64,000 bases of DNA from Lysobacterales bacterium. GTDB taxonomy: Bacteria > Pseudomonadota > Gammaproteobacteria > Xanthomonadales > Wenzhouxiangellaceae. Shown one piece after another: positions 1 through 64,000 of this stretch. Positions within the stretch are counted from its first letter, which is position 1, and the number at the start of each line of letters is the position of its first letter. The stretch covers positions 1-64,000 of the forward strand of contig PBLG01000011.1 of assembly GCA_002722315.1 (NCBI GenBank), given 5' to 3'. Position numbers and translations under genes: made by a program. The notes beneath the pieces are model-generated. The model worked only from the letters and a program-made list of their open reading frames with translations, was not told the origin of the DNA and ran no database searches.

Positions 1-561
1 CGGTTCAAGGCAGCAATCTACTTCCACTTGGGCGGTCTCGATCTCTACCCGGCGGCGGTGCGGAAATGAACGCTACCCACACGATTCAGTGAAGAGCCAC
101 TAAATCAATGCGGCCACCTGCCCATGCCGGATCCTCGTCAGTTGAAGCTCCCGCTGCAGTGTGCTCACGAAAAACTGCGAACTGGTTTTTCACATATACT
201 GGCCCAGTTCGCGCGGCATCCGAGATTCGCCGGATAGCCTCCATGCGCACATCTGGAGAGCGCAACAATAAATGAGCCAGAATAGCCGAACTCAAATTTT
301 CGGATCTCAGACCAGCAATTTCGCTAAATAAGCTCATTAAGCTACTCCTTTTTCGAAGACAGAAATAGACGCTTCGCAATCCATCTCATATTCTGTTGAC
401 CGGGGCATTCGGGTCGGTCTACAGCCGATGCGTCTTAGCGTAGGGCGCCTCGCGCTCTCAGCTCTCAAAGCCCCAGAATGGTGTCCGCCCAGCGCTGTCG
501 GGCCGTTTCGCAGATGGCGTTGCGCCCGCAGATTTACCCTGCTGTGGATTACTCATTCGTT

Positions 562-1557
562 TCATTCACTCTTGTAGAGCTCCACCAATGCTCGAGCATC
601 ATCACGCATGTAGCGTCTCAATGCTGCCGGCTTGACTACCTCCACACCACTGCCAAACCCCATCAGCCACCAGCGAAGCTGTTCGGAGTCCATGACATCT
701 GCGCGGATCTCGATACGACCGTCATTGAGTTCACGGTGGATCTGGTCACTTGAGAGCGGGGTCTCGATAACGTGCTGGCCGGCGTAGTTGTCGAAGCGTA
801 ATACCAACCCGATCCTCCGGCCACGGGAATAGGAGAAACCGCCCTGGTCGATGTATTCGTCGAGGTCGAAGGCTTCCGGCTCGCGGACTCGCTCGGAAAG
901 CAGCTCGGCCCGCTCCATCCGATGCAGGACGAGTTGGCGAATATCCGTGTAGCCCTGCACGGTTACAAGCAGGTAGTAGACCGCATCGCGGGCAACCATT
1001 GCCAGTGGGTGAACCGTCAGCCAGCGAGCTTCATCCTGGCCCCGACTGCGATAGTGCACGCGCACCTGGCGTGATTCCAGGAGGCCTTGATAGACGGCAT
1101 CGATGACTTCCGATTCGATTTCCGGTGACTGCAAGTGCATCGCGCGCGAAAGAATTCGAACCCGCTGGGTCCAGCGCCGATACTTTCCGGCATCAGCGCT
1201 CTCCAGGAAGCCCCGTGCCGATTCAAACTGGGGCTCGGCCTCCCGTTGCAGCGTGCGAGGGAGAATCGGCTTCAGGTGCCGCTCGATCAGTTGCCAAGTC
1301 AGCGCTGAGAACGGATCGTGGCCGGGAAGCGAAAGCGCAGCCGAATGCGGCGCCCAGTACCAGCGCCTGTGCCGGCTCTCGTCATATGTCAGAGGAAATC
1401 GGGCGGAAAGCCGGTCCAGGTCGCGCTGAATGGTGCGCAGATCGACTTCAAAATCGCGCTCGCTCAATGCAGTCTGGAATTCGTGGGTCGTCCGGCCGGG
1501 CGGACGCCGAGGGACCAGCCCCAGCATCGTGATCTGGCGAAGAGTGGGGTCCGGCAT
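562..1557 (-). CDS. WYL-domain transcriptional regulator (HTH + WYL)
   Basis: 331 aa ORF; N-terminal HTH-like region (RTTHEFQTALSERDFEVDLRTIQRDLDRLS) followed by a WYL-type region (RVHYRSRG..RWLTVHPLAMVARDAVYYLLVTVQGYTDIRQLVLHRMERAELL). Confidence 0.88.
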   Translation of the reverse strand: MPDPTLRQITMLGLVPRRPPGRTTHEFQTALSERDFEVDLRTIQRDLDRLSARFPLTYDESRHRRWYWAPHSAALSLPGHDPFSALTWQLIERHLKPILPRTLQREAEPQFESARGFLESADAGKYRRWTQRVRILSRAMHLQSPEIESEVIDAVYQGLLESRQVRVHYRSRGQDEARWLTVHPLAMVARDAVYYLLVTVQGYTDIRQLVLHRMERAELLSERVREPEAFDLDEYIDQGGFSYSRGRRIGLVLRFDNYAGQHVIETPLSSDQIHRELNDGRIEIRADVMDSEQLRWWLMGFGSGVEVVKPAALRRYMRDDARALVELYKSE

Positions 1558-1801
1558 GCTTGGTCCCTTGTTTCCCGTTGTACCGAGTTTAGCCCGGTAG
1601 GGATTGTCGCCGGCGTTCGCGTGCCATTTCCGCCTGCTTTGCCCGAAATAGCCGCCGGCGGACCGCTACCTGTAGTCAGCCTGATCGACGCCGATACCCC
1701 GATTTTTCTTTCGTCCCCCAAAATTGACTGGGAGAAAATCACCTTTGTCCCAAATAATATGTGCTGCTGGTCCCCGCCCCGCCCAAGACTCTTGAACTTC
1801 T

Positions 1802-2263
1802 TTAGCTATTACGACCAAGCTCCGAAAGCCTAAGCTCTGAGCGCTGGACCGCCTCTTCCGAGAACTGCTCCGGATGGCGAAGAATGACTGCCTCGAACGC
1901 GAAATCTGCCAGCCCCATCTCTACCAGAAGCTCGTAGCCCGCCGTCTGGGTGGGACGGATAACGGCGCGCTCCACCGCACCTAGAATCCCGCGTCGCTTG
2001 ATCATCTGCCAGGTGCGCGTTGCGCGGGTGCGCCGGCCATTTTTCCGAGAGAGCACTTCCTCGTAGGCCAAGATGGCCTGGATACACTCCTTCTCCACCT
2101 CCGAGGCATCGCCGTATTCCGCCGCACGCAGATCAATCGAGTGCCGGCGCGCCTGGTCCGCCAGATCAGGCCGGCCAAGTCGAATGGCATTCTTCGCGAA
2201 CTTCTCGCAATCCTCAGGAGACGTCAGTCGGGCTACGCGCTCGTCTAATTCCTTGTCGACCAT
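1802..2263 (-). CDS. Uncharacterised small protein containing the TWQMIxRxGxxGAVER...FEAVxxR domain
   Basis: 153 aa ORF; C-terminal ~75 aa aligns by eye with the next ORF at 2301-2603. Confidence 0.7.
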   Translation of the reverse strand: MVDKELDERVARLTSPEDCEKFAKNAIRLGRPDLADQARRHSIDLRAAEYGDASEVEKECIQAILAYEEVLSRKNGRRTRATRTWQMIKRRGILGAVERAVIRPTQTAGYELLVEMGLADFAFEAVILRHPEQFSEEAVQRSELRLSELGRNS

Positions 2264-2300
2264 GTCTTTGCTCCGACGCGTTCTATATCTTCAGGTGGCG

Positions 2301-2603
2301 CTACAGAAGTTCATAGGGGTTTTGCAGGCGCCAATTTGCCGCCGCAACAATTTCAGGCTTGAAGAGATCCTCAAACCGGACCACGAGCGCTTCAAAACTT
2401 TCGCCAAGCCTGTCGTGGTCGCGCAAAACCTTGAATCCCTGCTGCAGATCAGCACTGACCATCAAGCGGGAAAGCGCTCCCACCGCGCCGTGACGATCAA
2501 TCATCTGGCGCGTACGCGCAGCCGCATGGCCGCTGAAGGCCTCGTAAATCTTAATCGTACGGTCCACTTCGCCGATAAAATCCGGGTCGGTCATCGCCTC
2601 CAC
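2301..2603 (-). CDS. Uncharacterised small protein, related to the 1802-2263 product
   Basis: 100 aa ORF; RTRQMIDRHGAVGALSR...FEALVVRFEDLF matches the TWQMIKRRGILGAVER...FEAVILRHPEQF motif of its neighbour. Confidence 0.65.
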   Translation of the reverse strand: MEAMTDPDFIGEVDRTIKIYEAFSGHAAARTRQMIDRHGAVGALSRLMVSADLQQGFKVLRDHDRLGESFEALVVRFEDLFKPEIVAAANWRLQNPYELL

Positions 2604-2886
2604 CCTCCGATTCTGCGTCGCACTGCTGCTGGAACCGAGGCCCTACCCAAGCCCCTTAAAGCACGCGCTGCGCCTACGTCAGAAAGCATACTCCCCCCTG
2701 CGGATCGAGACAAATGACGGGATGACCCCCTCCCCGTGCGCCGGCAACGGGCGGCGAGCAAAAAACCCAGGTAGTCAGTGCACGACGCTTCGAATTGGCC
2801 TGATCGACGCCGGCACACCAAGTTCTTCCGTCCCGCTGGTCAAGTGCCAGCCATCGTCATGGAGGGGCGGGAAGACTGACTCGATG

Positions 2887-3153
2887 CTATTCACCGGCCT
2901 CGAATTGCGTCACTTGGCCAGTGGCACGATTTACCGCTACGTAGCGAGCGGCGCCGACTCTGAGTTCGTTCGGGTCGTGGACGCAGAAGAGCCATACCGC
3001 AGTCGGGTCGAATCCGTAAAGGGCAAGATCCTCGGTGTCCTGCACCGGCACCAGGTCGAAACGCTGGGCCAGCCAGGCCCGAGCTCGGCGCTCCGCGATC
3101 CGCAAATCGATATCTAAATCTGATTCGTTCATTTCCTGTCTGCCGCCTCCCAT
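2887..3153 (-). CDS. Small hypothetical protein (YrhB-like/immunity-like fold possible)
   Basis: 88 aa ORF; ARAWLAQRF...YVAVNRATGQVTQFEAGE resembles small YrhB-type proteins; weak. Confidence 0.45.
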   Translation of the reverse strand: MGGGRQEMNESDLDIDLRIAERRARAWLAQRFDLVPVQDTEDLALYGFDPTAVWLFCVHDPNELRVGAARYVAVNRATGQVTQFEAGE

Positions 3154-3201
3154 GATTGGAACTTGAGGCTTCGGGGCGAGAAAATTAACAGAATCGGACG
3201 A

Positions 3202-3828
3202 TCAGGCGGAAGAGGCAGCCATTTTCCGTTTGACCTTCTGGACCGTCGAGGGTGCGGCACCGGCGATTTCGGCAGTCTTCCGGATGCTGAAATCCTTTTC
3301 CAGCAGTTCCCGGATCCGTGCGTGCTTGTCCCGATCAACTGGCCGGCCCTTGTAGACGCCCTTCTCCTTCGCCTTGGCGATTCCCTGCGCCTGGCGCAGC
3401 CTACGCTGCTCGTAATCTTTCCGGGCGATCGCGGCGACCATGTCCAGCATCATCCGGTTGACTGCGTCCAGCATCCGAGCGGTAAATTCGTCGCTCGAGT
3501 TGCCGCCCAGGGCCGCGTGGCTGGTCGGCAAGTCGAGCGCAACAACGCGCAGCCCCTTCCCCTCGATCTCGGTCCTAAGACGCTCCCATTCGGCCTGTGG
3601 CAGCCGGCTGAGGCGGTCTATGGCCTCGACCAGCAGGATATCCCCAGAGCTGGCGTCCTCCAGCAACCGACGGAGCTCATGGCGATCTGAGGCGGCGCCA
3701 CTGGCATTCTCCACGTACCACGATGCGACTTTTTGATCGTGGTCGGCTACGAAGCTCTCAAGGCTTGCGCGAGCGCGGCTCGCGTCCTGGTCGGCGGTGC
3801 TGGCTCGCAGGTAGGCTCGAATGAACAT
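3202..3828 (-). CDS. Serine recombinase (resolvase/invertase family)
   Basis: 208 aa; N-terminal YLRASTADQDASRARASLESF, LLVEAIDRLSRLPQAEWERL, C-terminal RPVDRDKHARIRELLEKDFSIRKTAEIAGAAPSTVQKVKR HTH. Confidence 0.92.
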   Translation of the reverse strand: MFIRAYLRASTADQDASRARASLESFVADHDQKVASWYVENASGAASDRHELRRLLEDASSGDILLVEAIDRLSRLPQAEWERLRTEIEGKGLRVVALDLPTSHAALGGNSSDEFTARMLDAVNRMMLDMVAAIARKDYEQRRLRQAQGIAKAKEKGVYKGRPVDRDKHARIRELLEKDFSIRKTAEIAGAAPSTVQKVKRKMAASSA

Positions 3829-3851
3829 CTCGCGGCTCCTGTGCTGTTTTG

Positions 3852-4052
3852 GGTGTATTCGTTTCTACTGTGCCAGTTTGGGCTGAAAAACGCAATACCA
3901 AATACACCTTCAAGCCAGGAAATGGATGTGCTGCTAGAGGTGTACCCGAGGAACACACGCAATGTTGGAACCATGTGACGGGCTGTGGCAATATAGGAAA
4001 AATGGCAAGGTGCGGCAGGAAGCGGCGATGAACGACGGGAATACAGTGTATT
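3852..4052. promoter_or_regulatory. Candidate resolvase res region: four TGTATT half-sites
   Basis: GGTGTATT (3852-3859), AATACACC (3901-3908), and AATACA-G-TGTATT (4040-4052), all directly upstream of the minus-strand resolvase. Confidence 0.35.
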
Positions 4053-4194
4053 GCCGAATGTGCTCGGTATAAATCCGTTGGAATTCAACTCTTCGTAAAC
4101 CATGTGGCGTTGTTTCGCGGGATAAAAAGGCGTTTGGCTTTTTTACTCACTAAAGAAGCATATGGCTACATATTTCATAGTTAGGAGAAAAATA

Positions 4195-4596
4195 ATGGAA
4201 ACACAAAAAGCCCATCGAAATCCTTTGATCATGCTGCTCATAGCAGTGATCGGCATGGTCTTTTCGCCTATTTCTGTTCGTGCGCAGGACGAGGGTGTGA
4301 CAGCAAAGGAGATCCAAACCTTCGGAGAGGAACTTCAAGGAGAAAAGGTCAAGATGACTGCCACGCTCCACGAGGTCGATGACCAATGGGTTCGATTGAA
4401 GCTAAAGGACGACCGTTTCGTTGGGTTTTTCGTCCACGACAGCAAAGGTGACCTTTTCCAGTATGCTTTCGCCAGCAAAGAGAAATACGGCCGGACATTG
4501 CTTCAGATGAGCAGGGGCGAACCGATGCTACTCACCGGCACGGTGCGCAGCGTCGGTGGAACCTACGTCCTCTTGGTGGATGATATTCAAAGATAA
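4195..4596 (+). CDS. Secreted hypothetical protein (signal peptide)
   Basis: METQKAHRNPLIMLLIAVIGMVFSPISVRAQDE signal peptide; RBS-like taggag upstream of ATG 4195. Confidence 0.6.
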   Translation: METQKAHRNPLIMLLIAVIGMVFSPISVRAQDEGVTAKEIQTFGEELQGEKVKMTATLHEVDDQWVRLKLKDDRFVGFFVHDSKGDLFQYAFASKEKYGRTLLQMSRGEPMLLTGTVRSVGGTYVLLVDDIQR

Positions 4597-4698
4597 GCCA
4601 TATCATCATAACGATCCCATTTACGTAAAAGAACACAAAAGATTTCCTACAAATGCATACAGGCGATGCTAAATAACGCGCCTGTAGGCTGACGTTAG

Positions 4699-5229
4699 GT
4701 GCTGCAAGTGAAGCAAACTTTCATACATCGCCCAGAACTAGAAATAGAGGCTGACTTTTCGGGAGAGAAGCCCCCTGTGTTTCGCTATCGCCTTATCGCG
4801 ACGAAGGTGGGTTCTTCTGCGGCCCCTAAGACCGTGTGCGCCATAATGCAAAACCCAAGTTACGCTTGTGTGGGGTATGCAGATAAATCCGTCCAGGTGT
4901 TGGAAAGAGTAGTGTTTGAAAAAGGTCTCAAAGAGTTTCGCGGCGTTGGCCGGCTGATAATAGTAAATCAGTTTGCCTTCATCCAAACGAACGGTTTTAT
5001 TGGGGCGAGAGAGCAAGTTGGTGCCCGAAATGACGCTGCAATCGATCAAGCTCTGGAGCAATCAGAAATCATCCTCATTGCATGGGGCAAGGATAACCGT
5101 TTCGTCGAACGTCAAAATGAGATACTCGAAATGATTAGCCGTCATCAGGGCAAACGATTGCTTAAAACGAGCCGCCACCCTTCTAGGGTTGTCTATGAAG
5201 GGTTCATTCAAGAATATCGCCTAACATAA
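4699..5229 (+). CDS. DUF1643-family protein, integron-cassette gene
   Basis: CAIMQNPSYA...ADKSVQVLERVVFE...IIVNQFAF...ILIAWGKDN...TSRHPSRV pattern; immediately preceded by GTTAGGT and followed by an attC-like site. Confidence 0.75.
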   Translation: MLQVKQTFIHRPELEIEADFSGEKPPVFRYRLIATKVGSSAAPKTVCAIMQNPSYACVGYADKSVQVLERVVFEKGLKEFRGVGRLIIVNQFAFIQTNGFIGAREQVGARNDAAIDQALEQSEIILIAWGKDNRFVERQNEILEMISRHQGKRLLKTSRHPSRVVYEGFIQEYRLT

Positions 5230-5294
5230 ACGTCAACACGGACCGGCTTTTTCGCTGGCGCTACAAAGCCGGCCGGTTACGCTAGACGTTAGGC
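5219..5294 (+). other. attC-like integron recombination site
   Basis: Starts GCCTAAC (RYYYAAC) and ends GTTAGGC (GTTRRRY); internal inverted repeats AACGTC/GACGTT and CCGGCTTT/AAAGCCGG; 76 bp. Confidence 0.85.
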
Positions 5295-5309
5295 AAAGAA
5301 GGAGTCATT

Positions 5310-5957
5310 GTGCCTTTAGAGAAAACAACAAGAGATTTAATACACGATTATTGCGTCAGAGATCTCCCTGGCGATATTCAGTGGCACATCGATAAGTTTC
5401 CTTTTGTCGAAGACCAAGAATTGCGTAACCGCCTTGGTCGAGCATTTTATTCTGCTCGTTACACATATAAATTGATGGAAGCAACATTCGTACAGGGCGA
5501 TGAGCAGCACCCTTTTGTAAAATTTCAAATAATGCAGTATGCCTCTATTTATGAGGCAGTAATTACGAATCTATTGTGGGGCGAATTCAAAGAACACCCT
5601 GAAGTATTAAAATTACAAACCCATAAAGCATACAAACCAGTAAACGCTTTAGGCAGTCTTACCAAAATGCAATATGGTGACGAGGACTTATTCACTTGCG
5701 TCTACAGAGATTCCAAGACGCCCAGGAATTCCATTCCATTCAAAGAGAAGGTTGATTGTGCGGTTCGCATTGGGTTCATGGATGCGTCATATTCAGAAGA
5801 CATCAAGCTAATCTACGAGCTAAGAAACTTGGCGCATATAGAAACCGAGGCAAATAAACAGCTTGATGTTGAAATTGAGCAGTCTAAACATGCTTACTGG
5901 CGCCTTGCCCCATTTTTGGAAGGGGTTAGTTCATTTTTGGCCACCTACAATGCCTAA
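5310..5957 (+). CDS. Hypothetical cassette protein (possible HEPN-like helical protein)
   Basis: 215 aa ORF bounded by attC-like sites; YELRNLAHIETEANKQL resembles RN..H HEPN-type motifs (weak). Confidence 0.6.
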   Translation: MPLEKTTRDLIHDYCVRDLPGDIQWHIDKFPFVEDQELRNRLGRAFYSARYTYKLMEATFVQGDEQHPFVKFQIMQYASIYEAVITNLLWGEFKEHPEVLKLQTHKAYKPVNALGSLTKMQYGDEDLFTCVYRDSKTPRNSIPFKEKVDCAVRIGFMDASYSEDIKLIYELRNLAHIETEANKQLDVEIEQSKHAYWRLAPFLEGVSSFLATYNA

Positions 5958-6032
5958 CAATAGCATCAAGCTCGTTCGCTCTCGCTCACAGGGACGCCGC
6001 TACCGCGTCGCCCCTTATGCTTGTCGTTAGAT
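5952..6032 (+). other. attC-like integron recombination site
   Basis: GCCTAAC ... GTTAGAT, 81 bp. The cassette upstream begins GTTAGGCA (5288) and ends TGCCTAAC (5951), exact complements as expected for one mobile cassette. Confidence 0.85.
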
Positions 6033-6037
6033 CTCAC

Positions 6038-6682
6038 ATGGCCAGATTCAGCTCATATGTCACGGATACAATGTTTGCTCCGCACATGTCGGAGTTCACC
6101 AAAGCCGAGGTTCCGGACGTTCTAAAGGAAATCGACAACCACGAGTCCTGGCTGTCCATGTTCCTGCTAAATTCAGTGCTTCGCTCTCGATACACTGGAA
6201 AGACCTACCAATTTGCGTACAATTTCCTAAGACGCTCTGAAGGTGTTTGTCGCGAGTACGAACTAGCTAGAAAACAGACTGCTATTTTTCTCGAAGGCTC
6301 TCGCCAGTCGATCTCTCTCTATTCGCGAGCGATACAACACTGGGAATATTTTCTTTCGCACGGCTGGCATTCATTTCTATTGTTGTCATCGTTCGCCGGG
6401 CACCCCAGAAACGCCATTTTTAAAAAAGGTGATGGGTCGGTCGATGAGAAATTAAACGGACTGTACAGCCTATCGAAACATGCCGAATCACAAATAGAAA
6501 ACGGCCATATCCCTGACACTCATACCATACCAATCTGGCTCGAAAACGACGGTCTAAGATCCGTCAGATACAATCTTTCCTTTGGCGAGGCACGGGACAT
6601 CGTTATGCTTATGGCGCAATGGGCGAATCGAATCGTCGATCCTTTAAAATTGCAGGAAATGCTTAAGAATGGAGAGATCTAA
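6038..6682 (+). CDS. Hypothetical cassette protein
   Basis: ATG 6038, six bases after the attC core GTTAGAT; ends at GATCTAAC (6676-6683), the exact complement of the cassette start GTTAGATC. Confidence 0.65.
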   Translation: MARFSSYVTDTMFAPHMSEFTKAEVPDVLKEIDNHESWLSMFLLNSVLRSRYTGKTYQFAYNFLRRSEGVCREYELARKQTAIFLEGSRQSISLYSRAIQHWEYFLSHGWHSFLLLSSFAGHPRNAIFKKGDGSVDEKLNGLYSLSKHAESQIENGHIPDTHTIPIWLENDGLRSVRYNLSFGEARDIVMLMAQWANRIVDPLKLQEMLKNGEI

Positions 6683-6795
6683 CTTGGTGATCGTGGCGGA
6701 GACGACTAGGTTACTGCGAGTGCTGTAATTATCTAATATTGTGCTGAAATCCTGCCTATCGTAAGACTGCGTATTGATCTGAATAGCACTCTGAG

Positions 6796-7347
6796 ATGCC
6801 TAAAGCTCGCTCAAATCAAAAGGAAGTTCACTCCCACCTCGCGCTTCGAGTAGAAAGCTACTCGGCCAATACGGGCGCTTCGATCACACACGTCGACTGT
6901 ACTCCGACGTTGATTGATGAAAATGAACTGGCACACTCTTTCGGCACCGGGCTTGATCTCATCGCTGTAACGCACTGGCCGGAGGAGAGGGCTGAGGAAG
7001 AGTTATGGCTCTCGATTTACGGACTCAAGCCGACGGACTGGCGATTGCGGCGCCGGTTGAAAGACTATCAGGCGGTAGATGAGCAAGGGGGGCTGAAGTA
7101 TCGGAAATACCGCGGCGACTACTACCCGATTTATGACCTTCCGAAACAAATCGGATATTTGCAGAAGAATCGCCACTACGGGGTCTGGACTGGCGCTGCA
7201 TGGGTATCTCCAGATGTCGCAAGCGACATGCTTACAATGCTTCTCCATATCGAGGCACCGTACTTGGCTCTTCATGAAATTAGGATCAGCAGGAAGCGCG
7301 GAATCGTTCGGATCAGCTTGCAGACAAATGACCCGGCCGAGGAGTAG
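6796..7347 (+). CDS. Hypothetical protein
   Basis: 183 aa uninterrupted ORF with plausible composition; no family recognised. Confidence 0.5.
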   Translation: MPKARSNQKEVHSHLALRVESYSANTGASITHVDCTPTLIDENELAHSFGTGLDLIAVTHWPEERAEEELWLSIYGLKPTDWRLRRRLKDYQAVDEQGGLKYRKYRGDYYPIYDLPKQIGYLQKNRHYGVWTGAAWVSPDVASDMLTMLLHIEAPYLALHEIRISRKRGIVRISLQTNDPAEE

Positions 7348-7438
7348 ACGATCCATGGTTGATTCTGTCGCCCGCAGAGTACGCCGAGTGAGGAAGATGC
7401 TTGGCTCTGTGTGAGGTCCAATAAATCAGGAGGCCGAC

Positions 7439-8221
7439 ATGATTACAACCACTCCAACCTGGGAACTGATCCTGAATTGTGCGCAGGCCCTGACTGCGGA
7501 GGGGAATGTTCCTTTCACCCGGAAACAGCTGATTGAGTGTGTGCGCCTCAAGGACTCTGGCCGGTTGCCTGGTACGATCAATCCCATTATTCAAGGCATG
7601 ACCGTCAATCTAAAAGGTGGTCCTGCCGGGCGCGGGCGCGGAGCACTCAGAAGCGTGGGGCGCGGCCAGTTTGTGCTCACAACCTCGGGGGAGGTCTCGC
7701 TCGACGCTTCAGTCAAGAAGCTGGATTCCGCACCAACACTTCAAACGTCTCACTCTCCAGATATGAAGTCTGGCCCCAGCCGCACCATTGCTGGTATCGA
7801 CTACGAAAAAATATGTGAGCTTGAACCTGAGCGTGAGCCAGATGGGGCAATTCGGCTGTTCAAGCCTCAATCTCGCTATGCTAACGAAGGTGGGCTGGGT
7901 CTGAATCAGTATGGCGCGGGGCCATTTTGCCGCTTCAAGATCCCGGCGAATCTGCCATTGGCTGGCGTTTACGCGATTACCAGAGACGAGGCCTTGCTGT
8001 ATATCGGCGAGTGCGAGAATCTCTCGCGCCGCTTTAACTATGGCTACGGACTGATCTCACCTCGGAACTGTTTCAGGGGCGGGCAGGAGACCAACTGCCG
8101 AATCAATGCCTTGGTGATGAAGGAAATGGAGGCGGGTCGCGCCCTCCATCTGTATTTTCACCGGTGCGATAACTATAAGCAGCTCGAGACCCAGCTGCGG
8201 CGAGACCTCAAGCCTCAATAG
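7439..8221 (+). CDS. GIY-YIG nuclease-domain protein
   Basis: 260 aa; C-terminal AGVYAITRDEALLYIGECENLSRRFNYGYG is GIY-YIG-like; RBS ggaggcc upstream. Confidence 0.75.
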   Translation: MITTTPTWELILNCAQALTAEGNVPFTRKQLIECVRLKDSGRLPGTINPIIQGMTVNLKGGPAGRGRGALRSVGRGQFVLTTSGEVSLDASVKKLDSAPTLQTSHSPDMKSGPSRTIAGIDYEKICELEPEREPDGAIRLFKPQSRYANEGGLGLNQYGAGPFCRFKIPANLPLAGVYAITRDEALLYIGECENLSRRFNYGYGLISPRNCFRGGQETNCRINALVMKEMEAGRALHLYFHRCDNYKQLETQLRRDLKPQ

Positions 8222-9184
8222 AATCGGATTTACGGGGGGCGCGGGCTCTTTGGAGCTGTAGCGAGTTCCTGGCGGCAGAACTCCAATGCCAACTGGACCG
8301 GGGGACGGCCGGCATCAGGCTTTTGTTGAACTCGATAGGACGCCATGGAATCCGACCCATCGAGGTACATCGCCCGCGGAACAGGACCTCGGAACTCACC
8401 GAATATCACTGTCCCGCAACTGCTCCGATACTTTGCACGCGGCTCAGTCATTGCTCTCAGTCTTGGGTCAAGTTCGCTTCTGGCGTCCTAGAACAAGTTT
8501 CCAATCAAGATCAAGGGGCCTCTGTATTTCGGATCGCGCGTCCAAATATGCGCGAATAATCTCCGCCGACCCGACACGGCCCTTGGTGATTAGAGCATCT
8601 GCTATTTTTCCGACGGCACGCCAGGTTCCAGGTCAGCCAAGCCATCTCCTAACTCGTCGACGCTGGTCATTCAGCAGTCCATCAGGGGGAAACGTAGCCG
8701 ATGCGCGCTTCGAAATCTATAAATTCGTGGAGCCGGCCGAGCGAAATTTCGATCTGCCCGCATTGAGCGAGGTCGCTGTCAGCCCCGATCGAACGGAGTG
8801 GCTAATTTATAGCCTTTGCTTCCGCAAGCGGCCCCGCAAGGAGAATGCGAACATTGGCCAGTCGTTGGTCAAAGGTATCCTGCTAGGACGCCTCGGCACT
8901 CCCCGGACCAAGCATCGGATTGAATCGGTTCTTGTTCGCGAAGGGGCATAAACGCTTCCGCGCCGCACCAGGGGCGTGTCGAAAGATTTCAGGCAGGAGC
9001 GCCGTGCGCCCTTCTCACATCGCGATTGCGGGGCTCTACCAGCGTCAGGGCCTTCCAATCGAAATTGTCCTAGACTATGCGGGCAACCCAAGGCGATGTC
9101 CGCCTTGGGCTCGGAGTGGGCTTGCCTCTTATACAACCCCAAGGAAATAGCTAACACAGGAAGAATTGAGAGCCATTGGCTACC

Positions 9185-10573
9185 TCATTCCTCCTCGAAT
9201 TCGAAAATGAGCTGCTCGCCAGGCCTCCCCATCAACTTAACTGCCATCGAATTAGCTCCCTCTGGGAGATCGATTTCAATTTCTTCTGTCAGCGGATGCC
9301 CACGAAAGTCAGATGGTCCCAAAAGTTCCTCGCCATTCAAAAAAACACGTGCCGACGCCACATTCATCGACGTCAATAGCAATTTCCCTGGCCCGCCACA
9401 GGATTCCCACTCAAGCACCTGGAAATGCGGTTTCCCAGACGTTCTGATGAAATCAACGGGTTGAGATTCTGGCCCGTAATCGCACCAATCGCTGGTGTTT
9501 AAGTACGCAGTGGGATAGCCAGCCGGGGAGGTTGTGCTGAGAAGGTCGACTTTGCCATCCAAATTTATATCGGATAATTCGACTTCATGATGCCCACTAG
9601 ACCCGACACTTATACGCTGGACCGAGGGGCCGAACCAGCCCGTGCCGTCTCCAAGGTAAACGTCGATCGGGTCGCTCGTTAACAGGTCGACATGTCCATC
9701 TCCATCTACATCTCCAAGATCAACTGAATACGAGGTCGTAAAGCGCTGCCCCGTCCAGCTGAATCCACCGCTCCCATCATTCAGTAACACAAATGCCCCG
9801 AGATCCTTTTCGCCTATAACGAGGTCAGCGTCTCCGTCGCCATCGACATCAATAAACGTTCGCCCCCATGTTCTGAAAGTGCCCCCAACGTTAAGGTTTT
9901 GAGCGGAGTCTATAAATTCGCCTGCACCGTTGTTTTTCAGAACTCTGTTAGCGAGAGAGAGATCTAGATCGCCATCGTTATCGATATCTGCAAGCGCTGC
10001 GCCCAGTTCATCAGTCCCAATCGGAATTGATTGGTGCAACACAAAATTCCCCGTAGAGTCGTTAATATAGACTCTGCTATCCGTTCTTCTGGCAAGTACG
10101 GCATCTGGAAACGAGTCCCCGTTTAGGTCTCCAACGGCTATGCCCTGTGCATTCGCACCGAAACCTGGCACATGAGTTTGAAACCCTCCGCCTTCGTTTA
10201 TATACCAGCCGGAAGAGCCATTGCGATCGCCTCTCGCGTAGAGCAGGTCTTTATCGCCATCAAGGTCGATATCGCTGAGGGCGACCTGGTTCCTGGGTTC
10301 TCGATGGCCCCTCCAGATGATTGTTGATGTCCACGCCCCGGTATCATCAACATTCAGAAGCCCGTCAGAGCGAAGGTTGCATGTGATCGCGACATCCGGC
10401 CGCCCGTCCTGATTTGCGTCCGCCGCGGTGATCGAGACGCAGAATTGGCTGCTTACTATTCGTGTAGCACTATCTAAATCGAATATCTGAGCGTAGGCGG
10501 CTTGAGGAAAAACTGTAGCGGCGAGGAAAAGGAAAAAAGATATACGGACTGAATTTCGAGAAATGTTAATCAT
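9185..10573 (-). CDS. Secreted FG-GAP/VCBS repeat protein
   Basis: Signal peptide (ISFFLFLAATVFPQAAYA) and many D-x-[DN]-x-DG-x-x-D calcium-binding repeats (DANQDGRPD, DIDLDGDKD, DIDNDGDLD, DVDGDGDAD, DVDGDGHVD, DINLDGKVD). Confidence 0.9.
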   Translation of the reverse strand: MINISRNSVRISFFLFLAATVFPQAAYAQIFDLDSATRIVSSQFCVSITAADANQDGRPDVAITCNLRSDGLLNVDDTGAWTSTIIWRGHREPRNQVALSDIDLDGDKDLLYARGDRNGSSGWYINEGGGFQTHVPGFGANAQGIAVGDLNGDSFPDAVLARRTDSRVYINDSTGNFVLHQSIPIGTDELGAALADIDNDGDLDLSLANRVLKNNGAGEFIDSAQNLNVGGTFRTWGRTFIDVDGDGDADLVIGEKDLGAFVLLNDGSGGFSWTGQRFTTSYSVDLGDVDGDGHVDLLTSDPIDVYLGDGTGWFGPSVQRISVGSSGHHEVELSDINLDGKVDLLSTTSPAGYPTAYLNTSDWCDYGPESQPVDFIRTSGKPHFQVLEWESCGGPGKLLLTSMNVASARVFLNGEELLGPSDFRGHPLTEEIEIDLPEGANSMAVKLMGRPGEQLIFEFEEE

Positions 10574-11099
10574 TTGAATCCCCTTGTTTGACTCCTGAAT
10601 TTGCCGCGGGACGACGCAATGTCGATCAGGAACCTCATTACCGCAGCCTCAGCATCGTTCTACTCTGTCGAAAATAGGTCTTAAGATTACTTTCGCAAGA
10701 AATCTAATGGAAGATGCAGTCAAGGAGATTGCACGCACGCGACAATCGTTTGCACAGATGCGCCAAAATCGCCCAAATAGAAGCTTTTCTTCACCAGAAT
10801 CAAGATGCATTTACCAGAACCTTTGTTCGGTTAATCCTTACGGCGGTAGTGGAAGTGCATACTTCGGAAGCAAATTTTTTCACTATGTATATCCCTAATT
10901 CGTCGCTTCACGACCCCCGTTCTAAAGCAGGCGGGCGCGACCAGCCCCTTTTTTTTAAAAACGACCTCTTGCCAGGCTCAAAGGGCTCAACCAACTTGCG
11001 CTATCGGCGGCCTAGGCGCTGGAGCCATTAACTCAGATTGGGTTCTCAGCCCGTTGGATTGGTGACGCGCGCAATCGCGAGAGACTCGCGCGAACTCAT

Positions 11100-11153
11100 T
11101 AAAATCCCTCGGCCGAAAGGCCGTGCCGGTTCGAGTCCGGCCCCGGGCACCAT
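11100..11153 (+). tRNA. Partial tRNA-Leu(UAA) 3' fragment (att scar, non-functional)
   Basis: TTAAAATCCCTCGGCCGAAAGGCCGTGCCGGTTCGAGTCCGGCCCCGGGCACCA: anticodon-loop TTAAAATCCC, variable arm, T-arm GCCGGTTCGAGTCCGGC, acceptor CCCGGGC and CCA; no 5' half in place. Confidence 0.82.
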
Positions 11154-11206
11154 CATGAAAACCCTACCGACGCTGTGCCGAGCGTGTTTCCAGCATTTCC
11201 TTTATC

Positions 11207-12445
11207 TCAACGCTCGCCCAATGCCATGAGCTTGGCCTGGTAGCGCTGCTGGTCGCTCTCGGCCCAGGCGCGATCGCGTGCTTTCCGCAAGGCGCGCTCG
11301 GCGCGTTTGAGGTCGCCGCGTGCGGTGTGGATCCGGGCCATCTTCAGATACACCTCGTGCAGGTACGGCGCGACCTCGGCGGCTCGCCGGTAATAGGCGA
11401 GCGCGGCGTCGGACTTGCCCTCGTCGGCCGCTTCATCGCCCAGACCGAGCAGCGGGTAGGGGTCGGGATCGGGCAGCACCATGATCCGGCGTTCGACCCG
11501 ATCGGCATCGTCGATGCGATTCTCGGCCAGCAGCAGCCTGCGGTAGTTGCGCAGGATGATCAGCCGGTCGCCGAATTCGTCCAGCGCGAATCGATACAGC
11601 CGCTCGGCGGTTCGCGTGTCGCCGGCGCGCCGATGGACCACCGCCAGCGCGTTGTAGAGATTGGAATTGGCTGCGTCGTGCGCCAGGGCCGCACGCAAGA
11701 GCCAGAAGCTTTCTTCCAGTCGCCCGTCGGCCAGCGCCTCGACGGCGAGGTTCTGGTAAACAAGTGCGATCATCTCGGGTTCGCTCAGAAGCGTCCCCGT
11801 GCCGGGCGAGTTGTCGGTGTAGTAGTCGACCAGCAGGTAGGGGCGACCGAACGCGACGCTGATGGAATTGTGGCTCAGCGACGGCCGGTACAGCAGGGTC
11901 TGGATATGGTCTGCGCTGTAGATCACCGAACCCTCGGATGAATACACCGGGTCGGCGTCGGCGAGTTGCCAGCCGATTTCGACGTCGGCCAGCCGCGCGA
12001 AAGCCGTGGTGACCAGCGCCAGCGACATGCAGTTTCCGCTGCGCGTATCGATCGTCGTCGACGCGGGGAGCGTGCGGTGCTGAAAATCGGTGTCGCCCAG
12101 GCGACGCGTCAAATACTCGAAAACCCGCTGGTGGGGCTCGTGGCGCGAGTTGACGCCGGACTTGAAGAAGCGCCTGAAGTCCGCCTGCTGCGCCGGGGTG
12201 AGCGCAACCATCTCGGCGAATCCAGGTACCGCTACGGGGTCTCCGAACAGCGTTTCGTTGAGCGCAGGCGCCCGGTCGAGAAGGGCGTCGCGCTGGATTT
12301 GCCGGGGCGACTGGCCGGCGCACCCGGCAAGCAGGAACACCGCAGCGGCGAACAACATCGGAATCGGGCGGGCCTGCGATCTCGGACTGGCGCTGCCGAT
12401 GGCCGCGGCATCAGCCCGGGCGCGGACGCGAACGTCGTCGTTCAT
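11207..12445 (-). CDS. Lipoprotein with TPR repeats and transglutaminase-like region
   Basis: LFAAAVFLLAGCAG lipobox; FEYLTRRLGD...TRSGNCMSLALVTTAFARLADVEI; C-terminal TPR-like repeats. Confidence 0.8.
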   Translation of the reverse strand: MNDDVRVRARADAAAIGSASPRSQARPIPMLFAAAVFLLAGCAGQSPRQIQRDALLDRAPALNETLFGDPVAVPGFAEMVALTPAQQADFRRFFKSGVNSRHEPHQRVFEYLTRRLGDTDFQHRTLPASTTIDTRSGNCMSLALVTTAFARLADVEIGWQLADADPVYSSEGSVIYSADHIQTLLYRPSLSHNSISVAFGRPYLLVDYYTDNSPGTGTLLSEPEMIALVYQNLAVEALADGRLEESFWLLRAALAHDAANSNLYNALAVVHRRAGDTRTAERLYRFALDEFGDRLIILRNYRRLLLAENRIDDADRVERRIMVLPDPDPYPLLGLGDEAADEGKSDAALAYYRRAAEVAPYLHEVYLKMARIHTARGDLKRAERALRKARDRAWAESDQQRYQAKLMALGER

Positions 12446-12644
12446 GGCGACCTCCAGACACCCGGTCGGGCCGGGCGGATGACCTTGTCGTTTGATTACG
12501 TTATATCATGACGGTTCAATCCGGCTTGTTATGGGTTTGTAATGGCCGTCGGCCCTTGCATCCCGGCTGCCTGCCGCGTTCGGCGCCGAAATCGGTCCAT
12601 CGCGCCGGCAGCATGCCGCGGCGACCGCTGAAAGGGCAACGTGA

Positions 12645-13889
12645 ATGTCAATCGAAATCAGTCTGGATTCCGAAATCGGCGACTTGCAGACCGTCGTGGT
12701 GCATACACCGGGCCAGGAAATGGAAAACATGACCCCGGCCACGGCGGCCGAGGTGCTGTACGACGATATCCTCAACCTGCCGCTGGCGCTGGCCGAGCAC
12801 AACCAGCTCAAGGGCGTGCTCGAGCAGGTCGCAACGGTGATGGAACTTCACGATCTGCTTGCCGACGTGCTGGCGCGCGAACGCGTTCGTCGCGGACTCA
12901 TCGAGGAACTGACTCAGCTGTTCAGATGCCCTGAAGTGTTCGCCGATCTCGTTGAAATGGAGCCGGCGGCGCTTGCCATGCAGTTGGTGCAGGGCACGCC
13001 GAAAAAGCCCGACAGTCTCGAAAACTACCTGCACCCGTCGCGCTACGCGATTCCGCCGCTGCCGAATACGTTCTTTACGCGCGACGCCACGATGTGCGTG
13101 AACGATCGCGTCGTGATCGGTTCCATGGCGTATCGAGCGCGGGCCGCCGAGGCCCTGTTGCTCAAGGCCGTCTTCAAGTATCACCCGCGCGTACAGAGCA
13201 GCGGATTCTACTTCGACGGCACCGCAAATCCGGACTCGGAAGTCACCATCGAGGGCGGCGACCTGCTGGTCATCCGCGAAGACCTGGTCGTCATCGGCTA
13301 CAGCGAGCGCACCTCCGTGGCGGGCATCGATCGGCTGATGCGGGCAATCGCAAGCCAGGGCCCGGTCACCGACTTCATTGTCGTCGAGATTCCCAAGACC
13401 CGCGCCACGATTCACCTGGACATGATCTTCACCATGGTCGACCGGGACAAGTGCGTGGTCTATCCGCCGCTCATTACCGGCAATCAGCGCTGTCGCGCCT
13501 TCCACTGCAGGTTCGGGGCGGGCGAGGGCGCGCGCATCGAAGAGTACCCGGACGTGCTTTCGGCGCTGGCGGCGCAGGGCGTGGACCTGTCGCCGATCGC
13601 CTGCGGGGGCGCCGATTCGTTCCACCAGGAGCGCGAGCAGTGGGGCAGCGGCGCCAATTTCTTCGCTTTCGGGCCCGGTCGCATCCTCGGCTACAAGCAC
13701 AACGTGCACACGCTGGAAGCGCTCTCGACCGCCGGATTCGACATCGTCGACGCCGGGGACCTGTTGTCCGGAAAAAACTCTCTGCCCGAGGCGGGGCGGG
13801 TTGTCGTCAGCATCGACGGCGCCGAGCTCAGCCGCGGGGGCGGCGGCTGTCGCTGCATGACCATGCCGCTGGCCCGAGCGGCCGTCTGA
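12645..13889 (+). CDS. arcA: Arginine deiminase
   Basis: LQTVVVHTPGQEMENMTP, FTRDATMCVND, GGDLLVIREDLVVIGYSERTS, HLDMIFTMVDRD, SIDGAELSRGGGGCRCMTMPL are arginine-deiminase signatures. Confidence 0.9.
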   Translation: MSIEISLDSEIGDLQTVVVHTPGQEMENMTPATAAEVLYDDILNLPLALAEHNQLKGVLEQVATVMELHDLLADVLARERVRRGLIEELTQLFRCPEVFADLVEMEPAALAMQLVQGTPKKPDSLENYLHPSRYAIPPLPNTFFTRDATMCVNDRVVIGSMAYRARAAEALLLKAVFKYHPRVQSSGFYFDGTANPDSEVTIEGGDLLVIREDLVVIGYSERTSVAGIDRLMRAIASQGPVTDFIVVEIPKTRATIHLDMIFTMVDRDKCVVYPPLITGNQRCRAFHCRFGAGEGARIEEYPDVLSALAAQGVDLSPIACGGADSFHQEREQWGSGANFFAFGPGRILGYKHNVHTLEALSTAGFDIVDAGDLLSGKNSLPEAGRVVVSIDGAELSRGGGGCRCMTMPLARAAV

Positions 13890-13945
13890 CCGTCGCTTCA
13901 TGTAAATGCAAATCATTAATATCTGGCGGCTTTTTTCGACCAGAA

Positions 13946-13959
13946 TTGATTTTCGTCAA
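13946..13959. promoter_or_regulatory. FNR/Anr-type box
   Basis: TTGATTTTCGTCAA versus TTGATNNNNATCAA, one mismatch; ~254 bp upstream of the mtrC-like start. Confidence 0.6.
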
Positions 13960-14199
13960 TTGAAACGCGCCCCGTTGTATGTGAAGATGAGGTGAAATCA
14001 AAGTTTCGCCTCGCCGTGCCTATTGCGGGCAGCGGTATGACGAGTCACAAGGCAGATCATGATCGACAAGGCTCAATCGGTTTGCAAAACGGCTCGGTCG
14101 GCAACGACCGGGCTTTCTACTGGACCGCCCGGCCGGCAACACCACATCGGGCATCGAAGTTCAACAGGTAGTCCATCAAGCGGGAGAAGGAGAACCACC

Positions 14200-16824
14200 A
14201 TGCATGACTGTCATAGCTCAAGGACCGCAAGACTCTGCGGCGTCATATTCACGGGGCTGATGCTGATCGGTCTCCTGATGCCGCAGGCCTTTGCATCACC
14301 CGGCGACGATGCCCTCGAGGATCGTATCGAGGCGCGCGAGGCCGGAGGGCAGGCCAGCGTCGAAGGTCGCACCAATGATCGACTCGGAGATCTTTCACGC
14401 CGCAACGCACGGGACCGCAGTTCGCTGCGCGGCGGGCAGGAAGGGGATTCGCTGCTCGATGATCCTGAAACGGCGCGCTTCTTCGACAAGATGCCGCCGG
14501 AAATCGCCGCCGAATTCGGCGTACCCGGCGTGACGGCCGTCGGATCCGAAAGTGTCGAGTCCTTCAATCGGCCGCGTCCGGTGCCGAAATACCTGTTTTC
14601 CGAAATCACCGGTGCCGAACTCAACGGCATGCCGGTCGTCGAATTCCAGATCACCGACGAGTTCGGATTCGGAATCGAGGGCTTCATGCAGGGCGAGAAC
14701 GTCGATTTCAGCTTCACGGTCAACAAGCTCGTGCCCGGCAGCGGTGGCGAAACCAACAACTGGACCACCTACGTGCGTGCAGACGACGAAGGCGTTGCAG
14801 ACATCGCCGCCGGAACGTACGCCGACGGCACCCTGGAGGATCTCGGCGGCGGCAACTACAGCTTCACCTTCAATGATCCGCTCGAGGCGATTTCCGGGAT
14901 AGCGTTCGAACCCGAGCTGACGCACCGCGTCGGCATGGAAGTTCGCGGCGCCGAGATCTTCGGCGGCTCGGTTCCTAATTCGAATACGTTCGATACGGCG
15001 TTCGACGTTCTGCCTTCAACCGGCGAGACCGAGGGCATTCCGAGCCGCGCAATCTCGGCCCAGGAAAACTGCACCAGTTGCCACGGCGACGAAGACTTCG
15101 CGTTCCACGGCGGCGCCCGCAAGAGCGTCGAACAGTGTGTTTCGTGCCACCAGCCCGGCGCATTCGATGCCGGATCGGGCAACACGCTGGACTTCCGCGT
15201 GATGATCCACAAGATCCACTCCGGCGTGAACCTTACCGAAACCTACGAGTTCTGCGGCTTCGGCTGCGAGAATTTTGGCGCGCCGCCGGACAACTTCAAC
15301 CACGTGGTCTATCCGCAGAGCAGAAAGAACTGCGTGACCTGCCACGAACCGGAGAATCCCGCAACGCCCCAGGCGTCCAACATCGACGGCAAGGCAACCG
15401 CGCAGGTCTGCGCCTCGTGCCACGACAATCTCGCGTTCGATGAAAACGGACTGACCAACGCCAACCGCAACCACATCGGCCTGGCGCAGCCCAACGAGAC
15501 CTGCGAAGCCTGCCACTCGCCCAACGGCCTGCTGCAGGGCAACCTGGCCTACCACGTGATCGATTCCCAGGAAGCTGCCAAGCGCTTCTCGTACAACATC
15601 CTGGACGTCACCAATGCCGGTGAAGGTCAATCGCCGATCGTTACCTTCTCGATTACCGATCCGACCAATGGTGATGCGCCGTACGACATCGCCAGCGATC
15701 CGGCATTTACGGGCTCCGGCACACGTCTGGCACTTTCGTTCGCATGGCCGAATACCGACTTCACCAACGTCGGCAACGACGCCGGAACGACCATTACGGG
15801 TCGTCCTGCAGGCCAGCCCATCAGCATCACGCTTGCCGGCAGCGGTACGCTTCCGAGCTACATCACCGACAATGGCGACGGGACCTACACCCTTGACACC
15901 ATGGCGCTGTCGACGCCGCTGGTTGTGCCCAGCACAATGCCGGCCCTCGGTTCCGGTACGGTCATGATCGAAGGCCATCCGGCCGCCGACTTCGACTTCG
16001 ACGGCGATTACAGTGATTCAGTGCCGGTCACCAGCGCGACCCGAGCCTTCGCGATAACCGACAGCTCGCCGCAGAGCAGGCGTGCGATTGTCGATGTCGC
16101 CAAGTGCCAGACCTGCCACAACGTCAACGACGGCCTCGCGCTGCATGGTGGAAACCGCTCCGACAACATCGAGGCTTGCGCTTCCTGCCATACGCCGAAC
16201 GCAACCGACCTGTTCCGCCGACCGGTGGATCCCGATGGGGTTGCAAACAGCGTCAACGATGCAACCATCGATGGAGCGGAAGATGCGCCGGTCGACTTCA
16301 AGTACATGATCCACGGCATCCACGGCGCATCGGTTCGCGAAGAGGGCTACGTTGCCTACGGCTTCGGCGGCACGCCGCACGATTACAGCGACGCCAGCTA
16401 TCCGCGTTCGCCGGCCGATTGCCAGGCTTGCCACGATGGTGATTCCTACACGATTCCGATCGGCGGCAATGTGCTTGCAACCACGGTCGATTCGGGTGCC
16501 ACGGTCACGGCCGGCAGTCGGTTCGGCGCCCAGGCATATGGCCCCGATGACGCATCGGCCTTCGACCCGACCGACGACAACAACGTGAGCGCGACTACCG
16601 CGGTCTGCCTGTCCTGCCACAATTCCGATATCGCCAAGGACCACATGTCGGTCCGCAGCGATTCGGGTATTGCGTTCGGCAACGGCTGGCTGATGAACCC
16701 CGACCCGATCGGCGACCCCGATACACAGGCGTTCATCGATACGCAGCCGGCCGAGAACTGCTCGTTCTGCCACAGCGAGAGCGGGTTCGTTCCGGTCAGC
16801 GAAGTGCATGGCATCATGAACTGA
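14200..16824 (+). CDS. mtrC: OmcA/MtrC-family decaheme c-type cytochrome
   Basis: Ten CXXCH motifs (CTSCH, CVSCH, CVTCH, CASCH, CEACH, CQTCH, CASCH, CQACH, CLSCH, CSFCH); ATG 14200 preceded by agaaggagaa; N-terminal signal peptide. Confidence 0.92.
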   Translation: MHDCHSSRTARLCGVIFTGLMLIGLLMPQAFASPGDDALEDRIEAREAGGQASVEGRTNDRLGDLSRRNARDRSSLRGGQEGDSLLDDPETARFFDKMPPEIAAEFGVPGVTAVGSESVESFNRPRPVPKYLFSEITGAELNGMPVVEFQITDEFGFGIEGFMQGENVDFSFTVNKLVPGSGGETNNWTTYVRADDEGVADIAAGTYADGTLEDLGGGNYSFTFNDPLEAISGIAFEPELTHRVGMEVRGAEIFGGSVPNSNTFDTAFDVLPSTGETEGIPSRAISAQENCTSCHGDEDFAFHGGARKSVEQCVSCHQPGAFDAGSGNTLDFRVMIHKIHSGVNLTETYEFCGFGCENFGAPPDNFNHVVYPQSRKNCVTCHEPENPATPQASNIDGKATAQVCASCHDNLAFDENGLTNANRNHIGLAQPNETCEACHSPNGLLQGNLAYHVIDSQEAAKRFSYNILDVTNAGEGQSPIVTFSITDPTNGDAPYDIASDPAFTGSGTRLALSFAWPNTDFTNVGNDAGTTITGRPAGQPISITLAGSGTLPSYITDNGDGTYTLDTMALSTPLVVPSTMPALGSGTVMIEGHPAADFDFDGDYSDSVPVTSATRAFAITDSSPQSRRAIVDVAKCQTCHNVNDGLALHGGNRSDNIEACASCHTPNATDLFRRPVDPDGVANSVNDATIDGAEDAPVDFKYMIHGIHGASVREEGYVAYGFGGTPHDYSDASYPRSPADCQACHDGDSYTIPIGGNVLATTVDSGATVTAGSRFGAQAYGPDDASAFDPTDDNNVSATTAVCLSCHNSDIAKDHMSVRSDSGIAFGNGWLMNPDPIGDPDTQAFIDTQPAENCSFCHSESGFVPVSEVHGIMN

Positions 16825-16871
16825 CAGCCCGGGCGACTGCGTTGAGCAGTCAAACAGGCTGAGCATGACAT

Positions 16872-16898
16872 GGCCTGCCGACCCCCGGTCGGCAGGCC
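16872..16898. terminator. Intergenic stem-loop between mtrC-like and mtrA-like genes
   Basis: GGCCTGCCGACC-CCC-GGTCGGCAGGCC perfect 12-bp stem, no following T-run (attenuation or mRNA-processing possible). Confidence 0.55.
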
Positions 16899-16943
16899 TG
16901 ACTTGTTAAGGTTGAACCGTTACAAGAACCTGGGAGACAGGCT

Positions 16944-17948
16944 TTGCAGATCCGGCAACGATTGACTGAATATGCGAGAGGCATGGGCTTCGCGGCGGCC
17001 GCATTGGCCGTTCTGCTGACGATGCAGTCCGGTGCAGCCGCGCAGGAAGAAGACCAGGAAGAAGCCCCGCGATGGGTGACGCTGGGCGATGACTACATGC
17101 CCGAGTATTCCCGCCGCGGCGCCGACGAATGCATGCGCTGCCACGGCGACGAGGACAGCGCGCACCTGAACGCGGTGTTCGAAGGGCCGCACGGCGTCAT
17201 GGCCGACGAACGCACGCCGTTCGGCGGCAACCAGTGCGAGGCCTGCCACGGACCCGGCGGCGATCATACCGGCCGCATCGGGTTCGGCGAGGCCCGCCCG
17301 CCAATGCCGGCTTTCGGCCCCAACTCACCGTGGTCCGAAGAGCGGGAAAACCAGGTCTGCCAGGATTGTCACAAGGAACAGAAGCACGGTTTCTGGGAAG
17401 GCGGCACGCACCAGCGCCAGGACGTCGGCTGCGCCGACTGCCATGATTCACACGTACGCCGCGATCCGATGACGGTCGCATCCACCCAATCCGAAACCTG
17501 CGTCGGCTGCCATACGGAGCAGCGGGCGCAGCTGCACCAGGCTTATTCGCATCCCATCCGCCAGGGCGAGATGGCATGTTCGGACTGCCATCAACCTCAC
17601 GGCGCGCCCAACGAGGCGATGCTGTCGAGCCCTACGATCAACCAGAATTGCTACGAATGCCATGCCGAAAAACGGGGCCCGTTCCTCTTTGAGCATGCGC
17701 CGGTGGCGGAAGACTGCACCAACTGCCACAAGCCCCACGGCTCCAACAACCCGGCAATGCTGACGCGCCGGGCGCCGTTGCTGTGCCAACAGTGTCATTC
17801 GCGCGTCGGACATGCCGGCATCGGGCGTTCGCCCAATGATCTGCCGTCCGGCAATCCCTCGCCGTTCCTGCTGTCGGGCAGTTGCACCAGCTGCCATTCG
17901 CAGGTCCACGGGTCCAACCATCCTTCCGGATCGATTCTGAACCGGTAA
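16944..17948 (+). CDS. mtrA: DmsE/MtrA-family decaheme c-type cytochrome
   Basis: Signal peptide plus ten CXXCH motifs (CMRCH, CEACH, CQDCH, CADCH, CVGCH, CSDCH, CYECH, CTNCH, CQQCH, CTSCH). Confidence 0.93.
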   Translation: MQIRQRLTEYARGMGFAAAALAVLLTMQSGAAAQEEDQEEAPRWVTLGDDYMPEYSRRGADECMRCHGDEDSAHLNAVFEGPHGVMADERTPFGGNQCEACHGPGGDHTGRIGFGEARPPMPAFGPNSPWSEERENQVCQDCHKEQKHGFWEGGTHQRQDVGCADCHDSHVRRDPMTVASTQSETCVGCHTEQRAQLHQAYSHPIRQGEMACSDCHQPHGAPNEAMLSSPTINQNCYECHAEKRGPFLFEHAPVAEDCTNCHKPHGSNNPAMLTRRAPLLCQQCHSRVGHAGIGRSPNDLPSGNPSPFLLSGSCTSCHSQVHGSNHPSGSILNR

Positions 17949-17969
17949 GCGGCAAGCGGAGAGTCAAGA

Positions 17970-20132
17970 ATGAACACCATCGAACGTCTGACGCACAACG
18001 CATGGCGGCCGTTGCTGACAGCCCTGGCCGCAACCGGGCTGGTGCTCGCCGTCGGCCTGCCGGTCGCCGCTCAGGAAGAGGCCGAGGCCGCAGAGACCCC
18101 GGCATCGAACGCACCCGAGCCGCCGGATCTGAGTCGCTGGCAGTGCTGGAATTGCCCGCTGGTCTATGGCTGGCGGGGCAGCGTACTGTTCGGCGCGGGC
18201 TATGTTTCGGATGATTACGCCGAATTCGGAAACTATCGGGGACTCGATCAGCAGGGCTTCTACGGCGCGCTCGGCGTCGACCTGACCTGGCGCGCCGAGG
18301 ACGCGCGCTACCTCGACATTTACGGCGAGCGCCTGGGCCTGAACAGCCGGACGCTGGACATCGAGACCGGCAAGCAGGGCAGCTACAAGATTTTCCTCGG
18401 CTGGGATCAGATCACCCAGCATCGGGCCGACGACACGCGCACCCCGTTCCTCGGCGCAGGTACCAGCAACCAGACGCTTCCCGAGGGCTGGGTGCTGGCC
18501 GGCACCACCGACGGCATGACCGCGCTGGAAGAAAATCTTCGCGGAATCGATATCGAGCGCGAACGTCGCACGCTCCGGCTCGGCGTCGAATTCGGCGGCA
18601 AGAGCCCCTGGCGCTACCGTGCCGACGTCCGCCGGACGACCCGAGACGGCAACGCGATCCGGGGCGCCAGCTTCATCTTCCGCGCCGCGGAACTGGCCGC
18701 GCCCATCGACTACCAGACGACACGTTTCGATACCAGCATCGCCTACGTCAAGGACCGCTGGCAGCTCGAGGCGGGCTACAACGTTTCGCTGTTCGAAAAC
18801 GACAACCAGTCGCTGCAGTGGGAAAACCCGTTCACCGGCATCTTCGGCGCGCAGCTGGGCCAGCTTGCCGAGCCGCCGGACAACCAGTTCCACCAGTTCA
18901 TGCTGACCGGCTCCTGGAACCAGTCGCGTTATCTTTCGCTGGCCGGCCAGGTGGCCATGGGCCGCATGACGCAGGACGACGCCTTCGTCCAGCCCACGGT
19001 CAACCTCGACCTGGTCAACCCCGGTCTTCCGCGGGCCAACCTGGACGGCGAGGTCGATACACGCATCGTCAATCTCAGGGCCACCAGCAACCTGACCCGA
19101 AATCTCAGGGCGCGGATTCAGTACCGCTACGACGAGCGCGACAACGACTCGCCGCGCGATTTCTACACCCAGGTGATCACGGATACCTTCGTGACCGGCG
19201 AAGTCGCCAACGAGCCCTACAGCTTCGACCGCACCAGCGTCGATGCCAGCCTCGACTACCGGGTGTTCTCGTTCTTGAACCTGACCGCGTCGGCCGAGCG
19301 CAAGGAAATGGATCGCACGCTGCAGGAAGTCGAGGAAACCACGACCGATATTTACGCTTTCCAGGCACGAACCAACCTGTTCGAACGGCTGAATGTGAGA
19401 GCGGAATACAAGCGCGAGCAGCGCGACAACGACCTGGACCCGGCTTTGCTGGGCCCCGAGGTGAACCCGGACCTGCGCCGCTTCCACTATGCCGAGAAGG
19501 ACAGGGATGCGTTTCGCATCTCGGCCGACTACGCGATTCTCGACAACCTGTTCGCCGGCGTGTTCGCTGAAATCGCCGACGAGGACTTCAAGGATGTCCT
19601 GATCGGCCTCAGCGACGCGCGGGCCGAAAGCTATGGGCTGGACCTCTCGGCGAGCTTCTCGCAGAACGTTTCGGCCCATGCCTTCGTCGTATTCGAGCGA
19701 CTCGAAGCCGACATCCGCGGTGCCGACAACATCGACGGCGCAACCTGGTTCGCGACCCAGGACGATGAATTCCGCACCGCCGGCGTCGGCGTCAATTTCG
19801 ACGACTTGCCCGGCAAATGGGCGCACGGAGCCATAGACCTGAGTTATGCCGCTGCAGACGGCGACATCGCAATCGACAAACGCAGTACGGCTTCTCCGGA
19901 GTTCCCGCGCCTGAAGACCAGGCGATTCACGCTCGAAGCTTCGCTGGAAAGGGAACTGCGGGAAAATCTGAACCTGCGCCTGGGATACCTTGTCGGAAAA
20001 CTGTCCGAAGACGACTTTTTCCGTGACAATGTGCTGCCGGGCACGGTTCCGACGCTTCTCAGCCTCGGCGAACAGACCCCCGACCGCACGGTGCACGTCG
20101 TGAGCGCCATGTTGCGATACCGGTTCCAGTAG
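17970..20132 (+). CDS. mtrB: MtrB/PioB-family outer-membrane beta-barrel protein
   Basis: 720 aa; signal peptide; N-terminal QCWNC (CXXC); alternating beta-strand pattern; C-terminal YRFQ; 21 bp after mtrA. Confidence 0.9.
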   Translation: MNTIERLTHNAWRPLLTALAATGLVLAVGLPVAAQEEAEAAETPASNAPEPPDLSRWQCWNCPLVYGWRGSVLFGAGYVSDDYAEFGNYRGLDQQGFYGALGVDLTWRAEDARYLDIYGERLGLNSRTLDIETGKQGSYKIFLGWDQITQHRADDTRTPFLGAGTSNQTLPEGWVLAGTTDGMTALEENLRGIDIERERRTLRLGVEFGGKSPWRYRADVRRTTRDGNAIRGASFIFRAAELAAPIDYQTTRFDTSIAYVKDRWQLEAGYNVSLFENDNQSLQWENPFTGIFGAQLGQLAEPPDNQFHQFMLTGSWNQSRYLSLAGQVAMGRMTQDDAFVQPTVNLDLVNPGLPRANLDGEVDTRIVNLRATSNLTRNLRARIQYRYDERDNDSPRDFYTQVITDTFVTGEVANEPYSFDRTSVDASLDYRVFSFLNLTASAERKEMDRTLQEVEETTTDIYAFQARTNLFERLNVRAEYKREQRDNDLDPALLGPEVNPDLRRFHYAEKDRDAFRISADYAILDNLFAGVFAEIADEDFKDVLIGLSDARAESYGLDLSASFSQNVSAHAFVVFERLEADIRGADNIDGATWFATQDDEFRTAGVGVNFDDLPGKWAHGAIDLSYAAADGDIAIDKRSTASPEFPRLKTRRFTLEASLERELRENLNLRLGYLVGKLSEDDFFRDNVLPGTVPTLLSLGEQTPDRTVHVVSAMLRYRFQ

Positions 20133-20282
20133 CGGATTTTCAGTCAGCGGGTCGGTAAAAAATTGCCGGAAAATTGATCCAGACCCGGTTTTTTGAAAAA
20201 TCGTTTGGATAGGATAGACTTCAGTCATTGGTTCGGAGCAAGCGCTCCGATGACATATTTCACTGCCAGAGCGGGAGAGACC

Positions 20283-20894
20283 ATGAGTACCATCAAGATG
20301 CATTCAGCAAAATTCGCCCTTGGCGCCGTTCTCGTCGCCGCCATGAACGTTGCGGTTGCACAGGCGCCGGCTGCGGCAGAAACCTGTGCCAGCTGCCACA
20401 ACGACAATGGCGTCACGACGGATTCGAGCATTCCGACGATCGCCGGCGTTGGGGGTTTCTTCCTGGAAAACCAGTTCGCGATCTTTGCCGAAGGCGCGCG
20501 TCCGTGCGCAGCTGATGCGTTCGGCGACAATGCGGCCGATGACCATTGCGCGCTTGTGAGCGGCCTGTCGGAAGACGACCGTATGGCGCTGGCCGAGTAT
20601 TACGGCGAAATGTCGTACGCGCCTTTCGAGCAGGAGTTCGACGCGGCACTGGCCGAGCAGGGCGCTTCGATACACGCCGAAAGCTGCGATCGTTGCCATA
20701 CCTCGTCCGGCACGGAACCGTTCGATGATGCCGGCATTCTGGCCGGTCAGCCGATTCCTTACCTGATCGAGCAGTTCAAGCATTACAAGGCCGCCGAACG
20801 CTGGCAGCCCGAGAGCATGGCCGAAGTGATGGCGCCGCTCGACGAAGACCAGATGAAGGCGCTGGCGAACTTCTACGCCAGGGAAGGCCAATAA
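20283..20894 (+). CDS. Diheme cytochrome c (c4-like)
   Basis: Signal peptide; CASCH and CDRCH; paired cytochrome c domains (IPYLIEQFKHYKAAERW). Confidence 0.85.
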   Translation: MSTIKMHSAKFALGAVLVAAMNVAVAQAPAAAETCASCHNDNGVTTDSSIPTIAGVGGFFLENQFAIFAEGARPCAADAFGDNAADDHCALVSGLSEDDRMALAEYYGEMSYAPFEQEFDAALAEQGASIHAESCDRCHTSSGTEPFDDAGILAGQPIPYLIEQFKHYKAAERWQPESMAEVMAPLDEDQMKALANFYAREGQ

Positions 20895-20982
20895 GCTTTC
20901 TTTTTGGCGGCAGCCCGCGACAACTGCGCCGTCCGTGCCCGGCACGGACGGCATCCAGCCGCGACATGAAGGAGCCCGCCTC

Positions 20983-21765
20983 GTGAAAGCGCTCAAACGC
21001 AATCGCCCCGCGACGGAGGCGGTACCACAAGCGACGGAACTCGCCGCAGCCGGCGTGACCATCCCCCATTACATTTCCGGGCACTATCGCTGGGCCTACC
21101 TGTGGCGGCCCGGCGTCTGGTTCTTCGACCACATGCCGGTGATCAACTGCATCGTGTTCGGCCAGTATCGAAAGATGGTCGACGCCACGCTTGCGCATTT
21201 CGACCCGACGGATGCCACCGGATCCACGGTATTGATCGCATCGGCCTACGGCGACCTGGTGCCCCGACTTGCATCCCGTCTGGGCGATAACCCGTTGACT
21301 GTGCTCGACGTCGCGCCCATTCAGCTTGGACTGGCCGACACCAAGCTGCGCCAGGCCGGACTGCGCGAAAAGGCCGAGCTCCATCTCATGGATGCCGAAG
21401 CGCTGGACTTCAGCGATAACCAGTTCGATTCCGGATTGATGTTCCTGCTGCTCAACGAAATGCCGTCGGATGCCCGCAGGCGCGCACTGGAACATGCCAT
21501 CAGGGTCATCAAACCCGGTGGCCAGCTGGTGATCACCGAGTACGGCGCGCTGGGCAAGGAGCACGTTTTGCACCGCTTTCCGCCCTTGCGCTGGATGGTG
21601 ATGCAGATCGAGCCCCATCTCGACTCGCTGTGGCGCAACAACCTGGCCGAAATGGTCGACGACTGCGCGCGCGCTTCCGGCAAGCGCGTGACCTTGACCG
21701 ACTGCTCGTTGATCTTCGACGGGTTCTATCGCGTCAAGCGCTTCAGGGTAGAGGACCTGGGCTGA
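20983..21765 (+). CDS. rquA: RquA-like rhodoquinone biosynthesis protein
   Basis: [40 protein letters not shown]...[29 protein letters not shown] resembles RquA and has no GxGxG SAM motif; GTG start with RBS; overlaps frdC start. Confidence 0.8.
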
Positions 21766-22496
21766 TGCCGGCCAGTCGGCTCCCCGCTCGACTGGATGTC
21801 CTGCAAAGCGCCAGCGGCGTGTTCCTCGCGCTGTTCATGTGGCTGCACATGTTCTTCGTCTCGTCGATTCTGCTCGGCAAGGATGCGTTCTGGCACGTCG
21901 CGAGGTTCTTCGAGGGCTATCACATCTTCGGCAAGCCATATCCCATCCTGGTCAGCGGCGTGGCGCTTTTCGTGTTCGCGATGTTCATCTTCCATGCCGC
22001 GCTTGCCATGCGAAAATTTCCGGCCGATTACCGCGAATACAGCGCCTTCCGCAAGCACGCGGGAGAAATGAAGCACGGCGACACCACGCTGTGGTTCGTG
22101 CAGGTCTATACCGGGTTCGCGATGTTCTTCCTGGGTTCGGTGCACCTGTACACCATGATGACCCGTCCCGAGACGATTGGGCCGTACGGCTCGGCCGACC
22201 GCATCGTCACCGACTGGTTCTGGCCGCTTTACCTGCTGCTGCTTTTTGCCGTCGAGCTGCACGGCTCCATCGGCCTGTATCGGGTCGCGGTCAAGTGGGG
22301 CTGGCTGGAAGGACGCAACCCGGCCGCCACCCGGCGCAACATGAAGCGCGCCAAGTGGCTGATTACCGTCTTCTTCCTGACCCTGGGCCTGCTGTCGCTG
22401 GCCGCCTACATCAAGATCGGCATCGATCACCGCCCCAACTACGGCGAGCATTACGTGCCGCCGAGCATCGAAGAACCGCTGGAGCCGCGCCAATGA
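21765..22496 (+). CDS. frdC: Fumarate reductase cytochrome b subunit (Wolinella-type)
   Basis: [43 protein letters not shown] and [22 protein letters not shown]; directly upstream of frdA. Confidence 0.9.
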
Positions 22497-24481
22497 AGCT
22501 GGTCTATACCGACGTGCTCGTCATCGGCGGCGGCCTGGCCGGACTGCGCGCCGCCATCGGCGTCAAGCGGCGCGGACTGGATACCGTCGTCCTCAGCCTG
22601 GTGCCGGCCAAGCGCTCGCACTCGGCCGCGGCCCAGGGCGGCATGCAGGCCAGCCTGGCCAACAGCGCCATGGGCCGGGGCGACAACGAAGACGTCCATT
22701 TCGAGGACACGGTCAAGGGATCCGACTGGGGCTGCGACCAGCAGGTGGCGCGCATGTTCGTGCACACCGCGCCCAAGGCCGTGCGCGAGCTGGCCGGCTG
22801 GGGCGTTCCGTGGAATCGGGTTCGCTCCGGCGAGCGCGAGGCCGTGGTGAATGCCGAAAAGATCACCATCAGCGAATCGCCGGAAGCCCATGGCCTGATC
22901 ACCGCGCGGGATTTCGGCGGGACCAAGAAATGGCGTACCTGCTATACCTCCGACGGCACCGGCCACGCCATGCTGTTCGCCCTGGGCGACCAGTCCATCG
23001 CCAACGGCATCCCGGTGATGGAGCGCAAGGAGGCGCTGGCGCTGATTCATGAAGGCGGGCGCTGCTACGGCGCCGTCGTGCGCGACCTGGTCACCGGCGA
23101 GCTGACATCGTTTGTCGCAAGGGCCACGGTGATCGCGACCGGCGGTTATGGTCGAATCTACAAGGTCTCGACCAACGGCATCATCTGCGAAGGAACGGGC
23201 ATGGGCATCGCGCTGGAGACCGGCGTGGCCGAACTGGGCAACATGGAGGCGGTGCAGTTCCACCCGACCGCGATCGTGCCGGCCGGCATCCTGACCACCG
23301 AGGGCTGTCGCGGCGACGGCGGACTGCTGCGCGACGTCGACGGTCACAGGTTCATGCCCGACTACGAGCCGGAAAAGAAGGAACTGGCCTCGCGCGACGT
23401 CGTCTCGCGCCGCATGACCGAACACATGCGCAAGGGCAAGGGCGTCAAGTCGCCCTACGGCGATCACCTGTGGCTGGACATCACCGTTCTCGGCCGCGCG
23501 CACGTCGAAAAGAACCTGCGCGAGGTCAAGGATATCTGTCATTACTTCCTCGGCATCGACCCGGCCGTGGACTGGATTCCGGTGCGTCCCACCCAGCACT
23601 ATTCGATGGGCGGGATCCGCACCCGGCATACCGGTGAGAGCACCACGCTCAAGGGCCTGTTCGCCTGCGGCGAGGCCGCCTGCTGGGACCTGCACGGCTT
23701 CAACCGACTGGGCGGCAACTCGGTGGCCGAGACCGTGGTGGCCGGGATGATCGTATCGGAGTTCATCGCCGATTTCTGCCAGTCCGACGAAAGCGAGATC
23801 AGCATTCCAACATCCCTCGTGCGAGAGTTCCACGCCCGCGAGCAGGGCAGGCTGGATGAACTGCTGGCCACGAAAGGCAGCGAGCGCACCAGCGACATTC
23901 GACGGCGAATGGAAGAGATCATGATCGACAAGGTCGGCATCTTCCGTACCGGTGTCGAGCTGGACGAGGCGGTCGAAGAACTGCAGCAGCTGCTGCATCG
24001 TTCGCGCAACCTCGGCCTGCAAAGCAGCGTCCACGGCGCCAATCCGGAGCTGGTCGCGGCCTACCGGCTGCAGAAGATGCTCAAGGTCGCCTTGTGCGTG
24101 GCGCTGGGCGCCCGTGAGCGTACCGAGAGCCGCGGGGCCCACTCGCGCGAGGACCATCCCCAGCGCGACGATTCGAACTGGCTCAAGCGCACGCTTACCA
24201 CGTGGAAGAACGAGAACGACACGCTGCCGACGATCGATTACGAACCGATCGACGTCGCCGGCATGGAACTGCCACCGGGTTTCCGCGGCTACGGTCAGGC
24301 CAATCATCGCAACCACCCGGACACCGAAGCGCGCGTTAGCGAGGTCACCGCAATCCGGGAGCAGCTCGAGGGTGCCGATCGCTTCGAGATCCAGAACCGG
24401 CTGATGCCCTACAAACATTTGCTGCCCGAACGCTACCGCGAAAGAAACGAACGCCTGGAGGAGCCCAATCCGAGCTCGTAG
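22493..24481 (+). CDS. frdA: Fumarate reductase flavoprotein subunit
   Basis: [83 protein letters not shown]. Confidence 0.95.
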
Positions 24482-24517
24482 GAGCCTGCCTTGCAGGCGA
24501 ATGCCCGGAACCTGATC

Positions 24518-25246
24518 ATGAACGAGACAACGACCCGCACACTCACCATCCAGATCCTGCGCCACAACCCGCAGGATCCGGAATCCGAGCCGCGATTCGA
24601 GAGCTACCAGCTCGACGAAGCGCCCGGCATGACGCTGTTCATCGCGCTCAACCAGATCCGCGACGAACAGGCACCGTCGCTGCAGTTTGATTTCGTCTGC
24701 CGGGCGGGCATATGCGGCAGCTGCGGCATGCTGATCAACGGCCGGCCCGGGCTGGCCTGCCGCACGCTGACCAGCAAGCTGGGGCCGGAAATCACGCTCG
24801 CGCCGCTGCCTGTATTCAAGTTGATAGGCGATCTTTCCGTGGATACCGGCGCGTGGGCGCGCCAGATGGGCGAGCGCCTGGAAACCTGGGTGCACCAGGA
24901 GAGCGAGCCCGACATCGACCGGCTCGAAGAGCGCATGGATCCCGACCGCGCCGAGGAGATCTACGAGCTCGACCGCTGCATCGAGTGCGGCTGCTGCATC
25001 GCCGCCTGCGGCACGGCACGCATGCGCAAGGATTTCGTCGGCGCTGCGGGCATCAACAAGATGGCGCGTTTCAGACTGGACCCGCGCGACGAGCGAAGCG
25101 ACGAAGACTTTTATGAACTCGTCGGCAGCGACGACGGTGTTTTCGGCTGCATGACCCTGCTCGGCTGCAACGACGTATGCCCCAAGGAGTTGCCGCTGCA
25201 GACGCAGCTCGCATTCATGCGTCGCAAGATGGCCTCGGTCAAGTAA
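24518..25246 (+). CDS. frdB: Fumarate reductase iron-sulfur subunit
   Basis: [21 protein letters not shown] ([2Fe-2S]) and [11 protein letters not shown]...[17 protein letters not shown] (3Fe/4Fe clusters). Confidence 0.95.
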
Positions 25247-25252
25247 GCAGTT

Positions 25253-25639
25253 TCAATCCCGGCGCGACGGTTCGAGTCCACCGACCCGGTAACGCTCCAG
25301 CATCCGCCATGCACGGGCGCTGTGGTCGCTGTCCTCGCCCTTGGTGCGCATCCCCTCGGTTGCCTCGCGGCCGCACCACGGTTCGAGCACGCTCGGCGGG
25401 GCGGGGTGGCGCGGCACGTAGTCGCTGACGTCGTAGACCGTCCCCTCGATGACCATCCAGCAATCCTCGAGCGTCGCGTGTTTCGTTACCTCCGACAGCG
25501 AATACCGGGCCGTTTCCGTGGGCTCCTGAACCCGCTGCGGCGCCTGTTCGGCGGCATCGGGTACAAGCATATTGACGAGCACCAGCGTTCCGACGGACGC
25601 CCAGAACGCGATGAATAGCGTGTAGACGAACTTCTTCAT
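25253..25639 (-). CDS. Membrane-anchored cytochrome b5-domain protein
   Basis: N-terminal TM segment; SLSEVTKHATLEDCWMVIEGTVYDVSDYVPRHP...LEPWCGREAT. Confidence 0.85.
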   Translation of the reverse strand: MKKFVYTLFIAFWASVGTLVLVNMLVPDAAEQAPQRVQEPTETARYSLSEVTKHATLEDCWMVIEGTVYDVSDYVPRHPAPPSVLEPWCGREATEGMRTKGEDSDHSARAWRMLERYRVGGLEPSRRD

Positions 25640-26943
25640 AAAAGCTCGAATTCCTCGGTATGGATGCGCTTGCGGCCAACGCCGACTCCGATCAGCAGAC
25701 GCTTGGCCAGGGTATTCAGCCCCGGCGGACCACAGACGAATGCCTCGCGCTCGACCAGGTCGGGCACATGCGTTACCAGAAAGCCTGCATCGAGCGGTCC
25801 CTGGCGATAGAAGAAATGCGGGATCACTTGGAAACCTTCCAGCGTTTCGGAGATTGCGTTCAACTCTTCGAGGAAACGGGCGCGCGCCTCGTCCTGTACG
25901 CAGTACACCAGCCGGACATCGCACCGGCGCTGTCTGCCCGAGATCCAGCGGGCGCGACCGAGGAACGGGGTGATGCCGATGCCGCCGGCAATCCACAGCT
26001 GCTTGCCGTGTTCGCCGTCGGCTTCGCGGTCGGGAAAGAACCTGCCGTAGGGGCCTTCGATCGTCACTCGAGTGCCGGGCCGAATGGTCTGGATGGCCCG
26101 ACTGGCATCACCGAGGTCCTTGATGGCGATCCGCAAGTTCTTCTCGTCCGGTGACGATGACAGGGTGTAGGGGTGTTCTTCGCCGTGGCCGGCAGCCAAC
26201 TCCCGGTCGAAAGGCGCCATGTAGACGAACTGGCCCGCATCGTATTCGAGCCGGCGGCGACCCGCCGGCTCCAGCACCAGTTCGACCAGGTTGTTGGCCA
26301 CCGCAACCACCCGCGCCACACGGTAACGCAGGCGGCCGATGCGGCGCGAAAAGACGAATCGCCAGGCCACAGCGCCTACAGCCATCGCCGCCATCACTGT
26401 CCAGAGCCACTTGTCGACATTGGCGGGCAGCGTACGGCCGTACTGCCAGGCATGCATAAGGGCGAAGATTACCGCCGGGCCGGCCAGCCGGTGCAGAAGC
26501 TTCCAGCGCCGGTAATCGGGGTGGCCGAAGAAGGAAAAGCTGGGCGCGAGAAACACCATCATCAGAAGCAATCCGGCCCAGCCGGCCCAGATGGGCCAGT
26601 CGCTCAGCGGCGGAAAAAGAAGCTGCACCGCCGCGTCCAGTCCGCTTTCGGCCTGGGCCAAAGACAGCAGGACCGGATGGAGCAGAAGGAGGACCAAGCT
26701 GCCGGCACCAAGTCGATGGTGGGTCTTCCAAAGCCTCGTCAGCCCGCCGAACCAGCGGTCGAAGCCCGGCACCCGGGCGCTGAGGGCGGCTGCGAGCAGC
26801 AGCATGAGCAGACCGACGATGCCCGTTGCGCGACCCAGGGCATCAAGGATTCCCGCCAGCCCCTCCGGATGTGAGGAAACGATCGCGATAAGGGTCGCAA
26901 GTGAAACGACAAAGGCAGAAGACCAGATCGAGAAAATACCCAT
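25636..26943 (-). CDS. Ferric-reductase-like flavocytochrome (TM heme domain + FAD/NAD(P)-binding)
   Basis: TM His pairs (HHRLGAGSLVLLLLHPV, WKLLHRLAGPAVIFALMHAW); HPYTLSSSP, EGPYGRF, WIAGGIGITPFLGRA, AFVCGPPGL. Confidence 0.9.
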   Translation of the reverse strand: MGIFSIWSSAFVVSLATLIAIVSSHPEGLAGILDALGRATGIVGLLMLLLAAALSARVPGFDRWFGGLTRLWKTHHRLGAGSLVLLLLHPVLLSLAQAESGLDAAVQLLFPPLSDWPIWAGWAGLLLMMVFLAPSFSFFGHPDYRRWKLLHRLAGPAVIFALMHAWQYGRTLPANVDKWLWTVMAAMAVGAVAWRFVFSRRIGRLRYRVARVVAVANNLVELVLEPAGRRRLEYDAGQFVYMAPFDRELAAGHGEEHPYTLSSSPDEKNLRIAIKDLGDASRAIQTIRPGTRVTIEGPYGRFFPDREADGEHGKQLWIAGGIGITPFLGRARWISGRQRRCDVRLVYCVQDEARARFLEELNAISETLEGFQVIPHFFYRQGPLDAGFLVTHVPDLVEREAFVCGPPGLNTLAKRLLIGVGVGRKRIHTEEFELL

Positions 26944-26993
26944 AAAGCAATGAAATATATTCAGATAGCGAAATTTTGAAACTTTTATGAAAA

Positions 26994-27007
26994 CTGATTC
27001 ATATCAC
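26994..27007. promoter_or_regulatory. FNR/Anr-like palindrome upstream of the ferric-reductase/b5 pair
   Basis: CTGATTCATATCAC; TGAT-N4-ATCA core is perfect, 8/10 to TTGAT-N4-ATCAA. Confidence 0.4.
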
Positions 27008-27143
27008 TTGCGACCATACTTATTTAGGGTAACGTTAATTAGGCCCAGCAAATTCATTGTCCAGGCAAGCCGATTCTGAACAATGTCTATGTGCTCTTTG
27101 TTCCCCGACCCATCAATATTGGGAGGTCAACGCAATGTTCCAA

Positions 27144-29330
27144 CGCATTCAGTTCGTCGCATCCTGCCTTCTTTTGCCAATCGCATTTGCAATCATCCCC
27201 AATTACGGAATCGCCCAGGTCTTCGATCTTACGCCAGCCGACGGCCCCGCGATCATTTCGGACCAGGTTTCGGACACCAACAAGGTCAAGATTCTACGCA
27301 TGCCGGACGGCACGCTCATCGCGGTGTATGGGCAAGGACAGGAGGTCGGTCAGCAGGTCTACGACCTGAAGGGCCGGGCCACACGTGATCCGTGGGATCT
27401 CGTGCTTCAATATTCGACCGACGAGGGCGAAAGCTGGTCGAAACCGATCAACTTCGACAACACCGCAGCGCAATCCTCGGCGCTCGGCATCATCGAGGAA
27501 ACCGGCGCACCGCCGTTGTTTCCGGCCGGTGATCCCAATGAAGGCTACGTGGACCTCGCTTCGGATCCACGCGCGATCGATTACCCGGGCGACTCGGACA
27601 AGCCGCAGGTCTTCAATGCCGGAAACAACATTGTCATCACCTTCAACTCAACCTACTGCCCCGCCGACGCCACGCAGTGGCCGGGGGAAGAACAACGTTT
27701 CCAGACCTACCTCTCGCTTCAGGGCGTCACGATTCCTTATGCCTGTCTCTGGGTCTCCAGGCTGCAGTGGAACCCGGGCACCCAGTCAATGCGCCCCGTC
27801 GGCCCGAGCGGCGAGTTGTATCTCACCGAGCAGATCACCAGCGGCCAGCGCTCCGTCAAGCAGGATGTGCCGGTGCCGCAGCAACCGGGTTTCGGCGTGA
27901 TCTGGCAGGAGGACCCGCTCGGGCTGCAGCTCGGCAATGCGGAAGGGCCGGGCACCGGCGCCTCGGGCGCGAACTCCACGGGCGGCACCGACGTCTGGTA
28001 CATGCACCTGGACACCAACAACAACAGCACGCCGGATTTCATCGCCAACGACTGGTCCGAGCCGGTACGCCTCACGGGCAATACGACCAATACGCGTGAT
28101 CTGGAAGGCCCTTTGCGCACCTCGCACGGGCCGGGTCTCTACGAAGACGGAAAGGCTGCCGCAGCGCGTCCCCAGTTGCGCCTGATCGGCCGGCGCGCGG
28201 TGTTCGCCTGGGAGGAAAAGAAAGCCACGACCGGGATCGACGAGGGCAAGTACATTCGATATCACACGATTCCGGAGTTTACCGACACCTCGGAATTGCC
28301 GATCAACGGGTGCATCCTCAGTCGACCGATCGAGAACGGCCGGCGGGTGCGCATCCTGACCCAGCCGTTGAGCGCAGGCAGCACCGGGATCGTCTTCATC
28401 TACAAGCAGGGCGACTTTACGCAGGGCGGGCCTTCGGACATCATGCTGCGCCGCGCGGTCGGCGGATATGACCCGGTCAACATCGTGCCGGCCGTCGACA
28501 CCGAGCCCACCGGCATCTTCGGCGAACGTTGCCGGGCGCACGTCAACAACCAGGACGACGACCAGGTCGGCGACGACGAGTTGATGGACGATCCGCTCAA
28601 TGACATCCGGTTCGGCACCCTGCACCTGCCCGCCGTGAACTTCAGCGGATCGGCCGCCTACCTGGACCAGCCCGGCACGGCGCCGGATGTCGAAACGGGC
28701 CTCAACCCGTATGAAAATGCGCTGGCGCATCGCGGCCAACTCAGGGGCGACACCGTTGTCGTCGGCTTCTCGCACGTACCGGACCAGGCGCGCTTCGATT
28801 TTCTCGACGACGCCATTCCTTACAACTTCTATATCCGTTCGTCGCAGGACGGCGGCAATAGCTGGGGGCCGTCGGTCAACGTCTCGAACCTGACGGCCGA
28901 AAGCGGCCTGAGTGCGCGCGAGCCTCGCATCGTCGGCACGCCGGGCAACGGCCCGGGTTGTGCGGACCCGCAGAACCCGACCGATCCCACCGATTGCCGC
29001 AACAACGACATCATGTACTTCGGGTTCGGCACGCAGACCAACGTCACCAACCTGGAGTTGCCCGAAGACGTCGACATCTTCATGGGCGCCACTCAGGACG
29101 GCGGTCAGACCTTCAGCGGAATACAGGCGATCACGGCCGGTGATGCACTGTTCGGGATCGCCGACGACGAAGCCGACCTGGAAACCCAGTTGAAGCTCAG
29201 GCCAGACGGGTTGCAGGCGTTCGTCGTCTGGACCAGCACGCCGGATACCACCGACGACGTCGCCTTCCGGGAACTCGAGCTCGACCCGGACCTGATATTC
29301 AGGGATGGCTTCGAGGATCCGTTCAACTGA
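27144..29330 (+). CDS. Secreted sialidase-like repeat protein with C-terminal IFRDGFE motif
   Basis: Signal peptide (FQRIQFVASCLLLPIAFAIIPNYGIAQ); Asp-box-like STDEGESWSKPI, SSQDGGNSWGPSV, ATQDGGQTFSGI; C-terminus DPDLIFRDGFEDPFN. Confidence 0.75.
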   Translation, partial: RIQFVASCLLLPIAFAIIPNYGIAQVFDLTPADGPAIISDQVSDTNKVKILRMPDGTLIAVYGQGQEVGQQVYDLKGRATRDPWDLVLQYSTDEGESWSKPINFDNTAAQSSALGIIEETGAPPLFPAGDPNEGYVDLASDPRAIDYPGDSDKPQVFNAGNNIVITFNSTYCPADATQWPGEEQRFQTYLSLQGVTIPYACLWVSRLQWNPGTQSMRPVGPSGELYLTEQITSGQRSVKQDVPVPQQPGFGVIWQEDPLGLQLGNAEGPGTGASGANSTGGTDVWYMHLDTNNNSTPDFIANDWSEPVRLTGNTTNTRDLEGPLRTSHGPGLYEDGKAAAARPQLRLIGRRAVFAWEEKKATTGIDEGKYIRYHTIPEFTDTSELPINGCILSRPIENGRRVRILTQPLSAGSTGIVFIYKQGDFTQGGPSDIMLRRAVGGYDPVNIVPAVDTEPTGIFGERCRAHVNNQDDDQVGDDELMDDPLNDIRFGTLHLPAVNFSGSAAYLDQPGTAPDVETGLNPYENALAHRGQLRGDTVVVGFSHVPDQARFDFLDDAIPYNFYIRSSQDGGNSWGPSVNVSNLTAESGLSAREPRIVGTPGNGPGCADPQNPTDPTDCRNNDIMYFGFGTQTNVTNLELPEDVDIFMGATQDGGQTFSGIQAITAGDALFGIADDEADLETQLKLRPDGLQAFVVWTSTPDTTDDVAFRELELDPDLIFRDGFEDPFN

Positions 29331-29360
29331 CCTTCGGCAACGGATGACCGGCAACGGGCA

Positions 29361-29404
29361 AGGGCCCGGCGATCCATCGGCGATCGCCGGGCCCTCGCTT
29401 TTGC
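29361..29404 (+). terminator. Rho-independent-like terminator
   Basis: AGGGCCCGGCGATC ... GATCGCCGGGCCCT perfect 14-bp stem followed by cgctttt. Confidence 0.75.
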
Positions 29405-29425
29405 ATTGGGGCAGGTAGCGCCGGT

Positions 29426-29448
29426 CAATAAATGTGATTTGGTTATTG
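29426..29448. promoter_or_regulatory. Inverted repeat in copA promoter region
   Basis: CAATAA-N11-TTATTG, ~20 bp upstream of copA ATG (29467). Confidence 0.35.
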
Positions 29449-29466
29449 TTTGCTACCATCGTGTCC

Positions 29467-31935
29467 ATGAACAAATCTGCCGGCCGCTCGATTTCGTTGA
29501 AGATTCCCGCCATGCATTGCGCCGGCTGCGCCCGGCGCATCGAGGCTGCGCTGAAACCCGTTGCGGGAATAGCAGCCGGTGCCATCAACCCGGCCTCGCG
29601 CAACGCTCGCATCGAATACAGCGATTCCGATGCACTCCATTCGGCCTTCGAGGCGCTGGCCGAGGCCGGTTTTGCCCCGGCCACCGAAAAGCGCACGGTG
29701 TCCATCGATGGGATGCACTGCGCGTCCTGCGTTCATCGCATCGAAGACGAGCTCGGGAAACTGCCGCAGGTCGTCGCGGCCGGCGTCAACCTGGCCTCGA
29801 ATCGGGCAACGGTCGAACTCGTCGAGGGCAGCGAGATCGCACCGGTGCTGGAGGCGATCAGGCGGGCCGGTTACGAGGCCAGTGCAGAGCAGGAGAAAGG
29901 CGATTCGGCGCGCAGGCGCGAAGCCGAGGAACGCACATCGCTGAAGAGAAGACTGATCCTTGCCGCGATCCTGACCATTCCGGTCTTCACCATCGAAATG
30001 GGCGGCCACCTCGTGCCCGCTTTCGCCGCCTGGCTGGACGAGAACGTTGGTCGAAACCTGTTGCGCTTGGTCTCCATGGTGCTTGCCACCGGCGTCCAGT
30101 TCGGTCCCGGGCTGGTCTTCTACAGGTTCGGCGGACCGGCGCTGCTGCGCCTGAGCCCGGACATGAACTCGCTGGTGATGCTGGGGAGTTCGGCCGCCTG
30201 GGGATATTCCGTGGTGGCCACCGTCGTGCCCGGTTTGCTGCCGGAAGGCACGGCCAACGTCTATTTCGAGGCCTCCAGCGTGATCATCACGCTGATTCTG
30301 CTGGGCCGCTGGCTGGAAGCGATCGCGCGCGGCCGGACCTCCAGCGCCATTCGCGGGCTGATGGAACTGGCGCCGGATACCGCGCTGGTCGAGCGTGACG
30401 GAGAGCCGGTCGAAGTCGCGCTGTCCGAGCTCGAGACCGGCGACATTGTCCACGTGCGCCCGGGGGCGAAGGTGCCGGTAGACGGCAGCGTGGTCAGCGG
30501 CAAGTCCTGGGTGGACGAATCCATGATCTCCGGCGAACCCGACCCGGTCGAGAAAGGCGAGGGCGACCCGGTCGTCGGCGGCACGCTCAACCAGACCGGC
30601 GCGTTCCGGATGAAGGCCGAGGCAACCGGCGGCGACACGGTGCTGGCCCAGATCATCGACCTCGTGGAGCAGGCCCAGGGCAACCGGCTGCCGGTGCAGG
30701 CGCTGGTCGACAAGGTCGTGCGCTGGTTCGTGCCGGCGGTCATTTCGGTCGCGCTGGTCACGCTGGTCGCCTGGCTTGTGCTGGGCCCCGAACCGGCCCT
30801 CAGCCTGGCGCTGGTCAACGCGGTCGCGGTGCTGATCATCGCCTGTCCGTGCGCCATGGGCCTGGCCACCCCGGTATCGATCATGGTCGGCACCGGTCGG
30901 GCCGCCAATTCGGGCGTACTGTTCCGGCGCGGCGATGCACTACAGCGTCTGCGCGACGTCGGACTGGTCGCCTTCGACAAGACCGGCACACTGACCGAGG
31001 GCCGGCCGAAGGTGATCGAGACGGTCGCCGCCGAAGATGTCGACAACAAGCGCATTCTGAGCCTGGCCGCGGCCGTGGAACGGCATTCCGAACACCCGAT
31101 CGGGCGCGCCATCGTGGAATCGGCAAACGAATCCGGCATCGGCATTCCGGATTCGGATGGATTCGATTCCGAAACCGGACAGGGCGTTTCGGCGCAGGTC
31201 GCTGGTGAATCTGTCCGCGTAGGCGGTCCGCGCATGCTCGAATCGCTGCAAATCGAGCTGCCGGACGCGCTGAGACAGGCCACCGACCGGCTTTCCGGCA
31301 AGGGGGCAACGGTGGTCTACGTTGTTGCCGACAAGACCGTTACGGGCCTCGTGGCGGTTGCCGACCCCATCAAGTCGAGCGCGAAGCGCGCAATACGGGC
31401 GCTTCACGAATCGGGACTTCGGACGGCCATGATTACCGGGGATTCCAGGACCACCGCCGAATCCGTGGCGGCCGAACTAGGCATCGACGAAGTGATCGCC
31501 GGCGTATTGCCCGACGGCAAGGTAGACGCGCTGGACGAGCTCAAAGGCAAGACAAAGGGCGCGCTGGCGTTCGTCGGCGACGGCATCAACGACGCACCGG
31601 TGCTGGCCGCCGCCGACGTCGGCATCGCAATCGGATCCGGTACCGACATCGCCATCGAAAGCGCCGACGTGGTGCTGATGTCCGGCGACCCGGAAAAGGT
31701 CGTCACCGCGATCGACCTGTCGCACAAGGTCATGCGCAATATTGGCCAGAACCTGTTCTGGGCCTTCGGCTACAACGTCCTGCTGATCCCGGTCGCCGCG
31801 GGGGTGCTTTATCCGATCAACGGCATGCTGCTCTCGCCGATGCTCGCGGCAGGCGCCATGTCGGCTTCCAGCCTGTTCGTGCTCGGCAACGCGTTGAGGT
31901 TGCGCAAGGCGGGCGACGGAGCCAAAACCGATTGA
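29467..31935 (+). CDS. copA: Copper-translocating P1B-type ATPase
   Basis: Two HMA motifs ([20 protein letters not shown]), CPC motif ([13 protein letters not shown]), DKTGTLT, HP locus, GDGINDAP. Confidence 0.95.
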
Positions 31936-31946
31936 CAATCGGTTTT
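31924..31946. promoter_or_regulatory. 23-bp perfect palindrome spanning copA stop codon
   Basis: AAAACCGATTG-A-CAATCGGTTTT; candidate operator for the downstream BlaI-like repressor or bidirectional terminator. Confidence 0.55.
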
Positions 31947-31989
31947 AGTGTCGCTATCGTGACCGCTTTCCCGTCGATTACGGCCATTC

Positions 31990-32400
31990 ATGCCCCCGTC
32001 CGAACCCAAACACGCCCCCCGTCTCGGGGAGCTCGAAGCCTGCCTGCTGAAACATCTGTGGACCGTGGAATCCGGCACGGCCAAGTCGGTGCACGAGGCC
32101 GTCGGCCGTCCGCGCGGCATTTCCCTGAATACCGTTCAATCGACGCTGGATCGCCTTCATACAAAGCAGCTACTTCGGCGCGAGAAGGTGAGCCGGGCTT
32201 TTCGTTATCGCGCCTCGGTAAGCTGCGGCTCGCTGCTCGCTGCGATGGTCAGTGAGGCGGCCGCGAGATTCTCCGAGGACAACTCGACTGCGATGGCGGC
32301 GTTGATTGATGCCGCGCAGCAGCTCGATCACGCGGCCCTGGACGAACTCGAGCGAATGATCGCGGCACGCCGAGCCGAGCCTGAGAACGGGCATGACTGA
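31990..32400 (+). CDS. BlaI/MecI/CopY-family repressor
   Basis: LGELEACLLKHLWTVESGTAKSVHEAVGRPRGISLNTVQSTLDRLHTKQLLRREKVSRAFRYRA is a typical BlaI wHTH. Confidence 0.92.
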   Translation: MPPSEPKHAPRLGELEACLLKHLWTVESGTAKSVHEAVGRPRGISLNTVQSTLDRLHTKQLLRREKVSRAFRYRASVSCGSLLAAMVSEAAARFSEDNSTAMAALIDAAQQLDHAALDELERMIAARRAEPENGHD

Positions 32401-33370
32401 TTCGTTGCCCGGGTTGGCCGGCCTCCTGGCAATCACGGGCGTGGTCGGCATGCTCATCGGCTCGCTGATGGCAGCTGCGGGCGCGCGCTTTTTCATCTCG
32501 AGGCACCAGTCGCCGGCGCTGCGCTGCCGGCGCGTCCAGCGCCTGGCGGTGCTGCCGTTGGTTACATCGCTTCTCGCGATTCTCGCGCTGCTGCTCCCGG
32601 CGCTGTTCAAGCTTGCAGGGCTAATCGACGATCATTGCCTGGCCCACGGTCTGCATCATCCCCATTTCTGCCTGCGCCACATGCCGGCCTTCGATGCCGG
32701 CCCGGTGGCGGTGACGCTGGTGATTCTCGGCGCGTGGCCGCTGGCCGGGCTCCTCCGCGCGGCGTTCGATCAGTTTCGACAGGCCAGGCTTACGACGACC
32801 ATCGCGCGGATTGCCCCCGAAGGCCGTCGCCTGATAAGGACCGACGCCGATTCACCGCGCGCGTTTCTTCTCGGAATCCGCCAGCCGCGGGTCGTGCTCA
32901 CAGACGGACTGATTCGACTGCTCTCGCCGGCCGAAAGACGAGCGGTGGTGCATCACGAAATTGCCCACGCGCGCAGCGGAGACCCGGCACGCCGGCTCTT
33001 GCTGGGTTTGCTGATGCCCATGCATCTGCCGCAGGCGCGCAGGCGTCTCATGCACCAATGGAAACAGGCGATCGAGGAACGCGCCGACGACAGCGTTGCC
33101 GCGCGAGGGCAGGGGCTGGATCTGGCATCCGCGCTGATCAAGATCCTGCGCGCTGGAGCACCGAAGGCTCCAATGGCCGCATTTTCGATGGGCGCGGACT
33201 CGGCAGACATCGCGCTCCGGATTCGCAGGCTTGCCGGCAGAGCGCCCGAACAGCCCGCATCCCCGTGGCTGGAACGGTCGCTGATCGCCGCGCTTGGCCT
33301 GACCTCGCTGGCCATTGCCGGCAAACACCATGTGGCCGAGACCTTCATCGGCTGGCTGGCCGGGCAATGA
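32393..33370 (+). CDS. BlaR1-like M56 membrane metallopeptidase
   Basis: HHEIAHARSGDPARR zinc protease motif, TM helices, overlaps the BlaI gene. Confidence 0.88.
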   Translation: MTDSLPGLAGLLAITGVVGMLIGSLMAAAGARFFISRHQSPALRCRRVQRLAVLPLVTSLLAILALLLPALFKLAGLIDDHCLAHGLHHPHFCLRHMPAFDAGPVAVTLVILGAWPLAGLLRAAFDQFRQARLTTTIARIAPEGRRLIRTDADSPRAFLLGIRQPRVVLTDGLIRLLSPAERRAVVHHEIAHARSGDPARRLLLGLLMPMHLPQARRRLMHQWKQAIEERADDSVAARGQGLDLASALIKILRAGAPKAPMAAFSMGADSADIALRIRRLAGRAPEQPASPWLERSLIAALGLTSLAIAGKHHVAETFIGWLAGQ

Positions 33371-34584
33371 AGCGCGTCCGGATGCTCACCGGATGGCTTG
33401 GCCTCGGAATGCTGGCATTCTGCGCCCCGGCCGATGGGCAACCGCTGACAGAGGGCGAGGCCGTGCGGATAGGCCTGGAGGTCGCCGCCTGGCGCGAGTG
33501 GGCCGATACCTCGATGGATGAAGCGCGTCGTAAAACCAGCGCCACGGTCCTGCTGGAGAACCCAGAATTCGAGTTCGCCGACGAGTCGCTGGATCTGCCG
33601 GGCGGAAACACCGACCGCTTCTACTGGCTGCGGCAGCCGCTGGACCTGACCGGTCGCAACTCGCTGGCGCGCGAATCGGCGCGTGCGTCCGAAGGCGTCA
33701 GGGCAGCCGACATCGACATGACCCGGCGGCAGCGCGCCACGGCGATTCGTGCGGCGTTTTACCGGGTGATCAGGCTACGAAGCGAATCCGGGGCGATGGA
33801 GACCTGGCGCGCCCGCCTGGCGGAGCTCTCCCAGGCCGTGACCGAAAGGGTTCGCGTCGGCGACGCCTCGCGATTCGATCACCTGCGAATCGAGCGCGAG
33901 ACCGCGCTGCTGGACGGCCGACTTGCAGCGACGCGGGCCGAACTGAATTCGACCCGCGACCGTCTCTTCGGAATTCTGGATACGAGCCCGCGATCGCTCG
34001 CCGGCCACTTGCTGCCACCTGAACCGCCGGCGCGGGAAACCGTGATGACCGCGCTTCGGGCGCATCCGGAGCTCGGCGCACTGCAGGCAGGCGCCGAAGC
34101 CGATCGCCTGGCCGCCAGATCGGCGGCGCGCGAAGTGTGGCCGGAAGTCACCCTGGGACTCGGTTTCAGGGAACTCGAGGACGGTCCGCTGTCCGAGAAC
34201 GGCGCGGTGTTTTCGCTCGGCGTCGAGGTCCCGCTGTTCGATCGCGGACGCCAGCGTCGGGCCGCCGCGGAAGCTGGCGCGGGTGCGAAGTCGGCCGAGG
34301 CGGCCCTCGCCGTCGCTCGGCTCGAGGCCGACGCGCGCGCATTGCTCGATGAACTGGCCATGCGTCGAAGTGCGGCGTTGAAGATGCGCATGGCGCTGGA
34401 AGGTGAAACGAACTCGCTGCCGGAGATTGCCGAGGCGGCCTACAGCGCCGGCGAACTCGATGTGATGAACCTGCTGGACGCCTGGCAGACCGAACTCGAT
34501 CTGCAACTGCAGGCGATCGAACTGGAATACGCGGCGCGCGTCGCCGCAATCGAATTGATGCAATTGACCGGAGAATCACAATGA
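33367..34584 (+). CDS. TolC-family outer-membrane efflux protein (CzcC/CusC-like)
   Basis: Signal peptide; two-fold helical repeats (LARESARASEGVRAADIDMTRRQRATAIRAAFYRV; AYSAGELDVMNLLDAWQTELDLQLQAIELEYAARVA). Confidence 0.88.
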   Translation: MKRVRMLTGWLGLGMLAFCAPADGQPLTEGEAVRIGLEVAAWREWADTSMDEARRKTSATVLLENPEFEFADESLDLPGGNTDRFYWLRQPLDLTGRNSLARESARASEGVRAADIDMTRRQRATAIRAAFYRVIRLRSESGAMETWRARLAELSQAVTERVRVGDASRFDHLRIERETALLDGRLAATRAELNSTRDRLFGILDTSPRSLAGHLLPPEPPARETVMTALRAHPELGALQAGAEADRLAARSAAREVWPEVTLGLGFRELEDGPLSENGAVFSLGVEVPLFDRGRQRRAAAEAGAGAKSAEAALAVARLEADARALLDELAMRRSAALKMRMALEGETNSLPEIAEAAYSAGELDVMNLLDAWQTELDLQLQAIELEYAARVAAIELMQLTGESQ

Positions 34585-34994
34585 AAAATACCCTGATCAT
34601 CACCGTCGCCGTTGCGGCCGCCATGTCGCTTGCCGCATGCAGCGATCACGCCCACGACGGAGACGATGCCCATAGCCATGAAGCCGAAGGCCACGCCCAC
34701 GACGAAGCCGCCGCGCACGAGCACGGCGCGGATGCCGATCACGCGCACGCCGACGAGGCCGGAACGGAGACCCAGGCGTTCTACGGCGACGATGTCGATC
34801 CCGAGCCGGCGGATACCGCATCGGAAGATTCCGGCTCCGCGTCCGGCCACGAACATCATGACGGGAGCCAGCACGAGCACGACGGTGAGGTTCATGCCGA
34901 CCATGCCGAAGGCGAGGGTGACCAGGACCACATGCACGACGACGAATCCGATGGCCACGACCATGGCGATGGTGACCACCAGCACGATGCTTAG
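34581..34994 (+). CDS. His/Asp/Glu-rich lipoprotein, putative metal buffer
   Basis: Lipobox MSLAACS; remainder dominated by H-x-H / HD / EH motifs (HAHDGDDAHSHEAEGHAHDEAAAHEHGADADHAHADEAG...HDHGDGDHQHDA). Confidence 0.8.
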   Translation: MKNTLIITVAVAAAMSLAACSDHAHDGDDAHSHEAEGHAHDEAAAHEHGADADHAHADEAGTETQAFYGDDVDPEPADTASEDSGSASGHEHHDGSQHEHDGEVHADHAEGEGDQDHMHDDESDGHDHGDGDHQHDA

Positions 34995-36597
34995 AATCTT
35001 TTTGCTGCTCGCGGTCCTTGTCTTCCTGGCAGGCTGCGGCGCCCCGGAATCCGACGATCATGCCCACGGGGCCGACGAAGCAGAACACGCCCATGACGAC
35101 GGAGCGGCGGCCGAGGTGGTCACTCATTACACGGCGCAGAGCGAACTGTTCGTCGAATTCCCGCCGCTGGTCGCGGGCCGGGGTTCGCGCTTCGCGGCAC
35201 ACGTCACGCACCTGGACGACTTCGAGCCGGTGCGGTCCGGCCGGATGGACGTCGTGCTTTCCAGTGACGGCCGCACGGTGGCGCGCTTTCGGGTCGAACA
35301 GCCGGCGCGCGACGGGCTGTTCACACCCACTGTCACGCCGCGAGAGCCCGGCGAGTTCGAGCTGAGTATCGAGGTCGAGGCACCGGGCCTGAGTACCGTT
35401 CACCAACTGGGTCGATACCGGGTCTTTGCCGGCCCCGGCGCCGCGCGGGTTGTTGGGGACGCACCCGCCGGCGAGATCACGTACCTGAAGGAACAGCAGT
35501 GGCGTGTTCCGTTTGCCACCGAGGCCGTTCGACTCGTTGCGATGCGCGCGTCGGTGCCGGGCGTTGCTTACGTTCAGGCGCCGGCCGACGGAAGCGCGCA
35601 GGTCGTCGCGCCTGCAGACGGCTATTTCACCAGCGTCGACGTGCCACGCGCCGGCCGGCGCGTCGAATCCGGCGAGATCCTGGGCTACCTCGTTCCCCGC
35701 CTCGGCGAGGGGACAGACTTCGGCCGGCTCAGAGCCGAACTCGAAAGCGCCCGCAGCCGGCTCGACCTGGCGCGCAGCGATGTCGAGCGCTTGAGCGCAC
35801 TGGTCGACAAGGGCGCAGTGCCCGAACGCAGGCTTGTAGAAGCACGTGCCGAGCTGGATGTCGCCGAAAGCGAATTCCGCTCCGCCCGCGGGCGCGTCCA
35901 GCAACGGGAAGGCGATGCGGCCGAGGCCGGGATTGCCTTGAGGGCGCCGGTATCGGGCGAAATCGTCGACGTGGCGATCGCACCGGGGGCGTTCGTGCGC
36001 ACCGGCGAGCCCATGGTGTGGCTGGCGGACGCAGACCGGCGCTGGCTGGAGCTGCGCGTGCCCGAAGCACACGCCGGCCGGCTGAGCGAGACCAGCGGCG
36101 CCTGGTTCGTGACCGGCGACACTGCCGTGGTGCTCGATGCCTCCACCGGCGCCAGGGTCATTCAGGCCGCCCGGCGCGTCGACCCGGCATCGCGCACGGT
36201 GGCGGTGACGATCGAATACCCGGTGTCGACCGGCCTTCGTGCGAACGCCGACGCCTCCGCTAGCGGCCTTGATGAATCCGACAGCAGGCCGATTCCCGGC
36301 GCGCCCGGCCTGATCGGACTCGGCCTGGCCGCGCACGTCTACGTCGGCGCGCCGAGCGAGCGCATTGCAGTCCCGAAGAGCGCGATCATCGACGACGGTG
36401 GCCGACCGGTCGTCTACCTGCAGAGCGGCGGCGAGACCTTCCAGCGGCGGCCGGTGGAGACCGGTATCCGCGACGGCGACCGGATCGAGATCGTCTCGGG
36501 ACTGGAAGTCGGCGAGCGCGTCGTGACCGTCGGCGCCTACGACGTCAAGCTCGCGGCCACCGGCAGCGAAGAGGTCGGCCACGGCCATGCGCACTGA
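34987..36597 (+). CDS. RND efflux periplasmic adaptor (CzcB/CusB-like)
   Basis: LVFLAGCG lipobox; HlyD-type VVAPADGYFTSVDVPRAGRRVESGEILGYLVPR and hairpin; GERVVTVGAYDVKLA. Confidence 0.9.
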   Translation: MLRIFLLLAVLVFLAGCGAPESDDHAHGADEAEHAHDDGAAAEVVTHYTAQSELFVEFPPLVAGRGSRFAAHVTHLDDFEPVRSGRMDVVLSSDGRTVARFRVEQPARDGLFTPTVTPREPGEFELSIEVEAPGLSTVHQLGRYRVFAGPGAARVVGDAPAGEITYLKEQQWRVPFATEAVRLVAMRASVPGVAYVQAPADGSAQVVAPADGYFTSVDVPRAGRRVESGEILGYLVPRLGEGTDFGRLRAELESARSRLDLARSDVERLSALVDKGAVPERRLVEARAELDVAESEFRSARGRVQQREGDAAEAGIALRAPVSGEIVDVAIAPGAFVRTGEPMVWLADADRRWLELRVPEAHAGRLSETSGAWFVTGDTAVVLDASTGARVIQAARRVDPASRTVAVTIEYPVSTGLRANADASASGLDESDSRPIPGAPGLIGLGLAAHVYVGAPSERIAVPKSAIIDDGGRPVVYLQSGGETFQRRPVETGIRDGDRIEIVSGLEVGERVVTVGAYDVKLAATGSEEVGHGHAH

Positions 36598-36648
36598 GAT
36601 CGCCGAAATCGACTCGCGGAGCCGATTTGCTGACGGATTCAGCCGGCA

Positions 36649-39600
36649 ATGATTGATCGCGTCATTTCCTGGTCGCTGGGCAACCGGCTCCTCGTGCTTG
36701 TGCTGGCCGTCGGTCTGCTGGCCTGGGGCGGCTGGTCGGCGATGCGCACGCCGGTGGATGTCTTTCCCGACCTGACCGCTCCGACCGTGACCGTCGTCGC
36801 CGAAGCCCACGGCATGCCGCCGGAAGACGTCGAGATCCAGGTGACGCTGCCGATCGAGACGGCGCTGAACGGAGCATCCGGCGTGCGCCGGGTGCGCTCG
36901 ACCAGCGGCATCGGCATCAGCGTGGTCACGATCGAGTTCGACTGGGGCACCGACATCTATCGAGCGCGCCAGGTCGTGGCGGAAAAACTGCAGATCGCGC
37001 GCGCCTCGCTGCCGGCCGAAATTCCGCCACCGGTGCTGACACCGATCACCTCGATCATGGGCGAGGTCATGTTCATCGCGCTCAAGTCGAATGCAACGAA
37101 TCCCGGCATCGACGAGCAGATGGCGCTTAAAACTGCGGCCGACTGGGTCGTAAGGCGGCGCCTGTTGGCCGTGCCGGGGGTGGCTGAAGTCATTCCGATC
37201 GGCGGTCGCACGCGCCAGTTCCAGGTCATCGTGCGGCCCGAGCGACTGGCCAGCTTCGACGTCTCCATGGACCGGGTACTCGAGGCGGTGCGCGAAGCCG
37301 GACGTAATGCGTCGGCGGGCTTCATGGTCGAAAACGGTCAGGAATTCCTGATCCAGGGCATCGGTCGAATACGCGAAATCGAAGATATCGAACAGGCCGT
37401 AGTCGCCCGGCGCGGCGACGTCCCGGTACTGGTGCGCGACCTGGCGGTGGTGCAGATCGGCCCGGCGCCGCGGCGCGGCGCGGCCGCGCACAGCGGGGAA
37501 CCGGCAGTGGTGCTGGGGATCCAGAAGCAGCCGGGCGTCAATACACTGGGGCTGACCGATCGCCTGAATTCGGCGATCGACCAGATCCAGGCCTCGCTTC
37601 CCGACGACATGCGAATCGAGACCGATGCGTTTCGACAGGCAGACTTCATCGGGATCGCGATCGACAACCTCGGCGTGGCCCTGCGCGACGGCGCGATCCT
37701 GGTCGTGGCGATCATGTTCGTCTTCCTGCTGTCCGCGCGCGCCACCGGCATCGCGCTGTTGGCGATTCCGCTGTCGTTGCTGACCGCGGTACTGACCATC
37801 CGGGCAATGGGCGGCAGCATCAACACAATGACCCTGGGCGGCATGGCGATCGCGCTGGGCGCGCTGGTCGACGATGCGATCATCGTGGTCGAGAATATCG
37901 TGCGACGACTGCGCGAGAACCGGACACGAGCGACCGAAGTACGTCGCTCCAACGTTGCAGTCGTTTTCGATGCCACGCGTGAAATCCAGGGTTCGATCGT
38001 GTTCGCCACGCTGATCATCATCCTGGTCTTTCTGCCGTTGTTCTTCCTCACCGGTGTCGAGGGCAGGTTGCTCGAACCGCTGGGCCTGGCCTACGTGGTC
38101 TCGCTGGCCGCATCGCTGCTGGTCGCGCTGACGGTCACCCCGGTGCTGTGCCTGCTGATGCTGCCCGGACGACCCGATGCCGAAACCGGCCATGACAACC
38201 GTCTCACCGCCACGCTCAAGCGCGGCTACCGGCCGCTGCTGGAAACCGCACTTTCGCACTGGCGCCTTGTCGCGACGATGGCCGTCGGCCTGCTGGTCGC
38301 GGCCTGCATCTGGCTGGCATTCGCCGGTCGCGGTTTCCTGCCCGAGTTCAACGAAGGAGCGCTAACGGTCAGTGTGGTGACGCTGCCCGGCACCGCGCTC
38401 GAGGAATCCGACCTGATCGGCGCGAAAGTCGAGGACATCCTGCTGGCGGAACCGGAGGTGGTCGCGACGACCCGGCGCACCGGCCGGGCCGAACTCGACC
38501 CACACGCCCAGGCGGTGTATTCGTCCGAAATCGATGTCAATCTCAAGATGCGCGATCGCGAAAAAGCAGCACTGCTCGCCGAACTGCGCCGACAGTTCGC
38601 GTCGATTCCGGGCACCAACATCGTTATCGGCCAGCCGATCTCGCACCGGATCGACCACATGCTGTCGGGCACGCGGGCAAATATCGCGATCAAGATATTC
38701 GGTCCCGAACTGCCCGAGCTTCGCCGGCTCGGCGGGCGCATCGAACAGATCGCGGGAGAAGTCGACGGCGCCGTCGACGTCGCGATGGAGCAGCAAAGCG
38801 AGATTCCGTTCGTCTCCATACGGTTCGACCGCGCGGCGCTGGCGCGTTACGGCGTGTCCATGGCGGCCGCCGCCGAGATGGTCGAGGCGGCCTTCGGCGG
38901 GACCGTAGTCGGCAGCGTGCTCGAGGGATCGGCCAGCTTCGACCTCGTCGTGCGCTACCCCGAATCGATGCGCGACGACTTCCAGGCCATTCGCGATACG
39001 ATTTTCGAAACCCCGCCCGGCGCGGAAATCACGCTGGATACCATCGCCGACGTCCAGCGCGCCCGAGGCCCCGACACGATCAGCCGCGAGAACGTGCAGC
39101 GCAAGCTGGTCGTGATGGCCAACGTGGCTGGCCGCGACCTGGTCGGCGTAGTCGAGGAGATGCGCGAGCGCATCGGCGACCAGATCGAACTGCCGACCGG
39201 TTATCACATCGAGTTCGGCGGCCAGTTCGAAAGCGCCGAGGCGGCCGGTCAGAGGCTGCTGTTGCTGGGCATCGTCGTCATCGCGGGCATTTTCTTCCTG
39301 CTGGTCACCGCATTCAGCTCGGCGCGCGACGCGGCCCTGGTCATGCTGAACCTGCCGCTGGCGCTGATCGGGGGCGTGGCCGGTGTCTGGCTGGCCGGCG
39401 GTGTCGTGACGATCGCCGCGCTGATCGGCTTCATCACGCTGTTCGGCATCGCCACGCGAAACGGCGTGATCCTGGTCGACCATATCCGGCGGCTGGTCGA
39501 CGAGCACGGCATGGATCCGGCAGAGGCCGTTCGCACCGGTGCCGATCAGCGCCTGGTGCCGATCCTGATGACCGCACTGGCCACCGCGCTTGCACTTGTG

Positions 39601-39750
39601 CCGTTGGCGCTGGCCGGCGGCCAGCCCGGCAGCGAGATTCAGGCGCCCATGGCCATCGTCATCCTGTGCGGTCTGATCACCTCGACCGCGCTGAACATGA
39701 TCGTCGTCCCGGCGCTGTACCTTCGCTTCGGTGCCGCCTGCCGGTCGTGA
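36649..39750 (+). CDS. Heavy-metal RND efflux pump (CusA/CzcA-like)
   Basis: 1033 aa; MIDRVISWSLGNRLLVLVLAV, PVDVFPDLTAPTV, GALVDDAIIVVENIVRRLRENR, GRGFLPEFNEGA, FGIATRNGVILVDHI. Confidence 0.93.
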   Translation: MIDRVISWSLGNRLLVLVLAVGLLAWGGWSAMRTPVDVFPDLTAPTVTVVAEAHGMPPEDVEIQVTLPIETALNGASGVRRVRSTSGIGISVVTIEFDWGTDIYRARQVVAEKLQIARASLPAEIPPPVLTPITSIMGEVMFIALKSNATNPGIDEQMALKTAADWVVRRRLLAVPGVAEVIPIGGRTRQFQVIVRPERLASFDVSMDRVLEAVREAGRNASAGFMVENGQEFLIQGIGRIREIEDIEQAVVARRGDVPVLVRDLAVVQIGPAPRRGAAAHSGEPAVVLGIQKQPGVNTLGLTDRLNSAIDQIQASLPDDMRIETDAFRQADFIGIAIDNLGVALRDGAILVVAIMFVFLLSARATGIALLAIPLSLLTAVLTIRAMGGSINTMTLGGMAIALGALVDDAIIVVENIVRRLRENRTRATEVRRSNVAVVFDATREIQGSIVFATLIIILVFLPLFFLTGVEGRLLEPLGLAYVVSLAASLLVALTVTPVLCLLMLPGRPDAETGHDNRLTATLKRGYRPLLETALSHWRLVATMAVGLLVAACIWLAFAGRGFLPEFNEGALTVSVVTLPGTALEESDLIGAKVEDILLAEPEVVATTRRTGRAELDPHAQAVYSSEIDVNLKMRDREKAALLAELRRQFASIPGTNIVIGQPISHRIDHMLSGTRANIAIKIFGPELPELRRLGGRIEQIAGEVDGAVDVAMEQQSEIPFVSIRFDRAALARYGVSMAAAAEMVEAAFGGTVVGSVLEGSASFDLVVRYPESMRDDFQAIRDTIFETPPGAEITLDTIADVQRARGPDTISRENVQRKLVVMANVAGRDLVGVVEEMRERIGDQIELPTGYHIEFGGQFESAEAAGQRLLLLGIVVIAGIFFLLVTAFSSARDAALVMLNLPLALIGGVAGVWLAGGVVTIAALIGFITLFGIATRNGVILVDHIRRLVDEHGMDPAEAVRTGADQRLVPILMTALATALALVPLALAGGQPGSEIQAPMAIVILCGLITSTALNMIVVPALYLRFGAACRS

Positions 39751-39768
39751 ACCAGTCGGCGCCGTCGT

Positions 39769-41535
39769 TCAGGACGGCGCTTCAGCCGCCTTTTCGTGCC
39801 AGCGAAGAGCCACCGTCTTGGCCTGCTCGAGTTCGCCGCAATAAGTCAACGATCCAGCGACTTTCCGGATGTCCGCGCGCCGCAGTTTGGCGATGATCCT
39901 CGGTTGCAACCCCACGAGGATCAGCGAAACGTGCCCGTGCTTCATTTCGGCCACGAGAGATTTCAGCGCAACAATCGCCGTGCCGTCCATGCTGGGCACG
40001 TCGTGCATGTCCAGGATGACGGTCCTGATCGTCGGATCGACCCGGTGCAGGGATGAAAGCGCTTTCTCGGCGGCGCCGAAGAACAGCGGGCCGTTGATGT
40101 CGTAGAGCGCGACTTCGGCGGGCAGGCCCTTGATCGTCGGGTGATCGTCGATTTCGACCCGCTCGGTTTGCGTCAGCAGCGCCATGCGTCTGATGAACAG
40201 CGCGGCTGCGAGACCGATACCGACGGCAACCGCCAGCACCATGTCGAAGAACACGGTCAGGCCGAAACAGATCACGAGGATGGCCACGTCGCCCGGCGGC
40301 GCCGAGCGCAGGGTGCCGACAAAATGCCTTGCTTCGCTCATGTTCCAGGCGATGATGAACAGCAGGGCGGCGAGTGCGGCCATGGGCACCAGTCCGAGCA
40401 GTCCGGCGAGCGCCACGACCGCGAGCAGCACGACCAGCGAATGGACGACGGCGGCGATCGGCGATCGGGCGCCGCTGCGGATATTGGTTGCGGTTCGCGC
40501 AATGGCGGCGGTTGCCGTGATGCCGCCGAAAAGCGGCGCGACAATGTTGCCGAGCCCCTGGCCGATCAGCTCGGCGTTTGGATCATGCTTCGTCCTGGTC
40601 AACCCGTCGGAGACGACCGCGCACAAAAGCGACTCGATGGCGCCGAGCATGGCGATCGCTATGGCCGGCCCCAGCAGCGCTCTGATCAGGTCGAAGCTGA
40701 GCTTGAGCGGCTCGCCGTCGGCGCCCGGCAGCAGCCACGGTGCCGTGAATGTCGGCGGGACGGGTGGAATGCCGGTTCCCGTCGCGCCGCTCACTTCCCA
40801 GGCAAAGCGCGACGCGATCGTCTCGACGACGGGCCCGGCGTCGGTGCCGCCAAGCCATCGATTGAGGCAAAACGCCGCGATTGCGCCGACCACCAGGCCG
40901 ATCAACGGCGCCGGAACCGGTATGCGAAGACGCGGCCAGGCGAGCATGCAGACCAGCGCAAACAGCCCGACGCCGAGTTCGAACGGCGCCACGGTCGGGA
41001 AAGAGGTGGCGATGACGGCCACGTTGTCGACGAAATGCTCGCCGAGCGGACCCGTTTCCAGCCCGAGAAAATCGGGCACCTGGAGAACAGCGATCACGAC
41101 TGCGATGCCCGCGGTGAACCCCAGCACCACGGGGTAGGGCACGAACTGGATCAGCCGTCCCATTCGCGTCAGTCCGAGGATCACAAGGATCACCCCGGCC
41201 ATCATCGAGGCGATGAGCAATCCGCCCAGGCCGTACTGCTGAACGATCGGAAACAGGATGACCACGAATGCAGCCGTCGGGCCCGAGACGTTGAAGCGCG
41301 AGCCCCCGGTGAGCGCGATGATCGCCCCGGCCACGATCGCGGTGTAAAGCCCGTGCTGGGGCGGCACGCCGGTGGCAATCGCCAGCGCCATGGACAACGG
41401 CACGGCAACGGTGCCGATGGTCAAACCGGCCATCACGTCGGCGCGCAGATCGGTGAGACCGTAGCCATCGCGCCACGCCGCGCGCAGGCCGGTCGCAATC
41501 CCGGGCAGGTTCATCGAAAATCTCTGGCGCGACAT
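39769..41535 (-). CDS. SulP-family anion transporter with STAS domain
   Basis: LRADVMAGLTIGTVAVPLSMALAIATGVPPQHGLYTAIVAG; C-terminal STAS VILDMHDVPSMDGTAIVALKSLV. Confidence 0.93.
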   Translation of the reverse strand: MSRQRFSMNLPGIATGLRAAWRDGYGLTDLRADVMAGLTIGTVAVPLSMALAIATGVPPQHGLYTAIVAGAIIALTGGSRFNVSGPTAAFVVILFPIVQQYGLGGLLIASMMAGVILVILGLTRMGRLIQFVPYPVVLGFTAGIAVVIAVLQVPDFLGLETGPLGEHFVDNVAVIATSFPTVAPFELGVGLFALVCMLAWPRLRIPVPAPLIGLVVGAIAAFCLNRWLGGTDAGPVVETIASRFAWEVSGATGTGIPPVPPTFTAPWLLPGADGEPLKLSFDLIRALLGPAIAIAMLGAIESLLCAVVSDGLTRTKHDPNAELIGQGLGNIVAPLFGGITATAAIARTATNIRSGARSPIAAVVHSLVVLLAVVALAGLLGLVPMAALAALLFIIAWNMSEARHFVGTLRSAPPGDVAILVICFGLTVFFDMVLAVAVGIGLAAALFIRRMALLTQTERVEIDDHPTIKGLPAEVALYDINGPLFFGAAEKALSSLHRVDPTIRTVILDMHDVPSMDGTAIVALKSLVAEMKHGHVSLILVGLQPRIIAKLRRADIRKVAGSLTYCGELEQAKTVALRWHEKAAEAPS

Positions 41536-41716
41536 GCGAACACTCTCTGGGGGAACGATCATTATCCGCCAACAATTCGACACCAGGTTGACGTCGAAAT
41601 GCCTCTCAAGAATCGCCGCTTTGGGCAGCGTCGAAATATCCTGTATCTAGCTGTTTTGGTGTTATTTTTATCCCCATACAGTGTATACTTGAACAGTATT
41701 CGAGTGGAGTCCAGGC

Positions 41717-43057
41717 ATGTCGCATCCCGCAGTTGATCTGTCGTCGCAATCACCCCGCAAACTGCACGAAATCGAATCCGAGATCACCGAGCTGGCTGCG
41801 CACATCCACGCGGCTACGTACCGGCTGCTGGAGCTCGTTCGCGAGTTCGACGAGCGCGAAGGCTGGGGCGGGCCGGGCCTGAAATCATGTGCTCACTGGC
41901 TCAACTGGAAATGCGGCATCGCACTTGGCGCCGCGCGAGAGAAAGTGCGGGTTGCCCACGCATTGAAGGATCTGCCGAAGATCAGCGATGCGTTCCGGCG
42001 CGGCATGGTCAGCTTTTCCAAGGTCCGCGCGATGACCCGCGTCGCGACGCCGGAAAACGAGGAATACCTGATGATGATCGCCCGGCATGGCACGGCCTCG
42101 CAGGTCGAGCATTTGGTTCGGCAATTTCGCAAGGTCAAGCGCATCGAAGCCCTGGAGCACGAAAACCGGCGCCACGCGCTCCGCGAGCTGAACTGGCACA
42201 TCGATGACGACGGCAGCTACGTGATCCGCGCGCGCCTGACCCCGGAGCAGGGCGAGCGCGTAGTGAAAGCACTCGAAGCCGCGTGCGATGAGAATGATTC
42301 CGAGTCAAAAAACGTTCCCGCGGAAACGTGCGACGAACCCGCCGTCGATCAGGTCAGCGATCCGGTCGCCGCGCGCCGGGCCGACGCGCTGGAGCGGCTG
42401 GCTGACGCGTTCTTCGGCAAATCGGGCAGCACTGAAACATCCGCAGTTACCGGTGGTGACCGCTGCACCATCAATCTGCACACCACAGCCGACACGCTGG
42501 CTGCAGACGGCGAAACCGCGGAAGCCGAACTGGAATCCGGCGCACGCGTTTCCGCGGAAACGTGCAGAAGGCTCGCCTGCGATTGCGGACTTGTCCACTG
42601 GCACGAAGACCAGGACGGCTCGGCACTGAACGTAGGCCGCAAGACCCGCAGCATCCCGCCGGCGATTCGGCGCGCACTGCAGCGCCGCGACCACGGCTGT
42701 CGTTTTCCCGGCTGTACGGCCCACAAGTACGTCGATGCCCATCACATCGTGCACTGGGCCGACGGCGGCGACACGAAGATGGACAATCTCGTTTTGCTCT
42801 GCCGCCACCATCACCGCCTTGTTCACGAAGGCGGCTATGGCGCGCGAATGGCCGCCAGCGGCCCGAAATTCACCGACCCGACCGGCCGAAGGCTGCCGAC
42901 ATCAGCCGAAACGCGTTTCCGCGGAAACGTCTTCGAATTGATCAGCCGGAACCGCAAATCCGGTCTGGAAATCAGGCCGGAAACGGCGATTCCGCTTTGG
43001 GAAGGGGAACGAATGGACGACGGCATGGCGGTGGAGGGGTTGTTGCAGCTTGAATAG
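41717..43057 (+). CDS. DUF222 (13E12-type) HNH endonuclease
   Basis: N-terminal DUF222 (CAHWLNWKCGIALGAAREKVRVAHALKDLPKISDAFRRGMVSFSKVRAMTRVAT); HNH RRDHGCRFPGCTAHKYVDAHHIVHWADGGDTKMDNLVLLCRHHHRLVHEGG. Confidence 0.92.
   Translation: MSHPAVDLSSQSPRKLHEIESEITELAAHIHAATYRLLELVREFDEREGWGGPGLKSCAHWLNWKCGIALGAAREKVRVAHALKDLPKISDAFRRGMVSFSKVRAMTRVATPENEEYLMMIARHGTASQVEHLVRQFRKVKRIEALEHENRRHALRELNWHIDDDGSYVIRARLTPEQGERVVKALEAACDENDSESKNVPAETCDEPAVDQVSDPVAARRADALERLADAFFGKSGSTETSAVTGGDRCTINLHTTADTLAADGETAEAELESGARVSAETCRRLACDCGLVHWHEDQDGSALNVGRKTRSIPPAIRRALQRRDHGCRFPGCTAHKYVDAHHIVHWADGGDTKMDNLVLLCRHHHRLVHEGGYGARMAASGPKFTDPTGRRLPTSAETRFRGNVFELISRNRKSGLEIRPETAIPLWEGERMDDGMAVEGLLQLE
42312..42329. repeat. 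Intragenic palindrome copy 1
   Basis: ACGTTCCCGCGGAAACGT (one mismatch from perfect palindrome). Confidence 0.85.
42547..42562. repeat. Intragenic palindrome copy 2
   Basis: CGTTTCCGCGGAAACG perfect palindrome. Confidence 0.9.
42914..42929. repeat. Intragenic palindrome copy 3
   Basis: CGTTTCCGCGGAAACG perfect palindrome. Confidence 0.9.
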
Positions 43058-43363
43058 CGTGGCGGCTGGCTGGGCAGGCCGAATAGCGCCGAGCCCGCAT
43101 CCCGGCCGTCATTTGCCTCTCGCATTGATTTCGTGCATCATTTCGGTCGAACGGGCGGTAAAACCTGGCGGGAGAGGTCCATGCAAATGAACGATATCGA
43201 TCGAAACAGGCGGATATTTCAGCGCACCGGAGCTGCTTTTCAGAAATACAGAACCGTGCCAACGCTTAGGACGATCCGGAGCGGGAAACACAGGCGTCTT
43301 TGCCCGCATACTCCATATATGGCCGTTTAGCAGATCATATTCAAATTGGGCTACAACTAGCAG

Positions 43364-43813
43364 ATGAACAAGTCAGATATATTCGCAGAAGCCACACACC
43401 GCATTGTGTCAAATAATTGGGACCTTCCGGTATCGCCTCAAAAACATGTGATGTCTCGACGCTATCAAGGACCTTGCCTTGAGGTCCGGGAGCGAATTAA
43501 GGACGCGGGCCGCGCAGCTCAGCAATCGGACGAAATCCGGGAAGTATTGATTGGATACATTCTTGAGTCCTATGGACACTTCTATCGCTCTGAAGAGTCC
43601 ACTTTCAATCAGAATAGAAAACATCCGGAATTTGAGGAATATCTTACTCACTGGTTCTATTCGGCACCAGAGTACGTAGATGTTCCAGCGCGGGGATACT
43701 TTAGGAAGTGGTTTACACGTCCAGACGTCCTAAGAATCGAGTCAGGGAATACTTTCTGGCGTTACCGCCCACTAAAAGGTACAACCGGAAGCCGGAAAGC
43801 GCCGGGCCGGTAA
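43364..43813 (+). CDS. Hypothetical protein, probable cassette gene
   Basis: 149 aa ORF, lower GC than its surroundings, followed by an attC-like site. Confidence 0.5.
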   Translation: MNKSDIFAEATHRIVSNNWDLPVSPQKHVMSRRYQGPCLEVRERIKDAGRAAQQSDEIREVLIGYILESYGHFYRSEESTFNQNRKHPEFEEYLTHWFYSAPEYVDVPARGYFRKWFTRPDVLRIESGNTFWRYRPLKGTTGSRKAPGR

Positions 43814-43859
43814 AACCGATTGAGTTCAGTGGCGGCGCCGGTTAACCCCAACGTTATGT
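43779..43859 (+). other. attC-like site (imperfect)
   Basis: GTACAAC ... CAACGTTATGT; AACCGG/CCGGTT and GCGCCG/CGGCGC arms. Confidence 0.55.
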
Positions 43860-43871
43860 GGGTTACCAGTC

Positions 43872-44234
43872 GTGAAATATAAGAACATTAAGTCGGCTAT
43901 TCACAATTTCGGTCATAGTTTCACGAGCCTGATGAACTATGTTGAGGATGGCTATGTTATTGATGAGCTGACTAATATCCATAGGAAAGGCCATGATATT
44001 GAAGTCGACTGGCTAATCCATCGGTTCAAACCGGAGAATCTGGCATCATCACGGATCAAAAAGTCCATCGGCTACTGGGGTGCTTCGTTATGCGACCATA
44101 TGGCTTCACAACGCGTCGAGCTGGAAAGGATCAAATCGCTCCATTTCGTTTGGCCCGCTGGCCAGAGGATGTTCATGCTTGCGGTTGATGACCGGAAGAA
44201 GGAACACAAAATCTATGTCAACAAACTCAAGTAA
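43872..44234 (+). CDS. Hypothetical cassette protein
   Basis: 120 aa ORF in a cassette that starts GTTATGTGG (43853) and ends CCACATAAC (44236-44244), exact complements. Confidence 0.6.
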   Translation: MKYKNIKSAIHNFGHSFTSLMNYVEDGYVIDELTNIHRKGHDIEVDWLIHRFKPENLASSRIKKSIGYWGASLCDHMASQRVELERIKSLHFVWPAGQRMFMLAVDDRKKEHKIYVNKLK

Positions 44235-44237
44235 ACC

Positions 44238-44316
44238 ACATAACGAGTCCTTCCACCGGATGCAAGAAACTGCGCTTGGCTCCAGTTTTTACCACCGGTG
44301 ACAGGAAACGTTAGCC
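44238..44316 (+). other. attC-like integron recombination site
   Basis: ACATAAC ... GTTAGCC, 79 bp; TTCCACCGG/CCGGTGACAGGAA arms and AAACTG/CAGTTT inner stem. Confidence 0.8.
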
Positions 44317-44323
44317 AGCTGAA

Positions 44324-45224
44324 CATGCATCCAGATGCCTACGCCCGATTCACCCGCCCTCACACGCGCGTTCTGCGGCAGCTTGTGCTCGATCTCGAGT
44401 TTTTTGTTGCCGACATCAACCTGCTGGGAGTGTTTTCCGTGGAGTCTCGCGTCAAGACGTTCAATAGTGCGATTGCGAAAGCAGAACGCATACAAATTCC
44501 GATCGATCAGCTCCAAGACATCGGGGGGCTCCGTATTGTTGTGGCAACAAAGAACGACGTGATGGTGCTCATGGAGTTCTTTCGTCGCCGCGCCGACATC
44601 TCGAAGGACCTCAAGATTCTCAAAGAGGAGCCGGTTGCACGCGCCTCGGGATACCGATCGACTCATCTCACGGCGGAATTCTCCGGCCACTACTCCCGCT
44701 CAGTTTTCCCTGGGAAACTCGAGATCCAGATTCCAACGATCTTCGAACACGCGTTCAATTTTGTTTCGCACTCGTTGGCATACAAGTCGCCATTGAGCCA
44801 TGACAAGGCATGGCTGGGCTGGTTTCGAGAAGTTTCGGATGCGCTTTTGGCCGTTGATGAGCTAGCGGCAAGTCTTCAGCGAGACGCATACGGCGGAGGA
44901 ACTGTCGACGCAAGTCGCGCTCCATTGTCAGTGCCACTGTATCAGCGTGTGGTTCGGCAAGAGTTCGGCGAGGAGGTCTCAACCTCCGATGCGGTACACA
45001 GTGTTGCGTGGTTTACAGATCGAGGCGCTGATACCGTGGCGAAATTGGAGGCCTTCTTCCGAGATGATGAGGTGATGCGGCTCTGGCAAGAGTTCTCCGA
45101 TTACGAGGCATTGTCGCGCCGCAAGCTGGCACTGACGACTTCCAAAGTGACCTTCTGGATGCTGTTTGGCACGAACGTGTCGCTTGCCAGAGAGCTCCTC
45201 GCCAAAGTCCGTTCGGGCGAATGA
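44324..45224 (+). CDS. RelA/SpoT nucleotidyltransferase-domain protein (possible small alarmone synthetase/toxSAS)
   Basis: ESRVKTFNSAIAKAERIQ, QDIGGLRIVVATKND, ASGYRSTHLTAEF, LEIQIPTIFEHAFNFVSHSLAYKSP are RelA_SpoT-domain motifs; extra C-terminal ~110 aa. Confidence 0.82.
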
Positions 45225-45436
45225 TATCTTGTGGTAGTTCGGGCTGGCCAACAAGGAAGTCCAACAGACAAGGCCTGCGGTGCCGCGTGCCGAAGTCGGT
45301 GAAACGCGTCCCTACGCTCGCGTGCAACATGGCACGCGTTCTCCAGCCGCGCCTATACTGCTAACCACCGTACGAAGCGGGCCTTGAAGCTGACTTCCCG
45401 GTCTGTTATATCGCTCGATACGCTGACTTTTGAGAT

Positions 45437-46486
45437 ATGAACGAACTTCTGATCACACTTCCGGACAACTATGACAAGATCGTCGAACGTCTGTTGCGTG
45501 CAGACTGGTTAATTCACAATTTCAGGGCAAAAGAACCGAACGGTCTCTATAATCCTGCTAACTACCTTTACAACGTCGAATTTCACAATGCAGAGTACCG
45601 GGCGCTATTAGATCTCAACGTACTGCAATATGCCGTCAACTGTGTCAAGAAAGACGCGATGCGCGATTTGTATCGCGATGCATGTGCAGTGCTCGTGTTC
45701 TGCCGAGCAGCCGAGATTCAGATTGAGCCCGCTCTATCAATATATGAGCGGATTAACTACAATGCCGAGAACCTCGAGGAGGCACTTGACGAATTGGCGT
45801 TGCTGAGGTCACTTGACAACGCAGATGTAGAACAACTTGCTCGCTATGCTTTGGGTGATAAACAAGCGCTCCGGGACATCGAACCAGCTGAGATTGATCG
45901 TAAAACGCTCGGTGCAAAATTGACCGAATATCGCAGACTAACCCATTGGGATTCGATTTATTTACTGGTTCTTGCGGCCGTTTCGACCTACTGGAATAAT
46001 AAAGTCCAACCCCAGAGGAAACTTGAACGCTATCTTGATTGGGTAGTACGCGAGTTTAGAATTTCACTACCATGCATTGTGTATGCGGTGCGATTGTTCG
46101 GTCACAATCCTCTTTCTAACATGATGAAGTTCCGAGTGGACCTCAACGATCATTCGAGACGCGCTGCGATCTTCAATATGACTTGGGATCTTTTTCATAT
46201 AGATCACTTCCTAAAGACCTGGATCGATCCAGAAAAAAAATGGGAAGAAATATTCTTTACCCAAGATCGCATGCTAAAGTCATTATTAAGGCTTGCTATC
46301 TCGGTTCAATATCGGGAAGATATTTCACCCCTATTGAACTTCCTGACACCGTCACAGGCAACGATGTGTAGGACCATCATCGATGGTCGTTCAGATCGCG
46401 AGGACCGTGCGTATGGTACCGATGCATGGTCTCCTGAACATAGGGATCAGCTGATCTCGAAACTGGAGAGAGAACTGTATGATTGA
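45437..46486 (+). CDS. Uncharacterised 349-aa protein (possible PIN-like or other effector)
   Basis: Uninterrupted low-GC ORF adjacent to defence genes; YRALLDLNVLQYAV and HWDSIYLLVLAA weakly PIN-like. Confidence 0.5.
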   Translation: MNELLITLPDNYDKIVERLLRADWLIHNFRAKEPNGLYNPANYLYNVEFHNAEYRALLDLNVLQYAVNCVKKDAMRDLYRDACAVLVFCRAAEIQIEPALSIYERINYNAENLEEALDELALLRSLDNADVEQLARYALGDKQALRDIEPAEIDRKTLGAKLTEYRRLTHWDSIYLLVLAAVSTYWNNKVQPQRKLERYLDWVVREFRISLPCIVYAVRLFGHNPLSNMMKFRVDLNDHSRRAAIFNMTWDLFHIDHFLKTWIDPEKKWEEIFFTQDRMLKSLLRLAISVQYREDISPLLNFLTPSQATMCRTIIDGRSDREDRAYGTDAWSPEHRDQLISKLERELYD

Positions 46487-46557
46487 GGCCGTAAAATAAA
46501 CTCGCTAACCCAGCCGACGCAAAAAAGCCGCGCGGCTATTAGTCCGGTTACACATAT

Positions 46558-49152
46558 TCAATAATCCGTCGCCGCCTTGCCCGCGTATAGGGCCTTGGCG
46601 TCGGTTGCGGCTTCGACCGCGTTGCGCACGCTTTCCTTTGTCAGGTCCAGTACGCGAAGGGTGTCGTCTTCCATGCGTGCGACGGCTTCGATCCGGTGAA
46701 ATTGATCCCCGTATTCTTCGGCGAATTCTGACAGGCCTCTTAGCTTGGGCAGGGCGTCAGCCAGGTGGTGGCCGTGGGGGTCGACGATGGAGACTTTGAC
46801 TTCATCGTCGGAGCCGTGGAAGAACACGAAATCGGGGCACATGCGGCGCCAGTTGTCCTGGCCGTCGCGATAGGCGATGGCGAGTGCGTCTTCGGAGGCG
46901 CGCGAGGGGTTACGGTACCAGGCGAGGAAATCGGGATCGCCCATTTCCTCGTCTAGCACGCCGAGCTCCCATTCATTGAGCGAGCCGACCGGGAATTCGC
47001 CGTTCTCGTCGCTCATCAGGTGCTTTCCGCGGGTCGGGATGGGGTTTCCGTCCTGGTCTTCGGTTTCCTCGGTGCGGGTGCGCGGACGCTGGATGCTGAT
47101 CGGTTGCGGCTGGCGCGACATGCCCTTGATTTCGGCATAGAACTGCTGGCGTTCGTCGCTCAGGTTCTTGATCGGCTTGCGATAGTCGGCAAACCACTGC
47201 TCGGCCAGCTTGTCGGCGGCGCGGTCCAGTTCGTGCGGCACTTCCTCGATGCGCGCAAGGGCCGCGACCTTCACGTGCGCGTCGAACAGCGCGTCGACGT
47301 CGTCGCCGGCGATGCGGTCGGCGTATCGTTTTGCCAGTTCCGGGGTGAGAATCCGGCGCGCGTCGCGGAATTCGGCCTCTACCGCGCGTTCATCGGCCAT
47401 CTCGGTGAACGTGCCGGCCGGGGTTACGCTGCCTTCGGTCACGCCGGCGACAATGGTTTCGCCGCGCACTTCGAGAATGGCGTCGATGTTCCTGTCCACG
47501 GTCGTCTTGTGCTCGGTGGCCAGCCCGTCCAGGCGTGCGAACAGCTTTTCGTAGGCGTCCTTGATTGCATTCTCGCGCAACCCGTCGCGCGACAGCGCCT
47601 GGGCCAGTGCGGTCAGCCGGCGCATGGGTCGTGCGGCCTTGCGCGGCAGGGTCTGCGACGGCACGTTTTCGAACGCATCCCAGACGATTTCCGGAATGGC
47701 CGGATTGGGCTGCATGTCGATCGCCTTGTACAACACCCGGCGTCCTTCGCCGCCACCGGTATCGCCCGAACCGTCGTCGCCAGTCGCGGTGGTGCCCAGC
47801 AGGACATCGGCCACGTCGGATGCGGTCTTTCGGTTGAAATGCGGCAGCAGGCATTCGACCGAGTTGAGCATGTCGTTTCCCGGCACCCGGCGGGCCAGCG
47901 GCGTGCGCACCATGCGGCCCAGAAGCTGGGTGATGTGGGTCTGGTCCTTGGCCGGCCGGAACGATACCAACACCTCGGCGCGCGGGCAGTCCCAGCCGGT
48001 GGAAATCGCATCCTTGGCGAACAGCACGCGGATTTCGGTGTCTTCCTGCACGCGCTCCGGCGAGATGTGCGGCACCGAAAAACCGCCCAGCTCGATGGTC
48101 TGGTGCTCGCCGAACACGTGCGCCATCGCATCGGTTTCCAGTTCCGGCCAGGCGTCCTTGATCGTGGTGAACGCGCTGATCAGCAGATCGTCGGGCGGCT
48201 TGTTGGGCACCTGCACCACCAGCAGCGGCACAACGGGCTCCTTGATGCCCTCGCGCTCGGAGTATTCGCGCCACAGCGCGGTGGCGTGGCGCACCTTGCG
48301 CGTGGCGCGCTCCAGCAGCACGGTATCGAACTGGCCGGACTCGGTCGGGAATTCCAGCCGGATGTCGTCCTTGAGCAGCCCCGATTCCTGCACCCGCGCC
48401 GCGTCCACGACCACGTTCGGATACGTGGTGCGCCCCTCTGCCTGGGCCATGGCCTTGTCGAAGCGCTCGACCGTGGCCGAAATGCCCAGGACCACCGGCA
48501 CCGGCGGCACGTCGTTGCCGCCGTTGACCAGGCGCTGGACGATGGTCGCGCGCTCCTGTTTTTCGTTGCTCGTGCGACGCTTCATGCCGCGGTGGGCCTC
48601 GTCCAGGATCAGGTACAGCGTGAGGTTGTCGTCCTCGATGGTGTTGCGCAGCGTGTCCCACATCGTGAACGCGCGCGCATCGGGTGGGGGCATGTTCTGC
48701 AGCTCACGATTCGGGTCATCCGGGTCGGCTTCGGGCGCGCCGCGCACCAGCAGGGAGTTCTTGCCCAGCTTCTGCGCGTTGAGGAAATACACCTTGCCCG
48801 GTTCCAGCTTCTCCTGGTTGAATGTACTGTCGATCACCACCAGCCGTGATTTCGCCGCCAGCCGATCGGCCGCGTCCATCAGTCGAAATCGGGTCTGTTC
48901 ATTCAGCGCCGGGTCGTCGGTAAACCACAGCACCACCGCACCCGGGTCCGGCGCGAAATCATGCTCGGCGTCGCCATCGAACAGCGCTTCGATCACGGCC
49001 GCGGCCATCACGGTCTTGCCGGCGCCGGTGGTGGCGGTGAGCGAGAATGCGACCGGTGACTTCCATTTCGCCCAGTCTTCCCGGGCGCGCGCCAGGCGCG
49101 AGAGCACGTCGCCGACCGCGTCGTCCTGGTAATCCTTGAGCGTATAGCGCAT
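46558..49152 (-). CDS. res: Type III restriction-modification Res subunit (DEAD/DEAH helicase-nuclease)
   Basis: LTATTGAGKTVMAAAVIEAL (Walker A), LILDEAHRG (DEAH), FAKDAISTGWDCPRAEVLVSFRP, ITQLLGRMVRTPLARRVPG. Confidence 0.9.
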   Translation of the reverse strand: MRYTLKDYQDDAVGDVLSRLARAREDWAKWKSPVAFSLTATTGAGKTVMAAAVIEALFDGDAEHDFAPDPGAVVLWFTDDPALNEQTRFRLMDAADRLAAKSRLVVIDSTFNQEKLEPGKVYFLNAQKLGKNSLLVRGAPEADPDDPNRELQNMPPPDARAFTMWDTLRNTIEDDNLTLYLILDEAHRGMKRRTSNEKQERATIVQRLVNGGNDVPPVPVVLGISATVERFDKAMAQAEGRTTYPNVVVDAARVQESGLLKDDIRLEFPTESGQFDTVLLERATRKVRHATALWREYSEREGIKEPVVPLLVVQVPNKPPDDLLISAFTTIKDAWPELETDAMAHVFGEHQTIELGGFSVPHISPERVQEDTEIRVLFAKDAISTGWDCPRAEVLVSFRPAKDQTHITQLLGRMVRTPLARRVPGNDMLNSVECLLPHFNRKTASDVADVLLGTTATGDDGSGDTGGGEGRRVLYKAIDMQPNPAIPEIVWDAFENVPSQTLPRKAARPMRRLTALAQALSRDGLRENAIKDAYEKLFARLDGLATEHKTTVDRNIDAILEVRGETIVAGVTEGSVTPAGTFTEMADERAVEAEFRDARRILTPELAKRYADRIAGDDVDALFDAHVKVAALARIEEVPHELDRAADKLAEQWFADYRKPIKNLSDERQQFYAEIKGMSRQPQPISIQRPRTRTEETEDQDGNPIPTRGKHLMSDENGEFPVGSLNEWELGVLDEEMGDPDFLAWYRNPSRASEDALAIAYRDGQDNWRRMCPDFVFFHGSDDEVKVSIVDPHGHHLADALPKLRGLSEFAEEYGDQFHRIEAVARMEDDTLRVLDLTKESVRNAVEAATDAKALYAGKAATDY

Positions 49153-49158
49153 CGCGAT

Positions 49159-51312
49159 CTATTCCCGGCCGGTGTTGATGACGAAGTTGGTCAGGTACGA
49201 CTCGTACAGCCGCACGGCCTCCACGTGGGCCGGAAGTTCGGCGCACACCGACGAAAAGCCGCGGTCATCGTCGGTGATGATGAACGCCATGCGCACGGTA
49301 TCGGATGCGGTGAGCGCCGCGATGAAATCCTGCGCCGCGTCCAGGTCGAACAGCACGCCGTAGGTGTCGCCCATGTCGAATCCGTCGCCGGGCTTGTCGA
49401 TGCGCCGGCCCTGCGCGCCGGCCTTCAGCCACAGCAGCGGCGCGATGGCCTCGAACGATCGATGATGTGCGACTGGGCGGGGCGCTTCGTAGGTCAGGTC
49501 GAAGAATTCGACGTTTTCGGCGAAGCCGTCAGCCATCGGGAAATCGTCGGTGAACTTGTAATCACCCTTGATCGGTTTGCCTACCGGTGTTTTTCCGTTA
49601 ATCGCGGCTTCGATGCGCGGCTTGGTGATGTGCTCACAGATGCCCAGCGCTTCCCATTCCGGATCGCCCGGGCGCAGGTTCTTTTCGCGCAGCGCCTTCT
49701 GCTCGTCGGCCGAGACTTCGTTGTTGGTGACGCTGATGCACTGGCGGTGGCCGCCATCCTGCTTGTTCAGGCGCATCACGGCGTGGGCGGTCGTGCCGGA
49801 ACCGGAGAAGAAATCGACGATGACTGCATCTATCTTCTTTGCAACGAAAAATCGCAATGTATCTTCGACAGCATAAAGCGACTTTGGGAAGGGAAATCGG
49901 CGATCAGGCATCAATGATTTAAGTACGGCGGTTCCATATTCACTCGCAGAGTGGGATATCTGATTCCACACTGTCAATGGCTGGAATTGCTTACCTCGCT
50001 CGCCATACTCGACCATAATCGCGCCATCATCATCATGGCCCGTTATCACCAAATTTCCCGTGTTGTTCTCAATATCAGCTATTTGCCCAGTAGTCAGATA
50101 ATAGGGAGAGCGTCCCGAAGCGGTAAGAGGACCAAATCGGATATATCCTGCCTCGTGATATTGGATAAAAGTATTTCTCCCGAGGCCCCACGTCAATTCC
50201 CTGCCATCATTACCCAAAGGCCACACTATTAATTCCCCTTCAGGTACTTCTACCGATTCCCTCGAGAGTGTAGGTTCAAGCGCCTTACCAGCACGGAGAA
50301 ATTTTCCACTTTCTGCGTCAAAGAATAGCGGGTAAAAAAGATTCGGCCTTGCTCGTCTAAGGCCGTTCGTCGCTGAGCGAAGTAGCGATTTCCATCTAAC
50401 CGGGCCGCTGTTCATCTTGACGGCACGCAACATATCCGTATTGCCGGGACATATCTCAGCTGTGCCAATGAAAACAAAATAGATGTACTCATCAGCTCGT
50501 GAAAAAGCCCCTCGTCTTGCCGACCCTTTTGGGCTGATAACGGTTGTCACCATCTGTACTTCAGCACTCTCGAATATCTGCTCGAGAAGCAAACCAAGAC
50601 GGAGAACTTCCTTCTCATCAATCGTAACGATCAACACTGAATTATGCGGATTCAACAACCGCTTCGCCAGCTTGAAACGCCGCTCCATCATCGCCAGCCA
50701 CTTCGAGTGCCGGTAGGCGTCGTCGCTGTCGACGTAGTCGTTGTTGTATTTCCAGTCTTTTGCGCCGGTGTTGTAGGGCGGGTCGATATAGATGGCGTCG
50801 ACCTTGCCTTCGTGTGTGTAGAGCAGGGCCTGCAGGGCGTGGTAGTTCTCGGCGTTGATCACGGTATGGAAGGGCTTGTCGCCGCCGCGCTCGACCTTGC
50901 CTGTGGATTTGAGGCCGGGGTAGATCGGATCGCGGAATCCGGCGACCACGATCAGGTCATCGACGGGGCGGGAGGTTTTTTCGATCTCGGCTTCGGGGCT
51001 GTCGCGGCGGACAAGCTCGGCGATGCGCCTTGCCTTCTTGCCGCTGCCCTCGGTGACTATGGATGCGACCAGCCAGATTCTGTGGTCGACGCTGCCGGGC
51101 GCGTTCCCGCGCTCGGCGACAAAGCGCACCTTGTCGCCCTTGCGCACGGGCCGGCCGGGCAGTTCCACCGTCTCGGGCACATGGCGCTCGAAATTCAGCC
51201 CGAACGCGCGCCGCTTGCGGAGCTGATCGAACTCGCGCCGCAGATCGGCCGCCAGCTGACTGTCCTTGCCCTCGACCTGGCGCAGAAGATCGCTCAGCCG
51301 CGACATCGGCAC
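49159..51312 (-). CDS. mod: Type III restriction-modification Mod subunit (DNA methyltransferase)
   Basis: DAIYIDPPYNTGAKDWKYNNDYVDSDDAYRHSKWLAMMERRF; AVIVDFFSGSGTTAHAVMRLN; 6 bp upstream of res. Confidence 0.93.
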   Translation of the reverse strand: MPMSRLSDLLRQVEGKDSQLAADLRREFDQLRKRRAFGLNFERHVPETVELPGRPVRKGDKVRFVAERGNAPGSVDHRIWLVASIVTEGSGKKARRIAELVRRDSPEAEIEKTSRPVDDLIVVAGFRDPIYPGLKSTGKVERGGDKPFHTVINAENYHALQALLYTHEGKVDAIYIDPPYNTGAKDWKYNNDYVDSDDAYRHSKWLAMMERRFKLAKRLLNPHNSVLIVTIDEKEVLRLGLLLEQIFESAEVQMVTTVISPKGSARRGAFSRADEYIYFVFIGTAEICPGNTDMLRAVKMNSGPVRWKSLLRSATNGLRRARPNLFYPLFFDAESGKFLRAGKALEPTLSRESVEVPEGELIVWPLGNDGRELTWGLGRNTFIQYHEAGYIRFGPLTASGRSPYYLTTGQIADIENNTGNLVITGHDDDGAIMVEYGERGKQFQPLTVWNQISHSASEYGTAVLKSLMPDRRFPFPKSLYAVEDTLRFFVAKKIDAVIVDFFSGSGTTAHAVMRLNKQDGGHRQCISVTNNEVSADEQKALREKNLRPGDPEWEALGICEHITKPRIEAAINGKTPVGKPIKGDYKFTDDFPMADGFAENVEFFDLTYEAPRPVAHHRSFEAIAPLLWLKAGAQGRRIDKPGDGFDMGDTYGVLFDLDAAQDFIAALTASDTVRMAFIITDDDRGFSSVCAELPAHVEAVRLYESYLTNFVINTGRE

Positions 51313-51551
51313 CCGCCGGCAGCCCGGCCGAAGCCGGTGTTTTCATTGTTTCGCACCGATCCCGTCCCCTCGAAACTGAAACACCTTCAATATCTTGAAA
51401 ATGCGACCAAATATAATCAACCCGCCGGGCATCGCCAGGCCCTGCACCAGCGCCCCCGCGCTGTGCTGGAGTCTATCACGCTGATAAATCCGCTTTCCGC
51501 GCCGAGCAGATGAGTGTAGAGGCCGCGACGCCGTTCGCTGCCCCATGCGCA

Positions 51552-52127
51552 TCAGTGGCGAGCGTTCCGAATCAGCCCGGCTGCTTCTGCGATGTTGAGT
51601 TCGACCGGCGCCGGATCAGTCGCCAGGTATTCCAGCGCCTCTTTCGCCCGCTGCTCGAAGGCGGCTGATTCGATGAGCCCGGCCCGCGCTAGCAGCGAGA
51701 TATCCTGGCGATCATGGTCCTGGAAACGGCCGACCTTGGTGACGGCGAGATCGAGCGGACTCAGGATGTGCAGCCGCAGCCGTCCGTTCCGGCTGTCGAG
51801 CAGATGAACTGCCTCGTCGAAACAGTCTGGATGCCGGAGGCCGATATCGATTGTATAGGTCCGGTCCAGCACCAGGACGCGGTCCTCGCCGTTGGTGTCG
51901 GCATAGCGCACCACGATGTCGTCGGCGAGCGCCAGCCGTCGATTGAAGTGAACATCGGCGTCTTCGGAGAAACGAGCTTCCGAGGCCGCCACGCCGCCGG
52001 CGCGTTGCAGGTGGATGCAGGTTGCGGTTCCGCCTGCCAGGAAGGCATCGACGACCTGGCCCGGCCGAATTGCCTTTGCAACGCGCTCGACAAGCTCCTC
52101 GACCGCGCCGAACAGTCCGGGTTTCAT
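51552..52127 (-). CDS. AbiEii-like nucleotidyltransferase toxin candidate
   Basis: DAFLAGGTATCIHLQRAGGVAASEARFSEDADVHF nucleotidyltransferase motif; LSPLDLAVTKVGRFQDHDRQDI. Confidence 0.75.
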   Translation of the reverse strand: MKPGLFGAVEELVERVAKAIRPGQVVDAFLAGGTATCIHLQRAGGVAASEARFSEDADVHFNRRLALADDIVVRYADTNGEDRVLVLDRTYTIDIGLRHPDCFDEAVHLLDSRNGRLRLHILSPLDLAVTKVGRFQDHDRQDISLLARAGLIESAAFEQRAKEALEYLATDPAPVELNIAEAAGLIRNARH

Positions 52128-52726
52128 TACACGTGCCCTGTGCGTGCCAACTGGCGAAACCGGGCGATGTCGGCCCCAGGGGCCAGGCCCCATTCGCGGG
52201 CCAGGTCGTCCTCGGTTTCGCGTGTGCGGGTGTCGCCGGCCCGCAGTGGTTCGATCGAAGCAGGTACGCCGACACGATCGCGCAGACGGCGCGCCTGCGA
52301 GAGCAATTCCCTGCGCTGACCCTCATGTCGAGGGCCGCCCAAGTGGCCCATCAACTCCAGCAAGTAGCCGGCGCGTCGAAGCGGAAGCGGCTTCTTGAGT
52401 CGTCCGAGGCGCGGCAGGTCTCCGTGCGCAGCCTGTTCCAGGACGCGGGCCAGATCGCGTTCCATCTCGCGCTGATCGGTATAGGGCAGCGGTTGCTGGA
52501 TGAGACGCTGCCAGGCCTCCGACTGATCGGCGCTGCCCCCCAGCTTGAGTTCAAGCAGTTCCAGCATTGGCTCAGGCATGCGGTTTCTTCCACTCAGCCA
52601 GCTATCGATCGTGGAATTGCTGTATCCGCCGCCCGCGTTCAGCGTTTTGCCCAGAAGCCGCGCGACATCCCGGCGCTTCAGGCCGTGGTGAAGCATCAGA
52701 TGCTGAAGTCTTGAGTTGGTGTCCAT
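52127..52726 (-). CDS. HTH-domain antitoxin candidate
   Basis: LMLHHGLKRRDVARLLGKTLNAGGGYSNSTIDSWLSGRNRMPEPMLELLELKL HTH; stop overlaps the start of the nucleotidyltransferase gene. Confidence 0.7.
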   Translation of the reverse strand: MDTNSRLQHLMLHHGLKRRDVARLLGKTLNAGGGYSNSTIDSWLSGRNRMPEPMLELLELKLGGSADQSEAWQRLIQQPLPYTDQREMERDLARVLEQAAHGDLPRLGRLKKPLPLRRAGYLLELMGHLGGPRHEGQRRELLSQARRLRDRVGVPASIEPLRAGDTRTRETEDDLAREWGLAPGADIARFRQLARTGHV

Positions 52727-52732
52727 ACGCCT

Positions 52733-52757
52733 AATATACGCATTTAATGCGTGTATT
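52733..52757. promoter_or_regulatory. Operator-like inverted repeat upstream of HTH/nucleotidyltransferase pair
   Basis: AATATACGCAT-TTA-ATGCGTGTATT, 11-bp arms with one mismatch, 7 bp upstream of the HTH start codon. Confidence 0.7.
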
Positions 52758-52865
52758 TCAAGCCGCGGCCGGCAATCGGGCCGTTACCGTGGCGTCTCGC
52801 TTGTGCCAGGACGCGGCTTGATCGACAATGCAGTCCCGTTCCGACCACCAATCCAAGGACTGCAA

Positions 52866-54185
52866 ATGAGCCTTTTTCGCCGAGTGGCCTCGCTGGCCGC
52901 GATGTTCGCACTCTTCATCACCACGACCGCCCTCGCCCAGCCTTCGGCCGACGAATGGCACGGCTGGATCGATGCCCAGACCGAAACGCTGTTCGACGAC
53001 GTCGTGACCTGGCGCCGGCATTTTCACGCAAATCCCGAGCTCTCCAACCGCGAGTTCGAGACCGCCGAGTACATCGCCGAGTTTCTGCGCGGCCTGGGCA
53101 TGGAGGTGCAGACAGGCGTGGCGCACACCGGCGTGATCGGGCTGCTCGAAGGCGGTCGGCCCGGCCCGGTTGTCGGGCTTCGCGCCGACATGGACGGGCT
53201 GCCCGTACCGTCGCGGGTCGGCCTGCCGTTCTCGCCGGACGTGGTCTCGGAGTACCTGGGCGAAGAAGTCCCGGTGTCCCACGCCTGCGGCCACGACACG
53301 CACATGGCGATGCTGATGGGCGTGGCCGAAATGTTCGCCGCGCGTCGCGACGAGTTGCCCGGCACGATCAAGTTCATCTTCCAGCCTGCCGAGGAAGGTG
53401 CGCCGCCGGGCGAGGAAGGCGGCGGGGAACTGATGGTCAAGCAAGGCGTGCTCCAGGACCCGGATGTCGACGTGATCTTCGGTCAGCACATCTGGTCTTT
53501 GGCGCCGGCCGGCCAGATCGGGTTCAAGGCCGGCGGCATCCTGGCCGCGGCCGACCAGTTCAACATCACCGTCAACGGCAAGCAGACGCACGGCTCGTCG
53601 CCGTGGACCGGCGTGGACCCGATTGCGGTGGCCTCGCAGATCGTGATCGGTCTGAACATGATCATCAGCCGCCAGACCGAACTGACCAAGGAAGCCGCGG
53701 TGATTTCGGTCGGCCGGGTGCGCGCCGGGGTTCGCAACAACATCATCCCCGAGACGGCCGAGCTCATCGGCACGATCCGTACGCTGGATACGGCGATGCA
53801 GGACAAGATCCACGCCGATATCAAGCGCACCGCGGAACACATCGCGGCCAGCCAGGGCGCGACCGTCGACGTCGATATCCAGCGCGGCTACCCGGTGACC
53901 TTCAACGATCCGGCGCTGACCGAGGAGATGGCGCCGACGCTGGAGCGGGTCGGCGGCGACAAGACCGTCCGGATAGACGCGATCACCGGCGCCGAGGATT
54001 TCTCGTTCTTCCAGAAGGAAATACCGGGGCTGTTCCTGATGATCGGCGGCATGCCGCCGGGCAAAGACCCGTCCGAGGCCGCCCCGCATCACACGCCGGA
54101 TTTCTACATCGAGGAATCGAGCATGAAGACCGGTGTGCGCGCCCTGGCCAACCTCACCATCGACTACATGCTGCAGGCGCAGTAG
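52866..54185 (+). CDS. Secreted M20-family amidohydrolase
   Basis: Signal peptide; RRHFHANPELSNREFETAEYI, VGLRADMDGLPV, SHACGHDTHMAMLMGVAE, FIFQPAEEGAPPGEEGGG. Confidence 0.93.
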   Translation: MSLFRRVASLAAMFALFITTTALAQPSADEWHGWIDAQTETLFDDVVTWRRHFHANPELSNREFETAEYIAEFLRGLGMEVQTGVAHTGVIGLLEGGRPGPVVGLRADMDGLPVPSRVGLPFSPDVVSEYLGEEVPVSHACGHDTHMAMLMGVAEMFAARRDELPGTIKFIFQPAEEGAPPGEEGGGELMVKQGVLQDPDVDVIFGQHIWSLAPAGQIGFKAGGILAAADQFNITVNGKQTHGSSPWTGVDPIAVASQIVIGLNMIISRQTELTKEAAVISVGRVRAGVRNNIIPETAELIGTIRTLDTAMQDKIHADIKRTAEHIAASQGATVDVDIQRGYPVTFNDPALTEEMAPTLERVGGDKTVRIDAITGAEDFSFFQKEIPGLFLMIGGMPPGKDPSEAAPHHTPDFYIEESSMKTGVRALANLTIDYMLQAQ

Positions 54186-54248
54186 CGCGCAACATAGGTC
54201 GGCGGGCGGGTTTGTCCCGACGGCCCGAGGCCGCCGGGACAGCGCGTA

Positions 54249-55037
54249 TCAGTGGCTTGCGCGCGAGCGCAGCGCAAACCCGGCGATCAGCAGCAGCAGG
54301 GCCGTACCGAGGAACGTTCCCGCGAGACCGAGCGCCGGTACCGATACCGGTGGCTCCTGGGCGCCGGTGCCGAAGGCGAGGTTGTCGAACAGTTCGCCGC
54401 TCGTGCTGGTTCCTTCGATTTCGATGCGCGAGATCGGGCCCGGGGCGAAGATGCCGAAGAATTCCGAAACGTTGTCGGCCGACGGAGCGAGCGTGATCGT
54501 GTCGGCCAGCGCGCCGCCGCTGTCAAACACGCGGATATCGACGTTCCCGCCACCCGAGCCGGAGAATGCGTCCAGCCCGACCGCGGTCACGTTGCCGCCG
54601 GTAAACGTCACGGTCGTGAAATCGGCAAAGATATTGGCGCCGATGACGGTCGAGGGTTGCCCGATGAGGCCGTCGCCGAGCGCCACCACGCCGCCACCGC
54701 CGGACGAGGTGATCTGGAAGCCGGCGATCAGGTCGCCGGGTGCGAAGCAGGGATCGTTCGAAGCGCTGCTTACCGGCTCGGTACAGGTGTTTACCGCTCC
54801 GGCCGCGGTTGCACCGCCCTCGAAGTCTTCGAGCGGCAATGTCCCCACCGCAGAATTGAACGATGCGCGGTCGGCAAACGTCAGCGCGCCCCCGCGAACA
54901 TCGGCCGAGCCGACCGTCGAAGCCGACGTTCCGCGATCCGGTATGCCGGCCGCGGCCCAATCCTGGTAGCTGTCCTGGGCAACCGCTCCGGTCGCTACCA
55001 GTCCGAGTGAGGCGATCAAGAATCCGAAACGTTTCAT
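54249..55037 (-). CDS. Secreted protein with CTERM-type C-terminal sorting signal
   Basis: Signal peptide MKRFGFLIASLGLVATGAVAQ; C-terminal VPALGLAGTFLGTALLLLIAGFALRSRASH (motif + TM + basic tail). Confidence 0.72.
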   Translation of the reverse strand: MKRFGFLIASLGLVATGAVAQDSYQDWAAAGIPDRGTSASTVGSADVRGGALTFADRASFNSAVGTLPLEDFEGGATAAGAVNTCTEPVSSASNDPCFAPGDLIAGFQITSSGGGGVVALGDGLIGQPSTVIGANIFADFTTVTFTGGNVTAVGLDAFSGSGGGNVDIRVFDSGGALADTITLAPSADNVSEFFGIFAPGPISRIEIEGTSTSGELFDNLAFGTGAQEPPVSVPALGLAGTFLGTALLLLIAGFALRSRASH

Positions 55038-55115
55038 TTGTTATGTCCCTATTGAATGCAGGCGAACGCCAAGATTACTCTCACTCTCGAAAAAATACAA
55101 TTTCTTCGAAGTCGA

Positions 55116-56066
55116 TCACGCTTTCGTGGACCAGGGCTGGCGATGCCGCTGCAAGAGCGTTCGGAGGTCTTCGTCCAGCTGCGGAAGTTCTTCATCGAGT
55201 TGGCTGCCGAAGGCGCGGGCTGCCGGGCTGATCGCGGCGCCGGCACGCTGGACCCGGTGCCACCATACCGGGGCCGGGAAGTGGGGCACGCGAGGCAGCG
55301 CCAACAGCCCGGCTTCGAGTTCCAGCCGCACCGCGTGCAGCGAAATCACCGCCAGGCCGTGGCCGCCGCGCACCGCCTGCTTGATCGCCTCGTTGCTGCC
55401 CAGTTCCAGCGCGGGCTTGAGCTCGGCGCCGAAGCGGCGAAGCCATTCCTCGGTCCACAGCCGCGTGCCCGAGCCGGGTTCGCGCACGACGAAGCGCTCG
55501 TTCGACACGGCCCGGAAATCGATGCGCTTGCGTCGGGTCCAGGGGTGGTCGGGCGCGGCGATCATCACCAGCGGATTGATCCCGACCCGCTCGACCGTCA
55601 GGTTGCGGTCTTCCGGTGGACGGCTCATCAGGTACCAGTCGTCCAGCCCCTGGTCGATACGCCGGATCAGCGAGTCGCGCGGCATGATCTGCAGGCTGGC
55701 CTCGATGCCGGGGTGTTTCTGGCGGAAGCGTCCGAGCATGGAAGGGAAGAGGTATTCGCCGGTCGATACCGCCGCCACCCGCAGTCGCCCCCGCTCGACG
55801 CCGCCGCGTGCGGCCAGGCGCTGGTCCAGCGCGCGCAGCTCGGCGTCGAGCTTTTGCGCCGATGCCAGCACGTCCTCGCCGGCGCCGGTCAGGCGCAGCC
55901 GGCGCCCGACGACCTCGTAGAGCGTCACGCCCAGTCCTTCCGACAGCTGCCTGAGCTGGATCGACAGCGTCGGTGGGGTCAGGTGCAGCCGTTCGGCGGC
56001 CCGGGCGATCGAACCCAGTTCGGCGACCACGCGGAAGATTCTGAGTTGGTGCAGCGTCACTTTCAT
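55116..56066 (-). CDS. LysR-family transcriptional regulator
   Basis: MKVTLHQLRIFRVVAELGSIARAAERLHLTPPTLSIQLRQLSEGLGVTLYEVVGRRLRLT. Confidence 0.93.
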   Translation of the reverse strand: MKVTLHQLRIFRVVAELGSIARAAERLHLTPPTLSIQLRQLSEGLGVTLYEVVGRRLRLTGAGEDVLASAQKLDAELRALDQRLAARGGVERGRLRVAAVSTGEYLFPSMLGRFRQKHPGIEASLQIMPRDSLIRRIDQGLDDWYLMSRPPEDRNLTVERVGINPLVMIAAPDHPWTRRKRIDFRAVSNERFVVREPGSGTRLWTEEWLRRFGAELKPALELGSNEAIKQAVRGGHGLAVISLHAVRLELEAGLLALPRVPHFPAPVWWHRVQRAGAAISPAARAFGSQLDEELPQLDEDLRTLLQRHRQPWSTKA

Positions 56067-56159
56067 TAGATATTAATCTACTCTAATCACTATCAAGTTT
56101 AACTTTATTTATGTTCCAGGACTGCCTAGACTCGCCCGAAATCAACCTGGAGCAGATTC

Positions 56160-57659
56160 ATGGCAGCCCCGATCGAACAGGTCCGCAGGGAGATGACGCA
56201 GTGCCGCGCCGCGCCGGTGACGGTGGCCATGGCCGAAGGCGACGGCATCGGTCCGGAGATTTCGGCCGCCGTGCGCCGGATGCTGGAGGCCGCCGGTGCG
56301 GCAGTGCGGTTCGATCCGGTGACGCTGGGCGAGGCCTGCTACCTCGAAGGCGTGACCTCGGGGATCCCGCCCGAGGCCTGGGACAGCCTGCGCGAACACC
56401 GGGTGCTGCTCAAGGGCCCGATCACCACGCCGCAGGGCGGCGGCTACAAGAGCCTGAACGTGACGCTGCGCAAGACGCTCGGATTGTTCGCCAATGTCCG
56501 ACCGTGCCGCGCCTGGCATCCGTTCGTCACCACGCGTCATCCCGACATGGACCTGGTCATCGTGCGCGAGAACGAAGAGGATACCTATGCCGGCATCGAG
56601 CACCGCCAGACCGCCGAGGTCACCCAGTGCCTGAAGTTGATCTCGAGCCCGGGCAGCGAGCGCCTCATCCGCTACGCCTTCGAGCTGGCGCGCGCCCAGG
56701 GACGCAAGCGGGTGGATTGCCTGACCAAGGACAACATCATGAAGTTGACCGATGGGCTGTTTCATCGCATCTTCGACGAGGTCGCGCGCGAATATCCTGA
56801 GATCGAGGCCAACCACCTGATCATCGACATCGGCACGGCGCTGATCGCCGACCGGCCCGAGCGCTTCGACGTGGTGGTCGCGCCCAACCTCTACGGCGAC
56901 ATCGTCTCCGACGTCGCCGCCCAGATCACCGGTTCGGTCGGCCTGGGCGGTTCGGCCAACATCGGCGAGAACTTCGCGATGTTCGAGGCGGTGCACGGCT
57001 CGGCCCCCGACATCGCCGGGCGCAATATCGCCAATCCGTCCGGGTTGCTGCTGGCGGCGCTGGAAATGCTGCGCCACGTCGGCGACCCGGCGACGGCCCG
57101 AACGCTGCAGAACCCCTGGCTCGCGACGCTGGCCGACGGCCTGCATACCGCCGACCTCTACCGCGAGGGCGTCAGCCGCAAGCGGCTGGGCACGGCCGAG
57201 TTCGCCGATGCGGTGTGCCAGCGACTGGGCCGGGAACCGGCCGGCTATTCGGAACGTGCGCCGGGCGCGCTCCCGTCTGCCGAGGACACCTGGCGGCCGA
57301 TTGCCAGGCGGCCGGAAAAGCGCCTGCACGGGGTCGACGTATTCGTCGATTGGGACGACCACGGTCGTGACCCGAACCGGCTTGGCGACATTGTTGCCGA
57401 GCTCGCGCAGGGGCTCGTGCTCGAGCCGGTCATCATCACCAACCGCGGCGTCAAGGTCTGGCCCGGCGGCATTCCTGAAACGCGCTGTACGGATCACTGG
57501 CGCTGCCGCTTTCTAGCGCCGGAAGAAGCAGCGGTCGGTCACGCCGAAGTGCTTGAACTGCTCGCGCGCTTCGCACGGGCCGGGCTGGACTTCATCAAGA
57601 CCGAGCACCTGTACAGCTTCGACGGCGAGCGCGGCTGGTCGCTGGGGCAGGGGGAATAA
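56160..57659 (+). CDS. icd: Isocitrate/isopropylmalate-type dehydrogenase, probable NADP-isocitrate dehydrogenase (Thermus/Rickettsia type)
   Basis: AEGDGIGPEI, LKGPITTPQGGGYKSLNVTLRKTLGLFANVRP, IVRENEEDTYAGIEHRQT, APNLYGDIVSDVAAQITGSVGLGGSANIG, C-terminal extension. Confidence 0.85.
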   Translation: MAAPIEQVRREMTQCRAAPVTVAMAEGDGIGPEISAAVRRMLEAAGAAVRFDPVTLGEACYLEGVTSGIPPEAWDSLREHRVLLKGPITTPQGGGYKSLNVTLRKTLGLFANVRPCRAWHPFVTTRHPDMDLVIVRENEEDTYAGIEHRQTAEVTQCLKLISSPGSERLIRYAFELARAQGRKRVDCLTKDNIMKLTDGLFHRIFDEVAREYPEIEANHLIIDIGTALIADRPERFDVVVAPNLYGDIVSDVAAQITGSVGLGGSANIGENFAMFEAVHGSAPDIAGRNIANPSGLLLAALEMLRHVGDPATARTLQNPWLATLADGLHTADLYREGVSRKRLGTAEFADAVCQRLGREPAGYSERAPGALPSAEDTWRPIARRPEKRLHGVDVFVDWDDHGRDPNRLGDIVAELAQGLVLEPVIITNRGVKVWPGGIPETRCTDHWRCRFLAPEEAAVGHAEVLELLARFARAGLDFIKTEHLYSFDGERGWSLGQGE

Positions 57660-57686
57660 TGAGGAGCCTCCGCGCTGCCCGGCGGA

Positions 57687-58997
57687 TCAAAAATGCGTTT
57701 CGCGCCGACTGAACGCGTAGATCACCGCGCCGACGGCCAGCACCAGCGCGGTGGCGAGGATCGATTGCAGGCTGATCTGGATCAGCAGGATTGCGCTCGC
57801 GGCAAACGCCGCAACCGGGATCAGCCAGCCGCCGGGCAGGCGAAAACCGCCCGGCCGGGCCTGTTTTCTCAGCCGGGGCATGGCGCCGATGCAGGCCATG
57901 TAGATCAGCACGCGAACAAGCGCGCTCATGGCCGCCAGCCAGACGAACGAGCCGAATACCGACAGCAGAAGTGCCAGCGCGGCGAAGAAGATGATCGAGT
58001 TGGCCGGCGTGTGGTGCCTTGCATCGACTTCGCCGAACCAGTGCGGAAAGCTGCCGTCGCGCGCGAGGGCGAAGGTCAGGCGGGGCGCCGAGATCATCGT
58101 GCCGGCAACGTTGCCGCCCACCGAAACCACCACGCCGACGGCCAGCAGTATCGCGCCGGTCGGGCCCATCAGCACTTCGGCGACGTCGATCAGCGCGCGC
58201 TCGGACCCGGCAAGTCCGGGCAGCGACGCCACGCTGATGGCCTGGATGGCCACGTAAAGTATCGTGACCGCGATCAACGCCGAAAACAGCGCCACCGGCA
58301 TCGCCCGTGCCGGGTTCCTGACTTCGCCGGCCGGCACCAGCGCCGACTCCCAGCCGACGAAGGCGTAGATGACCAGCAGTGCCGCGGTGACGAACTGGCC
58401 GGCCGACGGCGGTGAGGTCGTGGTGATTGCGTCGGTCGCCGGCGCCAGCCAGGCCAGCCCGGCCACGATCAGGACCAGCAGCGGCAGCAGCTTGAGCAGG
58501 GTCAGCACGCCCAGCGACTGTACCGCGCGCTTGATGCCGGTGACGTTGATCCAGGCCAGTCCGCCGACGATCACCGTCAGCAGCGCGATGCGCACCCAGC
58601 CGTCGCCGGCCGCCGGCCACAGGTAGGCCAGCGATTCGATCAGCAGGTTCAGGTTGGCCGCGTAAGCGGTCATGCGCGCGATATAGAACGCCCAGCCGGT
58701 CTGGAAGCCGGCGAAGCGACCGAATGCGGTGTCGATGTAGAGGATCGGTCCGCCGGTCCGGTCGAACTGCGACGAGATTTCGGCGAAGCACAGCATGATG
58801 GCGCCAAGCAGCAGCGCGCAGGCGACGAACACCAGCGGGCTCCACGCGCCGGCCAGGGCCGCGGCCCCTGCCGGCACGCCGAAGATGCCGGCGCCGATCA
58901 TGCCGTTGAGCGCCAGCAGCGCAATGCCGGTGGCCCCAAGCTGGCGGACCAGCCCCTCGTTTGCGCGCGTTTCCGGGGTTTTCATGTTGGTGTTCAA
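57687..58997 (-). CDS. APC-family amino-acid permease
   Basis: GATGIALLALNGMIGAGIFGVPAGAAALAGAWSPLVF; multiple TM helices. Confidence 0.9.
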   Translation of the reverse strand: MNTNMKTPETRANEGLVRQLGATGIALLALNGMIGAGIFGVPAGAAALAGAWSPLVFVACALLLGAIMLCFAEISSQFDRTGGPILYIDTAFGRFAGFQTGWAFYIARMTAYAANLNLLIESLAYLWPAAGDGWVRIALLTVIVGGLAWINVTGIKRAVQSLGVLTLLKLLPLLVLIVAGLAWLAPATDAITTTSPPSAGQFVTAALLVIYAFVGWESALVPAGEVRNPARAMPVALFSALIAVTILYVAIQAISVASLPGLAGSERALIDVAEVLMGPTGAILLAVGVVVSVGGNVAGTMISAPRLTFALARDGSFPHWFGEVDARHHTPANSIIFFAALALLLSVFGSFVWLAAMSALVRVLIYMACIGAMPRLRKQARPGGFRLPGGWLIPVAAFAASAILLIQISLQSILATALVLAVGAVIYAFSRRETHF

Positions 58998-59295
58998 GGC
59001 CGTTGCCTGGTCGATTCGATCGCGACACTATACCGGGCGGCCTGGCGCGCCGAGTTTCCGGGGCCGGCCCGACACGCCGGCAAGAGAAGTTGAACGGCGC
59101 GGCAAAACCCTCTAATCTGGATGCCAGCCAGACCCCAGGCGCTTCGGCCAGCCCCGGTCCATCGCGCCTGATCCAGAGAGCAAGGGGAGATGGGAGCACA
59201 ATCGAAAGCCGCTCGAAGCACGAATGCATTTCGGTGCGCATGCCGATGTCTTCGCTGGTGTCGGCGCCCGTGCATGCGAGCCGGGGGCTGATCGA

Positions 59296-61644
59296 ATGTC
59301 CTCGCTGCGTCGTAATCTCAAGCAACTTTTCGGTCTGATCGCGCTGATCGGCGCCGGGCTGCTGGTCTCCGGGCTCTACGGCCAATGGCAGGGCATAGCC
59401 GAAAGAAACGAAATGCGCCAGCGCAGCCAGATCGCGACGCTGGCCGGCGCGACCCGTAACATGATGGCCAGCCAGGAAATGGTCCTGGACCTGCTGGGCC
59501 GGCAGTTGCTGGTCGACGGCCTGGTCGACGATTCCGTCGCGGCAGTCGCGCTGCTGAACCGGATGCTCGAGCTCAATCCCACCGTGGCTGCGTACGGCCT
59601 GGCCACACCGACCGGCGAACTCCTCGTCCGCACCTCGCGATCGCCGGGCATTCCCGCGCGGGAACGACAGACCGTCCTGCCGGAAACCCTTGAATCGATG
59701 CACATGCGCCTGGGTCGTCCTTATTTGATGGAGTCGCTGGACGAATGGGTGGTGCCGGTGTGCATGGCCATACGCGATGCCGACGGTCGCGTGCTGGGGG
59801 TGATGACGGCCAGCCTGAGGTTGCAGGGGCCGCGGCCGTTTTTCGAAGAGCAGTCTTTCCTGGGCGAGACGAACACCGTCCAGATCGTGCGCGAAAGCGA
59901 CCTGTTTCCGCTGCACTGGGCCGCGGCCATGGCGCCGCCGGAAGGCTATTACACCCGCTCTATTCCGCGCGAGTACTACCTCGACGCGATCGCATCGGCC
60001 GAGCGGCGCAGCGGCGCCGGCATCGATGAAATTATGGCAAGCGGCCGGCCGGTCGGCTATTACGTGACCAATGCGCTGGGGCCCCATTTCGGGATGGCGG
60101 TATTCGACCCGAGCTACGATTACTGGGTGTTGACGCAGACGCACCGGAATCAGCTGCTGGCCGAGTTCGCCCGGGTCGGATCGCTGTATGTCGCGGTTTT
60201 CGTCGTGCTGTTGCTGGCGATTCTCGTGGTACTTCGAATGATCAGCCGGACCGAGCACCAGCGCCAGCGCGAACTCGTGCATCGGGCCAACCACGACGCA
60301 CTCACGGGCCTGCCGAACCGCCAGCGCATGACCGCCGACTTCAAGGCCATGCAAAAGGCCGGCGCCGGCCAGCTCTCTTTGCTGTTCATAGACATGGACA
60401 ACTTCAAGTCGGTCAACGACGGCTTCGGTCACGTCCAGGGCGACGCACTTTTGAAGCAGTTGGGGCGGCGGCTGAGCGCGTTCGCCTCCGATAGCGAAAA
60501 GGTCGCGCGAATCGGTGGCGACGAATTCGTGCTGCTGACGCCCGACACCGACCGGACGAGCCTGGTGGCCCGTGCGAATGGCCTGATCGAACGGCTGGCC
60601 GCGCCGTACACGGTCAACGACGTGCGCTGCGAGCTCGGCTGCAGCGTCGGGATTGCCAGCATGCCTTCGGCGGGCAGGTCGCTCAACGACATGCTTCGGG
60701 CCGCCGACGTAGCAATGTATGCGGCCAAGAGCCATCGCAACTCGGCACGCCTGTACGACCCGTCCATGGGCCATCGCTATCTCGAAAACATCCGCATCGA
60801 GCAGCGCCTGCGGGCGGCGCTGGAGCAGGAACTCATCGAGATGGTCTACCAGCCGCAGGTCGATCGCGACGGCCGGATCGTCGGGGTCGAGGCGCTCGCG
60901 CGCTGGCAGGACGAGGCGCTGGGGCGCGTCGAGCCGCGCCGCTTCATCGCCATAGCCGAGACCTCGGGCCTGATTTCCAGGCTGGGCGACTACATCGTCG
61001 ACCGGTGCCTGGTCGGCGGCGCCGTTCTCGACAGGATTTCAGGTCGCCCCGTTCGCCTGTCCATCAATATTTCGGCCAGGCAGTTCCTCCAGCAGGAATT
61101 TGCCGAAAGAATTCTCGAGCGCTACGCGCGGGCGGGGTTCGAAAACGTTCGGTTGGTGCTCGAAATAACCGAGAGTCTTTTCATGGAAGACCTTTCGCAG
61201 ATCATGGGCCAGCTCGAAAGCCTGCGCATGGCCGGCGTCCGGATCTCGCTGGACGATTTCGGCACCGGATTTTCTTCGCTGAGCCTTCTGCGCAAGCTGC
61301 CGGTAGACGAACTCAAGATCGACAAGAGTTTCGTCGACAACCTCGAGCGCGACGCCTGGGCGCGCGAGCTGGTGCACAGCATCATCTCGATCGGCAAGAC
61401 GCACGGCATGTCGCTGCTGGCCGAGGGCGTGGAAACCCGGCAGCAGTTCGAGATTCTGCGGCGGGGCGGCTGCGATGCATTCCAGGGCTACTACTTCGGC
61501 CGACCCATGAGCATCGATGCCTTGAAGGAATTCGTGGCCAGTGCGCCGACGGCGGATTCCGGGGCCCGATCAGGCCTCGCCGGCACGCTGGCCGATACCG
61601 AATACGATCAGGACGACGCCGAGCGATCCCAGCACGACCAGTGA
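59296..61644 (+). CDS. Membrane GGDEF-EAL protein (diguanylate cyclase/phosphodiesterase)
   Basis: TM-flanked periplasmic sensor region; RIGGDEFVLL; VEALARW...; SLDDFGTGFSSLSLL; DELKIDKSFV. Confidence 0.93.
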   Translation: MSSLRRNLKQLFGLIALIGAGLLVSGLYGQWQGIAERNEMRQRSQIATLAGATRNMMASQEMVLDLLGRQLLVDGLVDDSVAAVALLNRMLELNPTVAAYGLATPTGELLVRTSRSPGIPARERQTVLPETLESMHMRLGRPYLMESLDEWVVPVCMAIRDADGRVLGVMTASLRLQGPRPFFEEQSFLGETNTVQIVRESDLFPLHWAAAMAPPEGYYTRSIPREYYLDAIASAERRSGAGIDEIMASGRPVGYYVTNALGPHFGMAVFDPSYDYWVLTQTHRNQLLAEFARVGSLYVAVFVVLLLAILVVLRMISRTEHQRQRELVHRANHDALTGLPNRQRMTADFKAMQKAGAGQLSLLFIDMDNFKSVNDGFGHVQGDALLKQLGRRLSAFASDSEKVARIGGDEFVLLTPDTDRTSLVARANGLIERLAAPYTVNDVRCELGCSVGIASMPSAGRSLNDMLRAADVAMYAAKSHRNSARLYDPSMGHRYLENIRIEQRLRAALEQELIEMVYQPQVDRDGRIVGVEALARWQDEALGRVEPRRFIAIAETSGLISRLGDYIVDRCLVGGAVLDRISGRPVRLSINISARQFLQQEFAERILERYARAGFENVRLVLEITESLFMEDLSQIMGQLESLRMAGVRISLDDFGTGFSSLSLLRKLPVDELKIDKSFVDNLERDAWARELVHSIISIGKTHGMSLLAEGVETRQQFEILRRGGCDAFQGYYFGRPMSIDALKEFVASAPTADSGARSGLAGTLADTEYDQDDAERSQHDQ

Positions 61645-62118
61645 AAGCAGGCTGAAGCCGATCGCGCGTGCGAACAGCATCATGCGCGAGCGCGAGAACG
61701 ACATGATTCTTGTCTGTTCGTCGCCCCCTGTAACCTCGATCATGAAAGTGCCCGGCCGCTCGATATCGACATAGCCGATGGAGCGGCTTTCGGCGTCTCC
61801 GATCTCGGTATGGATATTGCTGCGCGCCTGGAACGGGATCGACGAACCGTCGTCCAGCCGCGAGACCCGGAACGACATCCCGTCCGGAAGATGCTCGTCG
61901 CGAACCACCTGACGGCCCTGGTGGATGGTCCTGTACTTGTGCCAAAGGTAGAAGCGTCCCGGCGCCTCGATCTCCAGCGTCGCCTCGCCCGGGGTTTCGA
62001 ACACGACGTTTTCATTCGGGGCGCCGAATGCCGGGACCAGGAGGCCGGCAGGGATGGCAAGCCCGCCTGCCAGCAGCAGGATGGCGCCGAGCAGGATCTT
62101 CAGGTTTCCGGTTTTCAT
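61570..62118 (-). CDS. Hypothetical membrane protein
   Basis: 182 aa with N- and C-terminal TM segments; overlaps the 3' end of the GGDEF-EAL ORF. Confidence 0.6.
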   Translation of the reverse strand: MKTGNLKILLGAILLLAGGLAIPAGLLVPAFGAPNENVVFETPGEATLEIEAPGRFYLWHKYRTIHQGRQVVRDEHLPDGMSFRVSRLDDGSSIPFQARSNIHTEIGDAESRSIGYVDIERPGTFMIEVTGGDEQTRIMSFSRSRMMLFARAIGFSLLSLVVLGSLGVVLIVFGIGQRAGEA

Positions 62119-62227
62119 GTCGTTCGCCTCCCCGCGGCGATTCCGAATGCTGCATTGCAGGTTGCGATTCAGTATACGCTTCGCTTCTTGATCCGCTCTT
62201 CAGTGCCGCCGTGATGCAATACGAGCC

Positions 62228-62368
62228 ATGAAAAAGAGCGAACTGCCCACCCGGACGTGTCCGGTATGCAAGCGGCCATTCGCATGGCGCAAGAAATGGC
62301 GCAACTGCTGGGCGCAGGTCCGCTACTGCTCCGAGCGCTGCCGCCGCAACAGGAGCACCGCCCCATGA
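62228..62368 (+). CDS. DUF2256 small zinc-finger-like protein
   Basis: Not in the ORF track (46 aa): [46 protein letters not shown]; stop overlaps cryptochrome start. Confidence 0.85.
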
Positions 62369-63699
62369 ACACCGGCATTGTCTGGCTTCGCAACTCGTTC
62401 CGGCTCGACGACCAGCCGCTGCTGGCCCAGGCGGCGCGTGAATGCGACGAACTGCTGATCGTCGCCGACAGCGCCGCGGGCGTTCGCGCAGGCGTCCACC
62501 GTGAGCGGTTTCACGCGCAGTCCCTGGCCGAATTCGACGCTGCCTTGCGCCGCCGCGGGCAATGGCTTTACCTGATGGCCGAGGATCCGGTGGACTGGCT
62601 GCCCAAGCTCGCCGCCATTCTCGACGCGCGTTCGGTGTTCGTCAACGACCTGCCCGGCAGCGAGGAGGCGTCGCAGATCGAGCGCCTGGGTCAGTCGCTG
62701 CCACAGGATTGCGGTCTGAACGTCGGCCGCGACAATCGCTTGTTCGACGGCCTGTTCGACGACCCCAGGCTCGATCGCGCGGCCTGGCCGATGAGCTTTT
62801 CCGCCTTCCGCCGCAAGGTCGAGAATCGGCTCGAGCCGGCGCCGCCGGTAGACGCGCCCGGGGCGCTTCCGCCGCCGCCCGGCATCGTCCCCGCGACCGA
62901 ACCACTGCAGGCGCCCGGGCCGTCCGGGCTGCTGGTCGGCGGCGAGCGCGCCGGCCGGGATAGATTGGTCGACTACGTGTTCCGCCGCCGGCTGGTGACT
63001 CGTTACAAGGAGACCCGCAACGGGATGCTGTCGGCCGACGATTCCACCCGCTTTTCACCCTGGCTGGCCAACGGATGCCTGTCGGCCCGCCGGGTCTGGA
63101 GCGAGGTCGAGCGATTCGAGGCCGAGGTCGAGGCCAACGAGTCGACTTATTGGGTGAAGTTCGAGCTGCTGTGGCGCGAGTATTTCCGCTGGTTGATGGA
63201 CGCGACCGGGAACGCGCTGTTCCAGTCATCGGGTCTGGGCGACGCAGCACCCGAGTCCCGACCGGACCCGACGCGGCTGCAGGCGTGGCGCGACGGGAAG
63301 ACCGGCGTGCCGCTGGTCGACGCGGCGATGCGCGAGCTTTCCGAGACGGGCTATACGAGCAACCGCGCCCGGCAGAACGCCGCGAGCTTCCTGGTCAAGG
63401 ATCTGCAGCAGGACTGGCGCGAAGGCGCGGCGTGGTTCGAGCACCAGCTCGTCGACTACGACGTGGCCAGCAACTGGGGCAACTGGGCCTACCAGGCCGG
63501 CACCGGCACCGATACAAAGGACCGCTGGTTCAACGTCATCGGCCAGGCGCGCCGATACGACCCCGACGCCGAGTATCTCGGACGCTGGCTGCCCGAATTG
63601 CGCGACCTGGATCCCGCCGAACGGTTCATGCCGTGGAAGGCCGCGACGCCGGTGGCCGGCTATCCCCCGCCGGTGGTCGAGGACGCACGCTGGAGTTGA
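62365..63699 (+). CDS. DASH-family cryptochrome/photolyase
   Basis: [80 protein letters not shown]. Confidence 0.92.
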
Positions 63700-63729
63700 C
63701 TGTGACGAGCGAGTCGGGCTGAGGCGTTC

Positions 63730-64000
63730 TCAGGAGCGCGGTGTTTTCGAAAAATCCCTGCGGCTGCCGCGCAGCTCCATCGGGTGGCGGACCTTGCGGA
63801 ACTTGTCGAGCACGTGCATCAGCGCCAGCCAAGGGTGATGCAGCATCATCCGCGGTCCGGCGTAGCGCATGATGTCGCGCGCCTGTTCCCGCCGCTGTTT
63901 CCGGTAGCAGTGCACTGGGCATTTTGCGCAGGTGGGCTTTTCCTCGCCGTACGGGCATTTGTCCAGGCGCTGCTCGGCGTAGGAAAGGAAATCCTCGCAG
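63730..64000 (-). CDS. NOSP (nitrous-oxide-stimulated promoter)/YgbA-like protein, partial at window edge
   Basis: Reverse translation: CEDFLSYAEQRLDKCPYGEEKPTCAKCPVHCYRKQRREQARDIMRYAGPRMMLHHPWLALMHVLDKFRKVR. Confidence 0.8.
   Translation of the reverse strand, partial: CEDFLSYAEQRLDKCPYGEEKPTCAKCPVHCYRKQRREQARDIMRYAGPRMMLHHPWLALMHVLDKFRKVRHPMELRGSRRDFSKTPRS

Follow-up and report, generated by a model that had tools for sequence, protein, structure and literature searches.

Defence-type RelA/SpoT enzymes known so far are mainly CapRel-like and toxSAS proteins. CapRel (CapRel-SJ46; the PDC-S33 family) combines a SYNTH domain and a C-terminal region in a single chain and lies in a defence-type neighbourhood, and its C-terminal region senses phage proteins (PMC9712102). 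The toxSAS proteins, such as FaRel2 and PhRel2, belong to toxin-antitoxin modules and pyrophosphorylate tRNA (PMC11559606). SYNTH domains also occur in the small alarmone synthetases (SAS) RelP and RelQ and in a phage-borne RelA/SpoT family (L054, L154-L163), whose C-terminal region, behind the domain, is about as long as the one described here. In L154-L163, which are encoded on viral contigs and measure ~330-350 aa, this region is conserved.

We analysed a gene for a further, divergent RelA/SpoT-type protein, related to the enzymes that produce the stress signal ppGpp, in the window (the whole 64-kb stretch of DNA under study; Table 1), which is present as a single copy in its genome. We read this RelA-like protein, at roughly 0.45 and so somewhat short of even odds, as a member of a rare, unnamed SAS lineage: a laterally acquired, putative pyrophosphotransferase that would serve as an anti-phage growth-arrest effector with a helical regulatory domain, its activity, acceptor, regulation and defence role all being predicted from sequence and gene context. 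Full-length orthologs were recovered from two genomes (G802 and G1206) among the ~1,000 or more searched. Both genomes belong to the same order as the host genome but to a different family; the G802 ortholog has 39% identity. The 369 sampled genomes of the class held no further member, and the distribution is patchy: none of the relatives sampled in the genus and family has the gene, and almost none of the genomes sampled in the order and class does. Searched against GTDB and viral contigs, plasmids and phages, the protein had no close relative, similarity ending at the SYNTH domain, and a limited literature search found no paper describing the lineage.

Domain content, start codon and catalytic residues

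The alarmone-synthetase-type motifs noted in the preliminary description were borne out by a Pfam match to PF04607 (RelA_SpoT) over residues 41-155 (1.7e-13, 51.2 bits against a curated cut-off of 27). The long C-terminal extension without an obvious HD hydrolase was likewise confirmed: it spans ~110 aa, Pfam found no HD hydrolase domain in the 299-aa protein, and the extension matched nothing in Pfam, PADLOC or NCBIfam. PADLOC's only match to the protein, PDC-S33 (3e-15), covers residues 12-144, i.e. the SYNTH domain alone. The genome has a single other PF04607 protein, a long Rel encoded on a different contig (L001, 826-2985), whose HD region looks degenerate by reading (RelA type), and no SpoT was found in this genome, which is 85% complete.

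The start had previously been placed at 44324, one base before the ATG that opens the reading frame. An upstream GTG would extend the protein so that the recombination core GTT (44310) lay within the reading frame as codon 5 of the extension, and would give it the N-terminus MTGN; the orthologs begin with MTGN in G802 and MTEA in G1206. Positions 44291-44309 of the window, in the attC 3' arm, are identical at 17 of 19 nt to the start of the G802 ortholog (L202, ~1461-1479), in register with both reading frames. Since the same nucleotides are common to the attC arm and the ortholog start, either the role in the attC arm or that as a conserved gene start should be secondary.

All three members keep twelve residues (R42, K44, K52, D65, G68, R70, Y110, H114, E133, Q135, Y153 and K154), ten of which (all but Y153 and K154) occupy positions that bind ATP and the acceptor base in known enzymes; the set includes counterparts of the FaRel2 ATP-binding and G-loop residues R64, K66, K74, R95, Y128, E145 and Q147 (PMC11782079). 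The protein has the core catalytic residues of the RelA/SpoT type and is most likely an ATP-dependent pyrophosphotransferase. The ATP-donor and G-loop core is intact, but the Arg of the E-x-Q-x-R-T ("QIRT") motif is gone in 3/3 members, replaced by P137 here and by His in both orthologs, at a position that is otherwise near-invariant and is Arg in all other rows of the SYNTH alignment. In addition, two of the three have lost the His of HxLxYK. Because both orthologs also lack the QIRT Arg, its loss characterises the lineage and is not local decay.

Relationship to RelP/RelQ, CapRel and toxSAS

A tree of 53 SYNTH domains puts the RelA-like protein in a distinct lineage, apart from the CapRel-like and RelP/RelQ groups as well as from long Rel and phage proteins, on a branch of length 2.36 that is so long that its exact position is unsure. 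The 13 CapRel-like/PDC-S33 rows form a clade (support 100/97) from which it is excluded, and RelP/RelQ together with one actinobacterial row form a group (99/98) without it. Membership in CapRel or RelP/RelQ was rejected by the tree and by the domain tests.

The AlphaFold2 model (mean pLDDT 78.6, with mostly 80-93 in SYNTH and ~56-61 in the last 40 residues) has a SYNTH fold, followed by a long helix and then a C-terminal domain made of helices. Its best Foldseek match was (p)ppGpp-making RelQ/RelP (5ded, with pppGpp; 5.8e-12), with CapRel (4e-7), FaRel2 (1e-4) and Tas1 (7e-4) at lower rank, a ranking biased toward RelP/RelQ because the model's input alignment was rich in RelP/RelQ sequences. 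Identity to the G802 ortholog is 30% in the C-terminus versus 47% in SYNTH; as the full-length orthologs have this C-terminus too, it is a real domain. Homology of this domain to the C-termini of the phage L054 family looked good by eye, but HMM, shuffle and hhalign comparisons (one or two sequences) were all unsupportive, with an HMM score of 1.8 where shuffles reach 5.7; the C-termini are not significantly related, and the phage-borne family forms a separate clade.

Among the known groups, RelP/RelQ are closest in SYNTH sequence and predicted fold and have most catalytic residues in common with the RelA-like protein. These similarities bear on the possibility that the gene encodes an ordinary RelP/RelQ-type (p)ppGpp synthetase that sits on a mobile segment and adds stress-induced alarmone, with the defence neighbours reflecting shared islands. 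Besides the 5ded match, the best PDB sequence match is YjbM/RelQ (1e-8), and the G-loop GYRSTH and the YK motif resemble RelQ's. Such an enzyme would not, however, be expected outside the RelP/RelQ group on a very long branch, with Pro or His in place of the QIRT Arg in every member, the HxLxYK His missing from two of them, and a helical domain added that RelP/RelQ do not have; the defence-gene company in three genomes is a further difference. We therefore consider this explanation unlikely and favour a separate lineage of effectors.

The preliminary description had instead suggested kinship with CapRel and toxSAS, and this was not supported. Although CapRel is likewise a single-chain SYNTH protein with a C-terminal region, the C-terminus here is helical whereas CapRel's is beta-rich, is unrelated to it by sequence and lacks the pseudo-zinc-finger; the YXXY motif is absent from the protein sequence, and the YK (Tyr-Lys) motif is kept here but missing in aligned PDC-S33 members. 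The toxSAS proteins share ATP-donor site residues in SYNTH, but the similarity is only remote. FaRel2 has a basic K28/R29 pair (PMC11782079), whereas the N-terminal loop of the RelA-like protein, read from its sequence, has no such Lys-Arg pair. No known antitoxin family was found among the neighbouring genes with Pfam, PADLOC or NCBIfam, orf120 and orf349 being uncharacterised. A toxin of the toxSAS/CapRel type, specific for tRNA or adenosine and silenced by a fused or neighbouring antitoxin, would account for the C-terminal extension of similar size, the defence neighbourhood and the lower-ranked fold matches, and the changed motif residues fit a non-GTP acceptor. Against the exclusion from the CapRel/PDC-S33 clade, the helical C-terminus and the lack of YXXY, of the Lys-Arg pair and of a recognisable antitoxin gene, however, we judge it improbable.

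A different arrangement was observed on two plasmids, from Ochrobactrum (L148, 781-2864) and Klebsiella (L153, 784-2864), where a RelA/SpoT-domain gene and a gene for a "nucleoid-associated protein" overlap by 4 nt; this pair is possibly a two-gene system of its own.

attC sites and the low-GC segment

In GC-rich DNA, an ad hoc scanner for attC reported many false sites; it was replaced by two covariance models, R1 and R2, the second of which was built from the attC of integrons in genomes of the same family and an aadA-type site. Only R2 was built with the window sequences left out. Over the 64 kb, R2 identified exactly four attC sites, all on the forward strand, and no other site at E<=10 (Table 1).

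Table 1. Features of the window around the RelA-like gene and the other attC sites (positions in the window; domain limits in residues)
Feature	Position	Strand	Details
attC	5219-5294	+	R2 E 1e-7
attC	5952-6032	+	R2 E 2e-4
orf149, before the degenerate attC	43364..43813	+	149 aa; no significant family (Pfam, PADLOC, NCBIfam)
attC at 3' end of orf149 gene	43767..43859	+	R2 28.1 bits, E 2e-4; R'' box degenerate
orf120, gene of the preceding cassette (43853-44310)	43872..44234	+	120 aa; no significant family (Pfam, PADLOC, NCBIfam)
attC, 3' end of orf120 cassette and 5' boundary of RelA-like segment	44238..44316	+	R2 25.2 bits, E 1e-3
Alternative 5' extension of RelA-like gene	44298..44324	+	GTG start, MTGNVSQLN; inside attC 3' arm
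RelA/SpoT synthetase-domain protein gene	44325..45224	+	299 aa from ATG, intact ORF
SYNTH domain	residues ~35-156		
Long helix	residues 161-189		
Helical C-terminal domain	residues ~200-299		
Possible R'' remnant of a decayed 3' attC, GCTGGCCAAC	45243..45252	+	complementarity only
orf349	45437..46486	+	349 aa, low GC; no significant family (Pfam, PADLOC, NCBIfam)
Type III RM	46558..51312	-	Res 46558-49152, Mod 49159-51312

The attC at the end of orf149 has the same sequence type as the attC of integrons in the same family. The single strand of the next site, that of the orf120 cassette, folds better than 200/200 shuffles (z -2.9), its R'' is complementary at 9/10 positions to the 5' start of its own cassette, and it terminates exactly at the 5' end of the RelA-like gene. 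The gene had been described as lying between attC-like sites; this proved correct for the 5' side, but no attC was found 3' of it, the best scores over 45225-46700 with filters off being 2.8 bits (R2) and 4.8 bits (R1). Shortly downstream, the 10-mer GCTGGCCAAC is complementary at 9/10 positions to the cassette start GTTAGCCAGC (p ~0.006-0.012, by shuffles or window background), with no attC fold and no model match at these positions. A two-gene cassette of the RelA-like gene and orf349 ending at ~46503-46553 was rejected, the weak hairpin there having no attC model match. Cassette-like on its 5' side but lacking any recognisable attC on its 3' side, the gene either is a cassette whose site has decayed or flanks what is left of a cassette.

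Four genes from 43.3 to 46.5 kb have a GC content of 0.45-0.55, compared with 0.63-0.65 for two genes on the left and Res on the right, and this drop indicates that the low-GC segment (43.1-46.5 kb) was probably acquired. The restriction system reported nearby was confirmed as Type III Res and Mod genes on the opposite strand, separated from the RelA-like gene by orf349 (ResIII 1.3e-12 with Pfam; MTase_III 3e-258 and REase_III 3e-9 with PADLOC). The one match of orf349 is a distant relative (22% identity) on pYS1, a conjugative Burkholderia plasmid, close to genes for a tyrosine recombinase and IS5; its structure predicted from the single sequence was unusable (pLDDT 37).

This setting bears on whether the gene is a decaying passenger, captured by chance in an attC remnant and with no present function. 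Its long branch, its single copy, the Pro at a conserved Arg position and the degenerate or missing adjoining attC sites are what such a gene might present, but the ORF is intact, the core residues are kept and the orthologs lack the QIRT Arg as well. We think a functionless passenger hardly probable, and continue to favour a functional effector.

The bacterial lineage is integron-rich: an integron integrase was present in 28 of the 41 genomes searched (this genome and 40 relatives). The integrase of this genome (IntI, over the cut-off) lies on another contig (C23:1479-2423), and none was found in the 64-kb window. Sites resembling attC are scattered over contigs C45, C2, C52, C51, C23, C41 and C38 of the genome. 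Within the window, the two leftmost attC enclose an ORF of 215 aa (5310-5957) and mark a second cluster of cassettes, 38 kb away from the RelA-like gene.

Defence neighbourhoods and a proposed effector role

Gabija and RM are both common kinds of system. The G1206 ortholog follows a complete Gabija (GajA E=0, GajB 6e-250) on the same strand, whose helicase gene ends 63 nt before it, and the PADLOC candidates PDC-S52 and PDC-S54 lie nearby. The neighbours of the G802 ortholog are RadC, an IS element, a GHKL ATPase and two N6/N4 DNA methylases. No attC was found at either ortholog locus. Defence or RM genes are thus near the gene in 3/3 members, a small association of three loci. Since two close relatives also stand beside anti-phage genes, one of them right after Gabija, the RelA-like protein may be an uncharacterised defence effector. 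Of the earlier proposal of a mobile toxin or anti-phage effector, the defence role is therefore plausible, whereas assignment to CapRel or toxSAS is not supported.

In the mechanism that we propose, the gene would have been acquired laterally in the low-GC segment carrying integron attC sites, and the SYNTH domain would move pyrophosphate from ATP to an acceptor. During normal growth the effector would be held in check, perhaps by the helical C-terminus, for which the preliminary description had proposed a sensor or self-neutralising function; infection would switch it on in an abortive-infection-like manner, with the helical domain acting as regulator or sensor, and the growth-stopping product would be an alarmone or pyrophosphorylated tRNA. 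No sensor domain or phage trigger was identified.

A more specific version, which we hold to be rather doubtful, is that this unnamed short RelA/SpoT lineage, with its QIRT-Arg loss and its own helical regulatory domain, would be an add-on to Gabija/RM defence and could travel on integron-associated segments. The position directly after Gabija in G1206 offers a testable pairing, although this Gabija could be complete even without the RelA-like gene. If the effector reading is true, a separate lineage with another regulatory domain and a changed motif would enlarge the range of immune effectors that modify nucleotides or tRNA. It would also bear on which genes integron-related segments bank; anti-phage genes are banked in integron cassettes according to a statement in PMC12444791, which cites Darracq 2025 and Kieffer 2025.

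Beside the G802 ortholog, genes for a receiver-like protein (no Pfam match), a GHKL ATPase and a DNA methylase follow one another with 4-nt overlaps (L206, 11298-16251), and this run may be an uncharacterised defence operon.
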